Shown here in pieces: positions 1 through 64,000 of a stretch of DNA of 64,000 bases. Where the stretch lies: the NCBI GenBank assembly GCA_018676675.1, contig JABHEG010000196.1, positions 1-64,000 on the forward strand, in the 5' to 3' direction. Positions within the stretch are counted from its first letter, which is position 1, and every line of letters begins with the position of its first letter. Under the pieces are notes generated by a model. It was not told the origin of the DNA, did not search any database, and worked only from the letters and a program-made list of their open reading frames with translations. The position numbers and the translations under genes were made by a program. This DNA comes from Lentisphaerota bacterium (GTDB lineage: Bacteria; Verrucomicrobiota; Lentisphaeria; Oligosphaerales; JABHEG01).

Positions 1-21
1 GACGGCTCCGGGATGAGAGGA

Positions 22-72
22 GCCCCGCCGGGCAAGAGGCGATGCCGTAGCATCGTCGTTTCCCGGCGGGGC
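22..72. repeat. Long GC-rich stem-loop
   Basis: An 11-bp perfect inverted repeat (GCCCCGCCGGG at 22-32 and its complement at 62-72) encloses a second perfect 6-bp stem (CGATGC at 40-45, GCATCG at 50-55). No T-run follows, so a classical intrinsic terminator is not shown. It may be a terminator or REP-type element belonging to a gene upstream of the window. The remaining bases to 256 hold no gene that I can support. Confidence 0.5.
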
Positions 73-256
73 GGCTCTCGCGCGGAACCGACTCGGCGCG
101 AAGCGCTTGCTGCCCTTGTGGTGTGGGCTCACTCCGCCGCCGCAATGGCGGCAATCAGGTGTACTCTGACTTCGACAGCTTGGTACTAGGGTAGAGTGGC
201 CGGTTGGACATGGGAACTCTTCATCCCGCTCTTCATCCCCAAAGGGAATCCCTGCC

Positions 257-1966
257 GTGAACAGCACTTTGCGCAGCACACCATTACTCTGGGGAGTCGG
301 CGTTCTCGTGTCGGTGTTCGGCACGACGGCAAGCGCGCAGCACTGGGTCGACCTCGGCGACGAAGGGCGGACGCTCTACGCGAGTGCGCGGCTGACTGTC
401 CCGGCGCGTGGCGAGGCGGCTCTGATGAATCTTGCGACGGACAGTCTCCAGAGGCGGGTGGCATTCGGGGTCGACCGAAGCGGGGACCTACGTCTCTGGC
501 TCTATCAGAATACGGTCACCGGGAAGACCGTGCCGACCGGAGAAACGTCGATCCTCGTTCTTCGGATCAGGAGCCACGCAAAGGTCCCTGACGACGCGCG
601 CCTCGCTGTCTTCAGTGTTGCAGACGGCATTCCACAGGCAGAACCGAAGACGTGGACGTTGGTGAACCGCAAAGGCTTTTCTGACGCCAATCTGGCCAAA
701 CTGGTGGCAACCCCGGCTGCAGCCCTTGCTCACTTCTCGGCGGTCCGCGTGGGCCCCACCTGGGAAACGATACGATCCGGGCCTGTGCTGGACGACTCCA
801 TTCTCAAGGGCGCCCCCGCACCTGACCTGTCCACTCCCGATCCGGTCACCAACCCCAAGAGCGCGCTGATGCTCAACCTACGGACGACCGGGACGGATCC
901 GGACAGCATTCACTACGGGTCTCTTCCCGCACTGCCGGCCGAGCACACCATCATCAGTGATGTGCGTGATCGAGGAGGGAAGTGGGTACATCAGCACGCC
1001 TATCTGACCTACCACGGCGGACGCTACTGGGCCATGTGGAGCGACGGCCCGGGGGTCAAGAGACCCAACATGACGCCCAAACGGCATCGCAACATCATTC
1101 CCGGGCATGATCGGCCGGGCACGCGTGTCTCCTATGCGACCAGCGAGGATGGCCTGACCTGGTCGGAGCCAACGGGCTTATCGGGGCCACCGCGCATCGA
1201 GGGCTTTGGGTGGATCGCCCGCGGCTACTGGGTTCGCGACGACGAACTCCTGGCTTTGGCCAGCCACTTCAACGCCCCGGGGTATCCCGGCAAAGGGCTC
1301 AGTCTGGAGGCCTTCCGTTGGGACCAGGCGGCAGGCAAATGGGTTGCTCATGGCACGGTTCTCGATGACACACTCAACAACTTCCCGCCGAAGAGACTCC
1401 CCAACGGCAAGTGGATGATGAGCCGCCGCGATCACAAACGCGACCTGTCCGTTGCCGTCGGCGGCGTCGACGCGTTCGGCGACTGGGAGACGCGACCTGT
1501 GTCTGCCTATGGAAGCGAGCAGGGCAAGCGCCCCGAAGAGCCCTACTGGTATGTGTTGCCCGATGGCCGGAACCTGGTCGGTCTGTTCCGCAACAACGCA
1601 GGCAAGAGTCTTATCCGGGCATTCTCCACGGATTGTGGACAGACGTGGACGCCGTTGGTGAACACGAACTTCCCCGACGCAACGAGCAAGTTCTACGCGC
1701 TGCGGACGTCGCGCGGCTACTATGCGCTGGTCTCGAACTCACGCCCCGCCCGTCGCGATCCCCTGACGCTCGCCATCAGCCATGACGGGTTGGTCTACAC
1801 TCATCTCTTCTACCTCATCGGGGGACGTCATATCGACTACCCGCACATGATCGAACATGACGGGCACTTGCTGATCGCGTTCTCCGGCGCCAAGCAGACC
1901 ATGGAAGTGCTGAGAGTATCGTTGACTGATCTTGATCGGCTCATCACGGAAGGGCAACCGGAATGA
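257..1966 (+). CDS. Secreted sialidase-like (Asp-box/BNR repeat) protein
   Basis: A 569-residue protein with an N-terminal hydrophobic export signal ending near an Ala-Ser-Ala-Gln stretch (about residue 27). The C-terminal two thirds look like a six-bladed sialidase-type propeller. Asp-box motifs are visible around residue 295 (TSEDGLTWSE) and residue 455 (STDCGQTWTP). The family includes exo-alpha-sialidases and other glycan-binding or glycan-cleaving proteins, so the substrate is not settled, and I do not see a clear FRIP arginine motif. The start is GTG at 257, with AAAGGG about 10 nt upstream. The stop overlaps the next start by 4 bp (ATGA), so translation is probably coupled to the FAD oxidoreductase remnant. 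The following aldolase suggests a sugar-acid scavenging role, which is an inference. Confidence 0.7.
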   Translation: MNSTLRSTPLLWGVGVLVSVFGTTASAQHWVDLGDEGRTLYASARLTVPARGEAALMNLATDSLQRRVAFGVDRSGDLRLWLYQNTVTGKTVPTGETSILVLRIRSHAKVPDDARLAVFSVADGIPQAEPKTWTLVNRKGFSDANLAKLVATPAAALAHFSAVRVGPTWETIRSGPVLDDSILKGAPAPDLSTPDPVTNPKSALMLNLRTTGTDPDSIHYGSLPALPAEHTIISDVRDRGGKWVHQHAYLTYHGGRYWAMWSDGPGVKRPNMTPKRHRNIIPGHDRPGTRVSYATSEDGLTWSEPTGLSGPPRIEGFGWIARGYWVRDDELLALASHFNAPGYPGKGLSLEAFRWDQAAGKWVAHGTVLDDTLNNFPPKRLPNGKWMMSRRDHKRDLSVAVGGVDAFGDWETRPVSAYGSEQGKRPEEPYWYVLPDGRNLVGLFRNNAGKSLIRAFSTDCGQTWTPLVNTNFPDATSKFYALRTSRGYYALVSNSRPARRDPLTLAISHDGLVYTHLFYLIGGRHIDYPHMIEHDGHLLIAFSGAKQTMEVLRVSLTDLDRLITEGQPE

Positions 1967-2364
1967 CTCGGAGCAACCACGGCAATCCCGACGATTCGAC
2001 GGCGCGCACAGTTCGCTGGTCGCGCGACATCCCCGTCCGCTATGAGGCGGATGTCGCCGTGATCGGCGGGGGCATCGCCGGGGTCTCGGCTGCCTGCGCC
2101 GCGGCACGTTCGGGCGCCAAGGTGATCCTGGTCGAACGCTTCGGCGTCACCGGCGGAGTACTCACTGCCAGCGGGGTCGTCAACTTCTGCGGGCAACTGC
2201 AGGGCCAGGGCGAAGTGTTCGACACGATTCTCGCCGACCTGCGTGCGTTTGGCGCCCTCCCCCCTCCGGCAGGCCCGATGCACTGGGTGACAAGCCATCG
2301 GTTTCCCACTACGAGATCCTGGCGGTTGTCCGAAGCGAGGTCGTCGCGAGAGGAGCGTGACTGA
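1963..2364 (+). pseudogene. FAD-dependent oxidoreductase, N-terminal fragment
   Basis: Residues 28-55 carry a textbook dinucleotide-binding start (VIGGGIAGVSAA, followed by an acidic LVER end of strand 2) and a GGVLTASGVVNFCG segment typical of the FAD_oxidored family (PF12831), whose members are 400 residues or longer. The reading frame ends after 133 residues. The last 30 residues no longer resemble the family, and no continuation is seen before the aldolase at 2485. This is a gene whose 3' three quarters have been lost. The start overlaps the stop of the sialidase by 4 bp, which supports former co-translation. A stable truncated product is unlikely to work because the FAD and substrate domains are missing. 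Confidence 0.65.
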
Positions 2365-2427
2365 GCGTGTGAGTCACTCCGCAGGACGCACGCCGGTTGA
2401 GTGAGACATCCACAGAGATCTCCAAGT

Positions 2428-2472
2428 GATCCGGCGAATCCGACCGATCCGACTAATCGGGCCGATCCGAAG
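2428..2472. repeat. 9-nt-period microsatellite (RATCCGACY-like)
   Basis: Five consecutive 9-nt units (GATCCGGCG, AATCCGACC, GATCCGACT, AATCGGGCC, GATCCGAAG) lie directly upstream of the aldolase. In the aldolase frame they would encode Asp-Pro/Asn-Pro triplets after a GTG at 2401, but the better start is the ATG at 2485. This is best read as an intergenic repeat that happens to stay open. Confidence 0.6.
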
Positions 2473-2484
2473 ACAAGGAAGACA

Positions 2485-3429
2485 ATGAACGACCTCTCAG
2501 CACAATTCCGCGGGATCATTCCCCCGCTGGTCACCCCTTTGGCGGGTCGTGACGAACTGGATGTAGAAGGCCTGGAAAGGCTGGTTGAGCATGTCCTCGC
2601 CGGTGGTGTGCATGGTCTCTTCATGCTTGGGACCACGGGCGAAGGTCCGAGCCTGGGGTACCGACTTCGGCGGGAGGTCATTGCGGAGGCCTGCCGGATC
2701 GCGAGCGACCGTGTTCCGGTTCTGGTCGGCATTACCGACACGGCGTTTGTCGAGTCGCTTGCCATGGCGGAGTGCGCTGCCGATGCCGGGGCGTCTGCGG
2801 TCGTGCTGGCTCCCCCGTACTACTTCCCCGAGGGGCAACCCGAGTTGCTGGAATACCTGCACCATCTCGTGCCGGAACTGCCTCTCCCTCTTTTCCTCTA
2901 CAACATGCCGATGATGACCAAGGTCTGCTTCGCACCGGAAACCGTTTGCCAAGCCATGGACATTGACGGGATTGTCGGCATCAAGGACAGCTCAGGCGAT
3001 CTCGGATACTTCCGGAAGATCTGCGCCGTGGCGCGTCAACGGAGGCCTGAATGGTCTTTGCTGATGGGAACGGAGTCGTTCGTTGCCGCCGCGGTGGAAC
3101 TGGGAGCGCATGGCGGGGTCTGCGGCGGGGCAAACGTCGCCCCGCGGCTTTTCGTGGACTTCTACGAAGCCGCCCTGGCCCGGGACGAGGCAGGTGTTGC
3201 CGGTCTGGCGAACAAGGTGGCGGACCTGGGTGCCATCTACGGCGTTGGCCGTCACGCGTCATCCGGCATTAAGGGAATCAAATGCGCACTCTCCGTGCTT
3301 GGGATCTGCAGCGACTTCATGGCCGAACCGTTCCACCGCTTCCATGACGTTGAGCGGGAGCAGATCCATACCGATCTGGAGGTCTTGGCGGCCGAAGGAG
3401 TGGAGATCGGGGATGGTACCGGCGCATGA
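2485..3429 (+). CDS. Dihydrodipicolinate synthase / N-acetylneuraminate lyase family aldolase
   Basis: A 314-residue class I TIM-barrel aldolase. The family pattern is complete: a GTTGEG motif near residues 48-53 (substrate carboxylate binding), PPYYF near 112, a LYNMP tyrosine near 139 and the Schiff-base lysine in GIKDSSGD near 167. Members cleave or form pyruvate-derived aldol products (dihydrodipicolinate, N-acetylneuraminate, keto-deoxy sugar acids). The start was chosen at ATG 2485 because AGGAAG sits 3-9 nt upstream and because the preceding in-frame codons are a microsatellite. The position between two sialidase-like genes favours a sugar-acid or sialic-acid lyase over lysine biosynthesis, but the active-site residues alone do not decide this. 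It is a cytoplasmic enzyme. Confidence 0.8.
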   Translation: MNDLSAQFRGIIPPLVTPLAGRDELDVEGLERLVEHVLAGGVHGLFMLGTTGEGPSLGYRLRREVIAEACRIASDRVPVLVGITDTAFVESLAMAECAADAGASAVVLAPPYYFPEGQPELLEYLHHLVPELPLPLFLYNMPMMTKVCFAPETVCQAMDIDGIVGIKDSSGDLGYFRKICAVARQRRPEWSLLMGTESFVAAAVELGAHGGVCGGANVAPRLFVDFYEAALARDEAGVAGLANKVADLGAIYGVGRHASSGIKGIKCALSVLGICSDFMAEPFHRFHDVEREQIHTDLEVLAAEGVEIGDGTGA

Positions 3430-3646
3430 AAGCGATTGAACCCAGAAGCTCACGGGCTGAGAGGAAAGTCAGTGTCCTCATAGACAAAAATTGACGCCCT
3501 CCAATGCTTCTGGCGCGGCAAATCGACCAAGCCTAATCCTGATCCCCGCGGCGCGCGAGTTGTCCTGCGGCCGATGCTCAGCCCCGAGTCCCGCGACGAA
3601 TGCCGGCAGATGCTCGAGCCCTGGCATGGAGGGACGGAAGGAGGGA

Positions 3647-3856
3647 ATGAAACCGCTGCGCGGCATCACAACTATAGCACTTGGAGGATCTCTCATGGCT
3701 GGCCTCAGCACGGGTGCGCAAGCCCGACCGACAACCACGAATTCGCTGGGCATGGAACTTGTGGCGCTCGAACCGGGGACATTCCGAATGGGATCCGGAG
3801 CCGGTGATTGGGATGAGAAACCCGTGCACGAGGCGACGATCTCCCAGCCATTCTAA
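3647..3856 (+). pseudogene. Formylglycine-generating enzyme (sulfatase-modifying factor) family, N-terminal remnant
   Basis: A strong ribosome site (GGAAGGAGGG) precedes ATG 3647. The 69-residue product has a signal-peptide-like start, then NSLGMELVALEPGTFRMGS and a DEKPVHEATISQPF stretch. This is the standard entry of the FGE-sulfatase domain (PF03781). The frame then hits TAA at 3854 where the family normally has an aromatic residue (PF-Y-I-G-L-T), and the next codons still read Ile-Gly-Leu-Thr before homology fades. This is a clear nonsense mutation followed by deletion of the catalytic domain. The product cannot be functional. The family also includes non-enzymatic extracellular relatives, so the ancestor was not necessarily a sulfatase activator. 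Confidence 0.75.
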
Positions 3857-3955
3857 ATCGGGCTGACCGCATATAGCTGTTGTGAACCATTCCATGGGCG
3901 AGTGGACATGCTTGAGGCAATCACGTACGCTTAGAAGGACTTTGGAGGGCACAAA

Positions 3956-5782
3956 ATGAAAAGGACCGCCTTGAAGGACTTGCTTACAACCCTGTGTGGT
4001 GTGGCTGTCGTGATTCTGTGTGTGTCGATGAGCCATGCCGAGTCATCGAAGCCGCTGGGAAAAGGAGAAGCCGTGCTGGAGAAGAGCCAGATCGAGTTCC
4101 TCGATAAGCTGATGCGCGATACGTTCAGGTTCATGAGCGAGGCTGCTGACCCCGTTACAGGCCTGACAGGCAATACGCAAGGCGATTTCAGCTTCGTCAA
4201 CAGCACACCGATTGGCCTGCACATCGCGAGCCTGGCAATCGGCAGTGAACTGGGACTGCTCGATGCCGACGAAGCAGCGGCGAAGTTCGGCAAGGTCCTC
4301 GATACGATGGAGAAGATCCACTTCAAGCAGGACGGTTTCTTCCCCAATTTCATCACAAGAGACCTGGCCAACAAGTTCGGCAGTGTGATGATCATCTCGG
4401 ACTACAACTTCTATCCAGTTGGCATGGTTGTGGCCCGCCAGGTCTGGCCACAGTATGCGGAGCGAATCACCAAGTACCTTGACTTCATCAAGTGGGAGCT
4501 GTTGTACAACAAGGAAGCCAACCGTGTGGTTGCCGGCTACGATTTGGCCAAGCGGAAGGCCGCGCACGAAGGGCTCTGGCTAGCCTCCGATGCCAGGTGC
4601 GCAGTGACGATGATGGTCGGCTCCGGCGCTGCACCGGCCAGGGTGTGGGCCGGCCAGATTCTCAGCAAGATGGAGACTGAATACGGCACCATCCATACCC
4701 CGGGAATGAACTTCGGGGGCACGTACATCGCCGGCATCACAGGCCTCTTCATGTATGAAAGTGACCTCGTTGACGTAGGCGCTACGGTAGGCAACATGGG
4801 GTGGTTCCAGTACCAATTCTCCCGCAAGCGTAACTACCCTCTCTGGGGATGGTCGAACAGTTTCATCGTGGGACGTCACTATTCTGCGGCCGGTATGATA
4901 CCGGAGTGGAACGTCAGTCCCCATGCGCTGAGCATGCTGCTGGAATACTACCCGCGCCACGTAACAGCAACCTTGCAGAAGATGGACAAAATGGGCGGAC
5001 GGATCCCCCCTGCTGGCAGTGAGGGCAAGGAATGGGGGCTCCTCGGATGCTACGACATGGAACGCAATCTTTGGGGAGACTACTACCTGTCTCTTGAGCA
5101 GGGCATGATGTTCGTCGGGTTGGCGAACTTCCTCCATGGCAACATTGCCAAAAAACTGTTCACACGGGACCCAGTCGTCAAGAGAGGTCTGCAACTCTCG
5201 GAGCCTTACCTCAAACGTGACCCGAAGTTGCCCGAACTCTGGGCAGAGCGCGATGCAGAGCCCATCAAGGAGACAGGTACGGTCGAGAAGGCAGGATGGG
5301 AGAGAGCCGCTGAGTCCGTAGTGGAGCTGGACCTCACGAAGATGATCTCCCATCAGCCAGACATTTTGAACGTCACACAATCGGAGGGAGCGACGGTCGT
5401 CAAGGGTTCTGGAGACTGGAAAGCTGCCAGCGTCGGTATACCTGTCAGCTCTTTGGACATCGCGGGCCTGGACCGTGTAGAATTCGAGTTTGGGTCTTTC
5501 GAAGGCAACACACCTTCCCTGGGAAGTATGCGATTCCGCATGAGTGACAAAGTTGGACAGAGTCGTTGGAGCTATGTCACTCTTGAGCCGGGAAGCACGC
5601 ACTACAGCGTAAAGGCTCGCGACATATATTGCTTCACATTCGACCACGTCATCGAGAGCATGGCTCTGGTTTTCGAAAGAGAGTCGTGGTTCTACCACCA
5701 TGCGCTCTTCCGCAGCAATGAGTTCTCCCTTCGCATCAAGGCCATCCGGATCATCGCGAAAAAGCCAGCCACGCAGAGATAG
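3956..5782 (+). CDS. Secreted glucoamylase-like (alpha/alpha-barrel) protein, copy A
   Basis: A 608-residue protein with a signal peptide (residues 1-29, ending SHAES). Residues 40-430 resemble the bacterial glucoamylase/DUF3131 type of alpha/alpha-toroid (PF10091-like): DPVTGLTGN, NSTPIGLHIASLAIG, DGFFPNF and WGWSNSFIVGR stretches. Residues 440-600 form a beta-rich C-terminal domain that may bind carbohydrate. Relatives act on alpha- or beta-glucans, including beta-1,2-glucan enzymes, but the substrate here is unknown. A near-identical paralogue lies on the minus strand at 30567-32333; long blocks are identical across the barrel and the tail. ATG 3956 follows GGACTTTGGAGGG. GC content appears lower than in the flanking genes. 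The family call is from pattern memory, not a search. Confidence 0.6.
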   Translation: MKRTALKDLLTTLCGVAVVILCVSMSHAESSKPLGKGEAVLEKSQIEFLDKLMRDTFRFMSEAADPVTGLTGNTQGDFSFVNSTPIGLHIASLAIGSELGLLDADEAAAKFGKVLDTMEKIHFKQDGFFPNFITRDLANKFGSVMIISDYNFYPVGMVVARQVWPQYAERITKYLDFIKWELLYNKEANRVVAGYDLAKRKAAHEGLWLASDARCAVTMMVGSGAAPARVWAGQILSKMETEYGTIHTPGMNFGGTYIAGITGLFMYESDLVDVGATVGNMGWFQYQFSRKRNYPLWGWSNSFIVGRHYSAAGMIPEWNVSPHALSMLLEYYPRHVTATLQKMDKMGGRIPPAGSEGKEWGLLGCYDMERNLWGDYYLSLEQGMMFVGLANFLHGNIAKKLFTRDPVVKRGLQLSEPYLKRDPKLPELWAERDAEPIKETGTVEKAGWERAAESVVELDLTKMISHQPDILNVTQSEGATVVKGSGDWKAASVGIPVSSLDIAGLDRVEFEFGSFEGNTPSLGSMRFRMSDKVGQSRWSYVTLEPGSTHYSVKARDIYCFTFDHVIESMALVFERESWFYHHALFRSNEFSLRIKAIRIIAKKPATQR

Positions 5783-5892
5783 TAAGGCAAAGGAGGACAG
5801 ACATTCTGCCCCCCCCTATGGCAGCGGTCCATGCCTTCTGCTGGAACGAGTTGCGCCTTAACTTGACGCGCACGAAGCGGCAAGGAGCCGAC

Positions 5893-6170
5893 ATGAACAG
5901 TGATGGCGAGCGTTCACCCCGCCCGATTCCCGGGGAAACGCCGGTCGTCGCGCCGGCGCGTAGCCACTGGAACGCTTACATCCCCGCCGGTGTGACTGAC
6001 TTGGGCTCTGGGCCGAGCGTATGCATCCACCCCCGCCGGACGCGGCGATCGCTCGCGACTATGCGCCCTGCGACATCGTCATTGCCGACATCGAAGCCGA
6101 TACTCACGGCGAACGGGGCCGGTTCGCGGTTGACATTTGCCATGAGCTCAGTATGAGGAACACACAATGA
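5893..6170 (+). pseudogene. Decayed gene upstream of the second sialidase
   Basis: AAGGAG precedes ATG 5893, which opens a plausible N-terminus (MNSDGERSPRPIPGE and on to about 6010). A different frame, open from 6000 to the TGA at 6168-6170, reads like a genuine protein tail (DIVIADIEADTHGERGRF). That tail overlaps the next start by 4 bp (ATGA), as a functional upstream gene would. The simplest reading is one gene whose middle was deleted with a frame change, leaving both ends. I do not recognise the family. Confidence 0.4.
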
Positions 6171-7291
6171 ACGGATCTGCAGAACGCCTGCCGGCAGAAA
6201 TGCCCTACACCATTCCCCTGATCGACTTGACCAACGATACGGACCGGCAAGTGGTGGTGGATCGGGAAACGGGGCAGTACCTCGGACACCCTACAACCGT
6301 CTTGCTGGAGGATGGGAAGACCATTGTCGTGGTCTACCCGAAGGGACATGGCCGAGGAGCGATTGTACTCAAACGAAGTGATGATGGGGGCTTAACCTGG
6401 AGTGATCGCCTGCCGACGCCTGAGAACTGGGCTACATCGCGCGAAGTCCCGACTCTCTACCGGGTCGTGGATGCGACGGGTGTGAAGCGTCTCATCATGT
6501 TCTCGGGACTTTACCCGATCCGTATGGCGGTCTCGGAGGATGACGGGATGACGTGGACACCTCTGGCTCCGATCGGCGATTTTGGCGGAGTCGTGGCGAT
6601 GGCTGATCTTGTGCGGCTGGCGAACGGTGACTACATGGCGCTGTTCCACGACAACGGCCGGTTCCTGCGTGGTGGCCCGAACGATGCCCACGGCTCCCCC
6701 TGCAGTGAGCCCCGAGGTATCTGGCAAGTATACAAATCGCTGTCGCATGATGGCGGGCTGTCGTGGGAGCGGCCGGTGGTGATCGCAGAAAGCGGCACGT
6801 ACCAACTCTGTGAACCGGGGGCCGTACGCTCGCCCGACGGCAAGCAGATCGCCGTGTTGCTGCGCGAAAACGGTCGCACGTACAACTCGTTCATCATGTT
6901 CAGCGATGACGAAGGAGTGACGTGGTCTGAACCGCGTGAGCTGCCTACAGCCCTGACCGGAGATCGCCACCAGGCCATCTACACCGATGACGGCCGTCTC
7001 TTCATCAGCTTCCGTGATATGGCGCACTTAACGCCGACCCACGGGGACTGGATGGGCTGGCTCGGGACGTATGAGGATCTCGTCCACGGTCGGGAAGGTC
7101 AGTACCGCCTACGCCTGGTGGAGAACTTCCCGAATTCGGGTGGCTGGGATGGGGATTGTGCGTATCCGGCATTGGAGCGTCTCCCCAACAGCACGATCGT
7201 GGCTACCACCTACGGGCACTGGGTGGCGGGGGAGCCCGCTTTCATCATGAGCGTGCGCTTGAAGCCCGAGGAACTCGACTGCCGGCGGTAG
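6167..7291 (+). CDS. Cytoplasmic sialidase-like (BNR/Asp-box) protein
   Basis: A 374-residue protein without a signal peptide. Four Asp-boxes are visible: SDDGGLTW (about residue 70), SEDDGMTW (125), SHDGGLSW (195) and SDDEGVTW (245). This gives the six-bladed sialidase fold. A SREVPTL segment near residue 90 sits where GH33 enzymes have their FRIP arginine motif, and a glutamate and tyrosine could complete the site, but this is not proven. The length is normal for a single-domain neuraminidase. The start overlaps the stop of the decayed gene by 4 bp. Absence of an export signal implies action on imported oligosaccharides or an unrecognised export route. Alternative: a non-hydrolytic BNR-repeat protein. 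Confidence 0.7.
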   Translation: MNGSAERLPAEMPYTIPLIDLTNDTDRQVVVDRETGQYLGHPTTVLLEDGKTIVVVYPKGHGRGAIVLKRSDDGGLTWSDRLPTPENWATSREVPTLYRVVDATGVKRLIMFSGLYPIRMAVSEDDGMTWTPLAPIGDFGGVVAMADLVRLANGDYMALFHDNGRFLRGGPNDAHGSPCSEPRGIWQVYKSLSHDGGLSWERPVVIAESGTYQLCEPGAVRSPDGKQIAVLLRENGRTYNSFIMFSDDEGVTWSEPRELPTALTGDRHQAIYTDDGRLFISFRDMAHLTPTHGDWMGWLGTYEDLVHGREGQYRLRLVENFPNSGGWDGDCAYPALERLPNSTIVATTYGHWVAGEPAFIMSVRLKPEELDCRR

Positions 7292-7293
7292 CT

Positions 7294-7461
7294 CCGAATG
7301 GCGTCAATATAGCGCGTGCACGGGAACCCGGCGGTCGAGGGCGACACGCCCTCCAAGGGGATACCGTGCACGATGTTCTCAGCCTGGAAGGCGGTCGCCC
7401 TCGACCGCTCACACCCACCAAGACAGGCGTTTCCGTTCGGCACTACCTCAACGCCATTCGG
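7294..7461. repeat. Nested palindromic element between convergent genes
   Basis: Three nested perfect inverted repeats share one centre: CCGAATGGCGT (7294-7304) with 7451-7461, GTGCACGG (7316-7323) with 7364-7371, and GCGGTCGAGGGCGAC (7331-7345) with 7394-7408. The element fills the gap between the convergent sialidase and GH95 genes. It could act as a two-way transcription barrier, a REP cluster or a small non-autonomous mobile element. Confidence 0.65.
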
Positions 7462-7476
7462 CAGTAGCTCCGCTGG

Positions 7477-10110
7477 CTACAGCTCCTCAATGTCCTTAAC
7501 CACGTTGCTGGTGGCCTTGATCTGATGGAGGTAGCGCTCTTTGTAGATCCGAGTGGCATGGCAAATGGTCCGGGTCGGGCCATCGCTTTCGCCGCTTCCG
7601 TCCGTCCGACAGGCGGTCACCTTGTAGGTGATGTAGTCTTCTCCGGAGAAGTCGATCGTCTCATCCGTGAACGATGGTCCGCTGAGCTTCTCCGCGACCG
7701 TCTCATAGCTCGGCCTGCTCTTGGTGTTGCGGTAGACGTTGTAGCAGATCGCGTCGTCCTCGCATCCTGTCCAGGCCAGTGTCAGCGAACCCGGATCGAC
7801 CCGAAGATCCACAGGAGTGACTACGCGGCTCGTCGGAGGGATATCCTCGAACCGGCAGGTCATGCCAGCTGTGGTGTCGAAGGCGATCCGGTCATCGGAG
7901 ATTCGCTCCACGGCGACCGGCATCCCGTCGGCATCTCGCACGACACCGTTGGCGAGTTGGGGGTAGTGAACACACAGTCTCCCCCCGCAGTTGGCAGTGA
8001 TGGTGATTTCCTCCGCGTGACCACTCTTCCAGGCGGCCCCGACGGTGAAGTTACCCCGAGCCACAAGCCCGTCGAAGCGCCCCTCCTCCCATGCAGCGGG
8101 GAGAGAGGGCAGCAAACTAATGAACCCCTCATGGCTCTGCAGCAGCATCTCGGTGATGCCTGCGGTTCCGCCGAAGTTGCCATCGATCTGGAATGGCGGA
8201 TGGGTATCCCAGAGGTTCGGCAGCGTGCGGGTGCCCAGGAGATTGCGCAGGAGCAAGTAGCTGCGGTCCCCATCGCCGGTCCGGGCCCAGGCGTTGAGCC
8301 GATGTGCGAGGGCCCAACCGGTCGACTCATCCGAGCGCTCGTTGAGGGTCACCTTGGCCGCGTCCATCCAGGCGGGCGTGTCACTCGTGACCAGCGTCCC
8401 GGGCATGAGGGCCACCAGTTGCGAGATGTGCCGGTGGGTGTACTCCCCAATTTCACCGTAGTAGTTCTCTTCCAGGTACTCCTTGATCTGTCCTGACCAA
8501 CCGATGGCGATCGGCGAGTAGTTGTCGATCTGCGCTGTCAGGGCCACGGTCGTCTCGTCCGCTTCTCCGAGAAGCTCGGCTCCGGCGAGCGTGTCCTTCC
8601 CGTTCTCATAGAGCATCTGCTGGTCGAAAGCGCAGCCCACGGTGTGGTAGTAGGCTCCGCCTCGCGTGTAGTGGCCATTGAGCATCTGCTCCGGGGAGGC
8701 GGAGAAAGCCGCAAGATAGGCCCCGTCATACTCCCGCACCGTCCGGGTGAGAAACCGGCTCATGGAGTAGAGGGTCGGGTAGGCCACCTCCTCGAGCACC
8801 TTTGGGTCACGTGTGAAGTCCCAGTAGTCCCAGTACATCTTGGTTGTGAGCCCACCGGTGCCCGGACCGGAATGGGAACCGGGCGTGCCACCCGGCTCGT
8901 AGGGATAGACGGCCGTGCCGACGCACCAGCCGCAGTCATCACCCTCACGGAAATTCTCCGGGTTCTGACGCCGGATGTACTGAACAGCATACGACCGTGC
9001 CTTCTCGCGGAACGCCTGGTTGAGATCGCAGTAAGGGGGAAAGAGCTCTGCCATGTTGGTGGAGAAGACCGGCCAGTAGTTCATCTGTACATTGATGTTG
9101 TGCCAATACCCGCTGCCCCAGGGAGACTGCCCATGACACGTCCAGATGCCCTGAAGGTTCGCGGGAAGACAGCCCTGGCGTGACGACGCGATGAGGAGGT
9201 AGCGTCCGTACTGGTAGTAGAGTGCTTCCAGGTATCCGCTCCTTTCGCCTTTGCCGTAGCGCTCGAGCAGTTCATCGGTGGGCAGGTCGTCACACTCACT
9301 TGTGTTGCCCAAGTCCAGTGAGACGCGACCGAAGATGGCACTGACGTCTTCCTCATGGTCCCTCTTGAGTGCCCCGTAGCCTTTCTCGCGGGCCGCCTCC
9401 ACGACAGCGACAACGCGTTCACGGGGATCGATGGGATCGAGTTTCTTCTTCGGATCGCTCTCGCTGAACACCCGTGTTCCAAGCACGTAGTTGGTGCCGC
9501 AGGAGACAATGACCACCGCCTCGCTGGCATTGCTCACGACAAGGCTTCCGTCTCCGGCCTCCACCGTTCCGTCGGTCTCAAGCCTGAACTGAGCGGCAAA
9601 GAGGATGCCATAGTACTCGAGTTGGCAGTCCATCTCGATGGCATTACCCGAGGCCTTTACCGTGGCCGCCTTTCCCAGAGCACAGTCAGTCTCTTCGTCA
9701 CCGAAGGGGTGCTGAAAAGGAACTTCCGGGGCCAGGGAGAAGGCCAGAGCCCCCGGCTGGTCAGCGGCGAGTTTGACCGCCAGCACCTTGTCCGGATAGG
9801 ACGTGAAGTACTCCCGAGTGTACCGGACGCCACTGGACGTGTACCGGCAATAGGCCGTGGCCGTGTCCAGCATCAGACCTCGTTCATACTCGGAAACGTC
9901 TTTGTGCGGGAAGTGCAGATAGATCTCCGCCGCGTTGGTGAGATTTCGTCGGGTCAGGACGGAGTTCTCGGTGACCTGTATGCGTTCCCGTTCAACCAGC
10001 CCAAAGACGCTGCAGCCAAAGTGGCCGCATCCCAGAGGTAGCGAACAACGCTCCCAGCCTTCATTGCTGTCAGTCGCCGGCGCGGCGTATCTCATGACGA
10101 GGGGTTTCAT
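7477..10110 (-). CDS. Glycoside hydrolase family 95-like (alpha-L-fucosidase/galactosidase type)
   Basis: An 877-residue protein. The N-terminus MRYAAPATD...LPLGCGHFG is the GH95 super-sandwich entry. The signature SSRQGCLPANLQGIW, the asparagine pair in HNINVQMNYW (about residue 340) and DGNFGGTAGITEMLLQSH (about 640) are diagnostic of the alpha/alpha barrel. GH95 enzymes invert alpha-1,2-L-fucosides or related L-galactosides. The ERSDESTGW segment (about 585) carries the expected acidic residues. Residues 775-870 form a fibronectin type III module, an unusual tail for the family. There is no clear signal peptide, so the enzyme may be cytoplasmic. It is the last gene of a minus-strand operon, 68 bp after the ADP-ribosylglycohydrolase. 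Confidence 0.85.
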   Translation of the reverse strand: MKPLVMRYAAPATDSNEGWERCSLPLGCGHFGCSVFGLVERERIQVTENSVLTRRNLTNAAEIYLHFPHKDVSEYERGLMLDTATAYCRYTSSGVRYTREYFTSYPDKVLAVKLAADQPGALAFSLAPEVPFQHPFGDEETDCALGKAATVKASGNAIEMDCQLEYYGILFAAQFRLETDGTVEAGDGSLVVSNASEAVVIVSCGTNYVLGTRVFSESDPKKKLDPIDPRERVVAVVEAAREKGYGALKRDHEEDVSAIFGRVSLDLGNTSECDDLPTDELLERYGKGERSGYLEALYYQYGRYLLIASSRQGCLPANLQGIWTCHGQSPWGSGYWHNINVQMNYWPVFSTNMAELFPPYCDLNQAFREKARSYAVQYIRRQNPENFREGDDCGWCVGTAVYPYEPGGTPGSHSGPGTGGLTTKMYWDYWDFTRDPKVLEEVAYPTLYSMSRFLTRTVREYDGAYLAAFSASPEQMLNGHYTRGGAYYHTVGCAFDQQMLYENGKDTLAGAELLGEADETTVALTAQIDNYSPIAIGWSGQIKEYLEENYYGEIGEYTHRHISQLVALMPGTLVTSDTPAWMDAAKVTLNERSDESTGWALAHRLNAWARTGDGDRSYLLLRNLLGTRTLPNLWDTHPPFQIDGNFGGTAGITEMLLQSHEGFISLLPSLPAAWEEGRFDGLVARGNFTVGAAWKSGHAEEITITANCGGRLCVHYPQLANGVVRDADGMPVAVERISDDRIAFDTTAGMTCRFEDIPPTSRVVTPVDLRVDPGSLTLAWTGCEDDAICYNVYRNTKSRPSYETVAEKLSGPSFTDETIDFSGEDYITYKVTACRTDGSGESDGPTRTICHATRIYKERYLHQIKATSNVVKDIEEL

Positions 10111-10178
10111 ACCAACTCTTCTTCTCGATTGGGGTGGGCTTGCGACAATGCTCTGTGCGAAGACCGCACAGTCCCGCT

Positions 10179-11486
10179 CTACGCATTGCCGAACACGCGA
10201 CCGGCTTGGGCACTAAAACGCTGCACGGCTTCGCCGATGGCGAACTCCGGCTGATCGTTCATATAGGTAAGGACCTTGCCGTTGAATGAAGTCGTCCAAT
10301 GCTGCGGGATTCCCGCAGCGCCGACGATCGCCCCGCAGAGACTGCCGGCGGTGGCCGCGGTGCAGTCGTTATCGAGCCCCATGGCCACGGTTTCGGAGAT
10401 CACCTTGGTGAAATCTCGGCGCCCGATGGTCAAGCCCCAGATGGTAAGGCATGCATTGTTGATCGTGTGCACACCACTCATGCCGGCGAATTCCCGATCG
10501 ACGGTTTCTCTCGCGATCTTGTAGTCCGTGATCTCGGACGCAGTGTCCAGGGCCCAGCGCACGGCCCTGGCGGTGGCGCAGTCAGCCGGGATCTCGGTCA
10601 GACCGATCTCCAGAGCCTCGATCGGGTCGTCGACGGCAAAGGCAGCACTGATAGCCGCCGCGAAGAACATCTCGCCGTAGATCCCGTTCCTGCGATGGCT
10701 CAAGAATGCGTCGCGCCAGGCGAGTTCGGCCGCCCTTTCCGGCCAGCCTGGGGCCAGGTAACCCCACGGATCGGAGCGGATGTCCGCGCCGATCCATTCG
10801 CAGTATGGGTTGTCAATCGAACCGGCTTCCTCCGCCGGGATGCCCTTGCGCAAGTTGGCAAGAGCAACCGCCTCAGCTGTGCAGGCCATCGGCAGGTACT
10901 TGAGCCAGGCGGCTCCCACGTCCGCCACCGAGAAGTCCGGACCATAGTCCTCCAGGATCAGGAGGCCGAGCAGTGTATAGGTCACATCGTCGTCAACCGG
11001 TACACCGTCCATGCCGCCGCGGGTGTAGGCATCGCGGCGGCTCTTGCCGTACCGGAGCTGGTGCCGTTCGGGGATCTCGGACCAGTAATCGACCGGCGGG
11101 AACGCGTCCCCAATCTCGGTGGCCCAGCTTGCCATCTTGTCGATCGGCCAGAACTCCACCGGAGCTCCCAGGGTACACCCCGCGAACCGGCCGAGAAGCG
11201 CGCCCTCTACGCGCTCAGCGTAGCGCACAGTGTCAAGAGCATCCCACAGCCGACGTGGCCCGGCCGGTCGCAGCGTCTGGATCTCGGCGAGGCCAGACGG
11301 TTCCTTGCGGGCGAGCGCTTCGTCTACGGGCAGGCTCTCAATTTCACTCAGCGCAGCTTGGAGAGCAGCTCCGGCCTTCGCCAGGATCGCTTCGATGTTG
11401 TCGGCACCGTATTCGTGCTTCAGCTGGCTCTGCAGGCGAAGTTGTTTGCTGAGATGAACGAAATTGGGGAGAGATGGGTAACTCAT
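10179..11486 (-). CDS. ADP-ribosylglycohydrolase family protein
   Basis: A 435-residue protein starting at ATG 11486 (MSYPSLPNF), preceded by AAGGG; a longer in-frame extension looks non-coding. The family (PF03747) motifs are GRFAGCTLGAPVEFW near residue 97 (family GxxxGDxxGxPxE), DDDVTYTLLGL near 162 (first metal-binding aspartates) and GLDNDCTAATAGSLCGA near 370 (second metal site). Known members remove ADP-ribose from proteins or small molecules with two Mg2+ ions; related proteins may hydrolyse other N-glycosidic bonds. It lies 29 bp downstream of a beta-helix protein and 68 bp upstream of a GH95 enzyme. That context suggests a glycosidic substrate in glycan catabolism rather than regulation, which is an inference. 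Confidence 0.8.
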   Translation of the reverse strand: MSYPSLPNFVHLSKQLRLQSQLKHEYGADNIEAILAKAGAALQAALSEIESLPVDEALARKEPSGLAEIQTLRPAGPRRLWDALDTVRYAERVEGALLGRFAGCTLGAPVEFWPIDKMASWATEIGDAFPPVDYWSEIPERHQLRYGKSRRDAYTRGGMDGVPVDDDVTYTLLGLLILEDYGPDFSVADVGAAWLKYLPMACTAEAVALANLRKGIPAEEAGSIDNPYCEWIGADIRSDPWGYLAPGWPERAAELAWRDAFLSHRRNGIYGEMFFAAAISAAFAVDDPIEALEIGLTEIPADCATARAVRWALDTASEITDYKIARETVDREFAGMSGVHTINNACLTIWGLTIGRRDFTKVISETVAMGLDNDCTAATAGSLCGAIVGAAGIPQHWTTSFNGKVLTYMNDQPEFAIGEAVQRFSAQAGRVFGNA

Positions 11487-11515
11487 GGAAGCCCTTTCGT
11501 CGACGGCTGTCCGGA

Positions 11516-13933
11516 TTAGTGATCCAGCGCGTGGTGAAGTCTCAGCTTCCCCAGGAACTCCGAAGTGAGCGTGACGCCTTCCTCCTTGCACTGCTCCAGG
11601 ATCCTGTTCCCGAGGGCCGTGTTGAGGTGGAAGTGCCGCACCGCCCCATTGAGCGTCAGGAAGCCGATGCGGTCCACCATTCCAGGAGCAGCCTGACCGT
11701 TCACGACGGGTGCATGGACCGTGCAGTTGGTGAACCGCGTCCCCAGGGTGCTGTCCACATTATACAGGACATCAGACACCCCTTTGACATTCGGGCGGAA
11801 GCGGCAGTCGTTGAATACGAGCTCGCCGCGCAAAGCTGGTGTTGACAGCGTGTTGACGGTGCAACGTTCGAAAAACGCGCGCACGGCACAGTTCCCGAAG
11901 TAGGCGCTGACATTTTCACAGTCGGTGAAGCGGACCGTCGGGAAGAGTCCGGCCCCCTCTCCGTAGTCCACGACGTCCTTTCCACCGATGAGCAGATGCA
12001 CGCTGCCGGTGTCGTCCGGACGTTCAGGAGTGAGGGCTTCAAGCTGCACATTGTCACATACCAGCGCACAATTTGCGTCGAAGCTTGCGTCATCACACCC
12101 GCCCGGGCGCACAAGGCTGTAGTGATAGGGGTTGGGGATTCGGAGAAGGCGCACGCCCTGTTCTCGCCCCTCAACCCGGATGTCTCTGAACTCGATACGT
12201 TGCGGGAAGAAGAGAGGGCCGCCATCGCTGGTTTTGGAGAACGGCACGGTGGTCATGAGCCAACAGCTGGCGGTCGAGTCCGGTGCGGCACGATAGTCGA
12301 CCGTCATGTCCTCGATCTGGATGCTTCGGGCATACCCAATCGGGTACTTGTAGTCGATATCCCTCATGCCGTAGCTGAGCACGGATGCGCCCCCGTTCCC
12401 GGTTGGGACAAGGGTGCACCCCCTGAGCCGGACGCGACCATCCCACTTAGCCCCATAGTCCGGTCGGAAGGTGATGAACCTGGTGCCGTGGCGCGTTGTG
12501 TTGTCAACGAAGAGGTCGCCGCCCCCCGTGACCGATATGCCTTTGAAGCCCACGATGCAGTCACTGATGTAGAGGTTCCAGCAGTGGAAATGCACATCAA
12601 TGCGATTGAGGCGGCACCCTTCAATGCGGAAGTTCTTGTTCAGATTCGTGCCGAAGACGCCCCAGGACACCCATCCTGCCTCGGCGGTCAGGTTGCGGAA
12701 CGTGCAGTTCAGCATGCGCGCCCCGCCCAAACCGTAGGTCCCATGCGCCACGGACTTCGCCTTGTCGCCTCGATTCTGTTCCCACGGCATGCAGCGAATA
12801 TTCTCAAGCGTCACGTCATAGACGCCCTGCAACACGTAGAAACCGCAGCGTGGCTCAATGGAGACATCACGCCGCCCCTTCTCGAGTCCCATCCACTGCT
12901 GGCGCACGATCGTTCGGCTGCGCCGGATCTTGATGCCGTGCTGGTAGTAGCCCTTGCCGCCCGTGACGGGCGTGTCTCCGGAAAAGTAGAAACCGCCGCC
13001 TTCGACGATGAGGTAGGTGTCGTTGCAAGGCGTGGCCTTGATCGATGTGAGGTCCTTGAATTCCCAGGCGATGTCCCCGATGATACGCCCCTCCTCTTCG
13101 ACATAGAAAAAGTCCTCGCGCGCCCATCCTTTGTTATTAGCGTAGCCGGCACGTATGCCGATGCGATCGCTCGAGTCAGACACCGTGACGAGGTGACCTG
13201 CGTACTCCGCGAGTTCGGGGATGATCTGTACCCCCGGACGGATTCGTTTGAGGAGTGCTGCTTTCAGCTCTGCATCGGTGGTCAGGTCCTTGGTCGGCTC
13301 ATCGTTGTTGATCGAGAAACGGGGCTGCCTCCTGTCGTTGAATCTCTCGTCGATGTGGAATGTCGTGTTACCCCAGGACACGTTGGTCGTGATAGGGATA
13401 TTGTTGGTTTCCTTGATCCAGAACTCGCCGCTGAGATTCACGACCGGAAGCCGATGGCTGCTGGCATAATGATGCGCCCGTTTGATCTGGACCCCATCAT
13501 CGCTCCCGCCATCACCCACGGCACCGAACATCCGATAATTCACCGCCTCCCGCTCCAGCAGGACGGCAACGCGTCCGTTTCCCAGCGCAATGACATCCGC
13601 ACCGTTGGGGCCAAGCTCCGGACTCTCCTTCTGCACCCGGTACAGCGCACCGCCACCGTCGCCCGCTTCATGGAACCCCGTCGTGGATGCCAGTACGCCA
13701 TCCTGCCAGGCTGTCCGTGACTTCAACGCCTCAACCGTTGGGTAGGCTTGCACGGTCGTCTCCGGACCAGCGGCGTTCGGTGTCATCGGGGCCTCCTGAG
13801 CAGGAGATGTCAAGTAAGGAAGTGCAACCACAGCAGCAGCGCCGAGGGCCACCCACGCGTTGCGCCGATAAATTCGGGGAGTACGAACGTTGAAATACGC
13901 CAAAATAGCCTCCAAGCAGTTCTGTTTCCCCAT
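11516..13933 (-). CDS. Pectate-lyase-like right-handed beta-helix protein
   Basis: An 805-residue protein with a basic N-terminus and a hydrophobic segment at about residues 27-45 (probable signal anchor or signal peptide). Residues 130-145 (MFGAVGDGGSDD) match the start of the Pectate_lyase_3/tail-spike family (PF12708), followed by some 550 residues of short beta-rich repeats with many N-C-x-F and x-C-x-L turns typical of a parallel beta-helix. Such proteins cleave or bind polysaccharides (polygalacturonate, alginate, exopolysaccharide). No specific catalytic triad could be assigned. It is the first gene of an operon with the ADP-ribosylglycohydrolase (29-bp gap) and GH95 enzyme. The ribosome site before ATG 13933 is weak, so an internal start is possible. 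Confidence 0.6.
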   Translation of the reverse strand: MGKQNCLEAILAYFNVRTPRIYRRNAWVALGAAAVVALPYLTSPAQEAPMTPNAAGPETTVQAYPTVEALKSRTAWQDGVLASTTGFHEAGDGGGALYRVQKESPELGPNGADVIALGNGRVAVLLEREAVNYRMFGAVGDGGSDDGVQIKRAHHYASSHRLPVVNLSGEFWIKETNNIPITTNVSWGNTTFHIDERFNDRRQPRFSINNDEPTKDLTTDAELKAALLKRIRPGVQIIPELAEYAGHLVTVSDSSDRIGIRAGYANNKGWAREDFFYVEEEGRIIGDIAWEFKDLTSIKATPCNDTYLIVEGGGFYFSGDTPVTGGKGYYQHGIKIRRSRTIVRQQWMGLEKGRRDVSIEPRCGFYVLQGVYDVTLENIRCMPWEQNRGDKAKSVAHGTYGLGGARMLNCTFRNLTAEAGWVSWGVFGTNLNKNFRIEGCRLNRIDVHFHCWNLYISDCIVGFKGISVTGGGDLFVDNTTRHGTRFITFRPDYGAKWDGRVRLRGCTLVPTGNGGASVLSYGMRDIDYKYPIGYARSIQIEDMTVDYRAAPDSTASCWLMTTVPFSKTSDGGPLFFPQRIEFRDIRVEGREQGVRLLRIPNPYHYSLVRPGGCDDASFDANCALVCDNVQLEALTPERPDDTGSVHLLIGGKDVVDYGEGAGLFPTVRFTDCENVSAYFGNCAVRAFFERCTVNTLSTPALRGELVFNDCRFRPNVKGVSDVLYNVDSTLGTRFTNCTVHAPVVNGQAAPGMVDRIGFLTLNGAVRHFHLNTALGNRILEQCKEEGVTLTSEFLGKLRLHHALDH

Positions 13934-14473
13934 ACCCTACTGCCACACTTGCGACAAGCGAAACGTCACTCTCCCAAGCGGAACTGGGGACGCAGATGCG
14001 GAATCCCAGGTGACACGGCAGCTCCTACCGGAGGTCGGTAAAGGGACTCTATTTCCTCTGCGGGGAGCATGCAGCCCCACAGCCCCAGGGGCGTTGTTCG
14101 AGGGATCCGTTCGCAGGGAGGAGAGAGTAGGGTTCGAGACCATGGGTACCGGGCCCGATTCATGGGGATGAGAGTGATCCCGGAGTTTCCCGAACGAACA
14201 ACACAGGTCGTTACCGAATGCCCCTGGCGAACAGGAGTCGCACGGTGGACACAGTATGGCCGATCCCGGGCAGACAGGTTACTATAGTCCGCTGTCAGAT
14301 AGCTCCAGGCGATAGGCCGAGGAGAACGGGCAGGCCTCAGTCACAGGACCGCAACCGATGGCAGAGAGCACCATCGACCGCCAAGGCCCTCCATGTTGTC
14401 AGCGACATCAATTCACGGGGTCAGCAATGTCGTTGTTTCCTGCCGTCGTCCCCGAAACAGGAGAATGCAGAGC
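13934..14473. other. Intergenic region between divergent genes
   Basis: About 540 bases separate the beta-helix operon from the sulfatase. Short open frames here lack ribosome sites and any recognisable family. It must hold the promoters for both directions, but I see no convincing sigma-70 boxes or operator. Confidence 0.4.
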
Positions 14474-16351
14474 ATGAAGAAGAGACAACTCACCCAGATT
14501 GTCAGGCTATGTGCAGGCGCTCTTTGCCTGTGGAGTGTGCGGGCCACAGCAGAAAGCGCGGCGCTCAAAGGAAGTAGCCCCAACATCATCCTGGTGATGA
14601 CCGATGACCAAGGCTATGGCGACTTGGGGTGTCACGGCCATCCCTACCTCAAGACCCCCAATCTCGACAGACTGTACGCCCAGAGCACACGTTTCACCGA
14701 CTTTCACGTCAGCCCCACGTGCGCCCCTACTCGAGCCGCCTTGATGTCGGGCCGAGCCCCCTTCAAGAACGGGGTCACTCACACTATCCTCGAGCGAGAC
14801 AGAATGACCCTCAAAGCCACCACCATCGCTCAAGTGCTCAAGACAGCGGGATACGCCACCGGCATCTTCGGCAAGTGGCACCTGGGCGACGAGGATCCCT
14901 ACCAGCCGCACAATCGAGGCTTTGATGAGACCTTCATTCACGGAGCAGGCGGCATTGGCCAGAACTTCCCCGGCGCTCAGGGCGATGCTCCCGGCACGAG
15001 CTACTTTGATCCCATCATCAAGCACAACAATCGCTTTGTGAAAACTGATGGCTATTGCACGGACGTCTTCTTCAAACAGACCCTGGCCTGGATCGAGGAG
15101 CGGAAGGACAGCGGGAAACCGTTCTTCGCCTACCTCCCCACTAACGCCCCCCATGGCCCCTTCCATGTGGAGCAACGCTACAAGGATGTGTACAAAGACA
15201 AGTGCGCGGACCAGACAGCCGCCTTCTTCGGGATGATCGCCAACATTGATGAGAACATGGGCGTGCTGATGCAGAAGCTCGATGCGTGGGAGCTCACAGA
15301 TAACACCCTCCTCATCTTTATGACGGACAATGGCAGCGCGAAAGGAAGCAGAATCTACAACGCAGGCATGAAAGGCGGCAAAGGCTCCCCCCACGAAGGA
15401 GGCTCGCGGGTACCGCTTTTCATGCGCTGGCCCGGGAAGCTCAAGCCCGGTCTCGTTGTGGATCGTCTCGCTCGCCATATTGATCTCTTCCCAACGCTTG
15501 CCGGAATCGCCGGTGCCCCTATTCCGGAAGGGCTTGAGCTTGACGGCCGGAGTCTCCTCCCGCTGATCCGGGATCCTCAGGCCCCATGGACGGACCGGAA
15601 TCTCTTCTTCCACACCGGTCGATGGAAAAAGAAGGGCGCCCCGGGAAGATGGGGAAAGGGCAACACCGATCCCGACCAGGCCAAGTACAAGGGCTTTGCT
15701 GTCCGCAACGAGAAGTGGCGCCTGGTAGGGAACGCTCTCTACGATATCGAGCAAGATCCCGCACAGACGAAAGACGTCGCTCAGGAACATCCGAAAGTGG
15801 CGAGCGAAATGCTCAAAGCCTTTGACACATGGTGGGACGAGGTCAGGCCGCTGATGGTCAATGAAGACGCTCCGCTGGATACGGGCAAGCCGTTCATAGA
15901 GCAATTCGAGAAGCAGAGACGGGCAACGGGTATACCCGGGATGAAGGCGAAGACGGCCAAGCCATCCGCGGAAGGCGTCATCTGCCTGTTGGCGGCCAAT
16001 GCGGAGCTTGTCGGGCGCACGCTCTTCTTCAACAGAAAACGGAACGACATCGGGCGTTGGACCAACCCGAATGACAGGCTGGAATGGAAAATCGTGGGCG
16101 CACAGAAAGGGACATATGCTGTGACCTTCACTTACGGGTCACCCGACCCGTCCAATACCTATGTCATTTCCGCCGGGTCAGCCTCGCTGCAGGGAAAAAC
16201 CGAGAACACCGGCGCATTTGACAAGCACACCCCCTTCGCGCTCGGGACGCTGGACCTCCTCGGCGGGGACGTTCTGCTGTCAATCAAAGCAGGCCCCGGC
16301 ATGAAGGGCGCGCTCATGAACTTCAAGGAGCTCCGACTGGAACCAAAGTAG
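14474..16351 (+). CDS. Secreted type I sulfatase (arylsulfatase family)
   Basis: A 625-residue protein started at ATG 14474 because AGGAGA lies 9 nt upstream; an ATG three codons earlier is too close to it. Residues 1-28 are a signal peptide. The sulfatase core has metal aspartates in VMTDDQGYGDLG (44-45) and the formylglycine signature CAPTRAALMSG with Cys83, which needs conversion by a formylglycine-generating enzyme. Further family marks are GKWHLG, the TDNG box and the GGSRVPLF stretch. Residues 500-625 are an extra beta-rich tail that may bind glycan. The enzyme would hydrolyse sulfate esters on a polysaccharide in the periplasm or outside. The only maturase gene seen nearby (3647) is dead, so maturation must come from elsewhere. 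Confidence 0.88.
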   Translation: MKKRQLTQIVRLCAGALCLWSVRATAESAALKGSSPNIILVMTDDQGYGDLGCHGHPYLKTPNLDRLYAQSTRFTDFHVSPTCAPTRAALMSGRAPFKNGVTHTILERDRMTLKATTIAQVLKTAGYATGIFGKWHLGDEDPYQPHNRGFDETFIHGAGGIGQNFPGAQGDAPGTSYFDPIIKHNNRFVKTDGYCTDVFFKQTLAWIEERKDSGKPFFAYLPTNAPHGPFHVEQRYKDVYKDKCADQTAAFFGMIANIDENMGVLMQKLDAWELTDNTLLIFMTDNGSAKGSRIYNAGMKGGKGSPHEGGSRVPLFMRWPGKLKPGLVVDRLARHIDLFPTLAGIAGAPIPEGLELDGRSLLPLIRDPQAPWTDRNLFFHTGRWKKKGAPGRWGKGNTDPDQAKYKGFAVRNEKWRLVGNALYDIEQDPAQTKDVAQEHPKVASEMLKAFDTWWDEVRPLMVNEDAPLDTGKPFIEQFEKQRRATGIPGMKAKTAKPSAEGVICLLAANAELVGRTLFFNRKRNDIGRWTNPNDRLEWKIVGAQKGTYAVTFTYGSPDPSNTYVISAGSASLQGKTENTGAFDKHTPFALGTLDLLGGDVLLSIKAGPGMKGALMNFKELRLEPK

Positions 16352-16852
16352 GCCGTCCTTGTCCGCAAGCGCATGGAGGCTGGGCAACGGTGCGTTGACA
16401 GTGGCGCGTGTTTGCGCCGAGGCACGACAATCGCGAGCGGTCGCTAACACGATGCCGAGGCGGCGCGGTCTGACTTGGCCAGATCCACTTAGACCGCTTG
16501 TTCTCTGTATGGAAGATGCCTGTCATTGATTTTGACAGCTGTCAGTTGCACCTTTGCCAGTTGCATACCAATGACTTCCGACGTGGGGTGTAGCATCTGA
16601 TCCCAGGGCTGATTGTCTTCACTGGATCCTCGCCGTCGTCTGCATGTCATCCTGAAGCGTGAGGGTGAAAGCACGCCCGTCGTCGCCCTCCCCCGCCGCC
16701 GAGGGGCTCTGAGGCATAAAAGAGGCAACAGAGCAAGCGAACACTACATTGCCGGAAAGACTCACATTATGGATGGTCCAGAAGAACGGGGCAGGTCAGA
16801 ACTATCTCGGATCAGACATACGAACTCGCATTCCGAGAAGAGGATGTGCCAG
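16352..16852. other. Intergenic region with a perfect 12-bp palindrome
   Basis: No gene is supported in these 500 bases. TGACAGCTGTCA at 16533-16544 is a perfect palindrome flanked by TGTCATTGATTT and CAGTTGCA, with a related CAGTTGCA half-motif repeated shortly after. It is a candidate operator for the beta-helix gene, about 310 bases upstream of its start. Confidence 0.35.
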
Positions 16853-18535
16853 ATGAACAAGAAGCCCGGCGTTATCTCCTACGTACTCGCGGCAATCCTG
16901 GTTCCGACGGCAATATCCCATGCGATCACGCCGATTGCCCACACGGATGTAGTCCCCTATCAACGCATCGAGCATGGCGCATCGTTCAATGTTGGCGTGG
17001 TGGCATTCTCCATGGCTGGAATTGACAGGGTGGATTTCGCCATTGCGGGCCAGGGGTACTCCGGGGGAGTGAAATCCACGTCTGCTATGACGCTGAATAC
17101 ACGTGTCGCCTCCACGTCTCCCGGCGCCGTGTACCCGGGCGTGTATGAGTACTATGTGCCGGTTTCCGCAGATGATTTCACCGGAAACGGAACCATCGCC
17201 GTTACGCCGACCGTGTACGGGGGAGATGGCGGCGTCAAGACGCTACGCGCGGTCACGCTCTATGTCGAGGGGGCGAGCAACGAATCCCCGACGCTTGCGT
17301 GGGTGGATGGTGACGGCTCGGATGGGACTGGGACGCTCAATGATGAGACCGATCCCTTCCCGAGCATACAGACCGCAATGGATGCGATCGATTCTCGGAA
17401 CAGGACCTTGGATTACGCGACCATATATCTCACTGAAGGTGTGTACGATACGAATGATCGAGTTTCCGGCACGACGGATACCACGACCGAGTGGGTGACG
17501 ATCGCCAGCGCAAGGGAAGCAGAGATCGAGAAGGTGATCATTGATGAAGATGGTACGCTGTGGGATACCGACCACATTCGTTTCTCGGGAGTCACCCTGC
17601 GCAACAGTGGCCCGCGGGATCCGGCAGCAGCGCAGACGGGGGCATGGTTTGACGGATGTCGCATCATCGGGCCGGGAGGATACGGGAACCACTCTCCCAT
17701 CGGGGGAAGTCACAATGCCTACTTCACTGGATGCCTCTTCTACAACGTAGGCTACGTGATGCCGAATACTCCCGTTCTGGGGAGAGGGTTGAGGCTTGAG
17801 AAGATCTACCATGATGTGGCCCGCAACGGATCGCCGCTGCTGGTGAACATCCAGGTGGACGGCATGTACGGAGAGCACCCAACGCCATATCACTCCGACG
17901 TATACCAAGTGTTCGATCAGGTTGAAGACATCATCATATACAACGGCATATTCGTCGACCTGCAGTACCAGGGCCTGTTCCTGAATTCGGAAGGCGGCAC
18001 CAGCAGAAACGCAGCGTTTGTGAATCTGCTGTTCGAGTACGGAGCGAAGACGCCGGGCGGTTCAAGAAGCTGGATCCACGATCAGTGGGACCATCTGCTT
18101 CTGTGGCACTGCACATTTGGCAGCAGATTGGCTGCAGATGGTGATTGGTTCATGCTTTGGGACGCGGCCTACCCGGATGCTGACCCTTTCGAGCGCAGCA
18201 ATGTCTCCTACATCGGGAACGTGTTCCATCGGTTCGGCATTACCGGAAGCGCGCAACGGCAGCTGGGAGCGCGTTACCTGGATTCGGGAAATCCGTATGG
18301 CAACGAGGCACGCTACAATCACTTCTGCACCAGAGGAATGACGGTCGGGGAGAACTACACCACCGGCGAAGGTGTGATTGACTTTGACGCTCCGGGCTCC
18401 GCGACGTTTGGCTATCCCGTGAGAAGATCTGTCATTGTGGACAGACTCCCCTCGGATCTGACGGGTGTCCCGTGTGATGCACGGGGCAATCCAAGAGACG
18501 CCAATCCGGATGCCGGAGCACTGGAAGCACGATAG
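16853..18535 (+). CDS. Secreted parallel beta-helix protein
   Basis: A 560-residue protein started at ATG 16853 (MNKKPGVISYV) because GAGAAGAGG precedes it and a signal peptide follows immediately (cleavage near SHAIT). Residues 30-150 form a beta-sandwich-like domain. From about 160 the pattern WVDGDGSDGTGTLNDETDPFPSIQTAMDAI is the usual entry of secreted right-handed beta-helix proteins (DUF1565/NosD type), in which a GxGT...PFxSIQxAxDA segment leads into helical coils. The C-terminus ends with GVPCDARGNPRDANPDAGALE, the common closing cap of such proteins. Polysaccharide lyase or binding activity is possible, but no catalytic residues could be assigned. Confidence 0.65.
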   Translation: MNKKPGVISYVLAAILVPTAISHAITPIAHTDVVPYQRIEHGASFNVGVVAFSMAGIDRVDFAIAGQGYSGGVKSTSAMTLNTRVASTSPGAVYPGVYEYYVPVSADDFTGNGTIAVTPTVYGGDGGVKTLRAVTLYVEGASNESPTLAWVDGDGSDGTGTLNDETDPFPSIQTAMDAIDSRNRTLDYATIYLTEGVYDTNDRVSGTTDTTTEWVTIASAREAEIEKVIIDEDGTLWDTDHIRFSGVTLRNSGPRDPAAAQTGAWFDGCRIIGPGGYGNHSPIGGSHNAYFTGCLFYNVGYVMPNTPVLGRGLRLEKIYHDVARNGSPLLVNIQVDGMYGEHPTPYHSDVYQVFDQVEDIIIYNGIFVDLQYQGLFLNSEGGTSRNAAFVNLLFEYGAKTPGGSRSWIHDQWDHLLLWHCTFGSRLAADGDWFMLWDAAYPDADPFERSNVSYIGNVFHRFGITGSAQRQLGARYLDSGNPYGNEARYNHFCTRGMTVGENYTTGEGVIDFDAPGSATFGYPVRRSVIVDRLPSDLTGVPCDARGNPRDANPDAGALEAR

Positions 18536-18691
18536 CCGAGAATGCCGCAGGGCCTGCGGGTGAGGACGACAGCAGATTGATCCTGCCCGACCCACGGGGA
18601 GACGGGAAGCAAACGCCACAATGTCCCGCCCATGAGAAATGCGGGTTAGCCGCAATGCTGTTGACTTAAGGCGCGGTCGTCGGGGACGCCG

Positions 18692-18946
18692 ACCCTCCAA
18701 GAGCGTTTCCGAGAGCAGGACGTGCTGGACCGGGTGCTCGATCACGTGGACCACCTCGTTCAGCTGGTCGGCTGTGAGCACGTTGGACTCAGCACCGATC
18801 ACGGTCTCGGCAATATCCCCGCTGCGGTCAACCGCGCGGACAAGCTCCCGAACCTGACTCGCGCGTTGGTGGAGCGGGGCTATACCGACGACACGGTGCG
18901 AGCGATCCTCGGGCGGAACTTTCTCAGGCTTTTCGGCAGAGGATGA
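18692..18946 (+). pseudogene. Membrane dipeptidase (peptidase M19) C-terminal remnant
   Basis: The frame from about 18692 to the TGA at 18944-18946 encodes LDHVDHLVQLVGCEHVGL, STDHG, then ADKLPNLTRALVERGY, DDTVRAILGRNFLRLF. This order is the C-terminal third of the M19 renal dipeptidase family: the metal-near LDHIDHVVxLVG block, the (S)DF/DG loop and the NLTxxLxxRGY...LGGNFLR end. The N-terminal part with the catalytic metal ligands is absent, and no start with a ribosome site exists. It is therefore a fossil of a deleted gene. Confidence 0.7.
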
Positions 18947-19152
18947 AGCGCGTCCTTGTACCCTACGCCCGGATGGCGTCAGGATGAGGGCCAAAAACTC
19001 CAATGCGGCGGCCCCGTTCGTAGTCAGGCACGCAGCCCAACGGAGTGCCGTTCCGGGCGGTGCGGCCGCCGGGAGCGCTTTCACGGTCTGAATTCTATTG
19101 CGAAGTTACGCTCACGTTCAATGCCACCGTGATAGAGCTCAACGGTTGTGGG

Positions 19153-19198
19153 GCGGACGGGGTCAGACCTTGTTCTTGCATTTAGTGCGGACGGGGTC
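19153..19198. repeat. Direct repeat GCGGACGGGGTC
   Basis: The 12-mer GCGGACGGGGTC occurs at 19153-19164 and again at 19187-19198 (34-nt period), with GGGGTCAGACCTTGTTC between. GGGGTCAGACC-type motifs often flank REP/Y1-transposase footprints, but no transposase is present here. Confidence 0.4.
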
Positions 19199-19355
19199 CT
19201 CCACCCAGCAACTGTCGGTTCCGCCCATGCTTCGGGAGATGGAAGATGATCCAGACCTGAAGAGGCGAGTGCTGGCTCTGTCGAAGCGCTCGCAGAAGTG
19301 ATCCGTAATATTGGTTTAGAGGATTGACCCGCCCGCCCCGATGTCTGTCTGCCGT

Positions 19356-19383
19356 TTGTCTTCTCTGATCGCGGCTCTATTAT
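19356..19383 (+). promoter_or_regulatory. Candidate sigma-70-like promoter for the Fic gene
   Basis: TTGTCT (19356-19361) and TATTAT (19378-19383) are separated by 16 bases, and an A-rich stretch follows. The start codon of the Fic gene is 60 bases downstream. This is a pattern match only. Confidence 0.35.
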
Positions 19384-19442
19384 AGGGTAAGCGCAAAAAG
19401 TAAAATAAGACGGATCCTTGTTCTAGATTGGGTCACGAGCTC

Positions 19443-20612
19443 ATGAAGCGCGATCTCCAAGGCAGGTACGTATCGACATCGACCGTCGGCGAGGTAGCCC
19501 GGGCGTTCGTTCCCGCTCCACTGCCGCCCAGCCCGGCCATCGACTGGACACCCGAACTGCGCGACAAGTTCGACAAGGCTCTGCTCGCCCTTGGTCGCCT
19601 GGACAGTGTCTCAATGCTGCTGCCTGACACGTCGCTCTTCATTTACATGTACGTCCGGAAGGAAGCGGTGCTCTCATCGATGATCGAGGGCACGCAATCA
19701 TCCTTGTCCGACCTCCTGCTATTCGAGTTGGACCAGGAGCCGGGGGTGCCGTACGACGACGTGCGAGAGGTGAGCAACTACGTGGCCGCGCTCAGCCGCG
19801 GTCTCGAGCTGCTGGAAGAGGAATTACCCTTGTCGTTACGCCTGCTGCGGGAGATCCATGGTATCCTGCTGGCGAAGGGCCGCGGCAGCGAGCAGGCCCC
19901 GGGTGAGTTCCGGAGCAGTCAGAACTGGATTGGCGGCACGCGCCCGGGAAACGCGGTCTTCGTGCCCCCCCCGGCTGACGAAGTGATGCGTTGCATGGGG
20001 GATCTGGAGCTCTTCCTGCACGACCAGCCCGAGTCCACCCCGGCCCTGCTCAAAGCCGCCCTCGCGCATGTGCAGTTCGAGACGATCCATCCATTCCTCG
20101 ACGGCAACGGCAGACTTGGACGGCTCCTGATCACGCTACTCCTGTGCGAGCAAGGGGTACTACGGGAGCCGATGCTTTACCTCAGTCTATACTTCAAGAC
20201 ACACCGGCAGTACTACTACGAACTCCTCAATACCGTCCGCCTCACGGGCGACTGGGAGAACTGGCTCGACTTCTTCGCTGAAGCAATCATCACCACGGCT
20301 TCCCAGGCGGCGGAGACCGCCCAGGAACTCGTGGACCTGTCGAGCGACGACCAGGAACGGCTCGCCACGCTCGGAAGGGCATCCGGCTCCGCACTGCGGG
20401 TGCATCGCGCACTGCTCGAGCGGCCGATAGCCACGTCCGGGTGGCTCGTAGAGAGGACCGGAATCACAGCGGCCACCGTGAACAAATCCCTGGCCCACCT
20501 GGAACGCCTTGGAATCGTTCGGGAAGTGACCGCACAAAAGCGCAATCGCGTCTTCAGTTATGCGCGCTACGTTGAGATCATGGAACGCGGAACGGAACTG
20601 CCAGAATCCTGA
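19443..20612 (+). CDS. Fic family protein (AMPylase-like) with winged-helix tail
   Basis: A 389-residue protein with Fic/DOC N-terminal domain. The complete catalytic motif HPFLDGNGRLGR lies at residues 216-227, which predicts transfer of AMP to hydroxyl groups of target proteins. SSMIEG at 78-83 matches the inhibitory helix (S/T)xxxE(G/N), placing it among Fic proteins autoinhibited from their own N-terminus. Residues 310-380 look like a winged helix-turn-helix (LVERTGITAATVNKSLAHL), a usual companion that may give autoregulation. No antitoxin gene is adjacent, which fits the built-in inhibitor. The start is ATG 19443 or TTG 19428. The gene stands alone among gene fossils and a candidate promoter lies just upstream, which suggests an accessory, possibly defence or toxin, gene. 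Confidence 0.88.
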   Translation: MKRDLQGRYVSTSTVGEVARAFVPAPLPPSPAIDWTPELRDKFDKALLALGRLDSVSMLLPDTSLFIYMYVRKEAVLSSMIEGTQSSLSDLLLFELDQEPGVPYDDVREVSNYVAALSRGLELLEEELPLSLRLLREIHGILLAKGRGSEQAPGEFRSSQNWIGGTRPGNAVFVPPPADEVMRCMGDLELFLHDQPESTPALLKAALAHVQFETIHPFLDGNGRLGRLLITLLLCEQGVLREPMLYLSLYFKTHRQYYYELLNTVRLTGDWENWLDFFAEAIITTASQAAETAQELVDLSSDDQERLATLGRASGSALRVHRALLERPIATSGWLVERTGITAATVNKSLAHLERLGIVREVTAQKRNRVFSYARYVEIMERGTELPES

Positions 20613-20646
20613 ACCATCCCTTGACATGCCGGCGAACAGAGACCGG

Positions 20647-20814
20647 TCATTGCCCTTCCGTGCTCACCCCATACGAGACCAGCGCATGGATACGGGGATG
20701 CCAATTGGCGATCCAGGCGTGCGTCTGCATGCCTGCGACCATGCCGGGAACAACATCCTCGCGGCCCAGCACGGCGCGGTAGACTTCCAGTACGCCGTTC
20801 ATGCCGAGGGGCAT
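20647..20814 (-). pseudogene. IS91-family (Y2/HUH) transposase fragment
   Basis: The 55-residue frame reads MNGVLEVYRAVLGREDVVPG, then MQTHAWIANWHPRIHALVSYG. This is the HUH block of IS91-type transposases (PF04986), where the motif is normally NWHPHIHAL. Here the second position is HPRIH, so one metal-binding histidine region is altered. Both ends are missing: the upstream side is replaced by a dispersed repeat and the downstream side stops after 55 residues. It is a dead insertion-sequence remnant. Confidence 0.75.
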
Positions 20815-20869
20815 GGAGTCAGCCCTTATGAGTGCCTTTAACGGCTTTCAGCCGAAGTTCGATATCAGA
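20808..20869. repeat. 62-bp dispersed repeat, copy 1
   Basis: This 62-bp segment, from GGGGCATGGAGTCAG to TTCGATATCAGA, recurs at 29252-29313 with about 55 of 62 bases identical by eye. It contains a CGAA-g-TTCG mini-hairpin. It abuts the IS91 transposase fragment, so it may be an end or target footprint of that element. A partial inverted copy lies at 20928-20954. Confidence 0.65.
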
Positions 20870-20927
20870 CGCGAGAGATCGCTGGGGCATAGGTCGCCCC
20901 GCCCCCCCCACCGTGCCCCACAAGACT

Positions 20928-20954
20928 GCAACTACAAGGACTGCCCCCGTGCCC
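20928..20954. repeat. Partial inverted copy of the dispersed repeat
   Basis: The minus strand reads GGGCACGGGGGCAGTCCTTG followed by TAGTTGC, close to GGGCATGGGGGCAGCCCTTG of the copy at 29252. It points opposite to copy 1 and lies inside the broken oxidoreductase frame. Confidence 0.45.
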
Positions 20955-21038
20955 AAACGGGGCCTGTTCGTAGATTCCCGCCATGTGCTGGTGCTTGATG
21001 TTGCCGCACCCCAGCATGCCCAGTCGCAGTTTCTGCAT
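20955..21038 (-). pseudogene. Gfo/Idh/MocA oxidoreductase, N-terminal stub
   Basis: From ATG 21038 the minus strand reads MQKLRLGMLGCGNIKHQHMA, then GIYEQAP, the characteristic NAD(P)-binding start of Gfo/Idh/MocA sugar oxidoreductases (GxGxxxxxH). After about 27 residues the frame runs into repeat DNA and loses resemblance. The gene was interrupted or deleted at this point, with the IS91 remnant and repeat copies lying just beyond the break. Confidence 0.6.
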
Positions 21039-21409
21039 CTTGTTCCTCGATCTTCCAGGGCGTTTGGTGCCCGGTTAGGAGCTGTCTACTACTGTGATCC
21101 AGTTGGCGTCACGCGAACGGTACCGGCTTCCGGGCGGCCCGCGCATGGCCAGCAAACGGTTCTGTCCATCCCCGGTTACGCCGGCAACCAAGGTGGACGC
21201 CAACCACGACCAGGATGCGTGCTTGGATTCCTTCCGCCAGCGGGTCAGCACCCGGTCGCGCAAATGCGCGTCCATCTCGTCGGCCAGTTCACTGCACGAC
21301 AGATCGTTCGACATCAGGGCCTCAGGTGGCGTCGAGCTGACGCATCCCGCTGCCAGAAGCGCGGTACCAACGTCGTGCCTACTCCGAGAACCGTGAATCG
21401 TCCCGTTCT
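21039..21409. other. Non-coding or degraded stretch
   Basis: A minus-strand frame in 21075-21419 contains CSELADEMDAHLRDRVLTRW, which looks protein-like, but it overlaps the end of the large hydrolase gene, has no ribosome site and later loses protein character. I treat it as a possible fossil of an unidentified gene. Confidence 0.3.
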
Positions 21410-24400
21410 CTACTCCCACGCAATCCAGACCGGTTTCCAGATGCCACCGGCAGCCATGCTGTCGTGGACTTGGATCGCGATCATGTATGCAGCGTCTTGA
21501 GTTCCCAGCAGTTCGGTGATGTCGAAGCTGAAGGGCTTGTCCCAGGCACTGGGGCCTTCCTCGTGGCGCCCGGCCTCCTTGCCGTCGATCCAGACCACTG
21601 TTTGCTCGTCGACGGCACCGAAATGCAGCATGGTTCGTTTGCCGGGGCGGTTGCCCAGTTTTACGGTGCGTCGGTACCAGGCTAAGCCGTTGTAGTCATA
21701 GCCCTGGGCCTCCCAGTTTAGGCCGGTACGGATGCTCTTCCAGTCCGCTGTATCGAGATCCGGTGCGAACCACTTTCGGTCCAGGCCCGTGTTGTCGGGA
21801 TCCAGGCGGAAGTGCCATTCGGTTTGGGGCAGGATGTGGCGTTCAGACGCGGCGGCAACCGGGGCCTGGACTTCGGCGGGGGTGAAGGAGCGGTCACCGG
21901 CGACGTAGACGATGGCATTCTCCAGGAAACGGCGGTTGAGGGTTCTATTCTTGCTGAAGTGACTGTTCTTGAGGCCAGCGGGAGTGAGGTCAAGACTGCG
22001 TCCGCCCAGGACAAGGACCCGGCCCTTTCCCACGGGGTACTCGACCACGGCGGCGTAGTCGGGGATGGCGCCAAACATCTCGTCCTGCTCGACGGCGACA
22101 ATGGTGCCGGCGGGACGGCGCTTCTGCCAGGCGCATTCCACCACCAGATTGGTGCCGGGGTAGGTTCCGTTGGCGAGGAAACCATTGGCTTCGAGGCCGG
22201 TGAATACGGGGTGCTTCTCGCATCCGGGCCCGGCCGAAACTCCGGTAGCGAAGGCCCGGTCGTACCACGCATTCTCCTGCAGGCGGTCCGGCAGCTCTTT
22301 CTCGAACCCGAGGGTGAGTGCGTAGAGCCCGGCGACGCCTTGCAGAACCACCCCGCCGCCCGTGTTCAGATAGGCGCGCATGGCCGAGACCGTATCGGAC
22401 GCGAGCAGCGACGGCAGGAGCACCCTCGCTGGATCGACCGGCCGCCCGTCCGCCGGTGCCTCGACGTAGCGAAGCTGGTAGATCCAAACGGCGTCAAACT
22501 CCTCAGGCACGAAAGCCTTGTCGTTGCGGTCAACCAGACTACCCGCCGCATTCGGGGCGAACCAGCGGATCCGGAAGCTCTCGTAGAGCCAGGAGATGCT
22601 GGCGTGGTACTCGATGATCCGCCGATCGCCGGTGATGCAGGCCACCGTCAACGGGTGCCGCAGTTCGGTCAGGCGTTTGTCGATGAGTTGCCGCACGGCG
22701 TCCTGGTTGGCCCGGGCCAGGCCGCGCAGCGTCAGAGCGGTGTTGTGCACAGAGCTGGTCATGTTCTGCCCGGTCCGGTAACGGAGGCGTAGGGAGCGGT
22801 ACATGTTCAGATAGGCCAGGAAGTCGCCCGTTTCTTTACCTGCATGCTTGGTGCCGTGGCCGCGGACGCCCCAGATCATGGACGTCCCCTGTTTCAACTC
22901 GAGCGGGCCGCGGAAGCAGCGGAGCAGGTCGTCTGTCTCCGTAAGGATGCGGGCGATCTCGTCGAGGACGGGCCTCGCGGCCGCAAGTTTCCGGGTGCGA
23001 CCGGACTCGAACTCCTTCTCGGCCGCGGCCGCGAGCGCGTTCCAGCCTGCCGCTGCTTCGATCCAATTCCCCGCTCTTTTCGCGGCAAGGGCGGTCGCTT
23101 CGAGCTTGTCGGCATTGTTCGGTCGGAGTCGGCGCAGGGCGATCTTCGCAAGGCGGCGCGCCCGGTTGCTGCGGTGGCGCAGGACGACGGCCTTTGCCTG
23201 GGCAAGCTCGTCTCTGGCAGCCAGCATCACCAGGCGGCCATGTCCCGGGCCCAGTTCGACCTCCAACTGCCCATCGCTCAGAGGCACGGATTCCAGCGTG
23301 GCCAGGTCGAGGGCCTGGCGTTCTGCCAGGGCAAGGGGAAGGGCGAGGACGGCGCGTTGCCGCTCGTGCAGATCGTTGCTGTAGGGCACCAGGACGAACC
23401 GGTCGCGGCGAATGTCGCGGAGCAGCCCAACGCTGACTGCGGGTCCGTCGTACTCGGCATAGCGCACGCGTCCGCAATTGGTACGGATGTCGTAATCGAC
23501 GTCGGGGCGGCAGGAGAGCAGCAGGGGACCGGCGGTGGTGATCATTGGGGCCAGGCGTCCCAGTTCTGGCCACAGGTCGTTGTTGGCGACGTGGGCGACG
23601 CTCAACAGATTGTCCTCGCCTTTGGCCCACTGGATGCCGTAGAGCAGGTTGTAGTAGAAGAAGCCTTTGCAGCCGCCGGCCAGGGCCATCCAGAACTGCA
23701 TGCGCAGGTCTACCGGCTGGGGACGGGCATCAAGCAGCCACGGCTTGGTCGGTTCGTGGTGGCTGTAGGAGGATGCGAGCGGCAGAAACCAGAAGATGCG
23801 GTCCGGGGCATTCTCCTGCATCCACTTAAGGTTGCGGGTGATGGCCCAGTTGTTCCGGGCGTTATCGGTCGTCACGTACCAATCCCCGGTGAAGGGCTGC
23901 ATGTGCTGCAGGAAGACCTTGCTCTGCCCCCAGCTCGGGATGCAGGTGGTGACTGGCCGGCCCGTGGCGCCGCTGATGACCTTGTCTGCCGCCACCATGG
24001 CCGCGAGGTGATCGGGCTCGTCGTCGGAAACGAACCCGAAGATGGTCTCCGGGTACTCCCGGGTCAGCGCTGCGATCGGGTCGAGCACACCCCGCCAGGC
24101 CGCGGCGACCTTGTCACGCTCGGCCGTGGACAACGGTGGATCGTGCCGTTGGTAATCGGCAAAGGCCTGGCGGGTGAACACGTTGATGAGACTGGGCATC
24201 GTCTTGAAGCCGTAGGCGGGCAGTGCCTCATCATACCACCAACGCCCGTAGTCCGACAGCTCGGCGGTGGGCTTGCCGTCCCGTTCGAAGCGGCGCATAT
24301 GCCGGTGGAAGGCCGTTTCCCAGAGAGTATTCAGCCCGTTCTCGGCCATGATGTCCAGGACCATGTCGTTCATGCCCCTCGGGTCGTGCCCGAACTGGCT

Positions 24401-24556
24401 CCAGTTGCCGGTGGCCCCGCCATAGATGCCGAAGGGAAAGAAGTCCTGCATGTGCGGGTACCGCTCGTACACGTGCCAAAAGCTGTCGGCCTCTGCCGCC
24501 GCGGCGGTTCCCAGGCAGAATAGACTCAGAAAGGCTGCGAGACTGACGGATTTCAC
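21410..24556 (-). CDS. Large secreted glycoside-hydrolase-like protein with GH2-type C-terminal domain
   Basis: A 1048-residue protein with a signal peptide (residues 1-21, ending AAAAEA). Residues 30-330 resemble a TIM-barrel glycosidase of the GH42/DUF4838-like kind: FPFGIYGG, FGFVSDDEPDH (possible acid) and FWMALAGGCKGFFYYN. Residues 640-860 look like a ThuA/glutamine-amidotransferase-like flavodoxin fold (GGGVVLQG, KHPVFTGLE, VGKGRVLVLGG), common as a trimerisation domain in beta-galactosidases. Residues 920-1048 match a GH2 sugar-binding jelly roll (YNGLAWYRRTVKL, VDEQTVVWIDGKEAG). The substrate is unknown. It is the last gene of a three-gene high-GC operon, and its start overlaps the stop of the preceding gene by 4 bp. 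Confidence 0.6.
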   Translation of the reverse strand: MKSVSLAAFLSLFCLGTAAAAEADSFWHVYERYPHMQDFFPFGIYGGATGNWSQFGHDPRGMNDMVLDIMAENGLNTLWETAFHRHMRRFERDGKPTAELSDYGRWWYDEALPAYGFKTMPSLINVFTRQAFADYQRHDPPLSTAERDKVAAAWRGVLDPIAALTREYPETIFGFVSDDEPDHLAAMVAADKVISGATGRPVTTCIPSWGQSKVFLQHMQPFTGDWYVTTDNARNNWAITRNLKWMQENAPDRIFWFLPLASSYSHHEPTKPWLLDARPQPVDLRMQFWMALAGGCKGFFYYNLLYGIQWAKGEDNLLSVAHVANNDLWPELGRLAPMITTAGPLLLSCRPDVDYDIRTNCGRVRYAEYDGPAVSVGLLRDIRRDRFVLVPYSNDLHERQRAVLALPLALAERQALDLATLESVPLSDGQLEVELGPGHGRLVMLAARDELAQAKAVVLRHRSNRARRLAKIALRRLRPNNADKLEATALAAKRAGNWIEAAAGWNALAAAAEKEFESGRTRKLAAARPVLDEIARILTETDDLLRCFRGPLELKQGTSMIWGVRGHGTKHAGKETGDFLAYLNMYRSLRLRYRTGQNMTSSVHNTALTLRGLARANQDAVRQLIDKRLTELRHPLTVACITGDRRIIEYHASISWLYESFRIRWFAPNAAGSLVDRNDKAFVPEEFDAVWIYQLRYVEAPADGRPVDPARVLLPSLLASDTVSAMRAYLNTGGGVVLQGVAGLYALTLGFEKELPDRLQENAWYDRAFATGVSAGPGCEKHPVFTGLEANGFLANGTYPGTNLVVECAWQKRRPAGTIVAVEQDEMFGAIPDYAAVVEYPVGKGRVLVLGGRSLDLTPAGLKNSHFSKNRTLNRRFLENAIVYVAGDRSFTPAEVQAPVAAASERHILPQTEWHFRLDPDNTGLDRKWFAPDLDTADWKSIRTGLNWEAQGYDYNGLAWYRRTVKLGNRPGKRTMLHFGAVDEQTVVWIDGKEAGRHEEGPSAWDKPFSFDITELLGTQDAAYMIAIQVHDSMAAGGIWKPVWIAWE

Positions 24557-25449
24557 GGTGCGTTCTCCTTGCTCGGGGAAATCCCTTTTCCGGCACCAAT
24601 TCGCTGCAGTTCCGGGAGCAGGCTGCGGAACCCCACAGCTCGGTGTTGGACGCTGTGCGCGGTGCGCTCGTAGGATTCGCTGTCAACAGCCAGAACGTAC
24701 GGTGTCTGCAGATAGACGGTTCCGAGGCCGCCGCGCGCCCAGTAGGCCCGCCGCCGTTCGGAATCCCGCGGCCACAGAATCATCGGCACGATGTCCATCT
24801 CCCGGCTCCACGGCGCCATGTACTGCTCGCAGGCGACGGTCAGGCTCCGGTTCCGATGGTCGCGTGCTTGCCACTTGCGGCGCTTCATGGGTGTTCCTCG
24901 ACTGTCCGCCAGCATGAAGAACACCGGCTCAGCGAACCGTAGGGTGGTCTCCGGCAGCAGTTCGGGGCGTGAGGCGGCCGGGCTGTGGATCCACAGGAAG
25001 GGCATGTCCTTCCGCAAGTTCAGCTGTACGTCGAGCCAGAGGTCGGCGCGGACCAGCCGGAACGACAGCTGCTGTTCGGAGGCGGAAGCCGTCCGCCGGA
25101 TGCTCTTGGGCATGGCTTTCTGAAGGGGATAGTAGGTTCCGAGACGTTTCCGGTGGATTCGGTTCAGTTCCTCGGAGCTGAACGTCCCGGCGATGGCCAG
25201 CGTTGCCGTGTCACACCAACGACCGTCGACGCGAGCATCCACCCGCAGTCGCCACTGACCCTTCGATAGCAACACAGTCAGCGTAGCCCGTATCGCGGCG
25301 TTTTCGATTGTCGCGGCTGGCTCGGTTGCGCCCACGGTTTCGCAGACGACGATCAGTGCGGCGACGATGGCTGACAATACCCAGCCATGACTCGCGATCG
25401 TGGAGATCGCATGATGGACCCTGATGCTTGCTTGGAGATTGCTTCCCAT
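24553..25449 (-). CDS. Secreted protein of unknown function
   Basis: A 298-residue protein with an N-terminal membrane or signal segment (about residues 22-41) and a beta-rich body with many Arg and Trp residues; no enzyme motif is recognised. The start codon immediately follows the stop of the 25450-29061 gene (TAG-ATG), and its own stop overlaps the start of the next gene by 4 bp. The three products are thus translationally coupled and probably work in one complex or pathway. It resembles the non-catalytic beta-sandwich half of polysaccharide-lyase or DUF-type proteins only in general character. It could be a binding or chaperone partner of the two large neighbours. Confidence 0.55.
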   Translation of the reverse strand: MGSNLQASIRVHHAISTIASHGWVLSAIVAALIVVCETVGATEPAATIENAAIRATLTVLLSKGQWRLRVDARVDGRWCDTATLAIAGTFSSEELNRIHRKRLGTYYPLQKAMPKSIRRTASASEQQLSFRLVRADLWLDVQLNLRKDMPFLWIHSPAASRPELLPETTLRFAEPVFFMLADSRGTPMKRRKWQARDHRNRSLTVACEQYMAPWSREMDIVPMILWPRDSERRRAYWARGGLGTVYLQTPYVLAVDSESYERTAHSVQHRAVGFRSLLPELQRIGAGKGISPSKENAP

Positions 25450-28400
25450 CTAGAACGTGATCGCCATAGATACGACCTGGTCCGGTCGGAGCGACATCTT
25501 GACGGTTCGCTTGCTGGGCTCAGGCTGCATCTCCAGCAGCGGTTTGTCACAGGCGAAGGTCACCTTGGGCGGCGCATCGCAGTGTACGGAGAGAAGTACC
25601 TCTGCCGATGTGCCCCCGGGCCGGGGTTCGGGGAACGACGCTTCCAGGACCACAATGTACAGACTCCCGTCGGGCCGCGCGAACGCGAGCACGCTCGCGG
25701 GGCCGGTTACCGTGACGACCGGGCGGGCAACGGCCCGCATCGCTGCGCGCAGGGCATGGCGGACCAGATCGCTGGTGACCTCGCCCTCATTGTTCGTGTC
25801 ATCGAGCCGTTTCCTGCGCCGGCCGACGCGCGTGGCTCCAAGCGTGTAGAACACCGCGCCGGGCTGTCCCTTCGGTTGTCGCACAGTCAGCAGCGGCGCT
25901 GCCCGACGCCCCTCTGAGTCGGTGCCGATCAGGACTTCGCGGGCACCGGCGAGTTCGTAGGCTATCGCGTCTTTGTGCCGCACCCGTTCGCGCAGGGCGA
26001 AGGGCGGAACATCGTCCAACACCGACGCTGCGGCACCCACGCTCACACCGGCAATCGGGGTTGCCTCGGCAAGCCGCTGGACCCCGAACAGGTCTTCGAG
26101 CCCGGAGCAATCATCGAAACACAGCAGCGCACAGCCCTGGCTGTACTTCTCGCGGATAGCCGCGATCTGCTGGGTGGTGGCGCCACGCATCGACGGCAGG
26201 ACGAGGAGATCCGTGTCCGCAGGCTTCAGGTTCGCTACGTCGGCGATGTCGGCGAAGAACCCGCCGGCCAGCCCCGCCATCCGGGCCTGGACGTAGGCGT
26301 AGGCGGGTGCTTCGGCGGCGGAGTTGTTGATGCTCTGCTCGTGCCAGGACGGGTCGAGCTCGGCCGCCGCATAGCTGCGCACAAACGCCGGTGCCCGCAC
26401 GGGACGCGCCCCCTGCGCCTCGTGGAACATGCGCATGCCGTCGATCAGGCCAAAGACCTGGTTCTGAGTGAAATGCCCGACCCACGGTGTCAGATGCGTG
26501 CCGCTGCCGGGCTTGAAGTCCCCGTCGAAGAACCAGGGCGCCAGGCTCAATTCGGTGGCGTGGTTGGCGACGGCGTCGCGGTTGGGGACACACAGTCCGT
26601 GCGGTGGCCTGCCGAACGCCATTCGGGAATCCTCAACGCCGCCCAGCGAGCCGTACAACTCCCACTGACAGTTGATCTCCGGCAGGCTCATCTTTGTGAG
26701 GGCCAGTGACGGCGTGTAACTCATGGAGGGGCGGGCGAACTCACGGGCATAGGTCTCGACCTTCCAGACGGTGACCAAGTGCGGACGCCCGACGCGCCGC
26801 TTCCAGTCCCAGCCGTAGTACTTGCCGCAGTATATGTTTCCGTACTGGAAAGAACTGATCAGGGGGGGGCCATAGGAACTGGTGACCAGGCCGGGCTTGA
26901 CCGCGCCCATTGCCTTGCGCAGGGCGACGTCGCGTTCGGCCCACAGCGCCGACCAGCAGTCGGCCCATTCCTTCAGGTGGTGTCGCGTGAGCACCTGCCA
27001 TTTGTGCTCCTGAGCGGCTTCCGGGTCGCGCAGCACAGCGTCCTCAGCGTGCTTTCTGTAGTGGCTTGACGCAAGAAAGGCCTTGACGCTATCGGCGTTC
27101 GCGGCGTCCTCCCGCCACAGGCGTCTTTTCGGGAACTTGGGGAACGGGGGCAGCTTCACGCCTTTGAGCCCCGGATCCCACACGCCTTCGACCTTGCGCA
27201 GCGCCTCGGGCGGCTGCCTGCCACGTGCGATGCCCAGCATGTTGTAGGCATGGACCACATCGTGCCAGTCATCATTGCGTGAGCCTCCTGCACACGAGAG
27301 GTAGTGATGAATGTCCTTGGGCCAACGCTGCATGGGAAAGAAGTCGCCGAACATGTGCGGCAGCCCGGACGCCGCGGCGGACGTGACGCCGGGATGGTGA
27401 CGGCGGGGGACGATACTGAACGCGTAGTGCTTGGTCTCGCCGCCCACGGTCAACTGCAGCCAGTAAACGCCCGGTTCGGAAACCTGCGGCTCGAACGACT
27501 TCGTCTGCCACGTTGCCTTCCGGTCCGCATGCGGCCACAATGATGAGTTCGGCGCAGCCACTTGGACTGTGCCCTTCTCAGCCATGGAGCGCAGATAGCA
27601 GTCGAGCAGTTGCCACTGAGCCTGAGGATCCAGTCGTGCCTCCATTCCGGCGCCGCAATCCACCGTAAACGTGACGGGCTCGCCCTCGAGGAAGTAGTGA
27701 TTGCGTTCCTGGAAATGAACGCAGTCCTTGTAGTACCGGTTGCTCTGCCCGATCCGTTCGAGAATGCCCAGAGATGGGGCGCTGGCCAGCTCGAATGTCA
27801 GCTCTCCGGTGTGGATGGGGCGACCGGCATAGAGCTCTTTCCCCTCCCTGTTCCACGTTGCCTCAACCGGACCGGCAACATGAATGTGGTCGTTGTCGAG
27901 CCAGTACTCCCAGCCGGCGGTCACGTTGAAGTCGGCCGGGAGCCGGAGCAGGTAGGCCACTGCCTCCTGTGGGCCTGTGGCATCGGCGCCGGCGGCGTTG
28001 CGGATCGCCACGCCGTCCGGGGGCAGGTCGTCATGCTCGGTGCGCAGCCGCAAGATCTGCGCCGGGCCACTATGGTGGCCCGGCCACGTACTGCCCAGGA
28101 TGCCGTCGTAGATGCGTTGCTCGATGATGGGCTTCCCGGCCGGGGTCTCGAGGCGGACGTACGGGGCCTGCGCCGCCATCTTGCGGCCTTTGCCCTCGCT
28201 CATGTCGGGGAAGTTGACCGAGCTCGTCAATCGATACACGCGGCCGTTCGGCAGATCAGTCCAGAATTGATCCAGGCCGGTGTCGAGCGCCTCGTGGATC
28301 AACACACGATGCTGGATTCTGGTGTGGGCAGCGACGAAGTGGCCGGGCACGAGGAAGTTGCGGCTATAGAGGCGCCGGAACTTGTCCGCGATCCCCGCGT

Positions 28401-29061
28401 CGTCACTTTCGACCCGGATGTTGTCGAGGTAAAGCGGCGCCGTCGGGTTCTTCGTGCCCAGGCTGATCTCGAACGCGACCGCCCCTGCCTCGAGTGTTGG
28501 CCGATCCGTGTCTGTGTACGTCCAGATCTCCTTGCCGTTGCGGCGCAGGCTGAACGTGGCGTCGTTGACACTCAGACGCCAACGGATCGGGCGCGCCTGC
28601 GGCAGCGAGATCTTCGGGGCTCTGGTGGAATTGAGCCGGTTCCGGATGGGGGGCGCGATCGTGTCGTTTCGGTGGTGGAGGTCGACCCGACCGAACGTCG
28701 GTCCGAACCAATGCTGCAGCCGATAGCCTCGGCTAGGTCCCGACCGGAATGAGACGATCATGATCGGGGCGTATTTGGCGCGCTCATGGGGCTCGGCGGT
28801 GAAACTCAGTTCGAAATCGCGAACCTTCGGCATGACCAGCCTATGCACGTTGCCGCCGGTGTTGATGGCATAGCGTTTGCCCACGGCTTCGCCTCGCAAC
28901 CACGGCGTTTTCCGCACCTCGAAGATGCTCGACGGGCGTTCCCCGTCCCTGAGACCGTCGAAGTTGTCCTCAAAAACGACGTCCGCGACGGCCAAGCCCC
29001 CGGCAACGAGCAGGGCCAGGGCTGTCAACACCGTTCGGAAGGCGGAAAAGGCATGCTGCAT
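25450..29061 (-). CDS. Very large secreted multidomain protein, probable carbohydrate-active enzyme
   Basis: A 1203-residue protein started at ATG 29061 after GAGGGACCAAGG. A signal peptide is at residues 1-28. Residues 28-210 look like a concanavalin/LamG-type sandwich (VVFEDNFDGLRDGERPS, WRLSVNDATFSLRRNGKEIW). The middle 500 residues contain a probable barrel with MFGDFFPMQRW, SYGPPLISSFQYGN and WFFDGDFKPGSGTH. Residues 925-1050 have a flavodoxin-like stretch (DTDLLVLPSMRG, CALLCFDDCSGLEDLFG) as in beta-galactosidase trimerisation domains. I do not recognise a family for the whole protein. It is the first gene of a coupled operon with the 298-residue and 1048-residue proteins. GC content is visibly higher than in the flanking accessory DNA. 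Confidence 0.6.
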   Translation of the reverse strand: MQHAFSAFRTVLTALALLVAGGLAVADVVFEDNFDGLRDGERPSSIFEVRKTPWLRGEAVGKRYAINTGGNVHRLVMPKVRDFELSFTAEPHERAKYAPIMIVSFRSGPSRGYRLQHWFGPTFGRVDLHHRNDTIAPPIRNRLNSTRAPKISLPQARPIRWRLSVNDATFSLRRNGKEIWTYTDTDRPTLEAGAVAFEISLGTKNPTAPLYLDNIRVESDDAGIADKFRRLYSRNFLVPGHFVAAHTRIQHRVLIHEALDTGLDQFWTDLPNGRVYRLTSSVNFPDMSEGKGRKMAAQAPYVRLETPAGKPIIEQRIYDGILGSTWPGHHSGPAQILRLRTEHDDLPPDGVAIRNAAGADATGPQEAVAYLLRLPADFNVTAGWEYWLDNDHIHVAGPVEATWNREGKELYAGRPIHTGELTFELASAPSLGILERIGQSNRYYKDCVHFQERNHYFLEGEPVTFTVDCGAGMEARLDPQAQWQLLDCYLRSMAEKGTVQVAAPNSSLWPHADRKATWQTKSFEPQVSEPGVYWLQLTVGGETKHYAFSIVPRRHHPGVTSAAASGLPHMFGDFFPMQRWPKDIHHYLSCAGGSRNDDWHDVVHAYNMLGIARGRQPPEALRKVEGVWDPGLKGVKLPPFPKFPKRRLWREDAANADSVKAFLASSHYRKHAEDAVLRDPEAAQEHKWQVLTRHHLKEWADCWSALWAERDVALRKAMGAVKPGLVTSSYGPPLISSFQYGNIYCGKYYGWDWKRRVGRPHLVTVWKVETYAREFARPSMSYTPSLALTKMSLPEINCQWELYGSLGGVEDSRMAFGRPPHGLCVPNRDAVANHATELSLAPWFFDGDFKPGSGTHLTPWVGHFTQNQVFGLIDGMRMFHEAQGARPVRAPAFVRSYAAAELDPSWHEQSINNSAAEAPAYAYVQARMAGLAGGFFADIADVANLKPADTDLLVLPSMRGATTQQIAAIREKYSQGCALLCFDDCSGLEDLFGVQRLAEATPIAGVSVGAAASVLDDVPPFALRERVRHKDAIAYELAGAREVLIGTDSEGRRAAPLLTVRQPKGQPGAVFYTLGATRVGRRRKRLDDTNNEGEVTSDLVRHALRAAMRAVARPVVTVTGPASVLAFARPDGSLYIVVLEASFPEPRPGGTSAEVLLSVHCDAPPKVTFACDKPLLEMQPEPSKRTVKMSLRPDQVVSMAITF

Positions 29062-29214
29062 CCTTGGTCCCTCGCTATTTGGAGCGAGTGCTTCCGGGGG
29101 GCGCACTCGGATCCATCCTGGGCTACACCGGTTTAGGTTGCCAGTGCCTATAAGAAAGGTGGCTGTCGCGTCGTGCCTAGGTAACTATGATGCGCTTTCT
29201 ACGTTATAATATAC

Positions 29215-29325
29215 GAGGGCATAGGGGCAGCCCTTGTGAGTGCCTTTAAGGAGGGCATGGGGGCAGCCCTTGTGATTGCCTTTAGCGGCCTTCAGCCGAA
29301 GTTCGATATCAGAGAGGGCATGGGG
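29215..29325. repeat. Dispersed repeat cluster, including copy 2 of the 62-bp repeat
   Basis: GAGGGCATRGGG occurs three times (29215, 29251, 29314). The first two are each followed by GCAGCCCTTGTGA(G/T)TGCCTTTA. The middle unit, 29252-29313, is the partner of the 20808-20869 copy. The cluster lies just upstream of the large secreted-protein operon. The rest of 29062-29430 has no gene that I can support. Confidence 0.6.
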
Positions 29326-29430
29326 TCAGGCCGGGCTTTGTATGCGTATGGGGTGGATGACGGGGGTTGACACTTCACTTCGTTCCGTTGCTGCCGCTCC
29401 CGTTGGTCGGGCAGCCCGTCTCGCTGCGCT

Positions 29431-29470
29431 CGGATGACGTTCGCAGGGCTCGGATGACGTTCGCAGGGCT
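29431..29470. repeat. Tandem duplication of a 20-mer
   Basis: CGGATGACGTTCGCAGGGCT occurs twice head to tail at 29431-29450 and 29451-29470. TCGACAGGCTCAGGGC follows at about 29529, a motif often seen near GIY-YIG genes in other genomes. Confidence 0.7.
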
Positions 29471-29608
29471 CAGGGCCTGTCTCGTCGCCTTGCTCCTCGG
29501 CTGAACGCCGCTTCCGCCGTCGCCCTCTCGACAGGCTCAGGGCTATGGCGGACACGTCTCGGGTTCTTCGACCCGGAGACACCCATGCAAGGAGCCCGGG
29601 TGAACAGC

Positions 29609-29853
29609 TCACAGCCGCTTCTTGGCGAAGGCCCGGCCGGAGGGGACTTCAGGTAGCGTTCGAATGCCCGGGCCTGATCGAGATCAGTGAACAGCACCGC
29701 AGTCTTGAAGCGCCGAGGCCGGAACGGACGAGTGTAGTCGCAGCAACCGTTGTTGTGCGCGAGTAACCGTGCGTCGAGATCTTCGGTGAACGCGGTGTAG
29801 AAACGGGCGGGCTGGGAGATGCTCTGGAGGATGTAGACGAAGTGGCGTGGCAT
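29609..29853 (-). pseudogene. GIY-YIG nuclease family gene with C-terminal frameshift
   Basis: From ATG 29853 the frame gives MPRHFVYILQS, FYTAFTEDLDARLLAHNNG and AFERYLKSP, the small UPF0213/GIY-YIG pattern with the expected arginine. The YxG core is altered to YTA. After Lys-Ser-Pro one base is missing from a C run: restoring it gives the usual end SGRAFAKKRL followed by TGA (29609-29611). As it stands, the frame reads on through repeat DNA to 29470. Both changes argue for an inactive gene, unless the base loss is an assembly error. Confidence 0.65.
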
Positions 29854-29925
29854 TGACGTCAATCCCTCCCGAGAAACGCTGTGCCGAAGAGAAGAGTCCG
29901 ACTTCGCTTAGAAGCTCCGTCGCGA

Positions 29926-30013
29926 CAGCCTTCGCTCGACTGGCCGGCCGAGCCGCCTGCCGCGCCGGAGTCCGACGGAGGCGGATAGCTCGGGCCCAAC
30001 CGAGCGAAGGCTG
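29926..30013. repeat. 13-bp perfect inverted repeat
   Basis: CAGCCTTCGCTCG (29926-29938) and CGAGCGAAGGCTG (30001-30013) form a long stem with a 62-base loop. It lies between the GIY-YIG remnant and the helix-turn-helix gene, where no other gene is supported. Confidence 0.55.
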
Positions 30014-30074
30014 GGGTCCCTTCCTTTACTCTGAACGAACCACAATAAGCGGTGGCGCAACGCCTTCTGAAGCA

Positions 30075-30509
30075 GTGTATTGCGGTTCATTTTTCACGCT
30101 GACTCAGGAACGCGTTGATGCGTTCTTCCTGGGGAAGCGGCCACGGGGTTTGCGGGGAGGCAAGGCGCCAACGGCCAGAGACTTACGCAACCTGGAGGCG
30201 TTCCGCGAACGGCAAGAGCGCTCTCCGCTCGTGGTTGCGCGCCAGTTGCGGGAACGCTTTGCGCAGAGCGGAGCGAAGAGCATCCGGCAGTTCTGCCGTG
30301 ACGAGGACGAAGATTGGTCCGTCGTCTCTCGCCACCTACGGTTGCTCCGGTTGCCAGACGAGATCATCGACTTCCTTGACAGGAACCAGACACCCGAAGT
30401 GCTCCGGCACTTCACGGTCAAACGCATGGATGCCCTCACGCGCCTGTCAGATGCCGAGGCCGTATCGACATTCATGAGGGAAGCCGGAACGGTCACCTGT
30501 GCAGACTGA
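30075..30509 (+). CDS. ParB/helix-turn-helix-like protein, possible remnant
   Basis: The protein-like part starts near GTG 30075 (SFFTLTQERVDAFF) and runs 144 residues. Residues 55-110 look like a ParB-type helix-turn-helix (SIRQFCRDEDEDWSVVSRHL, RLLRLPDEIIDFL), followed by ETPEVLRHF-type and RRxxxLxRL-like segments seen in DNA-binding accessory proteins near recombinases. The N-terminal nuclease/CTPase part of ParB is absent, and no ribosome site is clear. Upstream codons in the same frame are repeat DNA. It may be a regulator left by a mobile element, or a short functional DNA-binding protein. Confidence 0.4.
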   Translation: MYCGSFFTLTQERVDAFFLGKRPRGLRGGKAPTARDLRNLEAFRERQERSPLVVARQLRERFAQSGAKSIRQFCRDEDEDWSVVSRHLRLLRLPDEIIDFLDRNQTPEVLRHFTVKRMDALTRLSDAEAVSTFMREAGTVTCAD

Positions 30510-30566
30510 CTCCCTCTGCACAACGTGTGCTCAGAGCACGGACAGTGTCCGCGCGGCCTCCGGTGT

Positions 30567-32333
30567 TCACTCTTTCGTGATGATGCGGATGGCCTTGATG
30601 TGAAGGGAGAAGTCCTTGCTGTGAAAGAGCGCCTGGTGATAGAACCACGACTCTCTTTCGAAGAGCAGAACCATGTTCTCAATGACGTCGTCGAATGTGA
30701 AGCAATAGATGTCGCGGGCCTTGACGCTGTAGTGCATGCTTCGCGGCTCAAGAGTCACATAGCTCCAGCGGCCCTGCCCAAACCTGTCGGCCATCCGGAA
30801 TCGTATGCTCCCTGGAGAGGGTGTGTCGCCCTCAAACGACTCGAACTCGAACTCCACCCGGTCGAGGCCCTCGATGTTCAAGGAACTGACCGGTATGCCT
30901 ACGCTGGCAGCTTTCCAGTCCCCGGGACCTCCAATAACTGTCACTCCCTCCGCCTGTGTGACGGTCAGAATCTCCGGCTGATGGGCGACCAGTTTCGTAA
31001 GGTCAAGCTCCACAACAGACTCAGCCGCTCTCTCCCATTCTGCCTTCTCGACCGTGCGTGTTTCCCTGATTGGCTCGGCGTCGCGCGTTGCCCACAGCTC
31101 GAGCAGCTTCGGGTCCCGTCTGAGGTAGGGCTCCGAGAGCTCCAGGCCCTTCTTGACGACCGGGTCGCGTGTGAACAGCTTCTTGGCGATGTCGTCATGC
31201 AGGAAGTTCGCCAGACCCACGAACATCATCCCCTGCTCGAGTGACAGGTAATAGTCGCCCCAGAGATTGCGGTCCATGTCGTAGCAGCCGAGCAGCCCCC
31301 ATTCCTTACCCTCAGAGCCTTCAGGCGGAACCCGGCCGCCCATCATGTCCATCTTCTGCAGGGCGGCGGTGACATGGCGCGGATAGTAGTCCAACAGCAT
31401 GCTTAGAGCATGGGGGGTGATGTTCCATTCCGGTATCATGCCGGCCGCTGAATAGCTTCGCCCCACAATGAAACTGTTCGACCATCCCCAAAGGGGGTAG
31501 CCGCGCTTACGAGAGAACCGCTGCTGGAACCACCCCATGTTGCCGACTGTAGCGCCCACATCGACCAGATCGCTCTCATACATGAACAGGCCTGTGATGC
31601 CGGCGATATAGGTGCCGCCGAAGTTCATTCCCGGAGTGTGGATGGTGCCATACTCAGTCTCCATTTTGGTGCGAATCTGGCCTTCCCACACCTTGGGCGG
31701 TGCCGCACCGGAGCCGACCATCATCATGACCCCGCACCTGGCGTCAGAGGCGATCCACAGGCCCTCATGAGCGGACTTCCGGGTGGCCAGATCGTAGCCG
31801 GCAACGACACGGTTGACTTCCTCGTTGTAAAGCAGCTCCCACCGGATGGAGTCCAGGTACTTGGTGATCCGCTCCTCGTATTGCGGCCAAACCTGGCGGG
31901 CCACGACCATGCCGACCGGATAGAAGTTGTAATCGGAGATGATCATCACGCTGCTGAACTTGTTGGCCAGATCCCTCGTGATGAAATTGGGGAAGAAGCC
32001 ATCCTGCCTGAAGTGAATCTTCTCCATCGTATCGAGGACCTTGCCGAACTTCTCCGCCGCTTCATCGGCGTCGATCATCCCCAACTCGCAGCCGATCGCC
32101 AGGCTTGCTATGTGGAGACCAATCGGCGTGCTGTTCACGAAGCTGAAATCGTCCTGCGTGTTGCCCGTGAGGCCGGTGACGGGGTCAACAGACTCGTGAA
32201 GGAAGCGGAACGTGTCGCGCATCAGTTGGCCGAGAAAGCCCTGCTGCTCCCCGCTCAAGCGGTCCTTACCTGTTCCTGCATTGACGGAGGCGGCGGCGAG
32301 CAGCACCAGCGTCGTGATGGTAAACCGTTTCAT
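30567..32333 (-). CDS. Secreted glucoamylase-like (alpha/alpha-barrel) protein, copy B
   Basis: A 588-residue paralogue of the protein at 3956-5782, with the same architecture: signal peptide (1-19), alpha/alpha barrel with DPVTGLTGN, NSTPIGLHIASLAIG and WGWSNSFIVGR, and a C-terminal beta domain ending KAIRII. Blocks of 20 or more identical residues are common, and differences are mostly conservative, so the pair diverged by a fairly recent duplication or arrived separately. Copy B lies on the opposite strand about 25 kb away. Its neighbours differ from those of copy A, so the duplication did not include flanking genes. ATG 32333 is preceded by GCGAGGAG. Function as for copy A; the substrate is unknown. 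Confidence 0.6.
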   Translation of the reverse strand: MKRFTITTLVLLAAASVNAGTGKDRLSGEQQGFLGQLMRDTFRFLHESVDPVTGLTGNTQDDFSFVNSTPIGLHIASLAIGCELGMIDADEAAEKFGKVLDTMEKIHFRQDGFFPNFITRDLANKFSSVMIISDYNFYPVGMVVARQVWPQYEERITKYLDSIRWELLYNEEVNRVVAGYDLATRKSAHEGLWIASDARCGVMMMVGSGAAPPKVWEGQIRTKMETEYGTIHTPGMNFGGTYIAGITGLFMYESDLVDVGATVGNMGWFQQRFSRKRGYPLWGWSNSFIVGRSYSAAGMIPEWNITPHALSMLLDYYPRHVTAALQKMDMMGGRVPPEGSEGKEWGLLGCYDMDRNLWGDYYLSLEQGMMFVGLANFLHDDIAKKLFTRDPVVKKGLELSEPYLRRDPKLLELWATRDAEPIRETRTVEKAEWERAAESVVELDLTKLVAHQPEILTVTQAEGVTVIGGPGDWKAASVGIPVSSLNIEGLDRVEFEFESFEGDTPSPGSIRFRMADRFGQGRWSYVTLEPRSMHYSVKARDIYCFTFDDVIENMVLLFERESWFYHQALFHSKDFSLHIKAIRIITKE

Positions 32334-32504
32334 GCGATGCAGACTCCTCGCGCTTGGTTGTCGGTCACTGTGAGCTCACGTCCATCTCCGCGAGCACCTA
32401 GCCATCGTGGCCGGCCCCCTGGTAATCATGTCATGGGCGCCGAATGTGATCGCGTACCCGCCGAAGCTGACCCCTTCCGCGGAACACAGGGTACTGTAAC
32501 GTAA
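32334..32504. other. Intergenic region
   Basis: The gap ahead of copy B of the glucoamylase-like gene continues into the sulfatase fossil at 32505. It presumably holds the copy B promoter; no clear boxes were seen. Confidence 0.35.
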
Positions 32505-32693
32505 CCGCTCGAGACGTGCATTGCCGGCGAGTATCCGGAGGTTATCAGTCATCTGCTAAGCAAGCATGCGGAATTCGTCGCAGAATTGCCTCCGCTGGAT
32601 TCGATGCCGCCATACGATGACTCCGTGTTCAGCCCGCCTGAAGGCCCGGGCTGGGTACTTGGCGGCGGGAAACAGCCGAACGAGGACAATTAA
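32505..32693 (+). pseudogene. Sulfatase C-terminal remnant
   Basis: An open stretch from the codon after a TAA at 32502 to TAA 32691 reads PLETCIAGEYPEVISHLL, SKHAEFVAELPP and then a Pro/Gly-rich tail. DPxETxNLAxEYPEVxxxL is the standard closing segment of arylsulfatases. No start or upstream sulfatase domain exists. The fossil lies 54 bases upstream of an intact sulfatase on the same strand, which suggests that an older sulfatase gene was replaced or deleted here. Confidence 0.65.
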
Positions 32694-32747
32694 GCGGGTC
32701 GGAAGTGTGGGCTAAAGAACGATAACTGCATTTCCCAGGAGATGGTG

Positions 32748-34757
32748 ATGAACAGACGCCTTTTCTTAGAAACTATAGGCCTTTCAGCGGCGGCTACGAT
32801 GGTACCAGGATGCCGAACGCTCAATAATGCCTTTTCATCAGAAGCCAGTAAGCCAAATTTTGTTGTTATATATGCAGATGACATGGGCTGGGGCGATGTT
32901 GGTTATCACGGATTCAAAGACATTGCCACCCCCAATATTGATGCTCTGGCAGCAAGAGGAGTGCAGTTTGGCCAGGGCTATGTTTCTTCCTCTATTTGTA
33001 TGCCTTCCAGAGTAGGTGTGTTGACAGGCGTATATCAGCAGCGCTTAGGAATGGACACAAACTGTGGCAAGGGTGGAATTCCAACGAGCCAGCCAATGAT
33101 ATTTGAGATGCTGAAAAGGGAGGGGTATCAGACAGCATCAATAGGAAAGTGGCATGTCGCTGGAGAGGGCGAAGAATTCAGACCGAATCGAAGAGGCGTG
33201 GACTTCTTTTACGGGAGTCTGTGGGGCTCACACGATTACTATAAATCCAGTACTGATCCTGAAGACCTCAGGAAATGGGATAGCCCGATCATGCGGAACA
33301 CTGCTATCGAGCCGGATATCCAGGATTCCGACGGCTACCTGACTGAAATGCTTACAAAGGAGACCGTGTCCTTTATCGAGCGAGCTGACGATGATAGACC
33401 GTTTTTCATCTACCTTGCCCACTATGCCGTGCATGCTCCGTGGCAAGTGCCGCAGTCATACATAGACCGGGTGCAGAACCTGGAAACCCACGACGATGAA
33501 CGCAAGTTGTTTGCGGGGATGACGCTGGCCATGGATGACGGAGTAGGCGCCGTAATGGACGCATTGAAAAGGAAAGGCGTGGAAAAGGACACCCTTGTTA
33601 TTTTTATGAGTGACAACGGCACACCGAACATACAGGGCACAAAGCCGCCACTATATAAAGATCGTGGAGGAACGACCATGTCCAGCCCTGGTCCGTTCAG
33701 GGGATTCAAAGGAGACGTTTACGAGGGCGGAACCCGTGTCCCCTTTGTTGCCCATTGGCCGGGTGTTTTGCCTGCTGGAAAGAAGTATGAGCATCCTGTT
33801 GTTAACTTGGATGTTGTTCCTACTGTTATGTCCCTGGCTGGCGTCAGCAGGCCTTACAAGGGCTTGGATTTTGATGGCGTGGACCTGTTGCCTTACTTGA
33901 TGGGGAAGAAATCCGCGGATGAGAAACCCCATGATGTGCTGTATTGGAGGCGTCAGGAAAACTATGCGATCCGGAAGGGTGATTGGAAGCTTTGTTTCAA
34001 TCCCATTAGCGGTGCCCAGAGCTCCCGGACAATTCAACTGTTCAATCTTGCTGATGATCCGGGCGAATGGAAGGACTTGGTTGATGTGGAGCCTGAACGT
34101 GCACAGCAATTACAGGATATGTTTGATGCTTGGGACAGCCGGTTGATTCCTAGCCAGAGTGGCCTTACGACCTCTAATCGCAATAGTGGGTATGCTGATG
34201 GAGAACGGGTCAGTGTTGCTGAGTTCAATGCCAGGCCCCTTTTGTCCAATGGGGGGTTTGAAGATGAGGCCTCGGCAAAGGGAAATGCTGGCGGACCTTT
34301 ACCCGATCTGTGGCGCCTGTGGTACTTGCCGGAGGGCCCGGCGGTGAACGCGGGATTGACCGACAAGAAGAAGCGCAGCGGAAAGCGCTCTCTCTTCCTG
34401 AAGTGCCGGAGAGGCGACCCGTATTACGGGTTTGTCCAGAGAGTTCCGGTGGAAGAAGGCAAGACGTATCATTTCAGCGCCTACTTGATTAACGGGTCGG
34501 GAGAGGAGGCGTTGACTGGAAATAGCCATGGATGTCTATCTCTGCAGTGGCATGATAAGAGCGGGACGGAAATTAGCCGTGTAGCGAGTAATAGCTGGAG
34601 AGCTGGCTTGTCTGACAGCGAATGGCACTGCTTTGCGGTTGAGGAAGAGGCCCCGCCGGGCGCAAATCACTGTTCTTGTGCGATCACGCTGTTCAGCTCA
34701 GGCAGTAGAGGCAAAGGGATTTTCTACATAGACGATTGCGAGTTTGAGAGCTTCTAG
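32748..34757 (+). CDS. Type I sulfatase, probable Tat-exported lipoprotein
   Basis: A 669-residue protein. ATG 32748 is preferred over ATG 32742 because AGGAG ends 6 nt before it. MNRRLFLETIG is a twin-arginine-type start, and VPGC at residues 19-22 is a possible lipobox, so a membrane-anchored, Tat-exported enzyme is likely. The core has YADDMGWGDVGYHG (metal Asp 44-45) and ICMPSRVGVLTG with Cys84 as formylglycine site (CxPSR). GKWHVAG, SDNG and EGGTRVPFV are further family marks. Residues 485-669 form a CBM-like beta domain. The gene is visibly AT-richer than its neighbours and uses more T/A-ending codons, which points to recent transfer. It acts on sulfated glycans; the specificity is unknown. 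Confidence 0.88.
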   Translation: MNRRLFLETIGLSAAATMVPGCRTLNNAFSSEASKPNFVVIYADDMGWGDVGYHGFKDIATPNIDALAARGVQFGQGYVSSSICMPSRVGVLTGVYQQRLGMDTNCGKGGIPTSQPMIFEMLKREGYQTASIGKWHVAGEGEEFRPNRRGVDFFYGSLWGSHDYYKSSTDPEDLRKWDSPIMRNTAIEPDIQDSDGYLTEMLTKETVSFIERADDDRPFFIYLAHYAVHAPWQVPQSYIDRVQNLETHDDERKLFAGMTLAMDDGVGAVMDALKRKGVEKDTLVIFMSDNGTPNIQGTKPPLYKDRGGTTMSSPGPFRGFKGDVYEGGTRVPFVAHWPGVLPAGKKYEHPVVNLDVVPTVMSLAGVSRPYKGLDFDGVDLLPYLMGKKSADEKPHDVLYWRRQENYAIRKGDWKLCFNPISGAQSSRTIQLFNLADDPGEWKDLVDVEPERAQQLQDMFDAWDSRLIPSQSGLTTSNRNSGYADGERVSVAEFNARPLLSNGGFEDEASAKGNAGGPLPDLWRLWYLPEGPAVNAGLTDKKKRSGKRSLFLKCRRGDPYYGFVQRVPVEEGKTYHFSAYLINGSGEEALTGNSHGCLSLQWHDKSGTEISRVASNSWRAGLSDSEWHCFAVEEEAPPGANHCSCAITLFSSGSRGKGIFYIDDCEFESF

Positions 34758-35032
34758 GGGAAGGTAACCTCTCTAAAGACAGGTTTCGTTCCCACCAGTC
34801 GTGCGGGGGGAAGCCCCTGTTTGTGCTTGGAGCTGGAGCCGGAAGGTGTCTTATCGGGCAGACAGCCGGGCCAAGTCACCCGCACCGTGGAGTCCGGACG
34901 CCGAAGATAGACGTACAGGTTCGCTCACAGGAACGCACCGAGGTGGGTCAAAGAAGGGGGGCGCCAGCAAAGAAGAACAGGACGCGCTTTTCTGCCTCTG
35001 TCTCTATGGGAGAGTACGCCCTGAGGAGATGT

Positions 35033-35109
35033 TGGGGTGGATGACGGGGCTCGAACCCGCGACCTCCTGGGCCACAACCAGGCGCTCTACCAACTGAGCT
35101 ACAACCACC
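35033..35109 (-). tRNA. tRNA-His (anticodon GTG)
   Basis: The minus strand folds as a 77-nt tRNA including an encoded CCA (35033-35035) and the extra 5' G at position -1 (complement of 35109) opposite C73, which is specific for tRNA-His. The D arm is GTAGCTCAGTTGGTAGAGC, the anticodon stem CCTGG/CCAGG encloses loop TTGTGGC with anticodon GTG, and the T arm contains GGGTTCGAGCCCC. The acceptor stem has one T-T opposition at pair 5-68; all other pairs form. Confidence 0.95.
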
Positions 35110-35123
35110 ATCAAATGGAACCC

Positions 35124-35153
35124 TTAATATCATTCTGCGGTGGCGGGTTTCAA
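35124..35153 (-). promoter_or_regulatory. Candidate promoter of tRNA-His
   Basis: On the minus strand TTGAAA (35148-35153) and TATTAA (35124-35129) are 18 bases apart, and the -10 box ends 14 bases before the tRNA 5' end. Spacing and position fit a sigma-70-type promoter. Confidence 0.5.
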
Positions 35154-35249
35154 CCGCAAACGGTAGATTTCCGGCCAATTCCGATGGTTGGCGTCGTCGT
35201 TGGCGCGGCCTCCATCTGGAGAATCCCTCGTCTTCACTGGAAACCCGGC

Positions 35250-37205
35250 ATGCCCGACACGACACAGAACGAGTCTCTGAGCCTTGCCGTCCCGATTGCA
35301 GGACTGCCTGCCGGAGAGATCATGCCGCCAATGTCACCCGACGATCCCACGTGGGCTGTTATGGATGGGTGGGTGGATCCCCTGGCCCCGCGCTGCGGGT
35401 ACAGAACTCCCTCTGGGAAGACCGCGATTGCAGGCGAAAACGGTGCCAAAGCGATCGCCTGGGAGAATGCTCCCGACTCCGAACGGTGCCTGATGACCGG
35501 AGCCCAGACGTGGCGTGACTACACGGCCACCTGCCGTGTGCAAGCCCTTCAGGAGACCTGTGGCCCTTGCCTGGACGGCCATCAGATCACCTGGGCCAGC
35601 GCCGGCCTGGTGTTCCGCATGGAGACCTCCCGGCGTTACTACTATTTCGGTCTCCAGCAGAAGCATCGCCTCGTGCTCTTCCGCCGTTCAGACGATGAAT
35701 GGGCCGAACTCGCGTCCAGGATCGTTGACTACCATGACAGTGTCATCACCTTGACCGTCGAGGCCAACGGGGACAGCCTCCGGGCCGCCTGCCCGGAACT
35801 CGGCGTGAGCTTCTTCGCCGTGGACACACAACTCAAGAGCGGCAAGGTCGGCTTCCGAGCTCGTGGGGAATGCAGGCTCTTCGATCTGCAGGTCTCAATG
35901 AATCCGGCCCAGCGCCGACTGAACCAGCGCCTCGCCGAACGTGCTACCGGCTGGACAGCCCAACTCGGAACGACACTGCCGGATGAGGAAAAGATCGGTG
36001 AATTGACGCTTCCCGCCAACGCGACGATTCTCGAAGCCGGCAATTTCGTGGCCCCGGAGGCCAATCACCTCCTCTTGAAGACGGCGGACGGCCTGGAGGC
36101 AGTTGACTGGAGCGGACGGACGCTCTGGCACTTCGAGGAGCCAGTGGGGAAGCACAAGGTGGGAGCGGCAGCCATGGGAAGCAGCCGCCGAATCTATGCC
36201 ATGGTGGGCGAACGCCAGGCCATCGAGCGCGACAGTGTCCGTGGTCAGGCGCTGCGACAAACTCTCGCGGACGAAATCGTCGTTCTGGATGGGGCGACGG
36301 GAGCCGTTCTCAACCGGGAGAAGCTCCCGGAACTCCCGGACGCGGACAAAGTCAACCGGTTCGACTTCTCGTTTGAGACCGGACGGCTGACCAGCGATTC
36401 TGCCATCGATTTTGTGGTCCGACAGTGGCGTTTCGACTGCGGCGACGGAGGGCGGGATCTCTGGGCTTACGACGGAGACTTGAACCTGCTCTGGCACCAC
36501 GCAGTTGATCCCCCCTACGGACACCACAACGCCGTTCACCTGGTCGATCTGAATGGAGACGGCTTGACCGAAGTGATGGCCGGCGGGACACTGCTGAGTT
36601 CGACCGGTGAGATCATCTCAACTCACGACCGTAGCCGCGAGCAGCTGGAAATAGCCGGTGCACACCATTACGACGCCGTATTGGCAGGGCACTTTTCCGG
36701 GGACGAAGAGCAGGACCCAATCGCCTTCCTCATGGGAGGAAGCTCGGGCGTCTATGTCATTGATCCCTTGACTGGCCAGACCCGGTCCTTCCACCGCGTA
36801 GGACACGCCCAGTGGGGAATGGTCGCCAATCTCCGGGATGATCTCCCCGGCCAGGAAATCATGGTGGGAACGCGCTGGGGAAATTACGGCATTCTGAGCC
36901 TGTTCTCAGGGCGAGGCGACCGCCTGTGGTCGATCCAGCCGGACTACATTCTCCAGGGAACGTGCCCAGTGCAATGGACAGCGGATGGTCCACAACACAT
37001 CTGGCTCAACACGAGCAGGGCCGCTCTGGGGCTCTATGATGGGCATGGACGGCTGGTCAAACGGCTGGATGGCCTCCGAGACCTCTGGGGGAACCGATTG
37101 CCGGGACAATGCCGTTGCGACGTGCTGCGGCGAACGCCCGATGGGCCGGATCTGCTGGCATTCGGGATCGACGACACGACACATCTTTTCGCCCCTTCGA
37201 GGTAG
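35250..37205 (+). CDS. Beta-propeller/LamG-like protein of unknown function
   Basis: A 651-residue protein started at ATG 35250, because the upstream in-frame codons run through the tRNA-His gene. No signal peptide is seen. Residues 45-225 look like a LamG/3-keto-disaccharide-hydrolase-type sandwich (AGLVFRMETSRRYYYFGLQ, VGFRARGECRLFDLQV). The C-terminal 400 residues have repeated blade-like segments and an FG-GAP/calcium motif (LVDLNGDGLTEVMAGG), as in rhamnogalacturonan-lyase-type eight-bladed propellers. The ancestral function could be a carbohydrate lyase or binding protein, but catalytic residues could not be assigned. The stop is 7 bases before the start of the Lnt gene, so the two form an operon, an odd pairing. 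Confidence 0.5.
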   Translation: MPDTTQNESLSLAVPIAGLPAGEIMPPMSPDDPTWAVMDGWVDPLAPRCGYRTPSGKTAIAGENGAKAIAWENAPDSERCLMTGAQTWRDYTATCRVQALQETCGPCLDGHQITWASAGLVFRMETSRRYYYFGLQQKHRLVLFRRSDDEWAELASRIVDYHDSVITLTVEANGDSLRAACPELGVSFFAVDTQLKSGKVGFRARGECRLFDLQVSMNPAQRRLNQRLAERATGWTAQLGTTLPDEEKIGELTLPANATILEAGNFVAPEANHLLLKTADGLEAVDWSGRTLWHFEEPVGKHKVGAAAMGSSRRIYAMVGERQAIERDSVRGQALRQTLADEIVVLDGATGAVLNREKLPELPDADKVNRFDFSFETGRLTSDSAIDFVVRQWRFDCGDGGRDLWAYDGDLNLLWHHAVDPPYGHHNAVHLVDLNGDGLTEVMAGGTLLSSTGEIISTHDRSREQLEIAGAHHYDAVLAGHFSGDEEQDPIAFLMGGSSGVYVIDPLTGQTRSFHRVGHAQWGMVANLRDDLPGQEIMVGTRWGNYGILSLFSGRGDRLWSIQPDYILQGTCPVQWTADGPQHIWLNTSRAALGLYDGHGRLVKRLDGLRDLWGNRLPGQCRCDVLRRTPDGPDLLAFGIDDTTHLFAPSR

Positions 37206-37212
37206 GACGATC

Positions 37213-39003
37213 ATGCCTTCCGTGACTAACGACAACTCGTCCTCTTCCCGCCCCCGGAATCTCTCCTGGCTGGTGAGCCGACGGTTCCTTTGCCTCAGGG
37301 TTACCGGTGCCATCGCGTCGGGGCTGCTTCTCAGCGCTGCGTTTCCGCCCATCGAGTGGGACATCATGGGGTGGGTGTTCCTCCTTCCCCTGCTCTGCAT
37401 TGCTCCGCCGCCGGGAGCAGGACGCCGGGCCCTGCTGGGCTATGTCTTCGGCCTGGCCCACTTCCTGCCCTCGCTCGCCTGGCTCAACGAGATCGGTTTT
37501 GCGGCCGGCGTCCTCCTGGCCCTGATCTGTGGGCTCTTCCCCATGTTCTGGTACATCATCGTGTTGCGTATCATCGACGTGCTGGCACCCGCATCCCCAC
37601 CTGACGCTCCCCCGATGCCCCCCTCCCCTCCGGTCGCCATCGCCGGGGCCTTGAACCAATGCATGGTGGCCCTGAGCGCTGCGGCAGTCTGGGTAGCATT
37701 GGAGTGGACGCGCGGCTGGATCTTCACCGGCTTCCCCTGGAACCAGATCGGGGTGACCCAATGGCGTCGACTTACGCTGCTGCAACTGACCACGGTCACC
37801 GGTATTTTCGGGCTAAGTTTCCTCCTGATTGCCTTCAACATGGCGTTTGGCTGCACGATCTATGACTGGTATCGGAGTTTCAGGCTGGGCAAGCCGAGCC
37901 GGCGGCTCTCATGGCCGCTGGGGATGGTGGTTGCCCTCCTCCTCCCTTCGCTCTGGATTGCCTCCCATGCACCCCGTCTGCCGGCTCCGGACCAGACGCT
38001 CCGGGTGCTGGCTGTCCAGGGCAACATTCCCCAATGCCGAGCGTTCACACCGGAGCAACTCCAGCTCTGCTTCGCTGTCTACATGGATCTGACCCGCCAA
38101 GGTGTCCCTGCCACAAAGCCCGACCTGGTCGTCTGGCCGGAGACAGCCATCCCCGCCCCACTCTACCATGAACAGTATCGCACACTCCTCGGGGAGCTTC
38201 TGGCCGACACGCAAACGCCACTGCTCATTGGCGCCGTCGATTTCAGGCGTATCCCGCTGACCGATGAGCCTGACGAAGACGGGGAACGCGATGATGTCCG
38301 CGGCTTCAACTCGGCGTTCTACATCGGGACCGACGGCAGTGTTCTCGATCACTACGACAAGATTCACCTCGTGCCCTTTGGGGAGTTCACTCCGTTTGAG
38401 TCCTATCTCCCCTGGTTGCGCGACATTATCGGTATGGGACGCAGCCTGACTCCGGGGAGAGAGTTCACCGTATTGCGACTCCCAAATGGCGCCCGAGCAG
38501 GCGTGAACATCTGCTTCGAAGATACCTTCCCCGGCATCAGCCGAGGCTTCGTAATCCGGGGTGCCAACGTGCTGATGACACTCACCAACGATGCCTGGTA
38601 TGCGGAGAGCTCAGGCTCGCGCCAACACATGCTCCACACAATCTTCCGGGCCGTCGAACACCGGCGACCCCTGTTCCGTTCCGGGAACAACAGCGACACC
38701 TGTCTGATCCTGCCCAACGGACGGGTGACCGACCTGCTTGAAGACCCGGTGACCGGCGACCGGTTCATACGGGGAAGCCGAACCTACAGCATCCCGATCT
38801 GGAACAACGAGACACTCGGGATGACCTTCTACACGAAGCACGGTGACCTCTTTGCCCAAGGGTGTGTCCTCCTCACGCTGGCGATCCTCTGTGGCCTAAC
38901 CTACCACTGGCTCCGACAGAAAAGACGCCTGTTTGAGGTGGTGACGGAAAAGCCACAGCCTCCGAGCAGCACCTCGGACGGAGCAGAACCGCGCACAACG
39001 TAA
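37213..39003 (+). CDS. lnt: Apolipoprotein N-acyltransferase
   Basis: A 596-residue polytopic inner-membrane enzyme that adds the third acyl chain to lipoproteins. Several hydrophobic segments occupy residues 30-260. The nitrilase-like periplasmic domain follows, with the catalytic glutamate in VVWPETA (about residue 312), lysine in YDKIHLVPFGE (about 381) and cysteine in VNICFED (about 434), which completes the Glu-Lys-Cys triad. It is about 80 residues longer than the E. coli enzyme, with loops in the membrane part. The start is ATG 37213, seven bases after the previous stop. The C-terminal ~10 codons and stop lie inside a palindromic repeat unit (see 38972-39255), so the tail may be recently acquired. 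It supports Gram-negative lipoprotein biogenesis and fits the Lol-like cluster downstream. Confidence 0.92.
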   Translation: MPSVTNDNSSSSRPRNLSWLVSRRFLCLRVTGAIASGLLLSAAFPPIEWDIMGWVFLLPLLCIAPPPGAGRRALLGYVFGLAHFLPSLAWLNEIGFAAGVLLALICGLFPMFWYIIVLRIIDVLAPASPPDAPPMPPSPPVAIAGALNQCMVALSAAAVWVALEWTRGWIFTGFPWNQIGVTQWRRLTLLQLTTVTGIFGLSFLLIAFNMAFGCTIYDWYRSFRLGKPSRRLSWPLGMVVALLLPSLWIASHAPRLPAPDQTLRVLAVQGNIPQCRAFTPEQLQLCFAVYMDLTRQGVPATKPDLVVWPETAIPAPLYHEQYRTLLGELLADTQTPLLIGAVDFRRIPLTDEPDEDGERDDVRGFNSAFYIGTDGSVLDHYDKIHLVPFGEFTPFESYLPWLRDIIGMGRSLTPGREFTVLRLPNGARAGVNICFEDTFPGISRGFVIRGANVLMTLTNDAWYAESSGSRQHMLHTIFRAVEHRRPLFRSGNNSDTCLILPNGRVTDLLEDPVTGDRFIRGSRTYSIPIWNNETLGMTFYTKHGDLFAQGCVLLTLAILCGLTYHWLRQKRRLFEVVTEKPQPPSSTSDGAEPRTT

Positions 39004-39255
39004 GCGGGCATCGCTTACGCAGTTCGAACGGGGACTGGAGACCGCTTCTGCTAGTCGCGGCTCGGACGGACAGGGCGCTCTGAACAGAGCCGCGCACAAC
39101 GCAAGCGGGAATGGCTTACGCGGCTCGGACGGACAGGGCGCTCTGAACAGAGCCCCGCACAACGCAAGCGGGCATCGCTTCCGCGGCTTGGGCAGGAAAC
39201 TGAAGACCGCTCCCGCCAGTCGCGGTTCGGACCGGAGCCGGGACGCGCACAACAC
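38972..39255. repeat. Tandem palindromic repeats overlapping the lnt stop
   Basis: Two 63-bp units (39059-39121, 39122-39184) begin GGCTCGGACGGACAGGGCGC and are nearly identical. Degenerate copies flank them (from about 38972 within lnt, and 39200-39255). A perfect 8-bp hairpin CGTAAGCG/CGCTTACG (38999-39006 and 39012-39019) contains the lnt stop codon. It may end lnt transcription or stabilise its mRNA. No gene is present from 39004 to 39395. Confidence 0.75.
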
Positions 39256-39395
39256 CGCAAGAAAACCCTCATTCCACTTGCCCACTGGTCCACTGGGGTG
39301 TACATACTTTGGTCGGGGTCGCTATGCGCCCCACAAGCAAAACCATCTTTACAGACCAGTCATCTAGTGTAGTTGAAACAGGAGGAGTTGGAGCA

Positions 39396-40388
39396 ATGGG
39401 ACGACCAGTCACCCTTTTCACCGGACAGTGGGCGGATCTTCCGCTGGAAGTCATGGCCGAAAAGGCCGCATCATGGGGCTACGAAGGACTTGAGCTGGCC
39501 TGCTGGGGCGACCACATGGACGTCAACCAGGCCGCCGTGGATCCGAGCTACTGTGAGCAACAGCTCGCGATCCTCGAGAAGAACGGTCTCAAGTGCTGGG
39601 CCATCAGCAACCACCTCGCCGGCCAACTCGTCTGCGACCTCAACAACGACGGACGCAGTGACATGTTCGCCCCTCCTGAACTCGGCGGGAATGCGGCAGG
39701 ACAACAGGATTGGGCCAGCGAACAGATGAAGCTTACCGCCAGAGCCGCCAAGAACCTGGGGGTCAGCGTGGTCAACGGATTCACCGGATCCTCGATCTGG
39801 CACATGCTGTACAGCTTCCCACCGGTCTCCCCCGAAATGCTCGCAGCGGGATACCAAGACTTTGCTGACAAGTGGAACCCGATCCTGGACGTCTTTGGTG
39901 AGTGCGGCGTCAAGTTCGCCCTGGAAGTCCATCCCACTGAGATCGCCTACGATATCGTCACGTCCGAGTGCGCCCTGGAAGCCATTGGTCGACGAGAGGA
40001 GTTCGGCTTCAACTTCGACCCAAGTCACCTGCATTGGCAGATGGTGGATCCCGTGGTCTTCCTGAACACCTTCCCCGATCGTATCTACCACGTCCACATG
40101 AAGGATGCTATCGTCACTCTTGACGGGCGTTCCGGCATTCTCTCCTCGCACCTGGACTTCGGATCCGCAGGGCGGGGATGGGACTTCCGCAGCCTCGGCC
40201 GCGGCGGGGTCAACTTCGAGGAAATCGTCCGGGCTCTGAACCGCATGGGCTACGACGGCCCGTTGTCGGTCGAGTGGGAAGACTCAGGCATGGATCGTGA
40301 ACACGGCGCCGCAGAAGCCTGCGACTTTGTCAAGAAGGCTGACTTCCCCTCCTCTGACATCAAGTTCGACGCCCAGATGGAGAACTGA
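39396..40388 (+). CDS. Sugar phosphate isomerase/epimerase (xylose-isomerase-like TIM barrel)
   Basis: A 330-residue protein started at ATG 39396 after GGAGGAG. AP-endonuclease-2/xylose-isomerase-like TIM barrel (PF01261) marks include WGYEGLELACWGDHMDV (residues 27-43), the glutamate in FALEVHPTEIAYD (about 180), FNFDPSHLHWQ (about 212), YHVHMKDA (about 236) and LSVEWEDSGMDREHGA near the C-terminus. These are the metal-binding Glu/Asp/His positions of inosose-dehydratase, hydroxypyruvate-isomerase and 3-keto-sugar epimerase relatives. It is cytoplasmic. The next gene, a Gfo/Idh/MocA oxidoreductase, is a usual metabolic partner: oxidoreductase makes a keto sugar, isomerase rearranges it. A terminator separates them, so they are not one simple operon. 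Confidence 0.85.
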   Translation: MGRPVTLFTGQWADLPLEVMAEKAASWGYEGLELACWGDHMDVNQAAVDPSYCEQQLAILEKNGLKCWAISNHLAGQLVCDLNNDGRSDMFAPPELGGNAAGQQDWASEQMKLTARAAKNLGVSVVNGFTGSSIWHMLYSFPPVSPEMLAAGYQDFADKWNPILDVFGECGVKFALEVHPTEIAYDIVTSECALEAIGRREEFGFNFDPSHLHWQMVDPVVFLNTFPDRIYHVHMKDAIVTLDGRSGILSSHLDFGSAGRGWDFRSLGRGGVNFEEIVRALNRMGYDGPLSVEWEDSGMDREHGAAEACDFVKKADFPSSDIKFDAQMEN

Positions 40389-40438
40389 TAGAACGTCTCC
40401 CGGCCCTTTTCTTGAGGCCTGGATACGAGACAGATTCG

Positions 40439-40476
40439 GAAGGACCTCGGAGCGATTCCGAGGTCCTTCTTTCTTA
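40439..40476 (+). terminator. Rho-independent terminator
   Basis: A 12-bp perfect stem (GAAGGACCTCGG at 40439-40450 and its complement at 40458-40469) with loop AGCGATT is followed by a T-rich tract (TTTCTT). It lies 50 bases after the isomerase stop and ends that transcript before the oxidoreductase gene. Confidence 0.85.
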
Positions 40477-40508
40477 CGTCACACGCAGACGCAGAGGAGA
40501 GCGACAGA

Positions 40509-41789
40509 ATGGCACCAAAACGCTTCGTCATCGCCGGAACGGGCGGCCGCGGAACGGGCAGCTATGCAGGCACGATCTTGCGCGAGTTCGAAGGCCGTAT
40601 CGAGGTTGCCGGGCTGTATGACATCAACCCACTTCGCACCCAGGCCGCGAACAAAATCCTCGGGACCGAGTTTCCCGTCTTTGAGGATTTCGGTACCATG
40701 CTGGCGACGGTGAAACCCGACGGCGTGATTGTCACGACGAAAGACTGCACGCACGCGGAGTATGTCGTTCAGGCACTGGAGGCCGGTATCCCGACCTTCT
40801 CCGAGAAGCCACTGTGCACGACACGGGAGCAGGTAGCAGACATACGCCAAGCCGCAGCCCGTAGCGCCGCGGAAGGCTATGTGACCCACAACATGCGCTT
40901 CAACCCCGATCTGGAGGAGCTCAAGCGTCGGCTGGTCGCAGGGGACATCGGGGACGTGCTCCACATCCAGTTCACCGAAACGCTCGACCGCTTCCACGGA
41001 GCAGACTACTTTCGCCGTTGGCACCGATTCATGGACAACAGCGCCGGGCTGATGGTGCACAAGGCCTCACACCACTTCGACGTTATGAACTGGTTTGCCG
41101 ACAGCCGCCCCAAGACCGTAACGGGACAGGGTTGCCTGGCCTACTATGGACGCATGGGGCCACGGCGCGGGGAACGCTGCTCAACCTGCCCCCACGCCGA
41201 CACCTGCAACTTCTACGCAGACGTCTTCAAGAGCGAACGCAATGTCCTGCTCTACAAGGAGCCCGAAGTTGCGGATGGCTACTTCCGAGACAGTTGCGTC
41301 TTTGACGAGCGCATCGACATCCCTGACACCATCGCGGCGACCATGACGTATGACAACGGTGTGGTGGCCTCGTACTCCCTCATCGCCTACGCCAGCTATG
41401 AAAGCATGCGCATCGGCGTAGAGGGAACAAAGGGGCGCCTGGAAGTTTACCATCGCTACGGGACGAGCTGGGCCGTCGGACACAAGGGGAACGAGGCCAA
41501 CGCCAGTCTGGCCAATGACGGAACAGACGCGGACGACCGACGCCAGTTCTTCTTCGTCCTGCCGCACGAAAACCACGTAGAAATGATCCCTAAGCGAAAA
41601 GTCACGGGCGGCCACGGAGGCGCAGACCCCAAACTGAGAGAGTTCCTGTTCGGCGACACAGTCCACGATGACCCCCTCAGTCAGAAGGCTCCTCTGGAAG
41701 ATGGGATCCAGGCTGTGCTGGTGGGACTCTCAGTAAACGAGAGTATCGCAAGAAACGGGCAACCCATTGAGGTCCAGGACGGGCCGTAA
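40509..41789 (+). CDS. Gfo/Idh/MocA family oxidoreductase
   Basis: A 426-residue NAD(P)-dependent sugar dehydrogenase-type protein. The Rossmann start is MAPKRFVIAGTGGRGTGSYAG with an acidic end (GLYDINP), then SEKPL with the family EKP lysine near residue 98. HKASHHFDVMNWF (about 183) provides the catalytic-region histidine. An unusual cysteine cluster CSTCPHADTC (about 220-230) could bind zinc or be structural and is found in a subgroup of the family. GAGGAGAGC precedes ATG 40509. It has its own transcription start, judged by the upstream terminator. It is likely to oxidise a sugar or cyclitol that the isomerase at 39396 also handles; the substrate is unknown. Confidence 0.88.
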   Translation: MAPKRFVIAGTGGRGTGSYAGTILREFEGRIEVAGLYDINPLRTQAANKILGTEFPVFEDFGTMLATVKPDGVIVTTKDCTHAEYVVQALEAGIPTFSEKPLCTTREQVADIRQAAARSAAEGYVTHNMRFNPDLEELKRRLVAGDIGDVLHIQFTETLDRFHGADYFRRWHRFMDNSAGLMVHKASHHFDVMNWFADSRPKTVTGQGCLAYYGRMGPRRGERCSTCPHADTCNFYADVFKSERNVLLYKEPEVADGYFRDSCVFDERIDIPDTIAATMTYDNGVVASYSLIAYASYESMRIGVEGTKGRLEVYHRYGTSWAVGHKGNEANASLANDGTDADDRRQFFFVLPHENHVEMIPKRKVTGGHGGADPKLREFLFGDTVHDDPLSQKAPLEDGIQAVLVGLSVNESIARNGQPIEVQDGP

Positions 41790-41850
41790 ACACCTGGCAG
41801 TGGTGCTTCATCTGTTTCAGTCGGCCGTGCCCCCGGGCGGCATCTTTGTG

Positions 41851-41932
41851 TGGCGGTCGGAGGGCCGCCCGCCGTACAAGAATACGGGCAGAATCCTCAA
41901 GATGGCGGTCGGAGGGCCGCCCGCCCTACAAG
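41851..41932. repeat. Two near-identical 30-bp REP-like repeats
   Basis: TGGCGGTCGGAGGGCCGCCC followed by GCC(G/C)TACAAG occurs at 41851-41880 and 41903-41932, with one mismatch. Each copy contains a GGCGG/CCGCC stem. The pair lies in the gap between the convergent oxidoreductase and TonB-receptor genes. Confidence 0.7.
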
Positions 41933-41949
41933 GGGAATCCAGGAGAGCG

Positions 41950-43938
41950 TCACATCTCGTGCTGCAGCCCCACGAAGATCTGCAGGCCGTAGTCGGGGAA
42001 ACCGACCACGGTTGAGTACTCGTCGTCAAGCAGATTCTCCACCGTGCAGTAGACTCGGGTCGACTTGTCCTTCCCGAACGAATACCCGGCATTCACGTTG
42101 AGATCGGCAAAATCCCCAAGATCGTGATAATTGCCGTCCTGGGCAAAGCGTTTGTTGGCGTAGGCGCCGACATAGCGCCCAAACAGGTTGATATCCAGCC
42201 CACCGAATTCTGCCCTCAGCCCTGCAGTCACGATCTGGTCCGGAATCTCCGCGTGACTGCTCCAGCCGCCACCAATTCGCCGTTGGGAGTTCATGAATGT
42301 GGCCGTGGTGTAGGCAGTATAGTGCTCACGAATGAGGGCTGAGTGGGCCTCGATCTCGATGCCGTATTGCCGGACATCCGCGTTGGCATACGTGTTGTAA
42401 GTATCGCCGGCAACGGTCGTCTGGGTCTCGCTGAGCAACACAGCCGACGTGCGATGCGTCATGAATCCCCCGACCTGCAGTACGCCTCGGCCGTCGACCT
42501 CGTAACGTAGTCCACCATCGAGAATCGCTCGGCTCTCACGCTCTATGTCACTCCCATCTTCTGAAACGGCAGCTGGCGGGGCATCCACCGTTCCGGCAGC
42601 GGCGTGGCTGTAGAGAGCCAGCGAGGGCGCCACGTCATACTTGGCGCCAAACGTTGCCGTCACGGCAGGGTCGCCCCACTCATCCTCGATCAGTCCGGCC
42701 TTCATGTTTGCCCCGGTAAGACTGAAGTTGGCGTCAGTGTAGTCACGATACCACGTGCGAGTAAGGCGCAGCCCGGCGTCCAAGGTGAGGCGGTCAAAGC
42801 GGTGCTCATCCATGATGACACCAGAGAAGGTCTGCACGTTCATCGTCCTGCCAACGAAGAACCGTTTCCCTTCGGGGCAGACCCAATGGTTGTATTGCAG
42901 ACCGAGACGCAACGTGTTGGCATCGCTGAGATTCACTGCATGAAGGACGCCTGCGTTATACTCCCAGTCCAGTTCCCGCGCGTTCCTGCTCGGGTTGTTG
43001 TCTCGCTCGTACGACACAGAACGACGCATGTAGCCGAAATCCAGCTCGGTGCTGGCCCGGTCGCTGTGCTCCAGCAACGCCCTGAAGTTGCCACCAATCG
43101 ACCGGTAGGGAGAGAACTCTTCGTAGCGGCTCTTGAAACCGTTCATGCCGGGATCCTGAATCAGGCGCAGCTCGCGTTCGCCTTCGAGTGCAAAGCCGGT
43201 CAGCTCAAGGTGCAGACCTTCGGTGGGCATCAGACCGGCCGTACCGAAAAATGAGGCGAAGTGTTCTGCCGCGTTCTCATCGTCAGGCCCTGCTGTGGAG
43301 TTCCATCCGGCCCCCACCGTGTAGTAGGTCTCTTCGTCCCGATCCCCGTGCACCACCCATGAGCGCACACTCTCATCCGTGCCCATTTGGGCGTCGAGCA
43401 ATGTCGTCGGCTCGTCAAAGCGCCGGGGAACGACATTGATCGCGCCCACCAACCCGGAGTTAGGTCCGACCATGATCGCGCCACCGGAACGCAGGATCTC
43501 AACCCGCTCGATGGCTCCGGCAGGAACAAAGGACGGAACTTCCCAGAATGACCGCTGCCAGACCCCGTTGAAGGCAAAATCCGGGTAGGGGTAGATCTGC
43601 CCTCGATAGGAAACGAGCTGCTTCTCTTTCCGCCCACGCTCCTCGACAAATACGCCGGGTGCGAATTCCAGAGCATCAACCAGATTGCCGGCATCTCGGA
43701 AACGAAGCGTCGAGGCATCGACAACAGAGGTGGCTATCTCAAGAGAAGCAGACTCCAGGGTGGGAGTGGAAAGAAGGTCACGATCAAGCTTCGGGACCTC
43801 GACCAGGATCTCCCCCAAGCGCAGAAGTCGCTCCCCCTGCCCTGCCTTTCCGGTGACTTCCTCCGCTTGTCCTATCTCACCAAGACCAACAGTCACTGCC
43901 AGACACACGCCTAGAAAACGCCCCAACCGACCTAACAT
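41950..43938 (-). CDS. TonB-dependent outer-membrane receptor
   Basis: A 662-residue protein with a signal peptide (about residues 1-25). A short N-terminal stretch with EILVEVPK resembles a TonB box. The plug domain spans about 60-170 (NLVDALEFAPGVFVEERG, AIERVEILRSGGAIMVGPNSGLVGAINVVPR, a classical plug ending). The remainder is a beta-barrel ending in aromatic-rich strands (TVENLLDDEYSTVVGFPDYG). Such receptors import siderophores, cobalamin or oligosaccharides using TonB/ExbBD energy. It lies 166 bases downstream of a heparinase-type lyase on the same strand, so uptake of lyase products is the likely role. No SusD-like partner is present, which fits a non-Bacteroidetes host. Confidence 0.85.
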   Translation of the reverse strand: MLGRLGRFLGVCLAVTVGLGEIGQAEEVTGKAGQGERLLRLGEILVEVPKLDRDLLSTPTLESASLEIATSVVDASTLRFRDAGNLVDALEFAPGVFVEERGRKEKQLVSYRGQIYPYPDFAFNGVWQRSFWEVPSFVPAGAIERVEILRSGGAIMVGPNSGLVGAINVVPRRFDEPTTLLDAQMGTDESVRSWVVHGDRDEETYYTVGAGWNSTAGPDDENAAEHFASFFGTAGLMPTEGLHLELTGFALEGERELRLIQDPGMNGFKSRYEEFSPYRSIGGNFRALLEHSDRASTELDFGYMRRSVSYERDNNPSRNARELDWEYNAGVLHAVNLSDANTLRLGLQYNHWVCPEGKRFFVGRTMNVQTFSGVIMDEHRFDRLTLDAGLRLTRTWYRDYTDANFSLTGANMKAGLIEDEWGDPAVTATFGAKYDVAPSLALYSHAAAGTVDAPPAAVSEDGSDIERESRAILDGGLRYEVDGRGVLQVGGFMTHRTSAVLLSETQTTVAGDTYNTYANADVRQYGIEIEAHSALIREHYTAYTTATFMNSQRRIGGGWSSHAEIPDQIVTAGLRAEFGGLDINLFGRYVGAYANKRFAQDGNYHDLGDFADLNVNAGYSFGKDKSTRVYCTVENLLDDEYSTVVGFPDYGLQIFVGLQHEM

Positions 43939-44104
43939 ACCCGTCTCTCCTCTCTGCCTTCACTTCACGCCCCAAGGGCTGCCCAAAGCCCCTGGCTGGC
44001 CACGGGTCTCTCATGCATCATGGAGGCCGTGGCCAACTCATTACTCTGTTTACGCTTGCCGGACGGCAAAGGGGACAACCCGACGGGATGTTTGTCGCTG
44101 GCCG

Positions 44105-47100
44105 TTAGTTCGGGCGGCGAGTGAGTTCGTACGGTTGCCCGGCATTCCCGGGATTGAGGAACCGGCACGTGTCCTGGCTTCCGCCGGCGAACACCACAGT
44201 GACCTTAACATGCCCATCGGTCGGCTCCACCCGTATGTCCTCAATCGGGCACAGCTCGTCCACCTTGGTGGGGTAGACAGCAGTCGCCAGATGGGATACC
44301 CCTTTGCCCTTGAACGTGTAGACGGCAGTCGGAACAGGACGCCAGGGACCATTGGCCCATCCCTGGACAGGATCCTCCTCTCCCTTGGCGATGCGGGCCG
44401 ACAGGCCGGGCAAACGGGCGGGCAGGAGATGGACGTTCGCTTTGCCCGCGCTTCCCGTGCTGATACTCAGCGCATTGGGGTCAAGCGTCGCCTCCGTGTC
44501 ATCCAGATGGAATAGGCTGGTGTATTCATGTTCGCCCCCGTCGCGCGGGGTGAGGGTGTCGAGAATGATGAAGTACGTCGGCTTGATGAACACCATGGCC
44601 CGGGTGTGAACAACGTCGATTTCGCCTTCCTTCCCATATCCGTCCCTGTAAGCCCCCCGCACGAAATCGGCGACATCATCAGAGAACCATACTGTGTCAT
44701 CCCCAACGGGAGTGGGCGCCTCCCAGGGCTTGGGCCACACGTATGTACTGCTCTTCCCTCGACGTCGCTGTCCTTCACCATCGACCAAGATGGTGTTGTG
44801 CCCATGCGTTCCGAGCACGTAGCGACGCCATTTACTGCGGTCGTACGAGTAGTTTCCGGGATCGAGAATCAGTTGCCGCCCGTGCGCGTACAGGACGAAC
44901 GTGAGCTTGTCTTCGTGCTGGTGACCGTACCCGAAAGGTCCTGAATCCAACAAGGCATAGACGGCGTCTTGCTCCCACGCTGAGCGCATCACAAAGTGGC
45001 CGCTGTAGGGAAAAGCGTAAGACAACTTCCCGGGCCGAGTGCCCCGCCCTCCGCGTGTCGCGCCGAAAAGAAAATCCTCTCGGTGCGGGAACAGCTCGTA
45101 CGCCTTCGTGAGGTGTCCCGTAACGCCGGAGTTTCCTGAGTCGTTCAGCCCGGGGATGCGCCCGTCCGGCATCATGGCGTAGAGGTGATAGTTGTAGGCT
45201 CTCTCGAGACGGGCCAGGAAGTCCCCGGGTATCTCGTCACTGAGTCCGTTCATGGCAGCCCGCTCGAGCAGATGGGTGAAGTTGGCGATGACCCAGTTGC
45301 TGTAGCCGGCCGCGAGCTCCACCTCCATTCCGTCCGGATAAACATCTTCATCCAGTTGCCGATTCAGTCGCTCGATCGCCAGTCGCCGCCACTCGGCCGC
45401 TTCCTTGAATTCAGGAAAGAGCATACCGGCCGTATAGATGCCCATGGACTCTTCAGTCAGCCAGTTGCCTCCGGTCGGGTTCTTCACCAAGTGTCTGGCC
45501 TGATCAGCGACCGACTTCGCAATGGTGACGATGGCGTCATGCGTGACATGTGATGAGCCGAGGCAGCGGTACATGGCGTTGGGCCAGATCCCCTCCAGGC
45601 GGATGCCGGTGGTCAACGTCTGGAATGTGCAGTTGGTCATTGCCGTGCGATTCCCCGAAGACATCAGTGGTGGGGGATTCCTGTAGATCCAGTCCATCCA
45701 GTGCTCGATCAATGCCTCGGCATAGCGTTCATCGCCGGTACTCCAGTAGCTGTCGCCCAGGGTGGAGAAATGGAAGTGGCGATTGATGGCCTCGTTCCAG
45801 AGATGGGTTCGAGCAGGTCCTTCCGTAGGGTTGGCGTGCCAATCGATGAGCCCGTCAAAGGTGATGGGCCACGCCCGCCCGGAGTAGCTGTAACTGAACT
45901 CCTTGCGGATCAGCTTCTCTGCTTTCTCGCTGCGTTTTGGCGGATCCGAATCCAAGACGAGAATGAAGCGTGCGTTTGTGGCCTTGTCGGCGTGGATCCA
46001 TAGCTCCAGGGCGTCAAATTCGGTCCAGTCGTGGGGAAGCCGCCGACAGGTGATGCCGGTCTTGGTCGCCATGTTCTGCCAACGCCCGGAGCCCGTTCCC
46101 CCTTTGGCTTGCTCCTGAGAGTACTCGAGTCCGCTGAACGTATGCTTCTCGGCCTCAAAATCAGCCAACGTGACACTACGCTCCCTGCCGACCAGCCTGA
46201 TGTCATCGAAGTGGAGGACAGTCTCGGCATCCGGAGTCAATCCCCAGCCACTGGCATTGAGTTTCAGGTATTGAATCCAGTGCCAGCCGATTGGCTGTTT
46301 GCCGCGCCAACCTGTCCCCTCGACAAATGTCCGCGTGGGGAAGTCCTCTTTGCGAAACGTGAACTTCTTCCATCCCTTCCAGTCAACCGTGACAAACTGA
46401 GAGTAGTAGTCCCAGCTCTCAGGATCCTTATCCTCTTCCGGCTTGGGCACGGTAACGCCGCGCATGGGATGATCGCGCCAGTCGGACGTCCATTTGGGCC
46501 ATTGACGCTGACGGACATGGTCGGCATAGGCTTTTCGGGCTCGGGGCAGATCGCCGGTCTCAACGGCTTGTTTGAGGTCGGCTAACGGCGGCAAATCGAG
46601 GTCCAGGGCTGCGAAAAAGGCGTCGTCATCCATCGTTGGCCCGAACCGATGGTCGCTCGTGAGTTCCCAGTCCGCCAACAAAACGACGGCTTCGGGATCA
46701 GGTGTATTGCCCCACCCCGACGCCGTGAAGGCGAGGCCGTTGATGTGGTGCCAGCCCACGGGACTCCGGGCCACCCCCAGTTCGCGCAGAGGAAGATTGA
46801 ACACCTTCCATCCCGTCCAGTCCAACACAATCCTGAACGAGTAGTAGTCCGCCCCGTCGACGTCAGGATTCTCTGACGTCACGACCAACAGGAAGGCAGA
46901 GCCAGTGGCAACGGCAGAATGGAGACGGAACCGCACCATCCCGAACGTGCTCCAGTCAACGGCCGGATCGAAGGTCCGTGAAAGTTGGGAACTCGCCGCA
47001 TGGCTCCAGCGGACGGCTTCTCCCCCGTTGTCCAGGATTTCGGGCCTGCCGCCTCGCCAGTCACCGGCTACCGAAGCCGCTTCGGATGGCGCAAGTGCCA

Positions 47101-47623
47101 CTCTTATTCGGTCAACGCGGCATGTCACCGTGGCCGAACTGAACGTGTGCAACCACAGTGCGGCCTTGGCCGCCGTCGGAGGAATTTCGAAGACACACAG
47201 TCGCGTCGTCCACTCTCTCAAGACCATTTTGGGTCGACTGATCTGTTCCTCACGTTCCTTGACCAGTTCCTTCCCTGCTGCATCCCACAGACGCAGGTAT
47301 ACTCCGAGCCCCAACCGGTCCCCTTCCTCCAACAAGAGGTCGAGTTGGACCATGCATCGCTGTCCCGCGGGCACGTCGAATCTGGAAGAGAGCACGTCCG
47401 AGCCATCTTCACGATTGGGGTCAACAATCTGCAGGGCGGAAGTACTGCCCTGCGATCCCCCCTCGATGCACTGCCCGATCGTGCCGCGAATCGTCCATCC
47501 GGTCGGCTTCCCGTCGGCTGACTCCTCAAAGTCCGCGTTCGGCAGAAGGCCGGAACGTTGACCGAACAACGGGAAAGAGAGGGTGCACACGGCAAGGACA
47601 AGACGGAATTGGTAGATGGTCAT
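44105..47623 (-). CDS. Heparinase II/III-like polysaccharide lyase with duplicated CBM-type modules
   Basis: A 1172-residue secreted protein. The start is ATG 47623 with AGGAG 7 nt upstream; the in-frame extension toward 48361 lies antisense to another gene. Signal peptide 1-21. Residues 27-180 form a CBM4/9-like domain (LLPNADFEESADGKPTGW). Two related modules follow, each with DYYS, DWxGWKxF, PxGWHxI and ASGWGxTPDxE; a heparinase N-terminal helical piece (LKQAVETGDLPRARKAYADH) sits between them. The alpha/alpha barrel has NWLTEESMGIYTAGMLFPEF and YPDGMEVELAAGY. The C-terminal Heparinase_II_III domain has YGHQHEDKLTFVLYAHG and GTHGHNTILVDG with candidate catalytic His/Tyr. It cleaves uronate-containing glycans by beta-elimination; the exact polymer is unknown. 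Confidence 0.82.
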   Translation of the reverse strand: MTIYQFRLVLAVCTLSFPLFGQRSGLLPNADFEESADGKPTGWTIRGTIGQCIEGGSQGSTSALQIVDPNREDGSDVLSSRFDVPAGQRCMVQLDLLLEEGDRLGLGVYLRLWDAAGKELVKEREEQISRPKMVLREWTTRLCVFEIPPTAAKAALWLHTFSSATVTCRVDRIRVALAPSEAASVAGDWRGGRPEILDNGGEAVRWSHAASSQLSRTFDPAVDWSTFGMVRFRLHSAVATGSAFLLVVTSENPDVDGADYYSFRIVLDWTGWKVFNLPLRELGVARSPVGWHHINGLAFTASGWGNTPDPEAVVLLADWELTSDHRFGPTMDDDAFFAALDLDLPPLADLKQAVETGDLPRARKAYADHVRQRQWPKWTSDWRDHPMRGVTVPKPEEDKDPESWDYYSQFVTVDWKGWKKFTFRKEDFPTRTFVEGTGWRGKQPIGWHWIQYLKLNASGWGLTPDAETVLHFDDIRLVGRERSVTLADFEAEKHTFSGLEYSQEQAKGGTGSGRWQNMATKTGITCRRLPHDWTEFDALELWIHADKATNARFILVLDSDPPKRSEKAEKLIRKEFSYSYSGRAWPITFDGLIDWHANPTEGPARTHLWNEAINRHFHFSTLGDSYWSTGDERYAEALIEHWMDWIYRNPPPLMSSGNRTAMTNCTFQTLTTGIRLEGIWPNAMYRCLGSSHVTHDAIVTIAKSVADQARHLVKNPTGGNWLTEESMGIYTAGMLFPEFKEAAEWRRLAIERLNRQLDEDVYPDGMEVELAAGYSNWVIANFTHLLERAAMNGLSDEIPGDFLARLERAYNYHLYAMMPDGRIPGLNDSGNSGVTGHLTKAYELFPHREDFLFGATRGGRGTRPGKLSYAFPYSGHFVMRSAWEQDAVYALLDSGPFGYGHQHEDKLTFVLYAHGRQLILDPGNYSYDRSKWRRYVLGTHGHNTILVDGEGQRRRGKSSTYVWPKPWEAPTPVGDDTVWFSDDVADFVRGAYRDGYGKEGEIDVVHTRAMVFIKPTYFIILDTLTPRDGGEHEYTSLFHLDDTEATLDPNALSISTGSAGKANVHLLPARLPGLSARIAKGEEDPVQGWANGPWRPVPTAVYTFKGKGVSHLATAVYPTKVDELCPIEDIRVEPTDGHVKVTVVFAGGSQDTCRFLNPGNAGQPYELTRRPN

Positions 47624-47716
47624 ATGGTACTCCTGACGACGGTGAAACATGCGTGCCGAACGTATTGTCTCATTGTGGTACGAGCAAGCCACGCCCGCCC
47701 TAAGGAAGACACAGCC

Positions 47717-48580
47717 ATGTTCACACGAGTCGGCATTCCCTGCTTCGGCCAGATCGCTGCCCTGGCCGCTCTCACCTTGGCCCCCTGCCCTTGTCTGCTC
47801 GAAGCCGGACAAGGCGCAGAGCATGCAGACAGGTCGGCGATCCCCCAGCCGGCGCGTACGACACCCACGACGTTCATCTCGTCGGACGGCTCCCTGGACC
47901 TGGACGCTGTGGTGAAACACTTCGAGGATCTCTACCGAGCCGGAAGCAGCATCGCTTCCGCCGAGCTGACGATCAGTCGCCCGCGCCGTTCGCGCAGCCT
48001 GCGCATGAACGTTCGGACGCAGGGAGAAGACAGGGCGCTGATTCTCATCCAGGCTCCCCCACGTGAGAAGGGCACGGCCACGCTCAAGGTTGATGACAAC
48101 CTCTGGAACTACCTCCCCCGGATCCGGCGCACAATCCGCATTCCTCCATCCATGATGCTCTCCTCCTGGATGGGCAGTGATTTCACGAACGATGACTTGG
48201 TCCGGGAGTCTTCCTATAGAGAAGACTATGACTGCCGACTCGTGGGGAAGAGCGAAGACCCGACAGGTTGGCTGGTCAAGTTCACGGCCAGAGAGGGTGT
48301 GGTTGGGCTCTGGAAGAGCTTTGAGCTTACGGTCTCCCCGGATGGCACGATTCCACTGCAATCCCTCTGGTACAACCGCAAAGGCGAACTGGCCCGCCGG
48401 CTAATCTGGGATAAGGTCAAGGTGCTGGACGGGCGACGCCTACCGACCCGCATGACGCTCATCCCGACAGATCGGGACGACAAGACGTGGAAGACCGTCA
48501 TGGAATACCACGACATAGACTTCGAGGTCGACCTACCCGACGACACGTTCAGCCTCTCGAATCTGGAACGGCATAGATAG
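47717..48580 (+). CDS. LolA-like outer-membrane lipoprotein-sorting family protein
   Basis: A 287-residue periplasmic protein started at ATG 47717 (AAGGAA upstream). A signal peptide occupies about residues 1-30. Residues 60-285 match the LolA-like fold of the outer membrane lipoprotein-sorting family (PF17131 type): DLYRAGSSIASAELTISRP, DNLWNYLPRIRRTIRIPPSMMLSSWMGSDFTNDD and YRKGELARR-like strands. Family members form an open beta-barrel that carries lipid or lipoprotein anchors across the periplasm. Immediately downstream are two FtsX-type permeases, an ATPase and an outer-membrane protein, all on the + strand with small gaps. Together this makes a dedicated Lol-like trans-envelope pathway rather than the housekeeping LolA. 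Confidence 0.8.
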   Translation: MFTRVGIPCFGQIAALAALTLAPCPCLLEAGQGAEHADRSAIPQPARTTPTTFISSDGSLDLDAVVKHFEDLYRAGSSIASAELTISRPRRSRSLRMNVRTQGEDRALILIQAPPREKGTATLKVDDNLWNYLPRIRRTIRIPPSMMLSSWMGSDFTNDDLVRESSYREDYDCRLVGKSEDPTGWLVKFTAREGVVGLWKSFELTVSPDGTIPLQSLWYNRKGELARRLIWDKVKVLDGRRLPTRMTLIPTDRDDKTWKTVMEYHDIDFEVDLPDDTFSLSNLERHR

Positions 48581-48632
48581 TGAAGCCAACTCCTGACTCC
48601 TCAATTCTGTCCTCGGAACGGCAGACGAGACG

Positions 48633-49862
48633 ATGACTGCATCCACCGTCCGAATCGCTTGGCGCAATCTGTGGCGCAACCGTCGACGCACGGCCCTCGC
48701 GCTGTTGGCAATTGGCGTGGGGCAATGGGCGCTGTTGGCCACACAGGGCCTGATGCGCGGCTACGGGGACAACATCCAGAACGCCATCACGGGCCCCATG
48801 ATTGGGCACATCCAGATCCACAGGCCGGCTTACCGGGAGGAACGGGCTCTGGACTTGGCCATTGATGATTCCACTGAGCTTGTGAGAATCGTCCGAGCGC
48901 TCCCGAACGTGGCCGACGCTGCAGCCCGCGTCCTCGCTCCCGTACTGATTGCGCCCGAGTCAGATGCCTTCATCGCCGTGGTCATGGGAGTGGATGTTGC
49001 CTCTGAGTCCAAGCCGTTCGGTCTACTGTCAGGAAACACGGATTCCCTCCCGCCCGGGCATGTGATGGTCGGCTACCGCCTTGCCCGGAAAACCGGAGCA
49101 ACTGTGGGGCAGGAGATCGCGATCGTCGGCCAAGCCGCAGACGGCAGCCTCGCCAACGACCTGTTCACCGTTCACTCAATCATCAAGGGCCCCGTCGACC
49201 AACTGAACCAGATGGGCGTTGTGATGGGCCTGGGTGATGCTCAAATGCTCCTGGCGCTACCGGAACAAGCTCACGAGATCGTGATCCGCGTCGAGCAACT
49301 CGGACACGTTGCCGGCATCCTCGAAGCGGTGAAGGAGCTCGAGGGGGCACAATCCCTCGAAATCTCGCATTGGCGGGAGCTCGTCCCCGAACTGGTGATG
49401 ATCATTGACATGGTTGACTACGCCGGTTACTTCATCCTTGGTCTCGTCTTGGTCGCCGCGGTCGCAGGCATTGTCAACACCCTCATGATGTCTACCTATG
49501 AACGCATGCATGAGTTCGGTATGCTCCTGGCGTTGGGATGCCGACCGGGTCGAATTGTCCGCATGATCCTGGCGGAAGCCGCGTTTCTGGGTGCTCTTGG
49601 GGTCGCTGTCGGCACCTCGCTGGGCTATGCATTCATTGCAGTCACTATGCGCACCGGCATCAACATGGCGTCCTGGGGCGGTGAGGAAGCGTCTGAGATT
49701 GCCTACGGGGGCATGCGACTCCCGCTGGAGATCATCCCACGTGTGGAGCCGTTTGACCCTATGCTCGGACTGGTTGCCGTCGTGCTGGTGTCCCTGCTTT
49801 CAGCCGCCTGGCCCGCCCTCGTGGCCGGGCGTCTGGACCCGATGGAGGCCATGCGGTCATGA
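48633..49862 (+). CDS. ABC transporter permease, FtsX/LolCE type (1)
   Basis: A 409-residue inner-membrane protein. It has one N-terminal transmembrane segment (about residues 20-42) after a basic WRNLWRNRRRT stretch, a large periplasmic domain (45-270) and three C-terminal membrane segments (275-400), the FtsX/LolC/MacB topology (PF02687, with MacB_PCD-type periplasmic domain). The cytoplasmic coupling segment STYERMHEFGMLLALGC is typical for contact with the ATPase. It starts 52 bases after the LolA-like gene, and its stop overlaps the second permease start by 4 bp. The two likely form a heterodimer with the ATPase at 51126 that extrudes lipids or lipoproteins to the LolA-like carrier. Confidence 0.85.
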   Translation: MTASTVRIAWRNLWRNRRRTALALLAIGVGQWALLATQGLMRGYGDNIQNAITGPMIGHIQIHRPAYREERALDLAIDDSTELVRIVRALPNVADAAARVLAPVLIAPESDAFIAVVMGVDVASESKPFGLLSGNTDSLPPGHVMVGYRLARKTGATVGQEIAIVGQAADGSLANDLFTVHSIIKGPVDQLNQMGVVMGLGDAQMLLALPEQAHEIVIRVEQLGHVAGILEAVKELEGAQSLEISHWRELVPELVMIIDMVDYAGYFILGLVLVAAVAGIVNTLMMSTYERMHEFGMLLALGCRPGRIVRMILAEAAFLGALGVAVGTSLGYAFIAVTMRTGINMASWGGEEASEIAYGGMRLPLEIIPRVEPFDPMLGLVAVVLVSLLSAAWPALVAGRLDPMEAMRS

Positions 49863-51100
49863 CCTCCTCCATCGCATCCCGGTACGCGTTGCGCAGTCTC
49901 CTGCGTCACAAACGCCGCACGTTCCTCTCGGTCGTGGGCATCGGTGTGGGATGCGGGGTGTGCCTGTTCCTGGTCAGTTACGTACGAGGCGAAAGCGAGA
50001 TGATGATGCGTGCCGCCGCCCAGAGCGGCACAGGGCACCTGCGTATCGCCCCGCGTCAGTGGCTGGAAACACGCAACGATGATCTACGTCTTGCAGACTG
50101 GGGCACCGGCATGGCCATGGCGGAGAAACTCGACGGGGTCGCCTGTGCCACCCCCCACGCACGTACAGACGCTCTATTGGCCATGGGGACCCGGACAGTT
50201 GGCGTCACCCTCACCGGCGTCGATCCAGAGCGTGAGCCACACCTCAACCGACTGATCAGGAAAGTCACGTTGGGAACCTACCTCACGTCAGGGGAAACGG
50301 GAATTGTCGTCATTGGGAAAGGCATAGCCGAACGCCTCGATGTGGGTCTTGACGACGACATCCTCGTTACCGCGTCCGGGCAGGACGGCCAGATTCAGGG
50401 CGCCATGCTGAGGGTCGTCGGCATCGTGGCAACCGGAAGCCGTGCCCTCGACACTCAGGTTTGTCACGTCCTGTTGGAGGATGTCAGTCGCATTACCGAC
50501 CGCCGGGGCCCGGCCGAGATCAGTATCCTTCTCGACACACCAAAGCGTTACCGCGAAACCGCCGACCTGCTCCAACAGCACGTGGGCGGAGAGTCGGTCG
50601 TTCTGACGTGGGAGGAGCTCATTCCGGAGTTGGCGGCAGCGGTTGAAGTCGACAAGACCTGGACCCGGTTGATGGTCGGTGTGGTCGTGCTCGTGGTGTT
50701 CCTGGGAATCGCGAGCGCCCAACTGGCCGCCGTCTTGGAACGCCGAAGGGAGTTTGCAGTGCTCTCCGCAATCGGCATGAAAGGGGGACAGCTCATCCGC
50801 ATCATGCTGACCGAGAGTCTCCTTCTCGGCCTGTTCGGCGGACTCCTTTCTCTCGCGATCGGACTCCCGGTTGTCGCATTCAGTGCAACCCACGGCATCG
50901 ATTTCAGCGGTTTGTATGGCGATGCTGACCTCAGCGTGTCCAGCATCCTGATAGATCCTATCATCTACGGCGACGCGGGTTGGTGGCTCGTCCCTCTGGC
51001 TCTCGGACTCTCACTGACCGCAACCATGCTCAGTTCCCTGTACCCGGCCTGGTACGCCTTGAGAACAGATCCGGCAAATGCGTTAAGGGTCGAGCACTGA
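49859..51100 (+). CDS. ABC transporter permease, FtsX/LolCE type (2)
   Basis: A 413-residue partner of the upstream permease with the same topology: TM1 at about 20-40 after RSLLRHKRRTF, a periplasmic domain to about 265 and three C-terminal TM segments. The coupling stretch ERRREFAVLSAIGMKGGQL is FtsX-like. The start overlaps the previous stop by 4 bp. The two permeases are clearly diverged from each other, so they form a heterodimer of the LolC/LolE kind rather than a homodimer of the MacB kind. The ATPase gene begins 25 bases downstream. Confidence 0.85.
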   Translation: MTSSIASRYALRSLLRHKRRTFLSVVGIGVGCGVCLFLVSYVRGESEMMMRAAAQSGTGHLRIAPRQWLETRNDDLRLADWGTGMAMAEKLDGVACATPHARTDALLAMGTRTVGVTLTGVDPEREPHLNRLIRKVTLGTYLTSGETGIVVIGKGIAERLDVGLDDDILVTASGQDGQIQGAMLRVVGIVATGSRALDTQVCHVLLEDVSRITDRRGPAEISILLDTPKRYRETADLLQQHVGGESVVLTWEELIPELAAAVEVDKTWTRLMVGVVVLVVFLGIASAQLAAVLERRREFAVLSAIGMKGGQLIRIMLTESLLLGLFGGLLSLAIGLPVVAFSATHGIDFSGLYGDADLSVSSILIDPIIYGDAGWWLVPLALGLSLTATMLSSLYPAWYALRTDPANALRVEH

Positions 51101-51125
51101 GGAAGCCCCCGGGAGATCGAACATC

Positions 51126-51821
51126 ATGTCATCCAACGTGCTCATCCAGGCGAAGTCGCTATGCAAAACGTATGAGCTTGGGCCCGTCACTGTTCCGGCG
51201 CTGAGCGGCGTCAGCCTGGACGTGTGTCAGGGAGATTTCCTGACAATCGTCGGCCCAAGCGGCAGCGGGAAGACAACGTTTCTGAACCTCGTTGGCGTGC
51301 TGGATACCCCGACTTCCGGAGGACTGATCGTGTTTGGAGAAGACACGGCCACCCTCTCCCGGAAGCAGCGCGCCGACTTGAGGCTTCGGACGTTGGGGTT
51401 CGTCTTCCAAGCCTACAATCTCGTTCCCGTGCTGACCGCCAGGGAGAACGTTGAGTTTGTGTTGGAACTTCAGGGGCTGGGCCATGAACGCCGCCGGCGG
51501 GCTGAGGAAGTCCTCGGGCAGTTGGGCTTGGAAGATCTGGGCGATCGGCGACCAAATGAGCTCTCGGGGGGACAACAGCAGCGCGTCGCCGTCGCTCGAG
51601 CTGTGGCCTCGCGCCCCAGACTCGTTCTCGCAGATGAGCCGACCGCCAACCTTGACGGCGAGAATGCCGAACTCCTGATCGACATGATGCAGCGCCTGAA
51701 TCGCGAAGAGAACATCACGTTCGTTTTCTCGACCCATGACCCCCGCGTCGTGCGCCACGCCAAGCGCGTCGTCACCCTCGTGGACGGTCAGGTCAGCAAC
51801 GACGAAATACGTAACGTCTAA
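51126..51821 (+). CDS. ABC transporter ATP-binding protein, LolD/MacB type
   Basis: A 231-residue ATPase of the usual LolD length. Walker A GPSGSGKTT is at residues 43-51, a Q-loop in GFVFQAYNLVPVLTARENV follows near 95, signature LSGGQQQRVAVARA near 145, Walker B LVLADEPT near 165 and the switch histidine in FVFSTHDPRVV near 200. All catalytic residues are present. It energises the two FtsX-type permeases just upstream. In the LolCDE and MacB families this means mechanical transfer of a substrate from the inner membrane to the periplasm rather than classical import. Confidence 0.92.
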   Translation: MSSNVLIQAKSLCKTYELGPVTVPALSGVSLDVCQGDFLTIVGPSGSGKTTFLNLVGVLDTPTSGGLIVFGEDTATLSRKQRADLRLRTLGFVFQAYNLVPVLTARENVEFVLELQGLGHERRRRAEEVLGQLGLEDLGDRRPNELSGGQQQRVAVARAVASRPRLVLADEPTANLDGENAELLIDMMQRLNREENITFVFSTHDPRVVRHAKRVVTLVDGQVSNDEIRNV

Positions 51822-51860
51822 GACCAACCACTCACCCTGGGATCCTTCCTGGCCAAGCAC

Positions 51861-53132
51861 ATGCGTCGACACCATCTCATCATCACGGCCGTGATCACAG
51901 CGATCTGCTGGCTCCGGACGTCGGCCGGTGCTGAACGTTGGTCCCTTGCCTCCATCCCGCAGCGTGTCACTCTCAACCCAACCCTCAAACTGACTGAGCT
52001 TCATTCACACAATCCAGGGGACCGTCTGCTCTACCCCCATAGGTCAGAATCGACAGCCATGCTTCGACTCCGACTTGACCTGCACACCAACGTCCGCGAG
52101 GTGCTGGATGTGAACGTGGCCTACGAGCTCGGCTCCCAGTGGCTCAGCCGCGACCGGGACGACGGCGCAGGATCTCGCGTCCTGCCCGCGGGAAGCCCCG
52201 TCCCGTTCCGGATGCACCAGTTGGTAGACGGCTTCGCCGATGGAGACCGGTTCGGCGCTGCCCATGAACTGGACCGGGCGCTCGTGGCGATCCATCCGGA
52301 CTGGGGTGAAGTCACGATCGGACGTCAGGCCATCGGCCTGGGACGCGGCGTGATGTTCAGCGCCGTTGACATGTTCTCCCCCTTCAACACACTCGAGGCA
52401 GATCGCGAGTGGCGACGAGGAGTTGACGCAGCACGCATGGAAATCCGCCTGTCGAGCACCGCCAGCGCCGAACTGATCGCCGTCGCCGGCGAGTCATGGG
52501 ACGCGTCTGCGCTACTCCTCCGACTCAGAGGCTATTTCGGGCCGCTCGACGCCGAACTGCTTGGCGGGAAACGCGGTCGGGATGGGGTGGCGGCAGTTGT
52601 GGTGTCATCGACCGTGGGCGCTGCCGAAGTGCACGCCGAAGCGGCCGTCTTCCGTACCCCTGAGGACCATCCCGAAGGCACAATCCTGAAGCGGGACAAC
52701 GACGTCCCCAAGGTTGTGCTCGGCTCCTCCTACACCTTCGGCATTGGCAACGGGATCACCCTCCTGCTGGAATACCACTACTCAGGATTCGGTGCCGGAG
52801 AAGCGGAAGACGCTCAAGCGCTCTTCGCCGCACCTGGATACGATCTGCGCCTAACCCGTGGCGACACGCAGACACTAGGGCAGCATGCCTGTGGTATCCA
52901 GCTCACCTACCCCGTCAACGAGGCGGTGGTTGCAGGGGTCTCGACCTTTGCCAGCCCAGTGGATGGGTCGGGCGTCGTCTCCCCGACCCTGCGGTGGGAT
53001 CTGTCCGCGACCACGTCCCTCGTTATCTCTGGCTACATCCCGTGGGGACAACGCCCGGATGGGGGCCGCATCAGAAGTGAATACGGCACATTCGCAACAA
53101 GCCTATTCGCCCAGTTGGGGATGTACTTCTAG
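51861..53132 (+). CDS. Outer-membrane beta-barrel protein of the Lol-like cluster
   Basis: A 423-residue protein with a signal peptide (about 1-24, ending SAGAE). The body has alternating beta strands with paired arginines and aromatic residues (LRLRLDLHTNVREVLDVNVAYEL, VTIGRQAIGLGRGVMFSAVDMFSPF) and ends LFAQLGMYF with a C-terminal phenylalanine, the usual signal for BAM-dependent barrel insertion. IGRQ...GRG...DMFSPFNTLEADREWRRGVDA is similar in character to DUF1302/porin-like proteins. It is the last gene of the cluster, 39 bases after the ATPase. It probably receives or passes on whatever the LolA-like carrier delivers. The family is not firmly identified. Confidence 0.65.
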   Translation: MRRHHLIITAVITAICWLRTSAGAERWSLASIPQRVTLNPTLKLTELHSHNPGDRLLYPHRSESTAMLRLRLDLHTNVREVLDVNVAYELGSQWLSRDRDDGAGSRVLPAGSPVPFRMHQLVDGFADGDRFGAAHELDRALVAIHPDWGEVTIGRQAIGLGRGVMFSAVDMFSPFNTLEADREWRRGVDAARMEIRLSSTASAELIAVAGESWDASALLLRLRGYFGPLDAELLGGKRGRDGVAAVVVSSTVGAAEVHAEAAVFRTPEDHPEGTILKRDNDVPKVVLGSSYTFGIGNGITLLLEYHYSGFGAGEAEDAQALFAAPGYDLRLTRGDTQTLGQHACGIQLTYPVNEAVVAGVSTFASPVDGSGVVSPTLRWDLSATTSLVISGYIPWGQRPDGGRIRSEYGTFATSLFAQLGMYF

Positions 53133-53180
53133 TGGCGTTGAGTCGAGGCATGGTCATCTTCCTCTCTCCGCTCGTCTCTT

Positions 53181-54485
53181 CTACAGCCCTTGCGACCTCA
53201 GGCTTCCGCCAACCAGACGCTCAATCCGTACCGCAGTCTGACGCAGGTCTGAAAGCGCCTCAAGTAACTGCATCTCCCCCTCGAACAGAGTCTGTTGAGC
53301 ATCGAGCACGTCAAGGTACTCAAATTTGCCGCTACGGTAGCCCTGCTGGGCAGCTTCGAACGCTCGACGAGCTCCCGGGAGCATTTCGTTCTCAATCGAC
53401 GCCGCCTCTTCCTTGGTAGCCTGCAGCTCTTGCCATTCGCCAGCAAGTTCAGCGCGCAGTGCCAAAGCGACAGCCAATTGGCCCTGCCTGGCGCCTTCCT
53501 GCTCAGCCAAGGCAGCCGCGATGTTGCCCTGGTTGCGGTCGAACAAGGGCAGCGGAACAGAGACAGCGAACTCCACCACCTCACTTCCACTCTCGCGTTC
53601 ATGCGCAACAGCGGCCGACAACGTTACGTCTGATATAGGAGCTGCTCTCTCCTGATCCACGACGGCCTGCGCCAGTTCCTCTTCGGTCGGCCAGCGGGCG
53701 ACGTCAGGATTGTTGGCCAAAGCAGCCTCCAGTGCCGCCAGCCCAGGGAGCTCCGGGACATCCCGAATACTCCCTTCAGCCCGCAGCTTGCCGGCCTCCG
53801 AGATGGGAGCATTCCATAGCAGGGCCAGTGCAGAACGAGCCGCTGACAGCTCACGCTCTGCTCGCCGTAACTCAACCCGACGCCCCGTCAGCTCAACATC
53901 TGCCTTGGTAAGCTCCAACGGCGAGACTTTGCCGGACTTCACTCGCTCCGCGGCGACATTTCGGACCTTGCTCCCAAGCTCGTGCGCAGCAAAGACCATC
54001 CGTACGCGTTCCTGAGCCGCAAGAAGGTCGACAAACCGGGTCTTGACCGCAGCCATCAAGTCCAGGCGCTCAGTCCCGGCGTCCCACCGGGCCAACTCCA
54101 CCTCGATCAGGGCGGCCCGACGCCGCTTGGCCCGTTTCCCCCCACGCTCAAACGTCTGAGCAGCTCGGACAACGAATATCGACGCATCAAGGCCTCGCTC
54201 ATCCCCCGTTACCCCAACATCCTCAACCTCAATCTCAAGTTCTGGATTTGGGCGCAAGCCAGCCTGTACTCCCCGCCCCGCAGCCGCCTCCACGGCCGCC
54301 TCGCCAGCCATGAGTATCGGGCTGCGGGAGAGTGCCAGTTCCATAGCCTGAGCAAGGGTCACACTGCCGGCGACACCATCTGGATGGGCAACCGGAGCAG
54401 GCTGGGCGAGGCTCAGCGTCCCACTTGAGATCACGACGGCAAAGCAGGACGGGAGAATTCTCTTGAAACGAGTGTGCAGGGCCAT
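53181..54485 (-). CDS. TolC-family outer-membrane efflux protein (CzcC-like)
   Basis: A 434-residue protein started at ATG 54485, because AGGAGG sits 8 nt upstream; an earlier ATG at 54503 precedes that site. Signal peptide 1-30. Two OEP repeats (PF02321) follow with long amphipathic helices (SVTLAQAMELALSRSPIL, LELTKADVELTGRRVELRRAERELSAARSALALLW) and a second half ending YRSGKFEYLDVLDAQQTLFEGE, characteristic of CzcC/TolC channel subunits. Three copies would form a trans-outer-membrane tunnel for an RND or ABC exporter. It follows the small CHG-motif protein, as in heavy-metal efflux loci, but no CzcA/CzcB gene is present here. It is convergent with the Lol-like cluster. Confidence 0.88.
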   Translation of the reverse strand: MALHTRFKRILPSCFAVVISSGTLSLAQPAPVAHPDGVAGSVTLAQAMELALSRSPILMAGEAAVEAAAGRGVQAGLRPNPELEIEVEDVGVTGDERGLDASIFVVRAAQTFERGGKRAKRRRAALIEVELARWDAGTERLDLMAAVKTRFVDLLAAQERVRMVFAAHELGSKVRNVAAERVKSGKVSPLELTKADVELTGRRVELRRAERELSAARSALALLWNAPISEAGKLRAEGSIRDVPELPGLAALEAALANNPDVARWPTEEELAQAVVDQERAAPISDVTLSAAVAHERESGSEVVEFAVSVPLPLFDRNQGNIAAALAEQEGARQGQLAVALALRAELAGEWQELQATKEEAASIENEMLPGARRAFEAAQQGYRSGKFEYLDVLDAQQTLFEGEMQLLEALSDLRQTAVRIERLVGGSLRSQGL

Positions 54486-54557
54486 CCGTAGCCCTCCTTT
54501 CATGAGACAAATGAATCGTTGGGACAGGATCGACGAACAGTGTTCAGAAAGGGAAGC

Positions 54558-55013
54558 TCAGACAAGAAGAACGACTGTCCGCAGGTGGGAGAGACAGTGA
54601 GGGGGAGGAAAGCGTCGGGGGCGGCGTATGTCCACCGGAGCGCACAGCGCGGGCAGCCCCTTCCGGGAGTCCAAGGCCACACGTAAGGCGGGCCAGCGCG
54701 AGGGACTCATGCCATCATGGTCCGCCGTCTCGGGGAGAATGGGAGTGTCCTGGCAACCTGCAGATGGCAGCAACATCGGAACGCCCTGGATCGTCGCCTC
54801 GGGATCATCGGCCAAATCATGACCGTCGCAGTGGGCATGAAAGGTCAACTCAACGGCTACATGGCCGTCCTGACCGTGACACAACACCACGTGTCCCGAC
54901 AACTGCAGGCACGCCCAGCCAAACACCAGGCAGGCAGCACTAACTATGCTTCGCATTCGTCCCATGGGTGTATAAGACCCCATTGCCACAACGAAGTTCG
55001 CGTTTTCAGACAT
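54558..55013 (-). CDS. Small secreted protein with CHG/HxxC motifs, efflux-associated
   Basis: A 151-residue protein with a hydrophobic export segment (about residues 20-42). After it comes VVLCHGQDGHVAVELTFHAHCDGHD, which pairs CHG with HVAxE and a HxHCxxH-like cluster. Further cysteines lie at about 86 and 122. Similar short proteins precede CzcC-type outer-membrane channels in metal-efflux operons and probably sense or bind metal ions in the periplasm. The gene lies 72 bases upstream of the TolC-family gene on the same strand. The start is uncertain: ATG 55013 has GGAAAG upstream, while ATG 54965 would give a tidier signal peptide. Confidence 0.6.
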   Translation of the reverse strand: MSENANFVVAMGSYTPMGRMRSIVSAACLVFGWACLQLSGHVVLCHGQDGHVAVELTFHAHCDGHDLADDPEATIQGVPMLLPSAGCQDTPILPETADHDGMSPSRWPALRVALDSRKGLPALCAPVDIRRPRRFPPPHCLSHLRTVVLLV

Positions 55014-55194
55014 TCACTTTCCGGGAAGCACCTCCATCTATAGTCTCTGAGGAAGCCCGGCGCAAGCGGCCCGGTCCGGCGGCTGCGAGCAGCTCCTCAG
55101 TGTGGGAAGGAGCAAAGAGGGGGCGAGGGCCAGGCGTTTGCCCGGGAGTCGTACCGGACCTTGACGCGCGGCCGTGTCGTCCCGCTCTACCACC

Positions 55195-55330
55195 CAATGC
55201 GATCAAGTTTCTCTGGTTCCCGGACGGCCAAAGAGTCGCCGGGTGGCACCGCCTCCCACATTGTGTGCTCCCGTAACATGGGAGGGGCTGCCATGCCGTG
55301 ACCGTCTTCCCGAGAAACTCAATAGCATTG
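55195..55330. repeat. MITE-like imperfect palindrome with C10 tract
   Basis: CAATGCGATCAAGTTTCTCT (55195-55214) matches, with four mismatches by eye, the reverse complement of the segment ending at 55330. The inner arms also pair (CCTCCCAC with GGGAGGGG, GACGG with CCGTC). The whole segment forms a ~136-bp imperfect hairpin in a gene-free gap (55014-55461). A run of ten C follows at 55331. Confidence 0.55.
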
Positions 55331-55461
55331 CCCCCCCCCCTCCCCACGGCCGCATCCCGGCGTGCCCTTTGGCAACCGTCTGACTGGCACAAGCGCCGAA
55401 GCAGGCAAGATTAGGTCCATGCTGAGTCAGGTAGAAACAGACAACCGAGGAGAGCAAAGCG

Positions 55462-56526
55462 ATGGCAGCGATTCGCGTGGGTTTCATCGGGACCGGGAAG
55501 AAGAAAGAGCGCCCGGATCTCAACGGCTTTTTCATGGCATACAGACATGCCCCGGCCTATCAAGCCCTGCCGCAGTGCCAACTCGTTGCCTGTGCTGACA
55601 TAGAGAAAGACCACGCGACGGCTTTCGCCAACGCGTTCGATGTCCCGGCAGCCTATACCAATTACCACGATATGCTGGCCTCTGAGAAGCTCGACATCGT
55701 CAGCATCTGCACATGGCCACACTTGCATGAAGAAATGGTCTTGGCGTGCCTTGAAGCCGGACTCCCCGCCGTCCATTCCGAGAAGCCGATGGCACTCACA
55801 TTCGGACAATGTCGGACGATGCTGGACGCCGCTCGAAACAGCCCTACGCAACTGACCTTCAACCACCAGCGTCGCTTCGGGGCGCCCTTCCGCAAGACAC
55901 GTGAGCTCATTGGGGACGGACAGATCGGCCGAATCGTGCGCATGGATGCCCTCTGCGGCGACCTCTATGACGGGGGATGCCATTGGGTAGATCTTCTCAA
56001 CTACTTCAACGGAGAAGCCCGGGCAACGTGGACGTTAGGGCAAATCGACGGCAGAGAGATCCGTTACGCGTTCGGAGCCCCCTCGGAATACCAGGGCCTC
56101 TTCCAGTGGGGATATGACAACGGTGTACTTGCCGTGATGCTCACCGGACCGGACGTCCGGGAGTGGGGCCCTCCTTTCCGCATTACGGGAAGCGAGGGTA
56201 TCATTGAGATAGGATGGGACGCGGCGTCAGGGCCGATGCTGCAGGTGCTCAGGTTCACAGATGGACAGTGGCGAGATATCGATTGCGCGGGAGAGTCCCT
56301 ACACGGTCCCGGCTTCCACGAGCGAGCAATCGCAGATGTTCTCAACTGTCTCGCCTCAGGGCAGACACCTGAGCTCTGCGCGGAAAACCAGATGAAGTCG
56401 ATGGAAATCGTCTTCGGCTGTTACGAATCATGTCGGCGACGCGGGCGGGTGGACCTCCCGATGGATATCGAGGACTCTCCGCTGCTCGACATGATAGAGA
56501 CCGGCGCTCTCGGGAGCAGTCGGTGA
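55462..56526 (+). CDS. Gfo/Idh/MocA family oxidoreductase
   Basis: A 354-residue NAD(P)-binding oxidoreductase. The Rossmann start is MAAIRVGFIGTGKKKERPDL with acidic residues in CADIEKD, then HSEKPMAL (EKP lysine near residue 113) and CGDLYDGGCHWVDLLNYF with the family histidine near 176. GAGGAGAGC precedes ATG 55462. It is shorter than the protein at 40509 and lacks its cysteine cluster, so it belongs to another subgroup. A DUF3604 protein follows after 82 bases and probably shares the transcript. It is likely to oxidise a sugar or sugar-derived compound; the substrate is not predictable from sequence alone. Confidence 0.85.
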   Translation: MAAIRVGFIGTGKKKERPDLNGFFMAYRHAPAYQALPQCQLVACADIEKDHATAFANAFDVPAAYTNYHDMLASEKLDIVSICTWPHLHEEMVLACLEAGLPAVHSEKPMALTFGQCRTMLDAARNSPTQLTFNHQRRFGAPFRKTRELIGDGQIGRIVRMDALCGDLYDGGCHWVDLLNYFNGEARATWTLGQIDGREIRYAFGAPSEYQGLFQWGYDNGVLAVMLTGPDVREWGPPFRITGSEGIIEIGWDAASGPMLQVLRFTDGQWRDIDCAGESLHGPGFHERAIADVLNCLASGQTPELCAENQMKSMEIVFGCYESCRRRGRVDLPMDIEDSPLLDMIETGALGSSR

Positions 56527-56608
56527 CCCGATCCTCACCTCACCGGAGCAGAGAAGAGAACATCGAGATACGACTCGTCCCGCAACCCTCTGAGGAAGCA
56601 CTGTCACC

Positions 56609-58201
56609 ATGAAGACGTTCCAAATCTACTGGGGCGAAAGCCACGACAACACATACCAGTTCCCCAACCATCGCGCGGGACACAGTCCCACCCACATCAG
56701 CACGGCTTTGGAGCGAGCAGCATCTCATCTCGACTTCTATGCAGCAGCCTACTACACCGCCCAGGCTGACGCATTTGAGGAAGGAGGCCACTTAGCTGAG
56801 AGTAGTGGCAAGCACCAACTGATTTTCGAGGGTTGGAAGTCAGACGAACGGCTCGACGCAGAGTGGTGCGAAGTCCAGGAAGCGACACGCCAGGCGAATG
56901 ATCCGGGTCGTTTCGTTACCTTCCCCGGCTACGAATGGCAAGGTGATGGCTCCTCCGGCGACCACAATGTGTTCGCCCTCCAGGAAGGCCTGCCCATCTT
57001 CCGAGTGCAGCGCGTTGCGGATCTTTACAGTGCCCTCCGGGAGCACGAGGCCATCGCCATTCCCCATCACGTCGCCTACTGCCCCGGAGTCAGAGGCAGA
57101 GACTGGTCTGTCTACGACGAAGCCCTGTCCCCCTTCTGCGAGATCTATTCCATCCATGGTTGCTCCGAAATCGATGATGAGTGGGTTGGGATGCGGAGCA
57201 ACTCGCACATGGGGCCAAGCTCTTATCCGGGAACGTGGCAAGCAGCACTGGACCAAGGCCACCGTCTTGGCTGTGTCTGCAGCACCGACAACTGGGGTGA
57301 AATGCCGGGCCACTTCGGCAACGGTCGCATGGCGGTTCTCGCGGAGGAACTCACGCGAGAGTCGCTCTGGAACGCTTTCCGCCAACGCCGTGTGTATGGC
57401 GTAACCGGAGACAGAATCGAGCTCGATTTCCGAGTGAACGGCGCACCAATGGGTAGCCACATATCAGCCCGAAGACCGCGCCAGATCGAGGTCAGTGTAA
57501 GCGGCTCCACTGAGCTGGACCGGATCGAGCTTCTCCGCAACGGACGCGTCATCGCCACGCACTGTCACCAGGGAACATGGGAACTCCCTTCCGCCGGAAA
57601 GAGAACACGCTTCAAGGTGCGCATTGAGGCGGGGTGGGGCCCACGTCCCAACGAAATGGACATCCCAAACCGTCAGTGGCAGGGGCAACTCGCCGTGGAG
57701 GGTGGTCGCCTGATCGGTTCTGAGCCCTGCTGGATTTCCCCCGGACAGGGCACCCCGCTGTTGCAGGGCGACAAGGCGACCTTCTCCCTCAACTCGTCCA
57801 TCAAGGACGTCCAGCAACCCAGTCAGAACGCCGATGTCTTCGAGTTCGAAGCTGAATCGGCCTCCCCCATGCGCATCATCATGGACGGCCTCGAGGAAAA
57901 CGGGACGGTCGCGGAGTTCGCCCACGGAAGCCGGGAAATGTGGTTCAGGGAGGACTGCGTGGAGATGCTGCAGGAACTGGCAGGACTGCAGCCTGATTCG
58001 CCGGAACGCCAGGACATCTACCACCACATCGCCCACAAAGCGAAGATCCACCGTCCCGTGCCACTGGCTGCCTACACGGCCGAATGTCAGTGGGAAGACG
58101 ATGCCCAAGTACAGGGAGAGGCCCACTACCGAATCCGCGTGGAGCAGCGCAATGGTCACCGCGCCTGGTCAAGCCCTATCTGGGTCACCTTGGAAGACTG
58201 A
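56609..58201 (+). CDS. DUF3604 (PHP-like metallohydrolase) family protein
   Basis: A 530-residue protein without a signal peptide. The N-terminus YWGESHDNTYQFPN, followed by FVTFPGYEWQG (about residue 105), AIPHHVAYCPG (about 152) and CVCSTDNWGEMPGHFGNG (about 222), matches the DUF3604 family (PF12228), which resembles PHP phosphoesterase-type metal sites with conserved His/Glu/Asp. The C-terminal 250 residues are beta-rich. Members occur in sugar and lipid catabolic islands, but their reaction is unknown. It lies 82 bases after a Gfo/Idh/MocA oxidoreductase on the same strand and ends 28 bases before the end of the convergent GH78-like gene. Confidence 0.75.
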   Translation: MKTFQIYWGESHDNTYQFPNHRAGHSPTHISTALERAASHLDFYAAAYYTAQADAFEEGGHLAESSGKHQLIFEGWKSDERLDAEWCEVQEATRQANDPGRFVTFPGYEWQGDGSSGDHNVFALQEGLPIFRVQRVADLYSALREHEAIAIPHHVAYCPGVRGRDWSVYDEALSPFCEIYSIHGCSEIDDEWVGMRSNSHMGPSSYPGTWQAALDQGHRLGCVCSTDNWGEMPGHFGNGRMAVLAEELTRESLWNAFRQRRVYGVTGDRIELDFRVNGAPMGSHISARRPRQIEVSVSGSTELDRIELLRNGRVIATHCHQGTWELPSAGKRTRFKVRIEAGWGPRPNEMDIPNRQWQGQLAVEGGRLIGSEPCWISPGQGTPLLQGDKATFSLNSSIKDVQQPSQNADVFEFEAESASPMRIIMDGLEENGTVAEFAHGSREMWFREDCVEMLQELAGLQPDSPERQDIYHHIAHKAKIHRPVPLAAYTAECQWEDDAQVQGEAHYRIRVEQRNGHRAWSSPIWVTLED

Positions 58202-58228
58202 GCAGGTAAGGCGGGCACCGCGCCGTCA

Positions 58229-61081
58229 TCACTCACCGCCGGCCAGAATGCTCACGTCGGGCCCGACATGGACAATCGCACTTTCGGAAATGCGCGGGTC
58301 CAGGATTGGGATGACTTCGAGCGGATAGTTGGCATCCACCACCGCCTCGAACTCGCCGTTCGGCTTCAGTTCCCACTCGACCAGAATGTGCCCGTACGGG
58401 GTCGGAATCTGCGCTTTCACCCACTGGGCAACGCCGGGCAGAGGATTGAAAAACGCTGTAGTAAAGCCAGGCTTGGCAGGGCGGATCCCCGCCAACTCCG
58501 TACACAGGAATCCGTTTGGCGAGACGCCGTACCCATGGCACAGGCTGTAGGTCTGAATCTCATCCTGGTTCCCTTCCGGATCGAACAACTCCCACCATGT
58601 CTTTGCCCCGCGGTTGACCATCTCCCCCCAGTACCAGCGCATTAACTTCATGCCCCATTCGCGACGGGCCAGAGCAAAGGCTGATTCAAGAATGAAATAC
58701 TTGAAGTAGGGGTTGTTCGTTTCACCAGCCGCAAAGAACTCGAACGGCTCTTCAGGCGTGAAAAGCTTGCCAAAAATGTTGTTGTACTGATCGGGGGGGG
58801 CCACACCACCGTAAATGGCCAGAACATTCGTCTGGAATGAGTAGAACTCGGACATCTCCCCATCGGACCAGCTGTCAGCAAAGAGCCCGCGCGCGTCGTC
58901 CCAGGTAAGCTCCCGAAGCTCGTGGGCAATCTGACCGGCGCGTCCACGCAGTTGCTTCGCGGCGCGCGTTTGACCGATCTCTTCGTAGAGATTCGCCCCA
59001 CTCAGAAGAGAGCGGCAATAGATGGCATTCAAGCCCGTCACGCAGCCGCGTCTATCGATAGGTCCGTGGTCAAGAAAACAGTAGGCCCCGCAGCGAGTGT
59101 CCAAGTCATGCAACAGCCCGGTTCCCTCCTCACCCAACTGCTCATAGTAGAGGAAAAGGGCTTCGACAGCAGGCAGCACCTCGCCGAGAAAGTCGGTGTC
59201 TCCCGTATAGAGGAAGTGCCGCTGAACCCACACGGGCCACAGGAGTGAGTAATCGGGCATATTGAGGTATACATCGCTGGGACAGAGGGCCGGCATCTCA
59301 CCCGTCTCAAACTGAACCTGGGCAAACTCTTTGATGCTCCGAGCCGCCAGCTGGTAGCTGCCGAAGACATGGTAACCGGCCCAGGTCTGTATCATCGCGT
59401 CAGCCGTGTACTTGGCCGGATCCTTCGTGGGGGAGGCGATGTAGGTACCTTGCGTCGTCGAACGCAACGTCTCGCGCCCAACCTCCCAAATTCGGTTCAG
59501 GAGTGAATCTGAGCACTCGAACGAGCCCACGTTGTCAAAGTCATACTCCTGTGTACATACAACGCAGCTCTGGAGCCGCACGACCGAAGTGGCCTTTCGC
59601 ACCACGACCATCATGTATCGCATGCCACGGGGGTGGCAAGGCATCCACTGGTAGGCCCGAGGCCCGAGCACAATCGTGTCGGTGTGCCGCTGCCCATCAA
59701 AAAACGGGAGGAGTTGCCCTTCGAACACCTGCCCTCCGCAGACGATATCGATCACATCCTCGTCCTCGCCAGTCACCACCAGTTCGGGACACCCTCGTAC
59801 AGTCGTCCCCATGTCAAGGACAGCAAACTCTCCTGCCCGGAGTTCCAGCACTTCCGGCACGCCTGTGGGGGTCTCCGTCCCATCGAACAGGCAGCTCATC
59901 AGGAACGCGCTCTCGTCACAGGGCTCCCGCGTGCTGGGCACAAAGATCGTCCTCGCCAGAGCATTGAGGCTAAAGCTCCCGGTCACATGCGCCAGAGGCG
60001 TACGAACTGGTCCGGCAAGGGACCAACCAATCATGTTCTCCCGGTCCTTCTCCCGGTACAGACGGAGCCCTGCCGGATCGAGGTCAGGAAACGTCAGTGA
60101 GAAGCCGGCGCCCCCTGGCTCAACCTGCTGGGCAACCAGAATCCGGTTCCAGCCCCGCTGCAGAAGAACCTCGCCGTCCGGGTCTGTCACCTCACCTTGA
60201 CGGAAGCAAGGAGGCCCAATCAGCTGCAGATCTGCTTTGGTGGGCAATGGTCGTATCCCCTGACGCTTGCAGCACTCGCCGTTGACGAAGAACGCAAAGG
60301 GGTCGTCCGAATAGAGCTCAAAGGCCTGCTCGCCATCCATCTGCGAAAACAGGTAGGTCTCAGCCACATAGACGCCGGCTCCCCGCTCACGCGTGAGTTC
60401 GCTAAACACAGCGTGGGTGAACGCGTCTGCCTGGCGCCACGTTCCTCTAGTAGTGATAGCGTCGAATTCCCTGCGGTGCACGTTCAGTTCCGGCAGGGAA
60501 ACCGGGATCAGCTGTCCCATCGCTTTGTCGAGGGGTTGCGAATAGTCAGGACGCTTCCAGCGAACGGAGTTGAAGTCCTTCTCGTACCACCCGGTTGGGT
60601 AGTAACGGAAGTCGAGTTTCTCGACGAAGGCTCCGGCGCAGGACGAGCGGGGACGGCTCTCCCCAAAACAGTCAGCCGACCAGTTGGTCCAGTTCCGGTC
60701 CGTCCAGAGGAAAGGCTTGTCGTCAATATTGAGTTGAGCCCACAAGCCGCTTGGATGACGCCGACTGGCATCTCGCGTGACCCGGGTGTTGTGAGCCAGA
60801 AGCGCAATCGTGTTCTTCCCCGTCTCCGCCAGGAAACCGATATCAAGATACACGACGTAGCTGTCCCGAGTAGGGGAAACAGGGGGCCCAAAGCCGAGGT
60901 ATCGGCCGTTGATGTAAAGGTGAAAAAAGGTGTTGGCGGACAGCCATAGCTCAGCGGAAGCAGGCGTCTCGGAGAGCATGAATTCCCGGCGAAAGAAAAC
61001 GTAACTCTCAAGTTTCTCGAACGCGTCGCGGCTCCATATCCACTCGCCGCGAATCTCTCCGGGCAATGTGTATTCCTGCAT
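58229..61081 (-). CDS. GH78-like (alpha-L-rhamnosidase-type) protein with altered acid motif
   Basis: A 950-residue protein. ATG 61081 (MQEYTLPGEIRGEWIW) is preferred; a TTG at 61126 would add 15 residues. The N-terminal sandwich (FFRREFMLSETPASAELWLSA, LYINGRYLGFGPP) and the six-hairpin barrel (GSFECSDSLLNRIWEVGRETLR) follow the rhamnosidase plan. In GH78 the next block is DCPxRDERxGWxGD, whose glutamate is the general acid; here it reads SPTKDPAKYTAD with no glutamate. TWWELFDP near residue 835 keeps the downstream glutamate. The enzyme is either a new specificity with another acid, or a binding protein. No signal peptide is seen, so it is probably cytoplasmic. Confidence 0.65.
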   Translation of the reverse strand: MQEYTLPGEIRGEWIWSRDAFEKLESYVFFRREFMLSETPASAELWLSANTFFHLYINGRYLGFGPPVSPTRDSYVVYLDIGFLAETGKNTIALLAHNTRVTRDASRRHPSGLWAQLNIDDKPFLWTDRNWTNWSADCFGESRPRSSCAGAFVEKLDFRYYPTGWYEKDFNSVRWKRPDYSQPLDKAMGQLIPVSLPELNVHRREFDAITTRGTWRQADAFTHAVFSELTRERGAGVYVAETYLFSQMDGEQAFELYSDDPFAFFVNGECCKRQGIRPLPTKADLQLIGPPCFRQGEVTDPDGEVLLQRGWNRILVAQQVEPGGAGFSLTFPDLDPAGLRLYREKDRENMIGWSLAGPVRTPLAHVTGSFSLNALARTIFVPSTREPCDESAFLMSCLFDGTETPTGVPEVLELRAGEFAVLDMGTTVRGCPELVVTGEDEDVIDIVCGGQVFEGQLLPFFDGQRHTDTIVLGPRAYQWMPCHPRGMRYMMVVVRKATSVVRLQSCVVCTQEYDFDNVGSFECSDSLLNRIWEVGRETLRSTTQGTYIASPTKDPAKYTADAMIQTWAGYHVFGSYQLAARSIKEFAQVQFETGEMPALCPSDVYLNMPDYSLLWPVWVQRHFLYTGDTDFLGEVLPAVEALFLYYEQLGEEGTGLLHDLDTRCGAYCFLDHGPIDRRGCVTGLNAIYCRSLLSGANLYEEIGQTRAAKQLRGRAGQIAHELRELTWDDARGLFADSWSDGEMSEFYSFQTNVLAIYGGVAPPDQYNNIFGKLFTPEEPFEFFAAGETNNPYFKYFILESAFALARREWGMKLMRWYWGEMVNRGAKTWWELFDPEGNQDEIQTYSLCHGYGVSPNGFLCTELAGIRPAKPGFTTAFFNPLPGVAQWVKAQIPTPYGHILVEWELKPNGEFEAVVDANYPLEVIPILDPRISESAIVHVGPDVSILAGGE

Positions 61082-61314
61082 CAGTTCCTCGTCTCTCCAG
61101 GGCGAATGCCCCACGGCAATCCGCAATTCTCCGGATCCGGCAATGGGTCGAGTATCTCAGACCGCGCCGCCACTGCAGCACAGCCGGATGTCTCAATGAC
61201 ACACCCCGGGCAGGAAAAGTCTCGCTAAAATCCTACACTGGGAAGCGACGGAATGCGAGCAGGAAAGCAGCAAAAAGCTGTGATCAACGGAAGGGGGGGG
61301 CAGCCTGGGGCAGG

Positions 61315-61593
61315 CTACTTCTCTTGCGGGAAGTCGAAACGCGTCTCAAAGAGCTCCACCATGCGATCACAGGTGGCCTCTTCATCGTCCCCTGAAACAG
61401 TGAGTTCGACGGACCTGCCACACGCCAATCCCAACCCGACAATGGCCAAAATGCTCTTGGCATCAACGGGCTGGGCCCCAGGCGCACCGGCGAGGATGTC
61501 GGCGCTGTAAGTCATTGCCTCTTTGACGATCACGGCAGAGGGTCTGCAGTGGATCCCGTACTCGTTCTGAACCGTTGCCTGCTTTGTGATCAT
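61315..61593 (-). CDS. HPr-family phosphocarrier protein
   Basis: A 92-residue protein with the canonical HPr fold. His15 lies in YGIHCRPSAV (phosphate acceptor from enzyme I), and Ser47 in DAKSILAIVG corresponds to regulatory Ser46, so control by HPr kinase is possible. Length and motifs are standard. No PTS enzyme I or permease gene is nearby. In many PVC and Proteobacterial genomes such HPr (NPr) proteins serve regulation rather than sugar transport. It lies 75 bases downstream of SecG on the same strand. Confidence 0.92.
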   Translation of the reverse strand: MITKQATVQNEYGIHCRPSAVIVKEAMTYSADILAGAPGAQPVDAKSILAIVGLGLACGRSVELTVSGDDEEATCDRMVELFETRFDFPQEK

Positions 61594-61668
61594 GGCATAT
61601 AGGTAGGATGAGCGGTCATCAGTGACATGAGGCCGTTCTGCCTCCTCCGGGATCCTCCGCGCGCCAGA

Positions 61669-62187
61669 CTACTCAGGCTTGGCTGCCGGTGGGGCGGCCT
61701 TTGGTGCCGCCTTCTCAGTCGTCTCCTCGACGACGTCTTTCTCGGCGGCGGTTCCGGCAGCTGCCCCTTCCTCGGCCTCGGCCTTGGCGTCGGCGTCGGC
61801 GTCGGCGTCTGCGTCGGCTGCCGGGGCCTCGTCAGTTGCCTCGCTCTCGGAAGCAGGCGCATCGGCCGCCTTTTCGGTCGTCACGACCTCTTCAGCCACA
61901 GGCTTCTCATCCGGCTCATAGGCCTCGACGACACTGCGGCCGGGCTTCCGATGGCCCGTGATGATCGCAAGGACCAGCGTCAGGCCAAGGAAGATGCCGG
62001 CCAGATAAACCGTGATCTTAGTCATCACATTTCCACTGGCGGGGCCAAAGAACGTCTCTGTCACAGCGCCCCCCATCGCCCCGAGGCCCCCTCCCGACTT
62101 GCTCTGCTGGATCAGGATTATCCCGATCAGCAACAACGCGGTCAGTACCTCGATCACGGTCAGAATGCTGACAATCACATCCCACAT
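61669..62187 (-). CDS. secG: Preprotein translocase subunit SecG with long acidic tail
   Basis: A 172-residue protein. The first 77 residues are SecG: TM1 (IVSILTVIEVLTALLLIGIIL), the conserved cytoplasmic loop QQSKSGGGLGAMGG with an F-G-P segment, and TM2 (ITVYLAGIFLGLTLVLAII). It joins SecY and SecE in the protein-export channel. Residues 85-172 are an unusually long low-complexity tail rich in Glu, Ala and Asp, including an (Ala-Asp) run encoded by a GGCGTC microsatellite (61786-61818). Tail length may vary by slippage. It is followed after 75 bases by HPr. Confidence 0.92.
   Translation of the reverse strand: MWDVIVSILTVIEVLTALLLIGIILIQQSKSGGGLGAMGGAVTETFFGPASGNVMTKITVYLAGIFLGLTLVLAIITGHRKPGRSVVEAYEPDEKPVAEEVVTTEKAADAPASESEATDEAPAADADADADADAKAEAEEGAAAGTAAEKDVVEETTEKAAPKAAPPAAKPE
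61786..61818. repeat. GGCGTC hexanucleotide microsatellite in secG
   Basis: About five GGCGTC units in a row, with one GCGTCT variant, encode the Ala-Asp run in the SecG tail. Slippage would keep the frame because the unit is 6 nt. Confidence 0.7.
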
Positions 62188-62477
62188 TGAACCTTACTCC
62201 GTAATGCACGCCATAGTCTGATACCGAGCCCCACCTGACAGCTCCTCTGCGCTTCAGCTTCGAGCGGGACACGGCGCCGTACGCAAACGCAAACCGGTAA
62301 TTTAGGTCGGGAACCCCATTTTCCAAGCAGAAGCAGCCTGATTGTGAACGGCCTCACTCGCCTCGACGACGATGTTGTCGCCCCCTGGGAGCCCCCGCAT
62401 GGCAGATCATATCCCCGAAGGCCATCCTCCATCGCCTCCCAACTTCCCTCTTCACTCGCCCACGGCTCCGGTCTGCG

Positions 62478-63287
62478 CTACAGAACCCCCTCCGGGTCAC
62501 CGCAGAACGCCCGAATGTGTTCCCAGCCCTCCTCTGCCGTCTCGACAAACTGGAATATATCCAGATCTTCTGGGCTGATCAGCTGTCGGCGAACCAGAGC
62601 ATCCCAGTTGATCAGGTCCTCCCAGAACTCACGCCCGAAGAGAAGCACGGGGATGCGCGGGATCTTGTGAGTCTGGATCAGGGTCAGCGTCTCGAACAAC
62701 TCATCCAGCGTTCCGAATCCCCCGGGAAACGCACACAAGGCTCGGGCTCGGAGAAGAAAATGCATCTTGCGGATGCTGAAGTAATGGAAGCAGAACGACA
62801 AGTCTTCGGTAATAAACTCATTGGGGTGCTGTTCAAAGGGAAGGCTGATGTTCAGCCCTATCGATTTCGCCTCAACGTCTGCTGCTCCCCGATTCCCCGC
62901 CTCCATGATGCCGCCTCCGCCCCCCGTCATGACGACAAAGTCACATCCTCCGGCGCCCTGGCTGCTGCCACTCACCAAACGAGCCAGTTCCCGGGCAACA
63001 CCATAGTAATGACTCAACGCTTTGCGCTCGCGAGCTTGGGCAACGGCAAGGCGAAGCGAGTCATCCGAAGGCGCTGCCGCCAATTTCTGCTCAGCCGCAT
63101 TGAGCTGAGCAAGAGCGTCCTCGGGAGAAAGAGTCCGGGCGCTCCCGAAGAGGACGAGCGTTGACCGGATGAGATGCTCCTGCATCAGCACTTCAGGCTT
63201 CAGCAGTTCGAGCTGAAGCCGCACCGGGCGGCACTCGTCGCACTTCAGGAATTCCACATCCTCGTAGGCCTTGAGGGGTCTGTCCAT
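62478..63287 (-). CDS. LOG family protein (TIGR00730 type)
   Basis: A 269-residue protein. The two family motifs are intact: GGGGGIMEAGNRGA (about residue 141) and PGGFGTLDELFE (about residue 210). The Rossmann-like LOG fold hydrolyses nucleoside monophosphates to base and ribose phosphate, releasing cytokinins in plants and microbes, and related bacterial PpnN enzymes use purine nucleotides. An N-terminal ~90-residue extension with a CDEC motif and helical segment makes it longer than minimal LOG proteins. The start is four bases after the stop of the preceding gene, so translation is probably coupled. Confidence 0.82.
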   Translation of the reverse strand: MDRPLKAYEDVEFLKCDECRPVRLQLELLKPEVLMQEHLIRSTLVLFGSARTLSPEDALAQLNAAEQKLAAAPSDDSLRLAVAQARERKALSHYYGVARELARLVSGSSQGAGGCDFVVMTGGGGGIMEAGNRGAADVEAKSIGLNISLPFEQHPNEFITEDLSFCFHYFSIRKMHFLLRARALCAFPGGFGTLDELFETLTLIQTHKIPRIPVLLFGREFWEDLINWDALVRRQLISPEDLDIFQFVETAEEGWEHIRAFCGDPEGVL

Positions 63288-63290
63288 CGG

Positions 63291-63986
63291 CTATTGGGCC
63301 TCGTCAAAGAAGGGATTCCCGCCGCCCCCTTTGCCCTTCTTCTTCTTCTTCTTTTTTCCGCCTCCCATGCCGGGTTCTCCCATCATGCCCTCGCCTCCCA
63401 TGCCGGGTTCCCCCATCATGCCTTCGCCTCCCATGCCGGATTCGCCTCCCATGCCGGGTTCGCCGCCCATACCACCTTCCCCCATCATGCCGGGCTCACC
63501 TGGTCCGCTTGATGTCTCTTCACCACCTTCGGCCCCATCAGCTCCGCCCTCTTCCCCCTCCTCAAAGTCGTCCTCAAAGTCCTCCTCATCGTCTTCTTTG
63601 ACCAGTGCCTTCAGTTTCGCGGCAAGGGAGTCTGCCACCTTCTTGGGCATCCACTCTCCTTCATGCTGGACATAGCCATTCGCGGTGAAGACCTCTTGCT
63701 CCACTCCGGGACGAAGCTTCCTAACCTGCTGCTGCAACCGTCCCTGATAGAAACGGTCGAGTATCTCGCTCTTGGCCTTCCAGTTCGTCTTGTCAATGCT
63801 GCGCCGGTGGCGCTTCTCGCTAACATACCCCGATTTTGCATAGGTCGCAGGATAGTACTTCTTGCCGAGATCCTCTGCCAGACCACGCCGCTTTGCGTTG
63901 TACCGGTTCGTCTGTGCCCTGATGTAGCGTTCTTTGAATTCCGCGTTGACTACTGGATCGAAGAGGGCAAGCGTTTCCTTTGACAT
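63291..63986 (-). CDS. Low-complexity Gly/Met-rich protein of unknown function
   Basis: A 231-residue protein, complete in the window; GGAG lies just before ATG 63986. Residues 1-115 are a basic, probably helical domain (ERYIRAQTNRYNAKRRG, RFYQGRLQQQVRKLRPG). Residues 118-160 are strongly acidic (Asp/Glu). Residues 160-215 are imperfect repeats of GMGGEGMMGEP, and the tail is a lysine/glycine-rich stretch ending NPFFDEAQ. The DNA of the repeat segment (63361-63500) has 18- to 36-bp tandem units. I do not recognise a family; charge segregation suggests RNA or protein binding. Its stop lies four bases from the start of the LOG-family gene. Confidence 0.65.
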   Translation of the reverse strand: MSKETLALFDPVVNAEFKERYIRAQTNRYNAKRRGLAEDLGKKYYPATYAKSGYVSEKRHRRSIDKTNWKAKSEILDRFYQGRLQQQVRKLRPGVEQEVFTANGYVQHEGEWMPKKVADSLAAKLKALVKEDDEEDFEDDFEEGEEGGADGAEGGEETSSGPGEPGMMGEGGMGGEPGMGGESGMGGEGMMGEPGMGGEGMMGEPGMGGGKKKKKKKGKGGGGNPFFDEAQ

Positions 63987-64000
63987 GTCGCTCCGAACGA

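Follow-up and report, generated by a model that had tools for sequence, protein, structure and literature searches.

It is a long-standing question how bacteria bring lipids and other hydrophobic compounds to their surface, and few routes are known. An earlier note on the stretch of DNA analysed here (64,000 nucleotides, referred to as the window) proposed that a group of five adjacent genes encodes a second Lol-like trans-envelope system, a dedicated one that includes an outer-membrane protein of its own. Here we ask whether these genes form a conserved unit, how the unit relates to the housekeeping Lol system of the genome, and what it might transport.

Organization and components of the cassette

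The cassette consists of five ORFs (window positions 47717-53132, plus strand) encoding a carrier, two FtsX permeases, an ATPase and a barrel. All five are contiguous and co-directional, as the note had read them from the sequence.

47625..47716, no strand: divergent intergenic region of roughly 90 nt between the cassette and a heparinase II/III gene, presumed promoter region
47717..48580, plus strand: carrier, periplasmic LolA-like protein (PF17131, LolA3 type), 287 aa, assigned by Pfam, structural model and fold matches
48633..49862, plus strand: permease 1 (FtsX/MacB_PCD, type VII ABC), 409 aa
49859..51100, plus strand: permease 2 (FtsX/MacB_PCD, type VII ABC), 413 aa
51126..51821, plus strand: LolD/MacB-type ATPase, 231 aa, with Walker A GPSGSGKT and signature LSGGQQQR
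51861..53132, plus strand: outer-membrane barrel, predicted porin fold, DUF1302-related, 423 aa

The successive intergenic gaps are 52, -4, 25 and 39 nt. A scan for promoters and terminators at the cassette yielded nothing exceeding the shuffled background and no sigma-70-like site. Both neighbouring genes are located on the opposite strand: the heparinase II/III gene upstream, and a TolC-like OEP gene (53184-54503) whose nearest relative is the metal exporter subunit IhpA.

The carrier matches the Pfam family PF17131 (LolA_like) over the entire profile (positions 1-184 of 184, 8.7e-42, 143.3 bits, curated cut-off 30 bits). The only further Pfam match is a weak one to DUF1329, placing the carrier outside PF03548 (LolA). 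The protein contains the motif SSWMGSDFTNDDLV, and its N-terminus has a signal-peptide-like stretch without a canonical lipobox. The structural model (mean pLDDT 86.8) has its best PDB fold matches in 4z48, 3bk5, 9tp6 (LolA3 of P. gingivalis) and 3buu, with TM-scores to the target of 0.77-0.82.

Both permeases match FtsX plus MacB_PCD in Pfam, and the ATPase matches ABC_tran at 7.3e-32. The best NCBIfam matches are lolCE for the permeases (TIGR02212, 107.6 and 127.3 bits, under the cut-off of 362.45) and LolD for the ATPase (TIGR02211, 212.4 bits, under the equivalog cut-off of 307.75). The nearest solved chains to the permeases are those of LolF, LolE and LolC, with permease 2 closer to LolF/LolE. 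Both permeases share 24% identity and are properly called diverged, as in the note. The tree joins first permeases of the window-type subgroup to second permeases, though with weak support (0.57), and a division of first and second permeases into two clean ancient clades was rejected on these grounds. According to the sequence alignment, the segment at the position of the Hook has a length of 25 residues in every one of the 60 first permeases and of 24-26 residues in 59 of the 60 second permeases. In pairwise alignments the segment is 5-6 residues shorter in both cassette permeases than in LolC, LolE and LolF; we take the Hook of LolC to be located at about residues 167-179.

The barrel of the window, searched alone, has no significant Pfam match (best Porin_4, 0.043; the cut-off of PF06980, DUF1302, is 23.2 bits), and weak matches to DUF1302 are found in 10 of 61 barrel relatives (best 2.1e-5). 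Its N-terminus has a signal-peptide-like stretch, and the family retains the segments GRQ-x-I-xx-G and GVDAxR. The C-terminal residue is F in 49 of the 60 family members; a final F is the usual C-terminal signal of outer-membrane proteins. AlphaFold2 predicts with confidence a porin-type beta-barrel (mean pLDDT 90.0, pTM 0.86, 18 strands listed). The 50 best PDB fold matches of the model are porins, Occ channels, AlgE and DcaP, none of them Omp85, with TM-scores to the query of 0.41-0.55 among the matches listed. The barrel profile has no match to PDB chains by sequence, and the assignment to a class therefore rests on the predicted fold. The porin fold of the barrel is a generic one in which no feature for handling lipids, for instance a lateral gate, stands out, so the role of the barrel as a lipid conduit is putative.

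Occurrence across genomes

The recurrence of the gene order in other genomes, which the note had suggested as a check, is found. A cross-genome scan, seeded on the carrier alone, finds this five-gene order again in 59 further loci, whose names cover about 15 phyla, with a median intergenic gap of 12 nt across the recurring cassettes. Since the identical order recurs at this scale, the arrangement is not due to chance, and the cassette is real and widespread. The barrel is encoded in 59 of the 60 loci that extend 1 kb or more past the ATPase; it is hence conserved with the cassette, and the lack of such conservation, which the note had named as part of a refutation, is not seen. The exception is a WOR-3 locus (L064) that encodes carrier, permeases and ATPase without the barrel. 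Pairwise identities rise and fall together across the five proteins (Spearman 0.69-0.83), the pattern expected of genes that travel together.

Within the phylum, strong matches to the carrier are found in only 3 of 145 genomes, and strong matches to the barrel in the same 3. One of these genomes (G005) harbors carrier, permease pair and barrel at separate places. Using the window sequence as query, the barrel is found in only 6 of the 48 genomes of the order; no match is found among plasmid records. The cassette is not rare across bacteria, yet accessory within its phylum.

We scanned the flanks of about 59 cassettes for a recurring lipoprotein or biosynthetic gene; none recurs. A TetR gene is co-directional with and abuts the cassette in 18 of 59 cases, and the sole other recurring flank is parA/parB, present at three loci that apparently belong to Colwellia/Litorilituus. 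Regulation by TetR is typical of efflux operons and, together with the FtsX/MacB_PCD fold of the permeases and the porin-like barrel, would fit a MacB-like efflux or peptide/antimicrobial-resistance system, in which the carrier would be the adaptor and soluble compounds would leave through the barrel. We consider this quite improbable: unlike efflux systems of the MacAB-TolC type, the cassette has neither an HlyD/MacA-type adaptor gene nor TolC, and the LolA fold provides a hydrophobic groove and, in the members studied, acts as a shuttle rather than as a tube-forming adaptor.

Relation to the housekeeping Lol system

A search of the genome, made one family at a time, detects a separate LolCE-LolD locus (C301), a candidate for the housekeeping system, with about 292 bits for lolCE, versus 127 and 107 bits for the cassette permeases, and 245 bits for LolD. 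These proteins are also under the equivalog cut-offs, and for lolCE the cut-off is missed throughout the 48 genomes of the order; the score gap between both loci is therefore the stronger argument. PF03548 LolA is not detectable in this genome; of the LolA-like families, only PF17131 is detected. Of the housekeeping lolA and lolCDE that the note had proposed to look for elsewhere in the genome, LolCE-LolD is found and a PF03548 LolA is not. A 262-aa ORF next to lolCE at C301 was examined as a candidate for the missing housekeeping LolA and rejected, since it matches no family and its translation is implausible.

With no PF03548 LolA detectable, the carrier of the cassette might conceivably handle housekeeping lipoproteins as well, and this finding speaks in favor of the cassette being the housekeeping Lol system itself in an odd arrangement. 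We hold the latter to be extremely improbable, given the far higher scores of the C301 proteins and the fact that LolCE-LolD occurs once in 42 of the order's 48 genomes, the majority of which do not have the cassette. Furthermore, two cassette-bearing relatives (G012 and G046) also possess a PF03548 LolA. The separate LolCE-LolD locus and the conserved barrel thus support the proposal of a second, dedicated Lol-like system with its own outer-membrane protein.

Compared to LolABCDE of E. coli and its LolF variants, the cassette shares a type VII ABC permease pair, a LolD-like ATPase and an unanchored LolA-fold carrier. It differs in that the carrier belongs to PF17131 instead of PF03548, permeases and ATPase score below the LolCE and LolD cut-offs, the Hook segment is shortened, a barrel is found in place of LolB, and the system is accessory rather than universal.

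Proposed transport route and cargo

A dedicated lipoprotein-to-surface pathway, in which the ABC pair would extract one or a few lipoproteins, the carrier would chaperone them and the barrel would insert or flip them, has a proposed counterpart in the Borrelia cluster BBJ23-29, which likewise combines a LolA-like carrier, a LolE-like (LolE/MacB-type) ABC transporter and an outer-membrane barrel (PMC13078400). The affinity of the cassette permeases and ATPase to LolCE/LolD among named families, and of the permeases to LolF/LolE/LolC among solved chains, points in the same direction. Unlike the cassette, the Borrelia cluster consists of seven genes, has one homodimeric permease, TPR chaperones and an Omp85-family barrel (BBJ25), and is reported only in Borrelia (PMC13078400). 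The most frequent neighbours of the cassette are not lipoprotein genes, its barrel has a predicted porin fold, and both permeases have a shortened Hook hairpin. One of the solved structures nearest to the carrier is LolA3 of P. gingivalis, which has the PF17131 fold; its interaction with LolB is only weak, and it lacks the arginine of LolA and the leucine of LolB (PMC13103446). These data argue against delivery to LolB. In F. johnsoniae, deletion of lolA3 leaves gliding and amylase secretion unaffected (PMC11885536), and a surface lipoprotein reporter is localised normally in the absence of lolA1-3 and lolB1-2 (PMC13103446, PMC11885536). Taken together, we regard a lipoprotein-to-surface pathway as unlikely.

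Instead, we favor, with a probability of roughly 0.6, a self-contained dedicated trans-envelope exporter for a small lipid or hydrophobic cargo, in which the barrel acts as acceptor in place of LolB. The two permeases, presumably as a heterodimer, and two copies of the LolD-like ATPase would form a type VII ABC machine of this putative stoichiometry, which would pull a substrate embedded in the inner membrane out of that membrane's periplasmic leaflet. Held in the hydrophobic groove of the soluble carrier, the substrate would cross the periplasm, and the co-encoded porin-fold barrel would accept it by a presumed hand-over and pass it into or through the outer membrane. The outward direction and the class of cargo are likewise inferred. 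Among the cargoes named in the note (lipid, lipoprotein, glycolipid), the LolA3-type carrier, the short Hook, the TetR genes and the RND-related barrel lean towards a lipid or small hydrophobic molecule; a small lipid or another hydrophobic metabolite is thus the most likely substrate, rather than the general lipoprotein pool.

Related systems with an RND motor

In the same phylum, two trios (L118 and L119) consist of an MMPL protein, a PF17131 carrier and a barrel of the DUF1302 type, combining an RND motor with a homologous barrel. A profile comparison (hhalign) of the cassette barrel with the RND-linked barrels gives a probability of 97.8 (E 1.3e-12, 263 columns), and the L119 barrel matches DUF1302 at 36.5 bits. 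A similar combination (RND, LolA fold, DUF1302) is AmeABCD of Castellaniella defragrans, required for tolerance of apolar monoterpenes (PMC6394551). These RND/HAE3 systems share with the cassette a LolA-fold carrier encoded together with a homologous DUF1302-type barrel, whereas a proton-driven RND pump takes the place of the FtsX-type ABC transporter as motor; in addition, AmeB belongs to DUF1329, not PF17131, and AmeC has no counterpart in the cassette. Judged by these homologies, carrier and barrel appear to be the shared unit, with an exchangeable motor (ABC or RND). In P. gingivalis, the TetR-MMPL-lipoprotein-sorting operon PG1175-81 also joins TetR and a LolA-like carrier, with an RND (MMPL) motor and a hypothetical protein, and is strongly induced by iron or haem limitation (PMC10434189, PMC10470040).

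Iron or haem limitation is a state that induces uptake systems, and porin-fold barrels are mostly uptake channels. Both observations would suit an inward importer or recycling route, in which a hydrophobic compound would enter through the barrel and travel on the carrier to the inner membrane. Such a route is very unlikely, as the type VII ABC systems with LolA-type partners studied so far extract and export, and the related AmeABCD is reported as efflux (PMC6394551).

More tentatively, and at somewhat less than even odds, a LolA-fold carrier and a DUF1302-type barrel might constitute a general outer-membrane module for lipids and hydrophobic molecules with interchangeable motors, its ABC form being an ancient, unnamed class of lipid exporters distinct from Lpt, Lol and Mla/MCE. 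The cassette joins Lol-like ABC systems and RND-driven LolA/DUF1302 systems, which are treated separately in the literature consulted for comparison. No published description of this type of cassette was found in the literature, and the five-gene export system is apparently uncharacterised so far. With an intact carrier-pump-barrel set across some fifteen phyla, it constitutes a small and directly testable system, and the cultured bacteria that possess it include Litorilituus, Colwellia, Draconibacterium, Echinicola and Desulfocicer.

Gene organization and conservation

The five ORFs that an earlier note had read as a second, dedicated Lol-like trans-envelope system with its own outer-membrane barrel are all present, contiguous and co-directional on the + strand of the window:

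47717-48580, +, LolA-like carrier (PF17131 LolA_like)
48633-49862, +, first permease (FtsX and MacB_PCD, Pfam)
49859-51100, +, second permease (FtsX and MacB_PCD, Pfam)
51126-51821, +, ATPase (ABC_tran, Pfam)
51861-53132, +, outer-membrane barrel (no significant Pfam match)

The gaps between them are, in order, 52, -4, 25 and 39 nt. Since a heparinase II/III gene runs in the opposite direction about 90 nt upstream and a TolC-like OEP gene lies convergent downstream, the cassette is a bounded single unit. The carrier scores 143 bits against PF17131 (Pfam, cut-off 30); in NCBIfam the permeases are nearest to lolCE and the ATPase to LolD, all well under the cut-offs. The TolC-like OEP is closest to the metal exporter subunit IhpA and is adjoined on the same strand by a small histidine-rich ORF (54558-55013); this region (53181-55013) is possibly a heavy-metal efflux locus.

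A scan of genome contigs seeded with the carrier alignment alone yielded 80 loci, the top-ranking among at least 573 relatives and hence biased towards close carriers, which were annotated with profiles for the four families. Sixty complete cassettes were found, the window included, all ordered carrier, permease, permease, ATPase, barrel, with a median intergenic gap of 12 nt. The barrel is conserved with the cassette, being present in 59 of the 60 loci where both carrier and ATPase are found and the sequence extends at least 1 kb past the ATPase. The sole exception is L064 from a WOR-3 bacterium (L064:8950-12939), where carrier, two permeases and ATPase stand without a barrel and an Obg GTPase-like ORF lies shortly downstream. 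Within the Oligosphaerales the complete order is found in L029, L031 and L032; L028 has the same gene order, with the barrel cut by the contig end. According to the depositors' names in record titles, hosts of full cassettes comprise Planctomycetota, Gammaproteobacteria, Epsilonproteobacteria, Desulfobacterota, Myxococcota, Bdellovibrionota-type bacteria, Poribacteria, Zixibacteria, WOR-3, Aminicenantes, Bacteroidota and Balneolales, Calditrichaceae, Elusimicrobiota, Gemmatimonadetes and Latescibacterota.

Relation to housekeeping Lol and co-occurrence

The window genome (14.1 Mb, 390 contigs, 93.9% complete, 8.1% contamination) carries on contig C301 a separate and much better lolCE match (292 bits vs 127 and 107 for the window permease pair) adjoined by a LolD-like ATPase, which makes the cassette a second Lol-like system, as had been claimed. 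The C301 locus (L025:5046-7206) is LolCE/LolF-like, with a single permease plus LolD. A lolCE gene of this quality occurs once each in 42 of the 48 genomes of the order; the window barrel, used as query, is found in just 6. On these grounds the cassette is accessory and distinct from housekeeping Lol. The search for housekeeping lolA/lolCDE elsewhere in the genome yielded C301 as the candidate LolCE-LolD but no LolA by its Pfam family (PF03548), and PF17131 occurs in the window only. PF03548 is present in 23 of the 48 genomes, including the cassette-bearing G012 and G046.

Among 145 genomes of the Verrucomicrobiota, strong carrier matches (E < 1e-80) occur in the window genome, G005 and G165, and strong barrel matches (E < 1e-60) in exactly the same three. 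The cassette parts of G005 are dispersed over two contigs (L128:2139-5169, L116:3852-4748, L129:8326-9822): the carrier lies at 12 kb of C46, a cassette-type permease pair with one member broken in frame at 51-54 kb of C46, and the barrel on C89; next to the permease pair, no ATPase was detected. An in-frame stop interrupts the carrier match of G165, whose barrel is truncated next to a transposase-like ORF; the cassette (L117:5988-11686) is apparently decaying. Permease 1 of this locus is shortened as well. Across cassettes, pairwise identities of the five proteins correlate (Spearman 0.69 to 0.83), part of which shared ancestry could explain.

Carrier, permeases and barrel

The AlphaFold2 model of the carrier (pLDDT 86.8) has 4z48, 3bk5, 9tp6 and 3buu as best solved neighbours, 9tp6 being P. 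gingivalis LolA3. The latter is reported to interact only weakly with its own species' LolB and to lack the LolA-typical arginine and the LolB-typical leucine; F. johnsoniae without lolA3 reportedly still glides and secretes amylase normally (PMC13103446, PMC11885536). A lipobox-like stretch appears in just 1 of 60 carriers, which makes a soluble carrier most likely.

The permeases align with LolF, LolE and LolC across almost their whole length. At the site of the LolC Hook, which recruits LolA in E. coli (PMC9457489), the equivalent segment measures 25 residues in 60/60 first and 24-26 in 59/60 second permeases; the LolC, LolE and LolF segments exceed it by 5-6 residues. Judged from these alignments, carrier docking probably differs from docking on the LolC Hook.

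For the barrel, AlphaFold2 run on 61 sequences produced a confident model (pLDDT 90.0, pTM 0.86) in which 18 strands are listed. Because its Foldseek matches are porins, Occ channels, chitoporins, AlgE and DcaP (TM-scores to query 0.41 to 0.55, identity 8-12%), the barrel is predicted to be of a generic porin type and not Omp85-like. A C-terminal F is found in 49 of 60 family members, and all 61 sequences share 8 invariant residues, 6 of them in the DR, GR and GVDA segments.

RND-driven siblings

Weaker carrier matches within the phylum led to two loci in which an RND/MMPL pump, a PF17131 carrier and a DUF1302-type barrel follow in succession (L118:2619-7605 and L119:5467-10646); the pump was identified via Pfam in L118 and via length, position and resemblance in L119. 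In a third (L120:5472-7724) carrier and barrel adjoin, and no pump gene was detected beside them. These barrels fall in or close to DUF1302 (L119: 36.5 bits, cut-off 23.2) and align to the cassette barrels in a profile comparison (probability 97.8, 263 columns). The motor is thus swapped, with the PF17131 carrier and a related barrel common to both, which suggests a carrier and barrel pair that works with two kinds of motor, FtsX-type ABC and RND. The published AmeABCD system comprises a DUF1302 barrel, a DUF1329 LolA-fold protein and an HAE3 RND pump; cells need it to tolerate apolar monoterpenes (PMC6394551). When iron or haem is limiting, P. gingivalis and Prevotella intermedia strongly induce operons that combine TetR, an MMPL pump and an 'outer membrane lipoprotein-sorting protein' (PMC10434189, PMC10470040). 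This gives a lead on the cargo or signal of the RND siblings and is no finding on the ABC cassette.

Regulation and proposed mechanism

In 18 of 59 cassettes, the window cassette not among them, a co-directional TetR-family gene immediately precedes the cassette, overlapping it or at most 66 nt away; three of the upstream proteins carry TetR_C_4 (YsiA-like C-terminal domain). No recurrent lipoprotein or biosynthetic gene was found among cassette neighbours.

The best reading, in which we infer direction, stoichiometry and cargo, is that the ABC permease pair and ATPase would extract a membrane-embedded substrate and pass it to the LolA-fold carrier, from which the co-encoded barrel would accept it. 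As exported cargo we prefer a small lipid or hydrophobic metabolite over lipoproteins for four reasons: carriers of this type do not serve LolB, the permeases have a changed Hook, regulators that respond to ligands are often found next to the cassette, and relatives of the barrel function together with RND pumps. The working scheme is that of the Lol relay with a barrel added, but the cassette lacks the defining features of the Lol family that were tested. No published account of the five-gene operon was found in the literature searched. The nearest proposal in print, the Borrelia BBJ23-29 cluster (PMC13078400), combines a LolA-like protein with a homodimeric LolE-like ABC and an Omp85 barrel; it is set apart by its gene number, its permease pair and the class of its barrel.
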